In this document: positions 1-32,628 of the stretch, piece after piece
How the letters are laid out: every line of letters starts with the position of its first letter
Numbering within the stretch: the first letter of the stretch is position 1
DNA from: Luteolibacter sp.
GTDB taxonomy: Bacteria > Verrucomicrobiota > Verrucomicrobiia > Verrucomicrobiales > Akkermansiaceae
Direction of reading: 5' to 3'
DNA: 32,628 bases
Assembly: GCA_030828305.1 (NCBI GenBank)
Contig: JAURCU010000018.1
Location: forward strand, 1 to 32,628
Made by a program: the position numbers and the translations under genes
Notes under the pieces: model-generated
What the model was told of the DNA's origin: nothing
Databases searched by the model: none
The model's input: the letters and a program-made list of their open reading frames with translations, nothing else

Positions 1-1769
1 TGGGCTTCTTCTCGCGGGGTTCGATTCTGCTCACGTCGCTGCTCGCGGTGGGGATTGCACACCGGGTGGCTAGGAGCTGGCTGCAGGAGTCGATGCTCTT
101 CATTGCGGGTAAAGGAGGCGGTGCCATCTTCATCAGCGACGGCTTTTTCGAATGGCGCGGCGTCTTCGCCGAAAAGTGCAAATTCGACTCCGGGAAGGGC
201 CTTTCCGGTTTCGCACGAGTAGGCGTAGAGGAAGGCGGAGTCGTCGGTGAGTTTCCAGGCCAGACCAATGTCGGTGAGTTGGACGAGGGACTGGACCACC
301 TTGTTTTTGGCGTCCTTGAGGTCGGGATGTTCAGCAGTAGTTCCGGTGACCGAGACAAAGAAAGCTCCACCTATTTGGTTCTTGTGGAGATACTTGCTCC
401 AATTAAGGGTGTGGGTGTGGGTGGTGTCGATATCGGCGTCGATCTCGATCACTTCGTCTGCGACGACCTTGCCGGTGATTAGCTCGAAGGGGATTGGAAT
501 GCGATTTTTGATGCGCTCGGAGTTCGGTCCGTCGCCAGTGTAGTGACGGTAACCGAGGGAAGTACGGATGAGGTCTTTCGGGCTGAGGCGCTTGATTCGG
601 AGTCGTAGGGACCGGTTGTTGATCGACTGAATCTGGTAGGTCCGTGATCCCCGGGCAAGTTGGGCTTCGTCCTGACTGGGCAGGAGGATGTTCGGAGCCA
701 GGCGGGTGAACCTGAGGTCCTGGACAATGGTCTTTTCGAGACGAAGACGATCCTCTGAGAAGAGAGAATTGGAAAGGGTTAAACGGTAATTATCCCGGCT
801 ACCAAAGTCTCCTTGAAGGGTGACGGTGGTGTGACGATAATCGAAGTGCGCTTCAAGTTTTTCGACCGGATTACCAAACTTGAGGTGCTTCAGGAATTCG
901 GCCGGTTTGAGATTCCCGGGGAGCGGCTGGTTGAAGGTGATCCGAATGGTGCGCGGTTGGTCGGGAGCGGTGACAGGAACGATGAGCTTGGTGGTAAAGG
1001 GAACGACGTTGCCAAGTGCGTAGTGATTGATCTTATCGATGGAGGCGCTGCCGGCGGCATTGGGGAGGGAGGAGAGCCGGCGCAGTGACCAGAGTGTGCC
1101 AATCGGAAGCGGGGTGACCGGTTCGACGACGAGAGCGTGCTCGATGATCTCGGTTGGCCCGGGGACAGGATTGCCGTAGCGGCGATTCTTGTTGGTGAAT
1201 CTTTCCTGCCACGATGGTTGGTAGTAATAGCGCCTGCGGAGGTCTCCCCAGGTGGCCTTTCGGGTGCGGGCAGCCACGATTTGCTCCTCTTGTTCCTCGG
1301 TCTTGGGGCTTACGAACTGGAAGAAGGCTGCGGTGTTGGTAGGGCTGACGTTGTCGTTGAACATCAGAATGCTTTTGCCGGTGCGGACGGAGCCATTGCG
1401 AAGAGAGCGGACGACTTGGAAGGGCTCGGATTGGGCTGCTTTGAATTTTTGAGCGGGAACCACGGTGCCATCGACTGCCTTAAGATCCCGGGAAAGGCTG
1501 AACTCGTAGTTCGTCGCCATCTTGGGGGCCTCCTGGGGCACGATGGTGGCAATGTTCTGCGCGCGCCAGATCAGTTTGGTCCTCCAGACCGGCTTAGTCG
1601 TCAGGATGGAGTTTTCGATGGTCTGGCCAACCGTATCCGGAGTGACCATGGCCTTCTCGAAGATGAGCTCGATCTTGGTTTTTGGCTCGATGACCTGATC
1701 GCCAAGTGAGAGGCGTGGGGCTCCGAGAAGAGGGAGGACAAGGGAGAGCAATAGTAACAGCAATTTCAT
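1..1769 (-). CDS. alpha-2-macroglobulin-like (YfaS/MG-domain) protein, N-terminal part; runs off left edge
   Basis: Not in ORF track. Manual minus-strand translation from ATG at 1769 is open to the window edge: MKLLLLLLSLVLPLLGAPRLSLGDQVIEPKTKIELIFEKAMVTPDTVG... signal peptide, then Ig/MG-like segments ending in ...DIGLAWKLTDDSAFLYAYSCETGKGLPGVEFALFGEDAAPFEKAVADEDGTASF..., which resembles the MG-domain pattern of bacterial A2M proteins. Confidence 0.75.
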   Translation of the reverse strand, partial: MKLLLLLLSLVLPLLGAPRLSLGDQVIEPKTKIELIFEKAMVTPDTVGQTIENSILTTKPVWRTKLIWRAQNIATIVPQEAPKMATNYEFSLSRDLKAVDGTVVPAQKFKAAQSEPFQVVRSLRNGSVRTGKSILMFNDNVSPTNTAAFFQFVSPKTEEQEEQIVAARTRKATWGDLRRRYYYQPSWQERFTNKNRRYGNPVPGPTEIIEHALVVEPVTPLPIGTLWSLRRLSSLPNAAGSASIDKINHYALGNVVPFTTKLIVPVTAPDQPRTIRITFNQPLPGNLKPAEFLKHLKFGNPVEKLEAHFDYRHTTVTLQGDFGSRDNYRLTLSNSLFSEDRLRLEKTIVQDLRFTRLAPNILLPSQDEAQLARGSRTYQIQSINNRSLRLRIKRLSPKDLIRTSLGYRHYTGDGPNSERIKNRIPIPFELITGKVVADEVIEIDADIDTTHTHTLNWSKYLHKNQIGGAFFVSVTGTTAEHPDLKDAKNKVVQSLVQLTDIGLAWKLTDDSAFLYAYSCETGKALPGVEFALFGEDAAPFEKAVADEDGTASFTRNEEHRLLQPAPSHPVCNPHREQRREQNRTPREEA

Positions 1770-1903
1770 GGGTCCGAACGTTTAACGATTCTATTACCTG
1801 AAAACGGGGAATTATTTTGGGGTTTAGGGCTCTTTTTACATGAGTTTTACACAGAAGGGGAGGATGAACGGTCGGGATCTAACAATTGATCTAACAATAA
1901 AAG

Positions 1904-1934
1904 AAAAACGACGTTCGAAAGAACGTCGTTTTTT
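1904..1934 (-). terminator. bidirectional-looking intrinsic terminator downstream of hppA
   Basis: AAAAACGACGTTC-GAAA-GAACGTCGTTTTT perfect hairpin with A/T tracts on both sides, about 20 nt past the hppA stop (1953). Confidence 0.85.
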
Positions 1935-1952
1935 GGGTGGCCTGGTGATCGT

Positions 1953-2343
1953 CTACAGGAGACCCGCGATTACGAGACTGACAATGGCCATGACATTGAT
2001 GAGAATATTCATGGATGGTCCGGAAGTATCTTTGAGGGGATCTCCCACGGTGTCACCTACGACACTGGCGGCATGTGTTTCGGACCCCTTGCCTCCGTTG
2101 TGGCCATCTTCGATGTGCTTCTTGGCGTTGTCCCAGGCGCCACCGGCGTTGGACATAAAAAGGGCCAGTAGAACGCAGCCGAGAAGGGCTCCGATCAGGC
2201 AGCCAGCGAGGGTTTTTGCTCCGGCTTGGGCTCCTTCGGCTCCAATGAAGTTGAATCCAAAGCCGACCACGATGGGAGTGCCGACGGCAAGAAGAGCCGG
2301 GCCGACCATGCTGCGGGTGGCTGGCCTTGGTGGCGATGTCGAT
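1953..2343 (-). pseudogene. hppA: membrane-bound (vacuolar-type) H+/Na+-translocating pyrophosphatase, C-terminal fragment only
   Basis: ORF 1953..2309 ends ...[51 protein letters not shown]..., the characteristic HppA C-terminus. Upstream, IDIATKAS continues in another frame (1-nt offset) to about 2343, then homology stops; the ~600-residue N-terminal part is absent. Confidence 0.88.
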
Positions 2344-2826
2344 ACCCTGACATTCTCTGCTCAAGGCTCCAGCTACTGGAACTTCAAATACGACACCATT
2401 TTCTCACTCAACGGCGAACTCGCGTTTGTCGACGGTAGTGGAGATATTCCGGTCTTCGAGCGCATGTTCCTTGGTGGTCCCCGCACGCTTCGCGGCTTCG
2501 AGTTTCGCGATGTAGGTCCCCGCGACTCCGGTTACACCGAAGATGTTTATGGTGGTGCGTCACTGGGTTACCTCAGCGCTGAATTCACCATTCCCATCGT
2601 GGATACCGTTCGTGGTGCCATCTATGCGGATGCCGGTTTCGTCAATGAGGGTAAGTGGGATCCTGCCCCCGACGATATCTACAGTGATGTCGGTGTCGGG
2701 CTGCGCATCATCCTGCCTATCAGTCCGGTGCCTCTAGCTCTCGACTATGCAATTCCCGTATCCTCGCCCGATAACGAGGCGGACCAGGGAGGTCAGTTCA
2801 ACTTTTCGCTGCAGACTGCCTTCTGA
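2317..2826 (+). pseudogene. bamA: BamA/Omp85-type outer membrane assembly protein, C-terminal beta-barrel fragment only
   Basis: ...[36 protein letters not shown]...FERMFLGGPRTLRGFEFRDVGPRDS...GGASLGYLSAEFTIPIV...GAIYADAGFV...FSLQTAF; Omp85 barrel motifs and terminal Phe. The POTRA and N-terminal regions are missing; left of about 2317 is antisense hppA. Confidence 0.85.
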
Positions 2827-2850
2827 GCTCAGAGGCATTTGCTCTACGAG

Positions 2851-2882
2851 CCGTCCTCTGCTTGAGCAGTGGGCGGTTTTTT
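2851..2882 (+). terminator. intrinsic terminator downstream of bamA fragment
   Basis: CCGTCCTCTGC-TTGA-GCAGTGGGCGG hairpin (one mismatch) followed by TTTTTT. Confidence 0.8.
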
Positions 2883-2885
2883 GAT

Positions 2886-4457
2886 TCAGGCACAGGCGGC
2901 GTCCGCCACACGCAGGCCGTCGAGAGCGGCGCTGACGATGCCACCGGCGTAGCCTGCGCCCTCGCCGCAAGGGAAGAGGCCGCGCAGATCGGGGTGCTCC
3001 AAACTGTTGTCGAGCCTGGGTATTCTCACTGGTGAGCTGGTCCGTGTTTCAAAGCCAATCAGCAGGGCCTCCTCGGAGAGGTAGTTGCGAATCTTGCGGC
3101 CGAACTCTCCGAGTCCTTGTTTCATGCGTGCTGTCATGACCTCGGGCAGCATCTCATGGAGTGGAGCGGCGCGGATTCCCGGGAAATAACTGGTTTTGGG
3201 GAGTTGGGCGGAGTCCTTACCTTCCAAATAGTCGACCAAACGTTGGCCCGGTGCCACCTGACCACCACCACCTGCCTGCTTGGCGGATTGCTCGAGTTGC
3301 TTCTGGAAGACCAGTCCGGCGAGCACACCATGTTGCTTGGCCAGTTCCTGCAGGTCCTCGGGTTCCACCGTAGTCACCATGCCGGAGTTGGCAAAGGGAG
3401 AGTCGCGCCGCGATAGACTCATGCCATTGACCACGACCTCATCATTCTCGGTCGCGGCGGGGACGATGAAGCCACCCGGGCACATGCAGAAGGAATGCAC
3501 ACCCCGCTCATGGATCTTGGTCGCCAGACGATAACTGGCGGCAGGTAAGAGGCGTGGCCGCTTTTCGTCCTTGCCAAGATGATATTGATTGCGGTCGATG
3601 AGAGCTTGCGAGTGTTCGATGCGAAAACCTACTGCGAAGGGCTTAGCCTCCAGGAGCAAAGCGTGGCGATCCAGTAGTTGATAGATGTCACGGGCCGAGT
3701 GACCGGTGGCCAGGATCAAGGCATCGGCATCGAATTCCAGGCCATCTGCCGTAATGACGGAGCGAAGCTTTCCATCAAGCATTGCCAAGTCGACCACCTT
3801 GTGCTGGAAGTGGACTTCGCCACCGCCCTCGAGGATGGACTGGCGCATTGCCTTTACCACATTGGGTAGCAGGTTGGAGCCGATATGGGGGTGCGCGTCG
3901 GTTAGAATTCGCTCGGGTGCGCCGTGGGCGACGAGAATCTGATAGATACGCGCCACGGGCCCCCGCTTGGTCGCCCGGGTGTAGAGTTTGCCGTCAGAAA
4001 AGGTGCCGGCTCCACCTTCGCCAAAGCAGTAGTTGGAGTCCTCGATAACCCGTCCTTCACGCAGGATGGGGGCGAGATCAAAGCGCCGCGCGCTGGCGTC
4101 CTTGCCGCGCTCAAGCACGACGGGTTTCGCGCCGAGTTCGAGACAACGCAGGGCGGCGAAAAGCCCGGCGGGTCCACTGCCCACAATGATCACCTTCCTT
4201 GGTGTGGAAGGCAGTGGAGCGCAGCTCCAGCTGAGATTTTTCTCTTCGGGAAGCTTGCCACCCAATGCCACATCCAGTCTCAGCTGCACCTTGATGGTTC
4301 GTTGGCGGGCGTCGATGGAATGTTTGCGCAGCCGCATCTCGCCGATCTTATCCGGAGATACTCCGAGTATCAGGGCACAAGCCTTGCGCCATGCCTGCTC
4401 ATCCTCGGAGATTTCGAGGGGCAGGATGATATCGACGGTTTCGATGGAAGGTTGCAC
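2886..4457 (-). CDS. NAD(P)/FAD-dependent oxidoreductase (COG2509-like uncharacterised FAD dehydrogenase)
   Basis: 523 aa; GSGPAGLFAALRCLELGAKPVVLERG, YCFGEGGAGTFSDGKLYTR, ALILATGHSARDIYQLL, FPCGEGAGYAGGIVSAALDGLRVA. Confidence 0.9.
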   Translation of the reverse strand: MQPSIETVDIILPLEISEDEQAWRKACALILGVSPDKIGEMRLRKHSIDARQRTIKVQLRLDVALGGKLPEEKNLSWSCAPLPSTPRKVIIVGSGPAGLFAALRCLELGAKPVVLERGKDASARRFDLAPILREGRVIEDSNYCFGEGGAGTFSDGKLYTRATKRGPVARIYQILVAHGAPERILTDAHPHIGSNLLPNVVKAMRQSILEGGGEVHFQHKVVDLAMLDGKLRSVITADGLEFDADALILATGHSARDIYQLLDRHALLLEAKPFAVGFRIEHSQALIDRNQYHLGKDEKRPRLLPAASYRLATKIHERGVHSFCMCPGGFIVPAATENDEVVVNGMSLSRRDSPFANSGMVTTVEPEDLQELAKQHGVLAGLVFQKQLEQSAKQAGGGGQVAPGQRLVDYLEGKDSAQLPKTSYFPGIRAAPLHEMLPEVMTARMKQGLGEFGRKIRNYLSEEALLIGFETRTSSPVRIPRLDNSLEHPDLRGLFPCGEGAGYAGGIVSAALDGLRVADAACA

Positions 4458-4460
4458 GGA

Positions 4461-4808
4461 TCAGCTCGCAATCGCGCATTTGTTGCCAGCGTTATCGACA
4501 CAGACGAAAGTCACCTTGGTCGAGAAGATGGGGTCCATCCCACTGGCGCCTTGGTAGACCCTGACGCTGTAGGCCACACTGGTGGTGCCGAGTTTATCGG
4601 GCTCGCAGACAATGCGCAGGATACTGCCTTCCTTCACACTGTGGTGGAATTCGACAGTGTTCATCGCCTTGGTTACAAAACGTCGGTTCGGGTAGTCCAA
4701 ACTTGCGGCAATCCAGGAAGCCTCGTCAATCCACGCGAGCAGTCGGCCCCCGAAGAGGAAGCCGAAGTGATTGAGGTCTCCGGGGAGGACGAGGCGGTGG
4801 GTTTCCAT
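4461..4808 (-). CDS. acyl-CoA thioesterase, hotdog fold (YciA-like)
   Basis: 115 aa; LVLPGDLNHFGFLFGGRLLAWIDEASWIAA, typical of the acyl-CoA hydrolase family. Confidence 0.85.
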   Translation of the reverse strand: METHRLVLPGDLNHFGFLFGGRLLAWIDEASWIAASLDYPNRRFVTKAMNTVEFHHSVKEGSILRIVCEPDKLGTTSVAYSVRVYQGASGMDPIFSTKVTFVCVDNAGNKCAIAS

Positions 4809-4823
4809 GACGCAAGAGGGAAA

Positions 4824-5318
4824 TCAGCTAATGCCGCCAAGGGCGATTTTCATCCGGCCCTTGCGTGGTTTGTCGAGCAAGGCGTCGAGCGAGAAGCGGC
4901 CCGGGCCGGCGAGGATGAGAGCGATCATTGCGGCCAGGTAGATGAGAGCGGGCTCCTTGGCGTAGGTGACGCCCGGTCCGAGGAACCAGGGTGCCTCGCC
5001 ATGAACGGCGAAGGCCGCGACCACCATGGTGAAGCCCAGAGCGAGAGCTGCCCAGCGGGTTGCCAGTCCGAGGATGATCAGCATGGCACCGAAGAATTCA
5101 GCGGCCACCGCCGCACCCAGGCTGACCGGGGTGCTCATCCAGTTGAGGGGGAAGAAATCTGGCGTGTAGAAGCCTTTGTCGAGGATGGCCTGGAAATTCC
5201 GGAGCTTGGGCAGGCCGTGACCGACAAGCATCATCAATCCGAATCCCAGACGCAATGCGAGGATGCCGGCGGAGGCGGTGAAGTCCCGGGTGCCGCAACC
5301 GAAAAGAAGTGTCTTCAT
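4824..5318 (-). CDS. DoxX family membrane protein
   Basis: 164 aa; ILALRLGFGLMMLVGHGLPKL...EFFGAMLIILGLATRWAALALGFTMVVA; start overlaps the jag-like stop by 4 bp (ATGA). Confidence 0.85.
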   Translation of the reverse strand: MKTLLFGCGTRDFTASAGILALRLGFGLMMLVGHGLPKLRNFQAILDKGFYTPDFFPLNWMSTPVSLGAAVAAEFFGAMLIILGLATRWAALALGFTMVVAAFAVHGEAPWFLGPGVTYAKEPALIYLAAMIALILAGPGRFSLDALLDKPRKGRMKIALGGIS

Positions 5319-5785
5319 GAGCTCGGGTCTGAGGTATCCTTGCGGGAAATGGTGATGCGCTTGAGGCGATCGTTGCTCTTGGGGGAAGAGGTCACAATCA
5401 TGTCATCATTGATGAGGGCATTGTGGACCAAGCGGCGGTAGTAGGCGTTGAGCGGGCGCATCTGGTGGGCTTGGCCGCTCTCCTTGACGCGTTTGGCGAT
5501 TTCCTGAACTTCCTTGGTCATTTCATCCTCTCGCATCGCGCGGTAATGTTCACAATCGATCTTAACGCGCGGGGCGTCCTTATTCTGACGGCTGAGGATG
5601 CGGTTGACCAGATACTGGATGTCGTCAAGTCGGTCACCATCCTTACCGATGATCAACTCACTCTCCGAGGAGAGTATCTGCAGGCACGGTCCTTCCTCAG
5701 ATTGCTGGGCCTGGATCTCCGCGGTAATTCCGAGATGACCCAGCATGGTATCGAGAATCTTGCTGGCAGCTTCGACGTCACTCAT
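5315..5785 (-). CDS. KH-R3H RNA-binding protein (Jag/KhpB-like)
   Basis: 156 aa; KH-type IIGKDGDRLDDIQYLVNRIL and R3H-type MRPLNAYYRRLVHNAL; no Jag_N domain visible. Confidence 0.85.
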   Translation of the reverse strand: MSDVEAASKILDTMLGHLGITAEIQAQQSEEGPCLQILSSESELIIGKDGDRLDDIQYLVNRILSRQNKDAPRVKIDCEHYRAMREDEMTKEVQEIAKRVKESGQAHQMRPLNAYYRRLVHNALINDDMIVTSSPKSNDRLKRITISRKDTSDPSS

Positions 5786-5985
5786 GGCAACAGTGTAGGG
5801 CCAAATAGGACGGGGTCAACCTGCCATAGAGTGTGTCTGATAAATGCCGGATGAGTGCGGCGAGCCGCATGACCGAAAAACAAGGCAGCAGCTCCAGATT
5901 TCTGCCCACAATTAGCGGGCCCTAGGGCAGCCCAAAATTCAACATCAAATCCTCACATTTTGACTGAAACCCTCCGGCAACCAGT

Positions 5986-6426
5986 CTAGATCAGGCGCGC
6001 AGCGATGGTGGCGGCATGATCTGCGAGGCGCTCTTTTTCCTCAGCGCTGAAGTCGTGGGGGGCTTGCATGCCAATACCAAGCGTGCCGATGACCTCTCCT
6101 CCCTGCGGATGGAAAATAGGTACGGCTAAAGAGCCCGAAACCTCGGTCTCGCGGGCTCCGGGCTTGGCGACTTCACCCAGATCCTGCTGCAGGTTGCAGA
6201 GTTCAACCGGCTTGCGGCTGGCAGCCGCCACACCCGCAATGCCCTTGCCGAAGGGGATTCGGGAAATCACTGCCAGAAGCTGATCGGGCAATCCAATTTG
6301 GGTTACCAGCTCCAACTCGGGGCCGTCAGGGGGGCAGCGATGAAGGGTCCCAGTCTGGCAGTCGAATTCCTCGAGAATGAAGGCCAGCTGATTGTTCCAT
6401 GAATCTTGTTCGAATTGCATATCCAT
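5986..6426 (-). CDS. GAF domain protein
   Basis: 146 aa; IPFGKGIAGVAAASRKPVELCNLQQDLGEVAKPGARETEVSGSLAVPIFHPQGGEVIGTLGIGM. Confidence 0.8.
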   Translation of the reverse strand: MDMQFEQDSWNNQLAFILEEFDCQTGTLHRCPPDGPELELVTQIGLPDQLLAVISRIPFGKGIAGVAAASRKPVELCNLQQDLGEVAKPGARETEVSGSLAVPIFHPQGGEVIGTLGIGMQAPHDFSAEEKERLADHAATIAARLI

Positions 6427-6534
6427 TCAAATAGCACGAAATCACACAGCTGTCAGCGCGATGACTTCAGAAATTCTTATGGAAATCCCCCCGAATTTCG
6501 CTAGGGATGGCTCGTTACGAACGTTTCTTAACCT

Positions 6535-7182
6535 ATGCCCCGTTTGACCATCACCGTTGCTGACCAAGTTGCCCAACCCTACCGCTTCTCGCTTGAGCGA
6601 CAGGTCGTGCACTTTGGCCGCGGTGACGACAACGATGTCCACATCGATTCTGGTTCGGTCTCCTCTGAACACTGCGTGATGGAACGTGTCATTGGTGGTT
6701 ATGTTCTCAAGGATCTGGGCTCGACCAATGGCATCAAACTCAACGGTGAGCGTGTTGATGAAATCAATCTGCGCAATGATCAGGCTATCCATATCGGAGA
6801 TGTGGTCTTCGCCTTCCAGCTCAGTGAAGAGGAGATGACCGCATTGCGCCTGGAGGATCCGACTGCCTCGCTGCCTCGACTCAATGAACCTCCTGTGGAG
6901 ATGACCCCGGAGCCAACCGCGGAAAAGCGACAGGCACCGCAACCCGAGCCTCTGCCGGATATCCGCAAGCCACCCCCGCCACAGCAGGCTCCAGCTCAGG
7001 TCTCGTCAAAGCCCGGTGCTGTCGAGTCGGCCGGAAACAGCGGCAAATCCAACACGCTGATCGTGGCACTTGCCATCATTGCCTTTCTTGTTGGTGTTGC
7101 GATGCATTTCGAGCGTTCCACCGGCAAGTCCTTCATCAATTCCCTCATGAAAAAAGTGACTGCCACCGAAGTCGCGCAATGA
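6535..7182 (+). CDS. FHA domain protein with Pro-rich linker and C-terminal transmembrane segment
   Basis: 215 aa; FGRGDDNDVHIDSGSVSSEHCVMER...LKDLGSTNGIKLNGERV (FHA), then PEPLPDIRKPPPPQQAPAQ, then TM NTLIVALAIIAFLVGVAMHF. Confidence 0.9.
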   Translation: MPRLTITVADQVAQPYRFSLERQVVHFGRGDDNDVHIDSGSVSSEHCVMERVIGGYVLKDLGSTNGIKLNGERVDEINLRNDQAIHIGDVVFAFQLSEEEMTALRLEDPTASLPRLNEPPVEMTPEPTAEKRQAPQPEPLPDIRKPPPPQQAPAQVSSKPGAVESAGNSGKSNTLIVALAIIAFLVGVAMHFERSTGKSFINSLMKKVTATEVAQ

Positions 7183-7237
7183 TTCACTTGTGCTGCACTG
7201 GTTTTTCTTTACGAGTGCGGCCGTTATCCATTGCCCC

Positions 7238-8245
7238 ATGATTTCAAGATATTCCATGATGCGTTTGCCACTCGTCTATCTGCTGGCAGCCTCACCGCTA
7301 TTGGCCCAAGTGCCGCCATCGATGCCCAGAGCCGGCTTCGGAGCCGGAGAGAGCGTGATGGTCATGGAGGCTCATTCCGGCAAAGTGCTTTTTGCCCACA
7401 ACTCAACGCGCAAGCAGCCGGTCGCAAGTCTCACCAAGATCGCTGCCAGTTGTGTTGCTCTGGATTGGGCCGCGGCTTCCGGCACGGACATCAGCAAGCT
7501 GAGCGTTGTCGTTCCCGCCGCAGTTACGATGGTTGGGGGACCCAACCCAATGAACCTCAAGCCCGGTGAGCGTATCATCATGCGCGATGCGCTCTATGCG
7601 ATGATGCTCTCATCGGACAATCTCGCCGCTCTCACGGTTGCCAACCATGTCGGACGCCAGTTGCTCATGAGTCGCGCCAAGCGTGGTGAACCCGTGCGTG
7701 AATTTGTCGACGAGATGAACCGCTTGGCCAAGGGTCTGGGTATGAGGCACACTCGATTCGGCAATCCGCATGGCCTCGAGCGTGAAGGGGTCAAGGCTTT
7801 CTCTACCGCAGCTGACATGGCCCGCCTCTCCGTCTATGCGATGCAGCTCAATCCGCTGAGTTTCATGGTGCGCCAGCAATCCCGCCGGATTGAGGTTCAG
7901 AGCTCCGATGACAACCGCGTTTATACGGCCCGCAACACCAATGAGCTTCTTGGTTTTGGCGGGGTGCTTGGTATCAAAACTGGCACTACCCGTGCTGCCG
8001 GGCCATGCTTGGCCATATCGGTCCATCGCGATCCTCTGGTGCGCCAGAGGCCGGATGGTTCCAAGGGGGTGACTCCTCGTCGTTTGATTGTCGTGGTGCT
8101 CAACAGCCCGGACCGCTATGGCCGAACCCGATCCCTGATTGCGGGCGCCTGGCGGTCCTACGACAACTGGTTGGCGGTGGGTGCGCCGGTCAACAATCCC
8201 AAGCGCGAGTTAATCAAGGTTCCCAATCCGATTGCAGAAAACTGA
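7238..8245 (+). CDS. D-alanyl-D-alanine carboxypeptidase (peptidase S11)
   Basis: S11 motifs SLTK, SSDN, KTGTT; signal peptide after MISRYSMMRLPLVYLLAASPLLAQ. ORF opens at 7190 but 7238 is the better start. Confidence 0.9.
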   Translation: MISRYSMMRLPLVYLLAASPLLAQVPPSMPRAGFGAGESVMVMEAHSGKVLFAHNSTRKQPVASLTKIAASCVALDWAAASGTDISKLSVVVPAAVTMVGGPNPMNLKPGERIIMRDALYAMMLSSDNLAALTVANHVGRQLLMSRAKRGEPVREFVDEMNRLAKGLGMRHTRFGNPHGLEREGVKAFSTAADMARLSVYAMQLNPLSFMVRQQSRRIEVQSSDDNRVYTARNTNELLGFGGVLGIKTGTTRAAGPCLAISVHRDPLVRQRPDGSKGVTPRRLIVVVLNSPDRYGRTRSLIAGAWRSYDNWLAVGAPVNNPKRELIKVPNPIAEN

Positions 8246-8267
8246 ATTTCACTTCATCCCCAGATTC

Positions 8268-8753
8268 ATGTCCAAAGACCCCTTGCTACCATTGCTTCGT
8301 GCCAATGCCCGTTACAGCCTTGAACAACTTGCCGAGATGCTCTCGATCAGCACGCAAGATGTCGCTGCCCGCATGGATCAACTCGAGAACGACGGCACCA
8401 TCATGGGTTATCATGCGGTGATTAATCCGGAGTGCCTGGGAGATCAGCACGTTTCAGCATTCATTGAAGTGAAGCTCACTCCGGAGCGGGGTGGGGGCTT
8501 TGATCGTTTGGCGATGCGCATCGCGCGTTTTGAACAGGTGGTGTCCTGCTACCTTGCCAGTGGGGGCTATGACCTGATGGTGGTTGTCGAAGGTGACGAC
8601 CTGCGCGATGTCGCGCGATTTGTTTCCGAGAAGCTCAGCTCACTCGAAGGGGTGCTTTCCACGGCCACACATTTCCGTCTCAAGACCTACAAGGAGAATG
8701 GTTTTGCATTTGAGGGTGAGGAGTCGAGTGAACGGCTTTCAGTGGCTCCTTGA
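8268..8753 (+). CDS. Lrp/AsnC family transcriptional regulator
   Basis: MSKDPLLPLLRANARYSLEQLAEMLSISTQDVAARMDQLENDGTIMGYHAVINPE (HTH) plus a RAM-like domain; start 8268 preferred over 8232. Confidence 0.88.
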   Translation: MSKDPLLPLLRANARYSLEQLAEMLSISTQDVAARMDQLENDGTIMGYHAVINPECLGDQHVSAFIEVKLTPERGGGFDRLAMRIARFEQVVSCYLASGGYDLMVVVEGDDLRDVARFVSEKLSSLEGVLSTATHFRLKTYKENGFAFEGEESSERLSVAP

Positions 8754-8926
8754 TTTTCAGACACCTCGTCATTCAGGTAACCCCGCGGTCGCATTGCTGA
8801 TGTTTGGCGCCAGGCGCGGCAAGCCATGGGTGTGCATCAGCCGCTGGGTGCCAGCAACTTGGGTTGGTCTTCGAAATCCGGTTCTTGCAAGATCCATCTC
8901 CCTGTTCACCTGCTTGCCAGGTTCAT

Positions 8927-9361
8927 TCAATCCTCATCATTGATCTTGTCGAGGGTGACCCCGGGATCCACCAGAAGCCAGTCACCACCTGGAACGGCTT
9001 GCAGTCCTTGTGTGGGTCGGCTCCATTCCCAGATCCAGGCGCTTTCGGCCTCGTCCTCGGCATTCTGCACCATGGTTCGTAGCCGGCGGTATTCGGGACC
9101 TTCAAACTCATCGAGCGCATCGATCTTTTCGGCAGGCACTTCGTAAAGATCACCGAACACTTTTGCGCCGTTCTCATCGAGGACCAGACCCGGATACCAG
9201 TCGATCTCGTAGAGGTGGCCGTTGACCGCCGCGGGGCCGATCCACTTGCAGTCCTCCATGCGAAAATTGTTGGACCCCCCCTTGCGCAGGGTGCCGTAGA
9301 CGAAGACCCGCGCCGGAGGCGAGTCTGGTGCTTCGTTCTTCGTTGCTCGTTCTTCGCTCAT
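8927..9361 (-). CDS. gamma-glutamylcyclotransferase (AIG2/GGCT) family protein
   Basis: 144 aa; VFVYGTLRKGGSNNFRM and ALDEFEGPEYRR motifs. Confidence 0.88.
   Translation of the reverse strand: MSEERATKNEAPDSPPARVFVYGTLRKGGSNNFRMEDCKWIGPAAVNGHLYEIDWYPGLVLDENGAKVFGDLYEVPAEKIDALDEFEGPEYRRLRTMVQNAEDEAESAWIWEWSRPTQGLQAVPGGDWLLVDPGVTLDKINDED
9332..9359. repeat. degenerate heptanucleotide tandem repeat overlapping the 5' end of the GGCT gene
   Basis: TTCGTTC TTCGTTG CTCGTTC TTCGCTC (four 7-nt units). Confidence 0.7.
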
Positions 9362-9389
9362 GGTTGGCTTAGGCTATGCACTGGACGCC

Positions 9390-9419
9390 GAATATCCCAA
9401 TATCTTATATCTCAATGTC
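9390..9419. repeat. degenerate 7-8-nt periodic repeat between xerC/D and GGCT genes
   Basis: GAATATCCCAATATCTTATATCTCAATGTC; ATATC/ATGTC recurs at 8, 7 and 8-nt spacing. Confidence 0.55.
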
Positions 9420-9426
9420 CGGGCCG

Positions 9427-10317
9427 CTAGGCCCGTGGATGCGCATCATCATAGGCCTTTTTCAACCTGTCCTTGGTGACATGGGTGTAGATCTGGGTGG
9501 TGGAGAGTGAGGCGTGCCCAAGTAGCGATTGGACACTGCGCAGGTCGGCGCCAGCATCGAGCAGGTGGGTGGCAAAACTGTGGCGCAATTTGTGTGGGCT
9601 GATGGCGAAGGGGATATCACTCATCTTGAGGTATTTCTTGAGCAATTGATCGACTGCTTGCTGGGTGATGCGCGTGCGCCGCTTGCTCAGGAACAAGGCA
9701 CCCGTAGTGATCGCAGCCTCCTGGCGATAGCGTTGGATGGCGTTGATGGCCGGCCCGCCAATGGGCACGATGCGCTCTTTCGAACCCTTGCCCATGACCT
9801 GAAGGGTCTCACCGATGAAGTCGACATCACTCACGTCTATGGACAGCAGTTCGGAGATGCGCAGGCCGCAGGAGTAGAAGAGTTCGAGAATGGCGGCATC
9901 GCGCAGACGGAGCCAAGCGGGGGATTTGGGATCGGGCTCCAAGGTGAGGGGTATGTTGAGGAGTTGCTCGACCTGGGCGACACTCAGGACAACGGGCAAT
10001 TGCTTGTCGGGCTTGGGAAGTTGGACCCCCGCCACCGGACTATTGGCCAAGCCACGGCGCAGAACCAAAAACTTGTAGAAAGAACGCAGTGCCGCGAAGC
10101 GCAAGCGGATGGTCGAGCGCTTGAGTCCCTTCTTCATCAATTCAAACAGGTAGTCGCGGAAGTCGTCGATGGTGGCCTTGCGCCAGCCCTCGAAAGCCTC
10201 GCCCCGCCACCCGGCGTAGGTAGCCAATGCCGCACGGTAATTGCGTACGGTTCGCGGTGAGGCGCTACGCTCTGTCTCCATGAAGTCGAAGAAGGCCTGT
10301 TCGTCGGGATCCGGCAT
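9427..10317 (-). CDS. xerC: tyrosine recombinase XerC/XerD
   Basis: 296 aa; catalytic pattern R (SCGLRISELL), K (GKGSKERIVP), HKLRHSFATHLLDAGADL, LLGHASLSTTQIYTHV. Confidence 0.88.
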   Translation of the reverse strand: MPDPDEQAFFDFMETERSASPRTVRNYRAALATYAGWRGEAFEGWRKATIDDFRDYLFELMKKGLKRSTIRLRFAALRSFYKFLVLRRGLANSPVAGVQLPKPDKQLPVVLSVAQVEQLLNIPLTLEPDPKSPAWLRLRDAAILELFYSCGLRISELLSIDVSDVDFIGETLQVMGKGSKERIVPIGGPAINAIQRYRQEAAITTGALFLSKRRTRITQQAVDQLLKKYLKMSDIPFAISPHKLRHSFATHLLDAGADLRSVQSLLGHASLSTTQIYTHVTKDRLKKAYDDAHPRA

Positions 10318-10394
10318 GAATGGAGTTAATTAACACATCCTTAACGAAATGACGACGTGAAATGGCAGGTATTGTGCTGTCTTGAATCTGGCTT

Positions 10395-10411
10395 GATCCC
10401 GGGACGGGATC
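10395..10411 (+). promoter_or_regulatory. perfect inverted repeat upstream of the phosphorylase gene (operator or 5'UTR hairpin)
   Basis: GATCCCG-GGA-CGGGATC, 25 bp upstream of ATG at 10436. Confidence 0.45.
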
Positions 10412-10435
10412 CATGAGCATACAAGCATTCCAGCC

Positions 10436-12103
10436 ATGTCCCCCAGTCAATCGTTCCTTCCCACTGACTTTGCCCATCCCTATGAGATTGCCGCGAAGTA
10501 TTCCAAGAGCGTGCTCTACATCTCCTGCGAGTTCGCCATCGATCAGAGCTTCAAGATCTATTCGGGTGGTCTCGGCTTCCTCGCCGGCTCGCACATGCGC
10601 TCCGCCCATGACCTAAAGCAGAACCTTTGTGGTGTCGGCATCCTCTGGACCTATGGTTATTATAACCAGGCACGTGGTGAAAACCGCGAGCTTGCAGTGC
10701 AGTTCACCCGCAAGGAATATGCGTTCCTGCAGGACACCGGCCTGCGTTTCACTGTGCCCGTTCACGGCCATCCGGTGGTAGTGAAGGCCATGTTTCTGCC
10801 GGGTGAGGTCTTTGGCACCGTGCCGATGTTCTTTTTGAGCACCGACATCGAGGAAAACGATCCGCTGTCGCGTGCCATCACCCATCGGCTCTACGACCAA
10901 GACCCGCTGCGCCGCATTGCCCAGTATGTCATTCTCGGTGGAGGAGCAGCGCGCCTGATGGATGAACTCGGTGTGGAACCCGAGGTATGGCATCTCAACG
11001 AGGCCCACGGTTTGTCCGCGGCCTTCCATCTGTATCGCAAGTATGGCGGTCTGAATGGCGTCATGGAGCGTCTGGTGTTCACCACCCATACCCCCGAGGA
11101 AGCTGGTAACGAGGTGCACGATTTCCATATCCTGAAGGACTTCTCCTTCTTCGGGGATCTCAATGAAGACGAAGTGCGTGGGGCCACCGGCATCCAAGGC
11201 TCCGACTTCAACCATTCTCTGGCGGCCCTGCGCATGGCAAGGAAGGCCAACGGTGTATCGAAGTTGCACGGTGAGGTTTCCCGCAGGATGTGGGGTGGCT
11301 ACGATCAGATCTGTGAGATCGATCACATCACCAATGCTCAGAACAAGAAATACTGGGCCGAGCGCGGTCTCGAACATGCCCGCCAACAGGGTGACGTTGA
11401 GCAATTGCGTCAGCGCAAGCGCGAGCTCAAGGAGCGACTTTTCCGGATTGTCGCAGACCAGACCGGAAAGCTCTTTGATCCCGAGGTGCTTACCATTGTC
11501 TGGGCACGCCGCTTTGCAGGTTACAAACGACCCGATCTGATCACCCGCGACATCAAGCGCTTTCGCGCCATGCTCGCCTGCACCAAGCACCCAGTGCAGA
11601 TCTTATGGGCTGGCAAGCCTTTCCCCTTTGACTATGGCGCTATCGACCAATTCAACCACCTCATTCATATCACCCGCGATCACCCCAATGCCGGGGTACT
11701 GGTGGGCTACGAACTTGAACTCTCACGCCAGCTCAAGACGGGCTCTGACATCTGGCTCAACAATCCCGTCGTCACCTGCGAGGCCTCCGGGACCTCGGGT
11801 ATGACCGCAGCGATGAATGCCTCGGTCAATCTTTCCACCTTCGATGGTTGGGTCTGTGAATTCGCTCAAGACGGCGACAACTGCTTCATTATTCCCGAGG
11901 CGGATCCTTCACTGGGACACGAGGAGCGTGACCAAAGTGACACGAACGGCTTCTACGACTTGCTCGAAAACAAGGTGCTGCCCGCCTACTACGATGAACC
12001 CAAGGAGTGGGACCGTGTCGTGCTCAACTCGATGAACGACGTCGCACCCTACTTTGATTCCGACCGCATGGCGGATGAGTATTACGGGAAGATGTATGCG
12101 TAG
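10436..12103 (+). CDS. alpha-glucan (glycogen/starch) phosphorylase family GT35 homolog, short form, PLP-lysine position substituted
   Basis: 555 aa; YISCEFAIDQSFKIYSGGLGFLAGSHMRSAHDL, VWHLNEAHGLSAAF, FTTHTPEEAGNEVHDF, WARRFAGYKRPDLI, GSDIWLNNPVVTCEASGTSGMTAAMNASVNLSTFDGW. Confidence 0.88.
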   Translation: MSPSQSFLPTDFAHPYEIAAKYSKSVLYISCEFAIDQSFKIYSGGLGFLAGSHMRSAHDLKQNLCGVGILWTYGYYNQARGENRELAVQFTRKEYAFLQDTGLRFTVPVHGHPVVVKAMFLPGEVFGTVPMFFLSTDIEENDPLSRAITHRLYDQDPLRRIAQYVILGGGAARLMDELGVEPEVWHLNEAHGLSAAFHLYRKYGGLNGVMERLVFTTHTPEEAGNEVHDFHILKDFSFFGDLNEDEVRGATGIQGSDFNHSLAALRMARKANGVSKLHGEVSRRMWGGYDQICEIDHITNAQNKKYWAERGLEHARQQGDVEQLRQRKRELKERLFRIVADQTGKLFDPEVLTIVWARRFAGYKRPDLITRDIKRFRAMLACTKHPVQILWAGKPFPFDYGAIDQFNHLIHITRDHPNAGVLVGYELELSRQLKTGSDIWLNNPVVTCEASGTSGMTAAMNASVNLSTFDGWVCEFAQDGDNCFIIPEADPSLGHEERDQSDTNGFYDLLENKVLPAYYDEPKEWDRVVLNSMNDVAPYFDSDRMADEYYGKMYA

Positions 12104-12118
12104 GCCGCCATGCGGCCT
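12102..12118. repeat. GC-rich hairpin overlapping the phosphorylase TAG stop
   Basis: AGGCCGC-CAT-GCGGCCT perfect 7-bp stem starting inside TAG (12101-12103). Confidence 0.65.
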
Positions 12119-12123
12119 GTCCC

Positions 12124-12162
12124 TCGAAGCCTCACCTCCGGTCAGGTGCGAGAGGGCTTCGA
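12124..12162. repeat. nested inverted repeat in the convergent phosphorylase/ymdB spacer
   Basis: Outer stem TCGAAGCC...GGCTTCGA, inner stem CACCT...AGGTG. Confidence 0.6.
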
Positions 12163-12200
12163 TGTTCGCTGGACCAAGGGCCAAGGACGGACCGCTTCGT

Positions 12201-13001
12201 TCACTCGCCTCCAAACAACTCCGAAACCCTCCGGATTTCGAGGCACCTCCCACTTTCTGCATCAACGTCGACGATGACACCACAAATTCTAACCGGCCCT
12301 TCTGCGATTGGAAAGCGGGTTGGCATGTTGCTTTTGAAGCGCCAGACCACCGACTCGATGTTGCGGCCGAGTACGGATTGCTCAGGGCCACACATGCCGG
12401 CATCGGTCAGATAGCCGGTACCGCCCGGTAGAATGCGCTCATCGGCCGTTTGCACGTGGGTATGGGTGCCGATCACAGCGGATACCTTACCATCGAGCAC
12501 GCGGCCCATGGCGATCTTCTCGCTGGTAGTCTCAGCGTGGAAATCCATGAAAATGGGGCCAACTCCATCGGCACGCAGGCGTTCGGCCTCGGCTTGCGCC
12601 AGGGTGAAGGGGTTGTCCAAGGGCGGCTGCATGAAGGTGCGGCCCTGAGCCTGCATCACGGCCACCTTGCCCTTGTCAGTTTCGAGGACCACGCTGCCCT
12701 GACCGGGGGTGTCGGGAGGATAGTTGAGGGGGCGCAGGAGGCGCGGCTCGGTGGGGAAGTGATCGATGATTTCCTTCTGGTCCCAGACGTGGTCGCCAGT
12801 GGTGATGACCGCGGCTCCAGCGCGCAACAGGTCGATGGCGATCTTGGGGGTGATGCCACGACCCCCCGCGGCGTTCTCGCCGTTGACGATGATGAAATCG
12901 ACTTGTTCGCGCTCCTTGAGAACGGGAAGTTGCTCAATCACGGTCGATCGGCCGGGTTCACCGACCACGTCGCCAAGAAAAAGGATGCGAATTGTGGACA
13001 T
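12201..13001 (-). CDS. YmdB family metallophosphoesterase
   Basis: 266 aa; IRILFLGDVVGEPGRSTV, VNGENAAGGRGITPKIA, GDHVWDQKE, GTHTHVQTADERILPGGTGYLTDAGMCG. Confidence 0.92.
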   Translation of the reverse strand: MSTIRILFLGDVVGEPGRSTVIEQLPVLKEREQVDFIIVNGENAAGGRGITPKIAIDLLRAGAAVITTGDHVWDQKEIIDHFPTEPRLLRPLNYPPDTPGQGSVVLETDKGKVAVMQAQGRTFMQPPLDNPFTLAQAEAERLRADGVGPIFMDFHAETTSEKIAMGRVLDGKVSAVIGTHTHVQTADERILPGGTGYLTDAGMCGPEQSVLGRNIESVVWRFKSNMPTRFPIAEGPVRICGVIVDVDAESGRCLEIRRVSELFGGE

Positions 13002-13071
13002 GCTGACAGAGTGGATGAAATTCTCCTGTTACCCTCCCTTGTAAGTATCCATCCGACAATTCCCATTTTTC

Positions 13072-14346
13072 ATGGCTGATTGCTCTGACCATAACAAACT
13101 CATCAAATTGCTTCTTTTGGCCGCCATTGCCGTGGCGGCTTTCTGGTGGGGGATGCCCAAGAAGCCCGCGCCGGAAGAGGCTACGCCCCCCAAGCCACTG
13201 GGTGGCACCGATCTCTCGGTATTGGCGGAAGCGCCCGATTGGTCCAGGCTCGATGCCTTTCAGAAGAGCATCACCCGCTCGGAATTCGAAGAGTTGCTGC
13301 GTTCCATCTACACGGCGCGCAACGGCTGGAAGCAGTGGATCGCCATAGACGACGAAAAGGCGACCATCATCACCCACGAGGCCGCCTATGAGTTGAAGTT
13401 TGCCAAGACCCGAGGCGATACAGCCAAGGCGCGCTACTGGCGCTACGCCCATGAGTTTGGTCCTGCTCCTGTCGCCAGGCCCTTGCATGGGGTGCACGTG
13501 GCGCTCGATCCTGGCCATCTCGGTGGACGCTGGGCCAAGATGGAGGCGCGCTGGTTGGTGGTGGACGGCAATCCGCCGATTTGCGAGGGCGACATGACGC
13601 TCCTTGTCGCAGGCCTGATCAAGGAGCGACTCGAAGGTCTCGGCGCCACGGTCAGTCTGGTCCGACGCGATACCGAACCGCTGACCCGCGTGCGAGCTGA
13701 AGACCTGATGGAGATGGCTCGCGAGGAGCATCCCGCTGACGAGGCGGCTGCCGCGCGTCTTGCCCGGCGTTGGTTCTACCGCACCGCCGAGATCCGGGCG
13801 CGGGCAAGCCTGGTCAATCAGCAGATCAAACCCGACTTGGTGCTGGCCCTGCACTTTAACGCCGAGGCTTGGGGAGATCCCGAAAATCCGCGCCTGCTCG
13901 ATCACAGCCACGTCCACATGCTGGTGCACGGGGGTTATGGGGACGACGAGCTCAGTCTCGAGGATCAACGCCATTCCCTGTTGCTCAAACTCCTAGGTGG
14001 TGGTCATGCTGAGGAAGTGAGCATCGCCAAAGCCATGATGGAGGTGTTTCACGAGGTGACTCCGCATCCGGCTTTCAACTATTCAGCCGAAAACCAGTAC
14101 GTCTGTGACGTGCCCGAAGCCGATGGGGTATGGGCGCGCAACCTACTTGCCAACCGCCTTTACGACTGCCCGGTGGTCTATCTCGAGCCCTACCTGATGA
14201 ACTCAAAACTTGATTATCCACGCATGCTTGCGGGCGACTACGAGGGACTGCGCGAGGTCGGTGGCAAGCGGCAGATCTCCATCTTTCGCGAGTATGCGGA
14301 GGCCGCAGTGGCAGGTTTGGTGCGCCATTACGGGTCTCAGCGCTGA
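13072..14346 (+). CDS. N-acetylmuramoyl-L-alanine amidase (Amidase_3)
   Basis: 424 aa; GVHVALDPGHLGGRWAKME, CEGDMTLLVAGLIKERLEGLGATVSLVR, LALHFNAE; N-terminal TM. Confidence 0.85.
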   Translation: MADCSDHNKLIKLLLLAAIAVAAFWWGMPKKPAPEEATPPKPLGGTDLSVLAEAPDWSRLDAFQKSITRSEFEELLRSIYTARNGWKQWIAIDDEKATIITHEAAYELKFAKTRGDTAKARYWRYAHEFGPAPVARPLHGVHVALDPGHLGGRWAKMEARWLVVDGNPPICEGDMTLLVAGLIKERLEGLGATVSLVRRDTEPLTRVRAEDLMEMAREEHPADEAAAARLARRWFYRTAEIRARASLVNQQIKPDLVLALHFNAEAWGDPENPRLLDHSHVHMLVHGGYGDDELSLEDQRHSLLLKLLGGGHAEEVSIAKAMMEVFHEVTPHPAFNYSAENQYVCDVPEADGVWARNLLANRLYDCPVVYLEPYLMNSKLDYPRMLAGDYEGLREVGGKRQISIFREYAEAAVAGLVRHYGSQR

Positions 14347-14417
14347 ATGGCGTTGACCTTGAGGAGCTTGTGCTTCAAGTCTGCCGCCCGCTCATCCCGA
14401 GATCGCCTCCATTTACC

Positions 14418-15473
14418 ATGTTCATCGACCATATTCGCATCATTGCGCGCGCCGGAGACGGTGGCGACGGCGTGGTTTCGTGGCGCCGTGAGAAATACGT
14501 TCCCAAGGGCGGGCCAGACGGTGGCGATGGCGGTGCTGGGGGTGACGTGGTGCTGGTGGTCGATCCGTCCACCGACACCCTGCGCCAGTATCACTACGAC
14601 CCCAAACTCATCGCCCATGACGGCAAGAACGGCGCGGGTCAGCGCAAGACCGGCAAGAGTGGCAGGAAAGTGATCGGCAAAGTGCCGCCCGGAACCGTAG
14701 TTTATCGTGCCACCAACGCTGAGACGCTTCAGGGTGCTGTGGAGCTTGAGCGCAGTGAGGAGGGCATTGAGCTCGAACCCATTGCTGACCTCACCGAATA
14801 CGGGCAGGAGTTTGTGCTCTGCAAGGGGGGGGATCCCGGCAAGGGCAACTACCACTTCAAGAGCCCCACCAACCGGGCTCCGGAAGAGCACACCTTGGGT
14901 ACCCCCGGCGAAGCTGGTGTCTTTTATCTCGAGTTGCGCCGCATCGCGGATGCGGGTCTGGTGGGCTTTCCCAATGCCGGGAAGTCCACACTCATCAGCA
15001 AGCTTTCCGCTGCCCAACCCAAGGTGGCCAGTTATCCCTTCACCACCCTGCAGCCCGTGGTGGGCGTGGTCGAGTTTCCCGGTCATCGACGCTGTACCAT
15101 TGCCGATATTCCGGGTCTCATCGAAGGGGCGCACGAGAACAAGGGCCTTGGTCACGAATTTTTACGCCATATCACCCGCTGCCACATGCTGCTCTTCGTG
15201 CTCGATATGGCGGGTAGTGAGGGTCGTGACCCCATTTCCGATCTTCAGATTCTGCGCCAGGAGATCAAGGAATACGACGAGGAGCTTGCCAAGTTCCCAT
15301 GGAAGGTGGTGGCCAACAAGATGGATCTTGAAGGCTCCGTGGAATACCTCGCAGCTTTCAAACAGCGCTTCCCCAAGGTAGACGTGATCCCGATCTCTGC
15401 CGAGATGGAGGAAGGCCTCGATGAGTTGAAGGGGATGCTCAACAGCGAGGTCGCGCATCACAAGAATACCTGA
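14418..15473 (+). CDS. obg: GTPase Obg/CgtA
   Basis: MFIDHIRIIARAGDGGDGVVSWRREKYVPKGGPDGGDGGAGGDVVLV and GFPNAGKSTLISKLS, DIPGLIEGAHENKGLG, NKMDL; start 14418 within ORF 14370. Confidence 0.96.
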   Translation: MFIDHIRIIARAGDGGDGVVSWRREKYVPKGGPDGGDGGAGGDVVLVVDPSTDTLRQYHYDPKLIAHDGKNGAGQRKTGKSGRKVIGKVPPGTVVYRATNAETLQGAVELERSEEGIELEPIADLTEYGQEFVLCKGGDPGKGNYHFKSPTNRAPEEHTLGTPGEAGVFYLELRRIADAGLVGFPNAGKSTLISKLSAAQPKVASYPFTTLQPVVGVVEFPGHRRCTIADIPGLIEGAHENKGLGHEFLRHITRCHMLLFVLDMAGSEGRDPISDLQILRQEIKEYDEELAKFPWKVVANKMDLEGSVEYLAAFKQRFPKVDVIPISAEMEEGLDELKGMLNSEVAHHKNT

Positions 15474-15488
15474 TGCATGACCCCTCCG

Positions 15489-15519
15489 GAGCTTGGGGCT
15501 CAGGGGCGAGCCAAAGCTC
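15489..15519. repeat. long GC-rich imperfect inverted repeat downstream of obg
   Basis: GAGCTT(gg)GGCTC-AGGGGC-GAGCC(a)AAGCTC. Confidence 0.5.
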
Positions 15520-15549
15520 GCGGTTCATCTCATGCTTCTTCGGGTCAAA

Positions 15550-15583
15550 AACCAGGAACCAGAAACAGGCTGCGCAGCAGCCT
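15550..15583 (-). repeat. heptamer array plus hairpin overlapping the TAG stop of the glcD-like gene (module copy A)
   Basis: CCAGGAA CCAGAAA CAGG followed by AGGCTGC-GCA-GCAGCCT; the last bases are part of the minus-strand TAG (15582-15584). Confidence 0.7.
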
Positions 15584-16961
15584 ACTCCAGAAACTTCCCG
15601 GGATTCAAAATCCCCTTGGGATCCAGAGCTTTTTTGATGTCCTCATGCAACCCGTAGCCGACTTCGCCGAGTGCGTCGTGCAGCCATCTCTTCTTGGCGA
15701 GTCCCACACCGTGCTCCCCTGTGATCGCTCCCCCTTGTTCCAGCACCCAGTTGAAAAGCATGTCGAGGGCTCTGTTGGCCTTTTCGCGAACCAAGGGATT
15801 GTCGTAGTCACCGACCATCAGGTTGGTGTGGATGTTGCCATCCCCGGCGTGACCGAAGCAGGCAATGTCGATACCGGTCTGGGTTTGCAGCTGACCGGCG
15901 AATTCGATGAGTTCCACCAGTTTTGAGCGTGGCACCACGATGTCCTCGTTGAGCTTGGTCATGCCCGTATCGCGCAGGGAGTAGGAGAACTCACGGCGCT
16001 GCTGCCAGAGCTCCCCGCAACTTTGTTCGTCCAGAGCACGGGTGAGTTTAGTCGCGCCAAGCTGCTGCAGCAGGGCATCTAGCTCATCAAGTTCATGGGC
16101 AATGGCTGCCGGGCGCCCGTCAATCTCGAGCATCAAGTGGGCGTCGCCTGGCGGGAAAGCGTCTTCACCCAGGCGCTTGCGTGCGGCTTCAAGGGTGAAG
16201 CCATCGGTGATCTCCAAGGCGGAAGGAAGATGGCCAGTATTGAGAATCGCCTGCACGGCCGCGGCCGCCATCGAAAAGTCGGGAAAGATGGCTGTGAGCA
16301 TGGAGCGGCTCCCGGGCTTGGGAATCAGGCGCAGAGTCGCTTCGGTGACCACGCCCAGCATGCCCTCGGAGCCGGTGAAGAGTCCGCAGAGATCAAAGCC
16401 CGTCTTATTCTTGTGCAGGCGACCTCCCGTACGCAGAACCTTGCCGTCGTGGAGCACCACTTCCAGACCCAGCACATAGTGGCGGGTGACGCCATACTTG
16501 AGACAGCGCGGGCCCCCTGCGTTGGTGGCGATGTTGCCGCCAATCGAGCACTCTTTGAGGGAGGCCGGGTCGGGCGGATACATCCAGCCGGCCTTTTCGG
16601 CAGCCTCTTGAAGCTCACCGGTGATGACCCCGGGTTGGACCACCGCGACTCCATCCTCGGGATGGATGCCGAGAATGCGATTCATGCGCGCGGTGGAGAG
16701 GGCGATGCCGCCTAATACGGGCACACAGCCACCCACATAGCCAACCCCGGCACCACGGGTGGTCACCGCAATATCGCGTTCATGGGCGAACTTGAGCACC
16801 TTGACAACGTCCGCGGTGGACTCGGCGAAGACCACCATGTCGGGCGGATGACTCGCGGTCCATTTGTCGCTGGAATGTTCCTCAATGACCGAGTTGCGCA
16901 CCGACACCTTGTCTGGCCCGATCCGTTTTTCGAGTTCCTTGGGCCAGTCGGAATTGGACAT
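15582..16961 (-). CDS. FAD-binding oxidase, GlcD/D-lactate dehydrogenase-like
   Basis: 459 aa; VVFAESTADVVKVLKFAHERDIAVTTRGAGVGYVGGCVPVLGGIAL, GGNIATNAGGPRCLKYGVTRHYVLGLEVVL, GNIHTNLMVGDYDNP, GEHGVGLAKKRWL. Confidence 0.92.
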   Translation of the reverse strand: MSNSDWPKELEKRIGPDKVSVRNSVIEEHSSDKWTASHPPDMVVFAESTADVVKVLKFAHERDIAVTTRGAGVGYVGGCVPVLGGIALSTARMNRILGIHPEDGVAVVQPGVITGELQEAAEKAGWMYPPDPASLKECSIGGNIATNAGGPRCLKYGVTRHYVLGLEVVLHDGKVLRTGGRLHKNKTGFDLCGLFTGSEGMLGVVTEATLRLIPKPGSRSMLTAIFPDFSMAAAAVQAILNTGHLPSALEITDGFTLEAARKRLGEDAFPPGDAHLMLEIDGRPAAIAHELDELDALLQQLGATKLTRALDEQSCGELWQQRREFSYSLRDTGMTKLNEDIVVPRSKLVELIEFAGQLQTQTGIDIACFGHAGDGNIHTNLMVGDYDNPLVREKANRALDMLFNWVLEQGGAITGEHGVGLAKKRWLHDALGEVGYGLHEDIKKALDPKGILNPGKFLE

Positions 16962-17080
16962 GGCCGAGTATCCTGCTGTCGGGTCCGGCTTTCAAGCATC
17001 CACTTCCTGTTGCATGCGGGTAAGAGTGGAATGCGTCATCCCTATTGCCATGCTACGAGGCCTTGTGTAGAAGGTGGCCG

Positions 17081-17713
17081 ATGAAATCACTGACTTTGCC
17101 CCTCACCGCAGCCTTTGCCTTCTACTCTGCCGTCATGGCTGAGGAGGAGTTTGTCCCGCTGTTTAACGGCAAATCCCTCGAGCAGTGGGAAAATACTTAC
17201 AAACATGGTGAGGCCAAGGTTGTTGATGGTGAGATTCAACTCATCGGCAATAAGAAGTTCTTCCTTTGCACCAAGAAGCAATACGCCGACTTTATCTTTG
17301 AGGTTGAAATCCACCTACCCGAGGGCAAAGCCAATTCCGGCGTGATGTTTCGCGCCCACAAAGAGCCCAACAAGGTCTTTGGTTATCAGGCCGAATGTGA
17401 TGGTTCGGATCGCATGTGGTCGGGCGGGCTCTACGATGAAGGTCGCCGTGGTTGGCTGCATCCCAAGAAGCCGAATGACTCCGAGTCCGGTTTGGCTTTC
17501 AAGAATGGCCCGGGTAAGGCCTTCAAGCGCAATGACTGGAACCAGTACCGAATCGAGTGCCGCGGCGACAAGATCAAGATCTTCGTCAACGACATACTGT
17601 GCACAGAATTCACCGACAACGTGGACGCGCAAGGCTACATCGGCCTCCAGCATCATGGTGAAAAGGGCCAGACCTACCGCTTCCGCAACCCGCGGATCAA
17701 GGAATTCAAATGA
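17081..17713 (+). CDS. DUF1080 (3-keto-disaccharide hydrolase/LamG-like) secreted protein
   Basis: MKSLTLPLTAAFAFYSAVMAEEEFVPLFNGKSLEQWEN...GKANSGVMFRAHKEPNKVFGYQAECDGS...WNQYRIECRGDKIKIFVNDILCTEFTDN...GYIGLQHHGEKGQTYRFRNPRIKEFK. Confidence 0.92.
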   Translation: MKSLTLPLTAAFAFYSAVMAEEEFVPLFNGKSLEQWENTYKHGEAKVVDGEIQLIGNKKFFLCTKKQYADFIFEVEIHLPEGKANSGVMFRAHKEPNKVFGYQAECDGSDRMWSGGLYDEGRRGWLHPKKPNDSESGLAFKNGPGKAFKRNDWNQYRIECRGDKIKIFVNDILCTEFTDNVDAQGYIGLQHHGEKGQTYRFRNPRIKEFK

Positions 17714-17729
17714 GCAGCGTGGCCGCCAA

Positions 17730-17768
17730 CTAGGAACCAAGAACCAGAAACAGGCCGCTACGCTGCCT
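17730..17768 (-). repeat. heptamer array plus hairpin overlapping the TAG stop of the AKR gene (module copy B)
   Basis: CTAGGAA CCAAGAA CCAGAAA CAGG followed by AGGCCGC-TAC-GCTGCCT (one mismatch), overlapping the minus-strand TAG (17767-17769). Confidence 0.75.
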
Positions 17769-18885
17769 ACCAATCGTCACCCAAGCCGTATTGCTGGGCG
17801 AGTTCCAGAAGCTCCGGACGCATGGGCCATTCATCGGGGCGTTCACTGCTCTCATGACGCTTGCTCGCACCCTTGAGCATCATGCAGCCGGTGTTGTCAC
17901 CGATGGCGCGGATCTTCGCCACTTCCTCGTCGGTAAAGCGGACGTCAGGCATGGCGGCGAACTCGGCGATTTTGTCCTCGATGAGCCGCGCGTCCCGGCC
18001 GGCTTCCTGGATGAAAGTGGGCACCACGCAAGCAACCGCCGGGTGGCTCAAGTTCCAGATACAGGCGAGTTGGAGAAGGGTGAGTTTGTATTGCTCGACG
18101 ATGGGCATCATCTTCTCGGCCTTTTCCATGCCATGCTCCACCCACCCTTCCGGGCGGTAGGTGCGGTGGTCACCGGACTTGAATTCATGGCTGGGTAAGC
18201 CCAAGTCTCCATGGAAGACGCCGCCGTAGTCGACCACGCGGGTCATCACCTTCACGCCGTGTTTTTCGCAGGCGGGGAGTGTCAGGCCGACAGGCCAGGG
18301 TTCGAGTGGGTTGAGGATGAGCATGGACCAGTCGATCAAATCACTGAAGCTCTCCAGGCAGTAGATCAGATCGAGTGAGAAGCCGTTGGCAGGGCCGGGG
18401 GCAATGCCCAGACGCTGGGTGAGGCCGGCCGCCTTGGCAGACTCCATCGCCTTCCATAGAGGCTCGCTGGTGTAGCCAATCTCGTCGGGGTTGTGCAGCA
18501 TCAAGAGATCGAACTGATCGACGCCGCAGCGCTCGAGCTCCTTGCCGGCGGCCATCTTGATGAACTGCTCGTAGCCCTCAGGACCGCGTAGTTCGGGATC
18601 GGTGAAGCGGGGATACCCGCGGCTGCCTTGGCGTTGGCCGTTGTAGAAGTCGTGGCCAATCATGCCGACCAAAGAGTAAGTGTCGCGCCCAATGCCCGCG
18701 AGCGCCTTGCCAAGCAGTTCGTCGGCCTTGCCGTTGCCGTAGACGTCTGAGGTGATGAAGGTGCGGATGCCTTTTTCGTAGGCGGTCTGGATGCAGCCGA
18801 TGTAGCGCTCCTCGCTGAGGGTTTCGCCGAAGTGCATGAAGCGTCCGCCGCTCCAGGTGCCGTATGCAGTTGTGGTTGGTTCCAT
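17767..18885 (-). CDS. aldo/keto reductase
   Basis: 372 aa; FITSDVYGNGKADELLGKAL, QFDLLMLHNPDEIGY, IDWSMLILNPLEPWPVGLTLPACEKHGVKVMTR, LACIWNLSHPAVACVVPTF. Confidence 0.88.
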   Translation of the reverse strand: MEPTTTAYGTWSGGRFMHFGETLSEERYIGCIQTAYEKGIRTFITSDVYGNGKADELLGKALAGIGRDTYSLVGMIGHDFYNGQRQGSRGYPRFTDPELRGPEGYEQFIKMAAGKELERCGVDQFDLLMLHNPDEIGYTSEPLWKAMESAKAAGLTQRLGIAPGPANGFSLDLIYCLESFSDLIDWSMLILNPLEPWPVGLTLPACEKHGVKVMTRVVDYGGVFHGDLGLPSHEFKSGDHRTYRPEGWVEHGMEKAEKMMPIVEQYKLTLLQLACIWNLSHPAVACVVPTFIQEAGRDARLIEDKIAEFAAMPDVRFTDEEVAKIRAIGDNTGCMMLKGASKRHESSERPDEWPMRPELLELAQQYGLGDDW

Positions 18886-18951
18886 GAGTCGTGAATCAAT
18901 GAGTAGGAGTGCTGTGGACCCCGGTCAAGGGGATCGGGAGAAATGCACAAA

Positions 18952-19560
18952 TCATCGTACGAAAGGATTGGTTCTGGCTTCCTGACCGATGGTGGTTTCT
19001 GGCCCGTGTCCGGAGAGCACGCGTGTTTCCGGGGGGAGGGTGAGCAGGTGCTCTTGGATGCCAGAGATCAGCGTCTCGGTGCTGCCGCCAGGTAGGTCGG
19101 TGCGACCGACGGAGCCGGCAAAGAGGGTGTCGCCAGCAAACACAACACCCTCGTCCTTGAAGTAGAAGGTGATGCTATCTGGGGAATGGCCGGGCACGTG
19201 GGCTACCCGGATGGGTTGTCCACAGATGACGATGGGAGCTGCCGGGTCAATGCGCTCATCCACCCCATATTTGTGAACCACGATGGGCATGCCCCAGTTG
19301 CGTGCAGCAGTTTCGAGAGTGAGATCGGTGGAGTGGTGGGCGAAGGCGCTTATTTTTGCTCCCAGAGCCTGCAGTTTGGCGGCCCCCTGAACATGATCGT
19401 AGTGCTGATGGGTCAGGAGCACCTCATCGACACGCACGCCCTTGGAGAGGATCCAGTCGCTGATGGCTTCGGGCGCATCGATCACGAAGTTGCCCTCAGG
19501 GGTTTCCACGAGGTAGCCATTGGTTTGTACCATGCCGCCAGTGTAGCAGGAGATCTTCAT
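18952..19560 (-). CDS. MBL-fold metallohydrolase (glyoxalase II-like)
   Basis: LLTHQHYDHVQGA, VAHVPGHSPDSITFY, VFAGDTLFAGSVGRTDLPGG, VLSGHGPETTIGQEARTNPF; start 19560 within ORF to 19596. Confidence 0.92.
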   Translation of the reverse strand: MKISCYTGGMVQTNGYLVETPEGNFVIDAPEAISDWILSKGVRVDEVLLTHQHYDHVQGAAKLQALGAKISAFAHHSTDLTLETAARNWGMPIVVHKYGVDERIDPAAPIVICGQPIRVAHVPGHSPDSITFYFKDEGVVFAGDTLFAGSVGRTDLPGGSTETLISGIQEHLLTLPPETRVLSGHGPETTIGQEARTNPFVR

Positions 19561-19605
19561 GGGGGTGAGTGTCCGTGGCCTTGGCGGGAGATTCAAGGGC
19601 GGTGT

Positions 19606-19657
19606 GTTCTTGGTTTCTGTTTCTTGGTTCCAACCAGGAACCAGGAACTAGGAATCC
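19606..19657 (-). repeat. opposed heptamer arrays forming a hairpin downstream of the SSS symporter stop (module copy C)
   Basis: TTCTTGGTTTCTGTTTCTTGGTTCC-AACCA-GGAACCAGGAACTAGGAATCC; core stem TGGTTCC/GGAACCA. Confidence 0.75.
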
Positions 19658-19658
19658 A

Positions 19659-21251
19659 TCAGCCCGCGAAGCTGGCGTAGATGGCGATCACCATCACCAG
19701 CAAGGCAAGGCCAGCCCATTTGGCACCTTTCCATGGCGAGAGATCGATGGGGGTATCGGTCTCGAGTTTCCAGGCCTCCTTGCGCGGGCTGACGGTTCCT
19801 GCCACCAGCAGCAAGATTACCAGCAGGCCAAAGACGATGCCGATGAAGTGGAAACCATGGATGCCAGCGTTCGCGATGGCCTCATCGAAAGCGGGGATGA
19901 AATAGCCGAGCGAAATGATGAGGATACCGGCAATCATGGCAATGGAAGCGGCTCGACTCGGCACACGCGGGTGCAGGATGCCGACCAAAACCACCGCGAA
20001 GATGGGAATGAAGTAGATGGCATTCATCTTCTGCAGGTAGCCGAAGATAGTGTCCTGGCCGATCAGGAGCGGAGCGCCAATCATGGCGGCGATGGCCACG
20101 CTGACCACGAACCATTTGGCGGCGCGCACGCTTTGTTGCTCGCTTCCCGCGGGATTGATCACGTGTTTGTAAAGACCGATGGAAAAGAGTGCCGAGGTGC
20201 TGTTGAGTGCAGCGTTGAACGAGCTGAGAATGGCGCCCATCATCACGGCGGCAAAGAAGCCGGTGAGGTGCGAGGGAAGCACGTCCTTGACCAGCATGCC
20301 GTAGGCTTGGTCATTGGGGATGTCTTGGTTCGCATACATCTGGAAGGCGATCAGGCCGGGCAGGACGAGGTAGAGCGGACCGAGAAGTTTGAGAGTTCCG
20401 GTGAGCAGCACGCCCTTCTGGCCCTCCGCCAGACTGGAGGCGCCAAAGGTGCGTTGGATAATCTGCTGATTGGTGCACCAGTAGAAGAGATTGAGCAGCG
20501 CCACGCCGGTAAAGAGGGTGGAGAAGGGGACTTCCGAGCCTTTCGCGCCAATGGAATTGAGCCGCTCGGGCTGGGTCTCCTTGAGCGCGTTCCAGCCAGC
20601 GGCGATGCCTTCGCCATCTCCCACCGCGTTGATCGCATGGTAGGCGACTAACATGCCGCCAACAAGCAGACCCACGCCGTTGATGGTGTCGAGCACGGCC
20701 AGGGTGCGCAGGCCTCCAAAGCGGGCATAGCACATGCCGAGGACGCCGATGATCACCACTGTTGCGCGAAGTAGGGTGTTGTAATCCTCGATGCCGGTGA
20801 GCGACTGGATGTCGATGATGCTGATGAGCCCCACCGCTCCCGTGTAGAGTATGAGCGGAATCAGCAGGAAGGTGTAGGCAATCAGAAAGATGGTGTTGGC
20901 AACGGTTTGTGCGCTGCGATCGTAGCGCTTCTCGAGAAATTCGGGCACGGTGGTAATGCCCGCCCTGAGAAACTTTGGCAAAAAGAACAGCGCCATGACC
21001 ACAAGTGCCACCACGGCTACAACCTCCCATGCCATCACGCTCAGGCCATGGGCATAGGCCGAGCCGTTGAGGCCGACCATCTGCTCGGTCGAGAGATTGG
21101 TGAGTAGTAGTGAGCCGGCAATGATGGGAAAGCTCAGCGAGCGGCCCCCGAGGAAGAAGCCGTCGGCTGATTTTTTTTCATCACGGCGCGTGATGAAGAT
21201 GGTCAGGCCGGCGGCCAAGAGCGTGAAGGCCAGAAAGGAGATCAAGGTCAT
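19659..21251 (-). CDS. sodium:solute (SSS/SLC5, sugar) symporter
   Basis: 530 aa, multi-TM; SADGFFLGGRSLSFPIIAGSLLLTNLSTEQMVGLNGSAYAHGLSVMAWE...VPEFLEKRYDRSAQT...GGLRTLAVLDTING. Confidence 0.93.
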   Translation of the reverse strand: MTLISFLAFTLLAAGLTIFITRRDEKKSADGFFLGGRSLSFPIIAGSLLLTNLSTEQMVGLNGSAYAHGLSVMAWEVVAVVALVVMALFFLPKFLRAGITTVPEFLEKRYDRSAQTVANTIFLIAYTFLLIPLILYTGAVGLISIIDIQSLTGIEDYNTLLRATVVIIGVLGMCYARFGGLRTLAVLDTINGVGLLVGGMLVAYHAINAVGDGEGIAAGWNALKETQPERLNSIGAKGSEVPFSTLFTGVALLNLFYWCTNQQIIQRTFGASSLAEGQKGVLLTGTLKLLGPLYLVLPGLIAFQMYANQDIPNDQAYGMLVKDVLPSHLTGFFAAVMMGAILSSFNAALNSTSALFSIGLYKHVINPAGSEQQSVRAAKWFVVSVAIAAMIGAPLLIGQDTIFGYLQKMNAIYFIPIFAVVLVGILHPRVPSRAASIAMIAGILIISLGYFIPAFDEAIANAGIHGFHFIGIVFGLLVILLLVAGTVSPRKEAWKLETDTPIDLSPWKGAKWAGLALLVMVIAIYASFAG

Positions 21252-21270
21252 GTCGATGGATGTGGGAAGT

Positions 21271-22353
21271 TCACTTGAGCGTGGAAAAACGGTGGATCAT
21301 CACATGCTTGTAAGTCACACCGGGACGCAGGACGGGGGAGGGAAAGTCGGGCTGGTTGGGGGCATCAGGGAAGTTCTGGGTTTCGATGCACAGAGCGCTG
21401 CGCTTGGCGTAGGCGACGCCACCCTTGCCCTCGATGCAGCCGTTCAGGAAATTTCCGGCGTAGAATTGGACTCCGGGTTGATTGGTGAGTACTTCCATCA
21501 CGCGTCCGCTTTTTGGATCTACAAGTCGCGCGGCGAGTTGGATTGTAGCATCTTTCGGGGAGTCGAGCACCCAGCAGTGATCGTAACCGCCGCCAAAGCG
21601 CAGGGCTTCGAAGTCCTCATCGATGCTCTCGCCAATCATGCGGGGCCGGGTGAAGTCCAAGGGGGTGCCTTTGACCTCGGCGATATCGCCAGTGGGAATG
21701 AGTCCCTTGTCGGTGGGCAGGTAGTGAAGGGCATTGAGGGTCAACTCATGATCAAGGATGCTGGTGGTCGGCTCACCAGAGAGGTTCCAGTAGCTGTGGT
21801 GCACCAAATTGAGCACGGTGGGTGTGTCGGTGATGGCACGGGCTTCCCATTTCAGTTCGTTGTCGTCGTTTAGTGAGTAGGTCACGCTGACTTGCAGATT
21901 TCCCGGATAGCCCTCCTCACCGTCGGCCGAGGTGTAGGTGAACTCGACGCTTTGGGCATCGATGTGCGTGCCTTTCCAGAGCTTCTTGTGGAAGCCCTCG
22001 ATGCCACCGTGCAAGGCACAGGGGACGCCGCCTGGCTCGCTATTGGTGGCGAGTTTGTAGGTGGTGCCATCCAGACTGAAGTGACCATGGGCGATACGAT
22101 TGCCGTATCGACCGACCGTGGCACCGAAGTAAGGCGTGTTCTTTTTGACCCATGGCTCCAGGGTGTCGAAGCCATGGGTGAGGTCTTTTAGATTGCCATG
22201 CGTATCGGGGGCCTCGAGTGAAACCAGGATGGCGCCGTATTCCATGACCTTGGCGCGAACACCATGTCGGTTGGTCAGGGTGAAGAGTTTGACCTCACGG
22301 TCATCGGGTAGAGTGCCATATAGGTCAGAATGGGCATCGGCGGGCTCCGTCAT
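21271..22353 (-). CDS. galM: aldose 1-epimerase
   Basis: 360 aa; YFGATVGRYGNRIAHGHF, VPCALHGGIEGFHKKLW, NLVHHSYWNLSG, GYDHCWVLDS, GVQFYAGNFLNG, LCIETQNFPDAPNQPDFPSPVLRPGVTY. Confidence 0.95.
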   Translation of the reverse strand: MTEPADAHSDLYGTLPDDREVKLFTLTNRHGVRAKVMEYGAILVSLEAPDTHGNLKDLTHGFDTLEPWVKKNTPYFGATVGRYGNRIAHGHFSLDGTTYKLATNSEPGGVPCALHGGIEGFHKKLWKGTHIDAQSVEFTYTSADGEEGYPGNLQVSVTYSLNDDNELKWEARAITDTPTVLNLVHHSYWNLSGEPTTSILDHELTLNALHYLPTDKGLIPTGDIAEVKGTPLDFTRPRMIGESIDEDFEALRFGGGYDHCWVLDSPKDATIQLAARLVDPKSGRVMEVLTNQPGVQFYAGNFLNGCIEGKGGVAYAKRSALCIETQNFPDAPNQPDFPSPVLRPGVTYKHVMIHRFSTLK

Positions 22354-22513
22354 CTGGCCGCATGGTTAGCATGCGCTGGTGGTAAAGACGAGGGAGGAAA
22401 TGGCCACACTTTGAGTGGTTTGAATCGTCATGGGTCTGCGGGTTTTGGCAGATCAGCGCTGGGTCAGCAATTCAGGCATTGACAAAGAGCAGTTCAAATG
22501 AACACTTATCTGC

Positions 22514-22696
22514 ATGAAGCAATACTTCCCTATGAGCGTGAGTTGGCGCTGGCGCTGCAAACTCGCCCTTTACCTTGCCCTTCAGCGCTTGGAACTGCGT
22601 TGGGCCGCCTTCAAGCGCAGAAGGGCAGCCTCAAGACGGCCAATTTCTCAGCAATTGGAGTTTCCCCAGCTCGTTGGAGTGTTTCGAAAACATTGA
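22514..22696 (+). CDS. possible small basic ORF upstream of the secretin gene
   Basis: 60 aa MKQYFPMSVSWRWRCKLALYLALQRLELRWAAFKRRRAASRRPISQQLEFPQLVGVFRKH; amphipathic and Arg-rich. Only an ORF, no family recognised. Confidence 0.3.
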   Translation: MKQYFPMSVSWRWRCKLALYLALQRLELRWAAFKRRRAASRRPISQQLEFPQLVGVFRKH

Positions 22697-22714
22697 AATT
22701 TTGCGCATTTTGGA

Positions 22715-22743
22715 CTTACGCTAGACAGCCTTGGCCCTATAAA
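22715..22743 (+). promoter_or_regulatory. putative sigma70-like promoter for the secretin gene
   Basis: CTTACG-N17-TATAAA; -10 matches 5/6 of TATAAT, the -35 is weak (3/6). Confidence 0.4.
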
Positions 22744-22754
22744 AGCCTCCAGCC

Positions 22755-22772
22755 ATCAGCAGGCTTGCTGAT
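22755..22772 (+). promoter_or_regulatory. perfect hairpin immediately upstream of the secretin start
   Basis: ATCAGCA-GGCT-TGCTGAT, ending 10 nt before ATG at 22783. Confidence 0.5.
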
Positions 22773-22782
22773 CTGCTCGTCC

Positions 22783-25239
22783 ATGATGCATCCCTTGAAA
22801 ACCCAAGCCCCTCAGCACGGCAAGGCCAGACGGTTTGTCGTGCTTTTCGCATACGGCCTAGGCCTGATGCCCCTGCTTGCCGGTGCCCAAAGCAAGATGG
22901 AGGTAGCGGAAATGGCCAAGCGCCAGGCCATGGTCGAGGAGGCCAGAATACTCGTCACCAAGGGCGATCAGGCGATGGGCCAGCAGCGACCGGATGTTGC
23001 TCTTGAGGCGTATGCTGGAGCCCGCGAGCTGGTGCCCGCCATCCCGGCCCTGCAGGAAACACGCGAGCTGATCACCGAGCGTTACGTGGTCGCTGCCCTC
23101 AGCCAATCCGCAGTCCTTGCCAACCGTGGCGACCTTGAGGGTGCCAAAGCCATGGTGGAGCGTGTGCTAGAGAAAAACGTCGCCCCCGATAATGCCTCCG
23201 CGCTCAGAATGCGTAAGATGCTCAATGAGCCGGTGAGAACAAATCCTGCTCTCAGTCCCGAGCACCATGAGGATGTGGAAAAGGTCAAGGCCTTGATGTT
23301 GAAGGCTAATGGGGCCGTCGCCTTGGCTCGCTTCGATTTTGCCGAAAAGTGCTATGAAGACATTCTTCGTATCGATGCCCACAACGTGCTCGCTCGCCGT
23401 GGCCTGATGGAAGTCCTGCGTCTGAGAGGGGAATCCAAGATCGCCGCCTACGACCGAAGCCGTGCCGAGTTGCTGCTTGAAGTGGATGAGGCCTGGCTGC
23501 CTCAAGTGCCCAAGGCGGACGACGATATTGCCCTGACAGGATTTCTTGCCACGGATGAGGGAGCCCCGGAGACCACGGTTCAGGCAAAGCTGCGCCAGAT
23601 CATCATTCCGATGGTGGCTCTCGATGATGTCACTCTGGCGGATGCGGTGGAATTCCTGCGGGTGGCATCCTCGCGCGAAGACCTTCTCACCGTTGATCAG
23701 AAGGATCGCGGCATCAACTTCAACATCAACATCGGCCCGGAGGATTCCGCTGTGGGCCAGAAAATCCAGAACAAGCGCTTTGATCTACGCCTCAGAAACG
23801 TGCCTGTGGATCAGGTTCTAAAATACATTACCCGAATGACCGGAACGGTCTATAAGGTCGACCCTTACGCGGTGACCATCATTCCCGCAGGTCAGGTGAC
23901 TGAGGAGATCTACCTGCGCCAGTATCAGGTGCCAGCTGATTTCATTACCGCTCTCAGCGAAGATGCAGGCGGAGCTGGTGCGCTCGATCCCTTTGCTGCG
24001 GCCGATCCCGGTCAGGGTTTGTTACCCGAGCGTCTGCCGGTTCAGGAATTGCTAAAGCGCAAGGGGGTGAGTTTTGGAGAAGGAGCCAGTGCGAGCTACA
24101 GTGCCCCGTCCAACATGCTGATTTTGGTCAACACGGCCAACAATCATGCCATGGTTGAACAGATCATCGATATCATAAAGGGAGCGGATCCGGTGCTCTG
24201 CTCGGTTCAGGTCACAATGATCAAGGTTGAGCAGAAAGTGCTCGAGGAGCTTGGTTTTGATTGGCTGCTGAATCCCTACCAAATCAACAACGGAGACCCT
24301 GTCTTTCTGGGGGGTGGTAGTGTTGGCAATACCGGTGGGCGTAGCTTGGGTGACTTCTCCACCAGCACCCTCATGTTGCCCGGCGGAGCGAATGCCACCG
24401 CACCCAATGTGATCACCAACGGCCTGCGTTCCGGCGACCGAGCTTTCGTTTCCAATAGCATTGATGCTATCGTCAACAATCCAGACCGTGCCTCTCAGGG
24501 TTCGCGCGTGGCTCCCGGCATTCTCTCGCTGACCGGCATCTTGAGCGATGGCGGCGGACAAGTCATCATGCGTGGTCTTAGCCAGAAGACGGGTGTCGAT
24601 ACCATGGCCAAGCCATCGGTGATCACTCGCAGCGGAGAATCCGCCCTGATTACCATGGCGCGCGAATTTATTTACCCGACGGAATACGATCCCCCTGAGT
24701 TGCAACAGGGTGGGGGAGGCAATCAGTTTGGTGGCAACAACGCGGGTCCTGCCTTTCCGGTGGTGCCGGCCAATCCGACGAGCTTCGAAACCCGCAATGT
24801 AGGAATCACCATGGAGGTCTTGCCGCTCGCCGGTCCGAATAACCGCTACATCAGTTTGACGCTCGCGCCCGAGATTGTTGAGTTCGATGGCTTCGTCAAC
24901 TACGGCAGCCCCATCACCGCAGCCGTGCCGGATTCTCTGGGCAATCCGGCACGCGTGACCCTGACCCGCAACGAAATCCTCATGCCGGTATTCAGCGCCA
25001 AGCGCACCAACACCCAACTCACCGTTCAGGACGGAGCGACGGTTGCCTACGGTGGCCTGCTTTCCCAGAACATCCAATCGGTGAAGGACAAGGTGCCAGT
25101 GATTGGAGATATTCCCTGGCTGGGAAGAATGTTCCAAAGTAAGAGTTATCAGCCCATCTCCACCGCCATCATTTTCCTGGTGAAAGTCGACTTGCTCGAC
25201 CCAACCGGACGTCCTTACCGCGAACTTGGTTCCCGTTGA
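22783..25239 (+). CDS. type II/III secretion and type IV pilus secretin-family outer membrane protein
   Basis: Signal peptide (MMHPLKTQAPQHGKARRFVVLFAYGLGLMPLLAGAQS), N-terminal repeat-like region, N-domain-like segments, C-terminal secretin core NTQLTVQDGATVAYGGLLSQNIQSVKDKVPVIGDIPWLGRMFQSKSYQPISTAIIFLVKVDLLDP. Start 22783 preferred over 22498. Confidence 0.88.
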   Translation: MMHPLKTQAPQHGKARRFVVLFAYGLGLMPLLAGAQSKMEVAEMAKRQAMVEEARILVTKGDQAMGQQRPDVALEAYAGARELVPAIPALQETRELITERYVVAALSQSAVLANRGDLEGAKAMVERVLEKNVAPDNASALRMRKMLNEPVRTNPALSPEHHEDVEKVKALMLKANGAVALARFDFAEKCYEDILRIDAHNVLARRGLMEVLRLRGESKIAAYDRSRAELLLEVDEAWLPQVPKADDDIALTGFLATDEGAPETTVQAKLRQIIIPMVALDDVTLADAVEFLRVASSREDLLTVDQKDRGINFNINIGPEDSAVGQKIQNKRFDLRLRNVPVDQVLKYITRMTGTVYKVDPYAVTIIPAGQVTEEIYLRQYQVPADFITALSEDAGGAGALDPFAAADPGQGLLPERLPVQELLKRKGVSFGEGASASYSAPSNMLILVNTANNHAMVEQIIDIIKGADPVLCSVQVTMIKVEQKVLEELGFDWLLNPYQINNGDPVFLGGGSVGNTGGRSLGDFSTSTLMLPGGANATAPNVITNGLRSGDRAFVSNSIDAIVNNPDRASQGSRVAPGILSLTGILSDGGGQVIMRGLSQKTGVDTMAKPSVITRSGESALITMAREFIYPTEYDPPELQQGGGGNQFGGNNAGPAFPVVPANPTSFETRNVGITMEVLPLAGPNNRYISLTLAPEIVEFDGFVNYGSPITAAVPDSLGNPARVTLTRNEILMPVFSAKRTNTQLTVQDGATVAYGGLLSQNIQSVKDKVPVIGDIPWLGRMFQSKSYQPISTAIIFLVKVDLLDPTGRPYRELGSR

Positions 25240-25276
25240 CGGTTGCTGAGAATGCCATTAGTAACTTTATTCTCAC

Positions 25277-26818
25277 ATGCCCGAAGAGCAGGACCGCTAC
25301 CAACTGGACGAGATGATGGATCGCCTGCACGAGCGGACGACTTCCGAGCACTCCGGAGAGGGCGAACTCGTTACCCGGGAAGACGGCAGTCAGGTGATTC
25401 GGGTCAGGCGCCGCAAGCGTCGCAGCCATCAGCCTGAAAAGGAGCGTAGGCGCCGCATTCGCATCATGCAGTTGACTGCTGCCTTGCTTGTTCTGCTTGT
25501 CGCCCTACTCATGGTGGGCTTTGTCACCATTTTTGTGAATACCGAGTCCTATCGGAAGCAATTGAGCGCCAAGCTCGAAGCCACCAGTGGCGCACAGGCC
25601 AAGCTAATCCAGTTCCGGATGAACCCGAGTGCGGCCAATGCCCAAGGACTGGATCTGAAGTGGCCGCAGGGTAGTGCTCTCGACTCACTTCAGTTGCGCT
25701 TGCTTAGCGCGGACATATCTCCGGTGGCTGTCATCGCGGGAAAATTCCATGGCAATGAAATGAGCATTGGGACCGGGAAGCTGTCGCTGGGCCTGCCTGT
25801 GGAAGGCGAGAGTCGGCGCATCGTGCCCGTGTTGGATGGTGACGCACCCATCCGCTTCAAACAATATGGTGTCAAGAGGCTTCAAATTGAGATCGATCTG
25901 CAGGATGCGGGCATTTTCCGACTCAATGAGGTCGAGGCGACCCTGGTGCCCGAAAAAGAGGGGGAAAGTTCCCTGCTGCGCATGACGCGTGGCGACTTGC
26001 GTGCGCCCGACTGGCCCATGTTTCGATTGGACCGGGGCTACATCAAGTTGGGTGGGGGGCAGGCCAAAGTGGTGGGTTTAGGCCTTCTGCATCCGCAAGA
26101 TGATGCAGGCAAGCTGGAGTTCAGTGGAATCCTCAGCCCGCACGATAGGCTGAATCCAAGCCTGCTGGAGGTAAGCGCGGAATCCTTTCTCTTGAGTGGG
26201 CTGCTGGGAGACTCCCTGGGAGAACTTTTTTCTGGGCGTGTGGATTCCAGGGAAGGCTCGACTGCCTCACAGTTGGAAGTGGGTTTTGGCCCGGATCCCA
26301 AGGTGGATCTCGACCTCAACTTTCAGGTCAGCAAGGATGACTCACTCACCCTGCGTCATTTGCCTGTACTTTTGGCGCTTTGCGAGATTTTGGGCGATGA
26401 CTGGTATGCGGAGCCCGCGTTTCGTGGTGAAAGTAGTGGTATTCTCATTCGCGCTGGCAATCAGATCGAATTGCGCGAACTGAATCTGTTCAGTGGCGAG
26501 CGAATGGCCATCCGGGGCCGTCTTGGCCTGCATCTTGGCAAACTACAGGGTGAGTTACGCATCGGATTGCCAGCTGCAAAGATCACCATTTCGGAAAATC
26601 GCGCGCTCGATAAGATGTTTGGCAGTCCAATGGATGGCTACCGCTGGATGGATCTCTCGGTATCCGGCACCGCGGCACGTCCAACGGACAGCTTCGTGCA
26701 AGCTTATGACCAGGCGCTAACCAGCCTGCGTGCGCCTGCGGCAGGTTCTGCCCGAGATCGAGTGGATGGCGATCAAGCCAATGACAGGAGTTTCGAGGAG
26801 TTGACCAAGCCGCGCTGA
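25277..26818 (+). CDS. bitopic membrane protein with AsmA-like periplasmic region; function unknown
   Basis: 513 aa; basic cytoplasmic N-terminus RVRRRKRRSHQPEKERRRRIR, one TM (LTAALLVLLVALLMVGFVTIFV), then NTESYRKQLSAKLEATSGAQAKLIQFRMNPSAANAQGLDLKWP... resembling AsmA-type repeats. Confidence 0.6.
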   Translation: MPEEQDRYQLDEMMDRLHERTTSEHSGEGELVTREDGSQVIRVRRRKRRSHQPEKERRRRIRIMQLTAALLVLLVALLMVGFVTIFVNTESYRKQLSAKLEATSGAQAKLIQFRMNPSAANAQGLDLKWPQGSALDSLQLRLLSADISPVAVIAGKFHGNEMSIGTGKLSLGLPVEGESRRIVPVLDGDAPIRFKQYGVKRLQIEIDLQDAGIFRLNEVEATLVPEKEGESSLLRMTRGDLRAPDWPMFRLDRGYIKLGGGQAKVVGLGLLHPQDDAGKLEFSGILSPHDRLNPSLLEVSAESFLLSGLLGDSLGELFSGRVDSREGSTASQLEVGFGPDPKVDLDLNFQVSKDDSLTLRHLPVLLALCEILGDDWYAEPAFRGESSGILIRAGNQIELRELNLFSGERMAIRGRLGLHLGKLQGELRIGLPAAKITISENRALDKMFGSPMDGYRWMDLSVSGTAARPTDSFVQAYDQALTSLRAPAAGSARDRVDGDQANDRSFEELTKPR

Positions 26819-26906
26819 GATTTTTTTGGAGATTTAGCGCCAATCAAACAAGCGTTGGTTTTGGTGCTTTTTGGATTTGATTTGCGGACTTTTTGATCAG
26901 ATCTGC

Positions 26907-26935
26907 TTGGACTGACTCTGTTTCATGTGCATTAT
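26907..26935 (+). promoter_or_regulatory. weak putative promoter upstream of hpf
   Basis: TTGGAC-N17-CATTAT (3/6 and 4/6 matches). Confidence 0.25.
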
Positions 26936-26994
26936 GTCTGATGGGTGGATTCACTCCATGATGCCACCTTTGAAACACAAAACCGCTCAACAAC

Positions 26995-27588
26995 ATGCAA
27001 ACTGCAAACGTCAACCTGCCGATCACCGTCACTGTGAGACATGAGTCCGTGACCGATGCACTTCGAGAACATGCCCGTGGCAAGATCGAAGGGCTTCATC
27101 TCGACTACCCGAGAATCATCGAGGCGAAGGCCATTCTAGACGTGCAGAAGAACCGCCATATTGCAGAAATCATTCTGTTTTGTGCCAACCACATCACCAT
27201 TGAAGCGCACACCGAGGGCAAGGACATGTATGCGGCCCTCGATGCCACGGCAGACAAGATTGCCCGGCGCATGCGCAAGCACAAGACGCGCCTCCTCAAG
27301 AAGAAGCGCCCGCACCGAAACGAGTCGATTCGTCACCTCGATGAGCGCTATTTCAATGAGGATGCCCTTGATCACCCCGAAGAATCGGAGGCCGATCCCG
27401 AGCCTTACATCTTACACAAGGATAATTACGCCGTGCGCACCATGTATAAGGAGGATGCCATCATGGAGCTGGAGCTAACCGACCGTCCCTTCGTGCTTTA
27501 CAAAAGTGCCCGGCGCGATTGCCTGACCATCATTTACCGCCGCAAGGACGGTGAATACGCTTCCGTCGACGTGCCCAACGATGCCTGA
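26995..27588 (+). CDS. hpf: ribosome hibernation-promoting factor, long form
   Basis: 197 aa; ITVTVRHESVTDALREHARGKIEGL...AHTEGKDMYAALDATADKIARRMRKHKTRLLKKK and C-terminal DRPFVLYKSARRDCLTIIYRRKDGEY. Confidence 0.92.
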   Translation: MQTANVNLPITVTVRHESVTDALREHARGKIEGLHLDYPRIIEAKAILDVQKNRHIAEIILFCANHITIEAHTEGKDMYAALDATADKIARRMRKHKTRLLKKKRPHRNESIRHLDERYFNEDALDHPEESEADPEPYILHKDNYAVRTMYKEDAIMELELTDRPFVLYKSARRDCLTIIYRRKDGEYASVDVPNDA

Positions 27589-27606
27589 TGCCCATGATTT
27601 CGGGGG

Positions 27607-27639
27607 CCGGCTGGACTCTCAGTCCAGCCGGTATTTTTT
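27607..27639 (+). terminator. intrinsic terminator of hpf
   Basis: CCGGCTGGACT-CTC-AGTCCAGCCGG perfect 11-bp stem, then TATTTTTT. Confidence 0.92.
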
Positions 27640-27701
27640 GCCCGATTTTCGCGGACTCCCCTCTTTACAAGGCGTAAATCGCCACCCATCCTCCCGCTTC
27701 C

Positions 27702-28229
27702 ATGACTCTTGCAGCAATTCCCTGGCTTTCCATCAGCATCAATCTCCTGCTGGTGGTTTTTGTGATCGTCTGCCTTCTGATGACCCTGCTGATTCTCATG
27801 CAGCGTCCCAAGCAGGAAGGTCTCGGTGCGGCCTTTGGTGGCGGTGTGACCGATCAGGTCTTCGGTGCACGCACCACCAATGTGCTACAAAAAGGAACCG
27901 TCTATTGTGGCACGTTGTTTTTCGTGTTGGCTCTCTTATTGGCCATTCTGATCGGCCACCAGAACAAGGATTCACCCCTGCTCAAGGAAGAAAAACCAGC
28001 CGCCCTAGAGCCTTCGGCTGTTGTGCCTGAGGAGACCGCTCCCGCTTCCGAGGGTGAGGGACCTGCCTCCCTGCTTGAAGAGTTGCCCGAGGAGGGCGAG
28101 ACCCCAGCTGAGACTCCCGAGGCCCCCGCCGGAACTCCCGAAACCTCTGGCGAAACTACTGAGGCTCCTGCTACTCAAGATGAAGAGAGCGGTGGGCCAA
28201 CCGAGGATTCTTCAGACCAAGAAGAGTAA
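27702..28229 (+). CDS. secG: preprotein translocase subunit SecG with long acidic Pro/Glu/Thr tail
   Basis: Two TMs around LILMQRPKQEGLGAAFGGGVTDQVFGARTTNVLQKGT (SecG signature), then a ~90-residue P/E/T-rich tail. Confidence 0.9.
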   Translation: MTLAAIPWLSISINLLLVVFVIVCLLMTLLILMQRPKQEGLGAAFGGGVTDQVFGARTTNVLQKGTVYCGTLFFVLALLLAILIGHQNKDSPLLKEEKPAALEPSAVVPEETAPASEGEGPASLLEELPEEGETPAETPEAPAGTPETSGETTEAPATQDEESGGPTEDSSDQEE

Positions 28230-28448
28230 TCCAAGCGCTTCCATTGGCTGAACCCGAACGACCATAATGAGCAGGAGCAGCCGATCTGGGCGAGATCGGA
28301 TGGTTTTGCTCCTGCGCCAGAGGGCTGGGGCTGGCTGGATCCCAAAAGCAAACAACACCGACTGGAGGACGCCGCTTCGCTGCTCAAGGCGATTCGCGAG
28401 GATGATTCCGGACGCGTCATTCTTGTATGGACCCCGCAGTATCAGCAC

Positions 28449-29471
28449 ATGGTTTTGCCCGAGCAGTGGCCGCAAGCTCGTCAAGCGGTCTGTGAGGCAC
28501 GCCACCAACGTCTGGCAACCAGGCGCCTGCAAAGTCTGCACCGACTGGGCTGGGGCAGTGTGCTGCTGATTTTGCTTGGCAGCCACCAATACTGGCACGC
28601 AGTGCAAATGGCTGATGCCACGCTTGCCCTGTTGCCGCGATTGCTCGATGCCCTCCAGATTTTGATCCGCTCATTGCCGCTTGGAATCGCGCTATTGCTG
28701 TGGTTTTCCCTGTTGCTCATGCCCTGGTATGACGCGCACAAAGAGTGGCGCGAGTGGCATCGCCATGATCAGGACTCGGATGGACTCATTCCAATGCTGC
28801 GCTTCGAAACCTGGCTGACTCTGCAGCGAGTGGTGTTGACTCCAGTGCTGGGCGGTTTGATGATGGTGGTTTGGCTGCTACAATGCTGGTTGGCTTCTGA
28901 TGGCTTGCAGGCAGCGGGCCTGATCAAAACAGCATACCATGCAGGCGAGTATTGGCGACTCGCAACTGCGCCTTGGTTGCATGGTAACTGGCTGCACATT
29001 ATCTTCAACACGCTCGCTCTTCTCTATCTTGGCAAGCGCGTGGAGTTGTTTGCGCGTTGGCCTCATTTGCTCTTGGTGTTGAGCATCTCCATTTTGGTGG
29101 GCGGTGTGGCTTCTGCCCATTTCCTGCAGGCTGACAGTGTTGGCATGTCAGGTGGCTTGCTCGGTTTGCTGGGTTTTCTACTCATTTTTGAAACACTCCA
29201 TCACCGACTGGTTCCACGCAGTGCGCGGCGCCGCCTCTTGGCTGCGGTGTTGCTGACCGCGGTGATGGGACTCATTGGATACCGTTTCATCGACAATGCA
29301 GCTCATCTCGGTGGTCTGCTGGCTGGCATGGCCTACGGCGTGATTGTGTTTCCACCCTCAGCCTCAGTGGACCGGCCCAAAATACTCAGGGTTGACCGCT
29401 TTGCCGGCGGCTTGGCTGGTCTGTTCCTGATCGCATCGCTGCTTTTGGTGTTCATGCGCTTGGTCTCCTAG
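28449..29471 (+). CDS. rhomboid family intramembrane serine protease (coding probably extends 5' to 28230-28248)
   Basis: HGNWLHIIFNTLALLYLG, GMSGGLLGLLG (GxSG), DNAAHLGGLLAG (catalytic His). The frame is open upstream to the secG stop codon with protein-like sequence. Confidence 0.85.
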   Translation: MVLPEQWPQARQAVCEARHQRLATRRLQSLHRLGWGSVLLILLGSHQYWHAVQMADATLALLPRLLDALQILIRSLPLGIALLLWFSLLLMPWYDAHKEWREWHRHDQDSDGLIPMLRFETWLTLQRVVLTPVLGGLMMVVWLLQCWLASDGLQAAGLIKTAYHAGEYWRLATAPWLHGNWLHIIFNTLALLYLGKRVELFARWPHLLLVLSISILVGGVASAHFLQADSVGMSGGLLGLLGFLLIFETLHHRLVPRSARRRLLAAVLLTAVMGLIGYRFIDNAAHLGGLLAGMAYGVIVFPPSASVDRPKILRVDRFAGGLAGLFLIASLLLVFMRLVS

Positions 29472-29490
29472 ATCCTGTTGACAAGTTTCA

Positions 29491-29518
29491 GTGGCGCATG
29501 AGCGCCACGAATTTTTTT
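29491..29518 (+). terminator. intrinsic terminator of rhomboid gene
   Basis: GTGGCGC-ATGA-GCGCCAC followed by GAATTTTTTT. Confidence 0.9.
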
Positions 29519-29529
29519 ATGCCTGTATT

Positions 29530-31377
29530 TCACCTTGCCTGCTCCTCGCGCAGTTCCTTGGCCTTTCGTGCCAGATCCAGTTGCCAGGCGCGGAGATTGT
29601 AGCGAGCCCTGCCGCGAGTCTTGAGTTGCCCCACTGCTTCGTCGAGTTCCTCAATGAGCTTTTCGCAGCGCCTGAGGTCGATGGGCATGGAGCCAAAAAG
29701 TGGCCCGGTGAGTACCGAATAGTCGGCAAGGTAGTCGGAGGCCAGGCCTTGGTATGGCTCGACCCACTGGTCATTGGCGGAGAGTTTGGCAGTGGCGGCA
29801 CGCTTGAAGCATTCCGCTGCTTCCTCAAGTAGCCCCTGTTGCCAGTTCTTGAGCCCTGCCAACATGCTCGCGAGCACCGTCTGGCTGCCGGATTGGGATG
29901 CGGAACTGCCGGTCAGAGGGGGTAAGGATTCCAGCTGTATGAGAAGGGCTGTGATCTCGACGCCGATGGCTGCCGCATGATCTTCACTCAGTGCGCTGAG
30001 ATGCTCGCTGGTTATCTTCGCTTGCTTGCGGGCAAGGCTGCTTTTGCCGTCGAGGTAGGCGCTCAGAACGGATTCAACGCCAGCCCACGAGCGGGTGGGT
30101 TCCTGCAGATGCTTGTTGTCATGCAGCCTGGAAAAAAGTTCGCAAGCCAGTTTGTATTCGCCTGAGTACAGGGCGTTGCGGGCTCGGCGGAACTCATTTG
30201 CGATGGATTCCTGAGTAGTGCCCAGATTGAGATCGTTGTTGGCGTTGTTGTTGTCATTTCGATTTCCCTGATTTTCGCCTTGGGTAAGTTCGGGGTATTC
30301 CTCTTCAAGCGTGGGAATGACAAAGCTAATGACAAGAATAGCTGCCATGGCCATGTAGATCATGATCCAGACGAGTTTGCCAACGTGGCTTGAACTTGGG
30401 ATGGTGTGGGCCTGGGTTGCGCGCAGATGCTCTTCATTTTTGCTGCGGCGAAGACTTTTTTGGGCCTTGCGCAGGGCATGGATCATGTCGTCGTAAGACG
30501 TGTAGCGCTCGGACGGAAAATAAGCCATTGACTGGGTGACAATCTCACAGGTCTCGTCAGAGACATCGGGCGCCACCTGTTTGAGGGGAATGATTTCTGT
30601 CTTGGCCTTGAGTAGGCGATCGGTGGCCATTGAATCCTCATTGCAGGGTGGGGTTCCGGCCAGCGCATGATAAAGGGTGGAGCCCAGGGCATAGATGTCG
30701 GAGCGGAAATCCTCCTCCTGTCCCTCGACGGTTTCAGGTGGCACATAGAAGGGAGTCGCCCAGAGTTCCTCGGCCTTGGCGGTGCCGCCCTGAGTCACCA
30801 GTGAGAGACCGAAGTCCACCAGTTTGGCGTGGCCCTCTTTTGCCAGAAGGATGTTGCCGGGTTTGACATCGCGGTGGATCAGTCCGGCGGCCTTGGCGGC
30901 CTTGAGCCCCTGGGCGACCTGGATGGCAATGGGTAGCAGTTCTTCCTCCGGGATGCGTTTGCGCTCGCGGATGTGATGTTCGAAGTGTCCTCCGGGAACC
31001 AGCTCCATCGCGATGTAGTAGCGACCGAAGGCGTGGCCCGTGCGCAGCACACTCACGACGTTGGGGTGGCTGAAGGAGGCTGTGATGCGCGCCTCTTCTT
31101 CGAAGGCCTTGATTCGCTTTTCGTCCTGCGAGTAGTTCTCACTGAGAATTTTGACGGCGACCTCGCGATTGAGGGTGTGGTCGCGGGCACAGAACACCAT
31201 ACTCATGCCGCCGACAGCATAGCGATGGGTCAAGGTGTAGGGGCCAAACTGGGTTTTGACCCGCTCTTGATGACCGCAACTTGGGCAGACTACATTGCTA
31301 AAGGGAGCCACTGCGGAGATGTCCATGGGCGAATTGCAGGCCTCGCAATTGGCAATGGTCTCCGGATTTCCCTGCAT
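29530..31377 (-). CDS. Ser/Thr protein kinase with N-terminal zinc-ribbon-like motif and C-terminal extracytoplasmic region
   Basis: 615 aa; CEACNSPM...CPSCGHQE, EVAVKIL, HRDVKPGNILL, DFGLS, APE-like PPETVEG, TM LVWIMIYMAMAAILVISFVIPTL. Confidence 0.93.
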   Translation of the reverse strand: MQGNPETIANCEACNSPMDISAVAPFSNVVCPSCGHQERVKTQFGPYTLTHRYAVGGMSMVFCARDHTLNREVAVKILSENYSQDEKRIKAFEEEARITASFSHPNVVSVLRTGHAFGRYYIAMELVPGGHFEHHIRERKRIPEEELLPIAIQVAQGLKAAKAAGLIHRDVKPGNILLAKEGHAKLVDFGLSLVTQGGTAKAEELWATPFYVPPETVEGQEEDFRSDIYALGSTLYHALAGTPPCNEDSMATDRLLKAKTEIIPLKQVAPDVSDETCEIVTQSMAYFPSERYTSYDDMIHALRKAQKSLRRSKNEEHLRATQAHTIPSSSHVGKLVWIMIYMAMAAILVISFVIPTLEEEYPELTQGENQGNRNDNNNANNDLNLGTTQESIANEFRRARNALYSGEYKLACELFSRLHDNKHLQEPTRSWAGVESVLSAYLDGKSSLARKQAKITSEHLSALSEDHAAAIGVEITALLIQLESLPPLTGSSASQSGSQTVLASMLAGLKNWQQGLLEEAAECFKRAATAKLSANDQWVEPYQGLASDYLADYSVLTGPLFGSMPIDLRRCEKLIEELDEAVGQLKTRGRARYNLRAWQLDLARKAKELREEQAR

Positions 31378-31460
31378 CAGCTCACAAATTAAGGGAATCC
31401 AGCACCTTTGTGCAAACTTGAAACTTGCAGGCTTTTTGCGTCATCGGGATGATCTTTCCA

Positions 31461-32372
31461 ATGGAAATTCAGGTGGTCACGAGTGGCGGGCGATTGGATG
31501 CCTACTTGGCAGAGCATCTCGAGGATCTCTCGCGCTCACGCATCCAGACCCTGATCCGCGGGAATCACATCACACTCAATGACAAGCCCGCGAAACCTCG
31601 GGATTGCCTACAAATGGGAGATCTCATTCAGGTGGTCATTCCGGAGGCGGTACCACTGGAACATGTGGCACAGGAAATCCCCATGGACATCCTCTACGAG
31701 GACGACGAGTTGATCGTCATTCACAAGCCGCCTGGCATGGTGGTGCATCCGGCGGCGGGCAATCCGGATGGCACAGTCGTCAATGCGCTCTTGCATCACT
31801 GCCGTGGCAAGCTCTCGGGCATCGGGGGGGTGGAAAGGCCCGGCATCGTGCACCGCTTGGACAAGGACACCTCAGGCTGTCTGGTGGTTGCCAAGTCTGA
31901 TGCTGCTCATCGGGGACTTGTCGAGCAGTTCTCTGAGCGCGAAACCATGCAGAAGATTTATCTCGCTGTTACTCGTGGTGAGCCCAAGCCCTCCAAGGAT
32001 ACCATTTTCACCAACATCGGGCGCCATCCTGTCAACCGCCAGAAGATGGCTGTGCTCAATCCGCCAGGTGGCAAAGCCGCCATTACAGATTACGAGGTGA
32101 AAGCTCGCGATGCTTCAACCGGCACGGCCTTGCTACTCTGCCACTTGCACACCGGGCGCACCCACCAGATACGGGTACATCTCCACCATAAGGGGGTTCC
32201 CATCGTCGGTGATCCAATCTACGGCAAGTCGTGTAAGGAACCCGGTCTGCCCAACCGCCTGATGCTGCATGCATGGAGACTGTCCTTCGTGCATCCCATC
32301 AGCAGAGAGAAAGTCGCCTTCGAGGCGCCCATCCCTTCGGAATTCATTCCGTGGACCGACTCAGTCCTCTGA
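31461..32372 (+). CDS. rluD: RluA/RluD family 23S rRNA pseudouridine synthase
   Basis: S4-like SRSRIQTLIRGNHITLND, then IHKPPGMVVHPAAGN, GIVHRLDKDTSGCLVVAKSD, HTGRTHQIRVHLHHKGVPIVGDPIYG. Start could also be 31449 or 31425. Confidence 0.93.
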   Translation: MEIQVVTSGGRLDAYLAEHLEDLSRSRIQTLIRGNHITLNDKPAKPRDCLQMGDLIQVVIPEAVPLEHVAQEIPMDILYEDDELIVIHKPPGMVVHPAAGNPDGTVVNALLHHCRGKLSGIGGVERPGIVHRLDKDTSGCLVVAKSDAAHRGLVEQFSERETMQKIYLAVTRGEPKPSKDTIFTNIGRHPVNRQKMAVLNPPGGKAAITDYEVKARDASTGTALLLCHLHTGRTHQIRVHLHHKGVPIVGDPIYGKSCKEPGLPNRLMLHAWRLSFVHPISREKVAFEAPIPSEFIPWTDSVL

Positions 32373-32628
32373 GAGCGGCTCAAGCCGGATGTTACGAAAG
32401 TGGATTTCGCTACCTTCGGATTGAAGGCCGATGGGACCGGCGATCACGTCCAGGCCGCCGCCTTCGTTGGCAAGCTCCCCATTGATGTAGGCCCTGATGG
32501 TGCTACCGTTGACCTCAATGCGGTAGTGGTTCCATTGACCCGGATCCTTCTCAAGGTGCCTGATCTTTTTGAGCGCATGGAAGTTACCAATCTTTTTGCT
32601 CTCGATGAGTTGGTAGCGCTTTTCATCT
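32361..32628 (-). CDS. DUF1080-type protein, C-terminal part; runs off right edge
   Basis: Not in ORF track. Manual minus translation: DEKRYQLIESKKIGNFHALKKIRHLEKDPGQWNHYRIEVNGSTIRAYINGELANEGGGLDVIAGPIGLQSEGSEIHFRNIRLEPLSED*, matching the C-terminal pattern of the DUF1080 gene at 17081..17713. Confidence 0.85.
   Translation of the reverse strand, partial: DEKRYQLIESKKIGNFHALKKIRHLEKDPGQWNHYRIEVNGSTIRAYINGELANEGGGLDVIAGPIGLQSEGSEIHFRNIRLEPLSED

Follow-up and report, generated by a model that had tools for sequence, protein, structure and literature searches.

A dispersed intergenic element in a Luteolibacter genome that joins heptamer repeats to hairpins overlapping stop codons

The described repeats closest in kind to the element considered here are the heptameric GGGAATC and GGGGA(C/T)T repeats of Xanthomonas and Nostoc (PMC4692102). 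The Xanthomonas GGGAATC repeat occurs in about 186 copies that lie near stop codons on the sense strand and are mostly transcribed, with about 70 convergent (inverted) pairs, and the same loci are occupied in sister species with changes in length (PMC4692102). As with the Xanthomonas type, the Luteolibacter genome has numerous intergenic arrays built from a single 7-nt unit, and inverted pairs are frequent and are kept with length changes in sister species; the Xanthomonas repeats preferentially lie less than 50 nt from a sense-strand stop, and 32 of 37 arrays here lie within 20 nt of one. The Xanthomonas and Nostoc unit is, however, G-rich and G-quadruplex-forming whereas the unit here, GTTCYTR, is without a G-tract, and those repeats come from a different phylum, with no stop-overlapping hairpin described for them (PMC4692102).

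Most REPs are found no more than 20 bp from the 3' end of a gene, whose TAG stop codon they often provide, and they are known in a verrucomicrobial species, O. terrae (PMC3733652). The GTAG REP, BIME and REPIN elements (PMC3733652) share with the present element a short palindrome at 3' ends, a location in convergent or codirectional gaps and mosaic or paired arrangements, but the Luteolibacter copies have no common palindrome or tag, use all three stop codons, carry a heptamer array on the 3' side and reside in a genome with no RAYT. The TAACTGA repeats of Beggiatoaceae, cyanobacteria and Bacteroidetes (PMC4679880) are also dispersed short heptamer arrays with a patchy distribution, 7-nt steps and assembly breaks, although those of the Beggiatoaceae are located just upstream of start codons in forward sense and have no hairpin. 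Short units paired on opposite strands at variable distance are described for Geobacter metallireducens (paired GTTGCTYN octamers and other tandem repeats); the unit there is of 8 nt and is read by the authors as a binding site for a global regulator, and the text consulted reports no link to stop codons (PMC2700814). Within the open-licence full texts searched, no account was found in which heptamers adjoin a stop-overlapping hairpin whose sequence varies. The cyanobacterial STRR heptamers are dispersed, intergenic repeats with unit sequences of their own, and only their 7-nt period and intergenic position are common with the element here.

The window, meaning the whole stretch of 32,628 nucleotides that was analysed, belongs to a 2.39-Mb assembly of 181 contigs that is 90.5% complete, and similarity of ObgE places the host near the verrucomicrobial Akkermansiaceae/Verrucomicrobiaceae. 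An earlier note on this DNA had pointed to three heptamer arrays just past the stop codons of minus-strand genes, and all three are present, with limits that have now been refined. Array A (15546-15566, minus strand) reads GTTTCTGGTTCCTGGTTTTTG when written in the direction of the minus-strand gene upstream of it and lies 15 nt from the stop codon (15582-15584) of that gene, which encodes an FAD-linked oxidase (GlcD-like), whilst array B (17728-17751, minus strand) reads GTTTCTGGTTCTTGGTTCCTAGTT in the corresponding sense and lies 15 nt from the stop (17767-17769) of a minus-strand aldo/keto reductase gene. Array C contains units in both orientations, as had been noted: the left arm (19606-19631) has GTTC on the plus strand and is upstream of a metallo-beta-lactamase-fold gene, and the right arm (19632-19654, minus strand) lies 4 nt past the stop codon (19659-19661) of a minus-strand SSF transporter (sodium:solute symporter) gene. 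The two arms form an inverted repeat with a predicted fold of -27.6 kcal/mol. The three genes that end at these arrays are indeed unrelated. With up to two mismatches AACCAGGAACCAG matches the window six times against 0.76 expected, always within sites A, B and C, and this count was reached by none of 100 dinucleotide-preserving shuffles of the window. A comparison of the window with Rfam gave no matches above the gathering score.

At arrays A and B the spacer between stop codon and array is a hairpin. Hairpin A (15567-15584, minus strand) has the form T[AGGCTGC tgc GCAGCCT], with its first stem bases provided by the stop codon TAG (15582-15584), and its sequence recurs elsewhere in the same genome, G000 (G000:C99:25731-25748). 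Hairpin B (17752-17769, minus strand; TAGGCAGCgtaGCGGCCT) takes in the stop codon TAG (17767-17769) and contains one A.G mismatch in a stem for which a single-copy fold gives a different pairing from the one drawn. Unlike A and B, array C has no hairpin between stop and array, which corrects the earlier note on this point. Its list of copies had also overlooked a related site on the plus strand (12101-12126), where a stop-overlapping hairpin, TAGGCCGCCATGCGGCCT, is followed by GTCCCTCG (the hairpin plus GTCCCTC type). A degenerate array without a hairpin, GTGCTTC GTTCTTC GTTGCTC GTTCTTC, is found at 9325-9356 of the plus strand and belongs to a broader type of unit, GTNCYTN. The heptamer period of the original description stands, but the wording of its consensus, CCAGGAA/TTCCTGG, is better replaced by GTTCYTR, written in the direction of the upstream gene, or by the broader GTNCYTN.

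Throughout the genome a two-unit pattern with one mismatch allowed finds 154 matches against 14 for a reversed-pattern control, which is imperfect in the genomes G015 and G039 where long AACCAAG arrays match it as well. The own-genome sample consists of stretches around pattern matches together with stretches picked blind to arrays, and is centred on array-bearing DNA; gene calls came from a simple script based on codon usage, and 62 arrays were analysed, 59 of them intergenic. Forty of these 59 have a same-strand stop upstream (39 of 57 in another tally), and for several of the other 19 a stop and hairpin are seen by eye directly before the array, such that their genes may have been missed by the caller. 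The 32 of 37 usable arrays that lie within 20 nt of a stop compare with 9.6 expected for uniform placement, with a mode of 15 nt. Both the frequency above control and the enrichment near stops on which the earlier note had staked its proposal are thus observed, and its picture of a dispersed, hairpin-coupled 3'-end element at unrelated genes is upheld. TAG stops are enriched at array ends (19 of 46, against 45 of 246 ends without arrays, p 0.0015). One 37.5-kb contig, G000:C64 (L051, L052 and L053), holds 13 arrays where about one is expected (p 5e-11), including arrays in the gaps of a prs-rplY-pth-ssb cluster, the genes being named after Pfam families. Homogenisation of unit types by contig is a trend only (p 0.06).

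The usual layout is a stop codon, a perfect hairpin of 15-18 nt that starts inside the stop and then, on the transcribed strand, two to six GTTCYTR units, in some cases extended by a core and the inverted array and hairpin of a convergent gene. The full form, running from stop through hairpin, array, core, inverted array and hairpin to the opposing stop, is seen at the convergent pair L177. As a rule the spacer is a perfect stem closed by a three-base loop, in which the 5' arm most often begins with base two of the stop codon (13 copies) and the 3' arm ends in CT with TAG, TC or TT with TGA and TT with TAA. A hairpin directly precedes 30 of 58 arrays, against 3.3 in shuffles (maximum 11), and a perfect one is found only in about half of arrays. 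Of these 30 stems 27 are distinct, yet the arms are complementary in each copy, and inner pairing falls from 6.0 to 3.9 of 6 when arms are swapped between copies. Hairpins are found at 31 of 46 gene ends with arrays as opposed to 21 of 246 without (Fisher p 4.5e-17), the latter set not being selected for hairpins, and the median folding energy of the first 24 nt is -8.2 versus -1.7 kcal/mol.

The association also holds in the other direction. At ends not called as arrays, strong stop-hairpins are followed directly by GTNCYT in seven of eight cases, compared with three of 238 ends without a hairpin, and because of this hairpin and heptamer can be treated as one unit. The heptamers after those seven hairpins are GTCCCTC, GTGCTTC or GTTCTTA, which is why the broader GTNCYTN is the better way of writing the repeat. 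Two further candidates were rejected: a common hairpin consensus, TAGGCNGCNNNGCNGCCT, numbers only six copies in the own genome and is nearly absent from others, and a second element with core TATATTCTTC has two copies only. Two palindromes of GTGCTTC/GTCCCTC heptamers surround a common core, CTATATTCTTC, at G000:C120:14773-14789 and G000:C126:26287-26303.

Within the genus, 5 of 73 genomes have any array match and four are rich, namely the own genome and those of the sister species G015, G017 and G285; in the phylum sample 8 of 195 genomes have matches, which are sporadic outside the genus. The arrays of the sister species can be very long, and in G015, G017 and G285 they form array-core-inverted-array palindromes, often 2-14 nt past a stop and usually without a stop-hairpin. 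As only about half of the arrays have a perfect hairpin and sister arrays sit at stops without one, the array does not need the hairpin. In orthologous gaps, at about 80% DNA identity, unit number shifts in 7-nt steps. The array between leuC and leuD has 4.5 units in G285 and 2.5 in G015 and is absent from G017. Downstream of leuD, G285 carries the core in the opposite orientation to G015 and G017. A 17-nt GC hairpin next to an array is present in G017 and not in G015. Changes of this kind, in 7-nt units, by loss, by turning of the core and by acquisition of a hairpin, are typical of a mosaic repeat that recombines, and this recombining, passively expanding behaviour agrees with what the earlier note had suggested. 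No array accompanies the orthologs in 30 congeners, and any benefit must therefore be dispensable. An empty-site comparison of GlcD orthologs likewise found congeners without an array, at a protein identity (72-78%) too distant to show the junction.

Several other features accompany the arrays in these genomes. An 8.8-kb four-gene block, L258 (G015:C5, 337-9143) and L260 (G017:C41), is 96% identical between species, and outside it G015:C5 has 80-87% identity to another G017 contig; both edges of the block are at heptamer elements, and it reflects either an exchange of segments at the arrays or chimerism in the assembly. In G015, G017 and G285 the heptamer arrays at L036, L040, L042, L045, L188, L198 and L337 have between them a conserved dispersed element of about 100 bp (TTTGACTCCGCTTCGCTCCGTCCAAGCGGTCAGGACTTT...) that resembles a small mobile element in its own right. 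Related GTTCNTN arrays are found in distant genomes, at L303 (G209), L286-L292 (G203) and L128 (a Bacillota MAG), and those of G203 start 6-20 nt past stops, their inverted partners lying close to the start codon that follows.

The reading that we favour, with moderate confidence, is that of a small mosaic intergenic repeat of the heptamer-repeat/REP kind that is transcribed as a 3'-flank hairpin and has a putative boundary role. What the genomes show directly is where the element lies and how it is oriented, its coupling to the hairpin, the variation of stems between copies, and the changes by length, inversion, gain and loss. The element would be transcribed with the upstream gene, and the hairpin would form in the RNA once the terminating ribosome has left, where, by analogy with REP hairpins, it may mark or protect the end of the cistron. 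The heptamer run would mostly grow and shrink by slippage and recombine via its inverted arms.

The main rival is a selfish or neutral repeat that expands by 7-nt slippage, spreads by recombination or conversion and is tolerated past stop codons as the least harmful place, its hairpins being a functionless by-product of templated palindrome formation. It is a tentative possibility, and the patchy distribution across the genus and the phylum, the changes in unit number and presence, the very long arrays of the sister species and the cluster of 13 arrays on one contig all speak for it. On its own, however, it leaves unexplained the fixed 15-nt spacing, the stems that pair with whichever stop is present and the seven-of-eight coupling of hairpin to heptamer. 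An RNA module under selection, with the stop codon forming part of a hairpin strand ahead of the heptamer array, such that the terminating ribosome holds the hairpin open and its release allows closure, is in our judgement unlikely. If it were true, the end of translation would be coupled to protection of the mRNA 3' boundary or to how the following gene is expressed, and the heptamers would serve as protein-binding sites.

A transcription terminator, with the hairpin and the U/C-rich run ending transcription of the upstream gene, was among the roles raised by the earlier note and is quite unlikely as a general function. In its favour, a GC hairpin is followed, in every case when read with the upstream gene, by a strand of which about half is T, and few gene ends in this genome have a canonical terminator of hairpin plus U-tract (15 of 164 ends without arrays). 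The hairpin is, however, followed directly by GTTCYTR rather than a U-tract, and L053 and L177 have a separate terminator-like hairpin and U-tract 3' of the array. Moreover, the element fills whole codirectional gaps (KefB-55 nt-TsaD, Def-41 nt-glutaredoxin-like and sulfatase-49 nt-sulfatase, names read from translations rather than a profile search), which leaves little room for a promoter, and arrays are placed between leuC and leuD and within the prs-rplY-pth-ssb cluster. It is because intercistronic gaps such as KefB-TsaD are filled in this way that the element is not considered a general terminator. Mobilisation as a REP/REPIN by a RAYT (Y1 HUH transposase) is rejected as very improbable: although palindromes abut stops, TAG is enriched and GTAG occurs in some copies including A and B, the stems are too varied, TGA and TAA stops are used too, no GTAG or CGTC end tag with a family consensus stem was found, starts other than GTAG being common, Y1_Tnp has no match in the own genome (90.5% complete), and its occurrence does not track the arrays, being present in 40 of 41 sampled genus genomes, nearly all of them without arrays, with no array in the stretches around 14 Y1 genes of G015 and G017. 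The own genome is the only one of those 41 without a Y1_Tnp gene.

The preferred mosaic repeat links in one unit, at a near-fixed spacing from the stop codon, two classes of repeat that are usually kept apart, heptamer tandem arrays and REP-like hairpins. Since the stems differ and yet pair with whichever stop is present, it becomes a testable question whether selection acts on RNA structure or a mutational process builds palindromes at stop codons, and the sister genomes form a natural series in which copies are gained, lost, inverted or changed in length.
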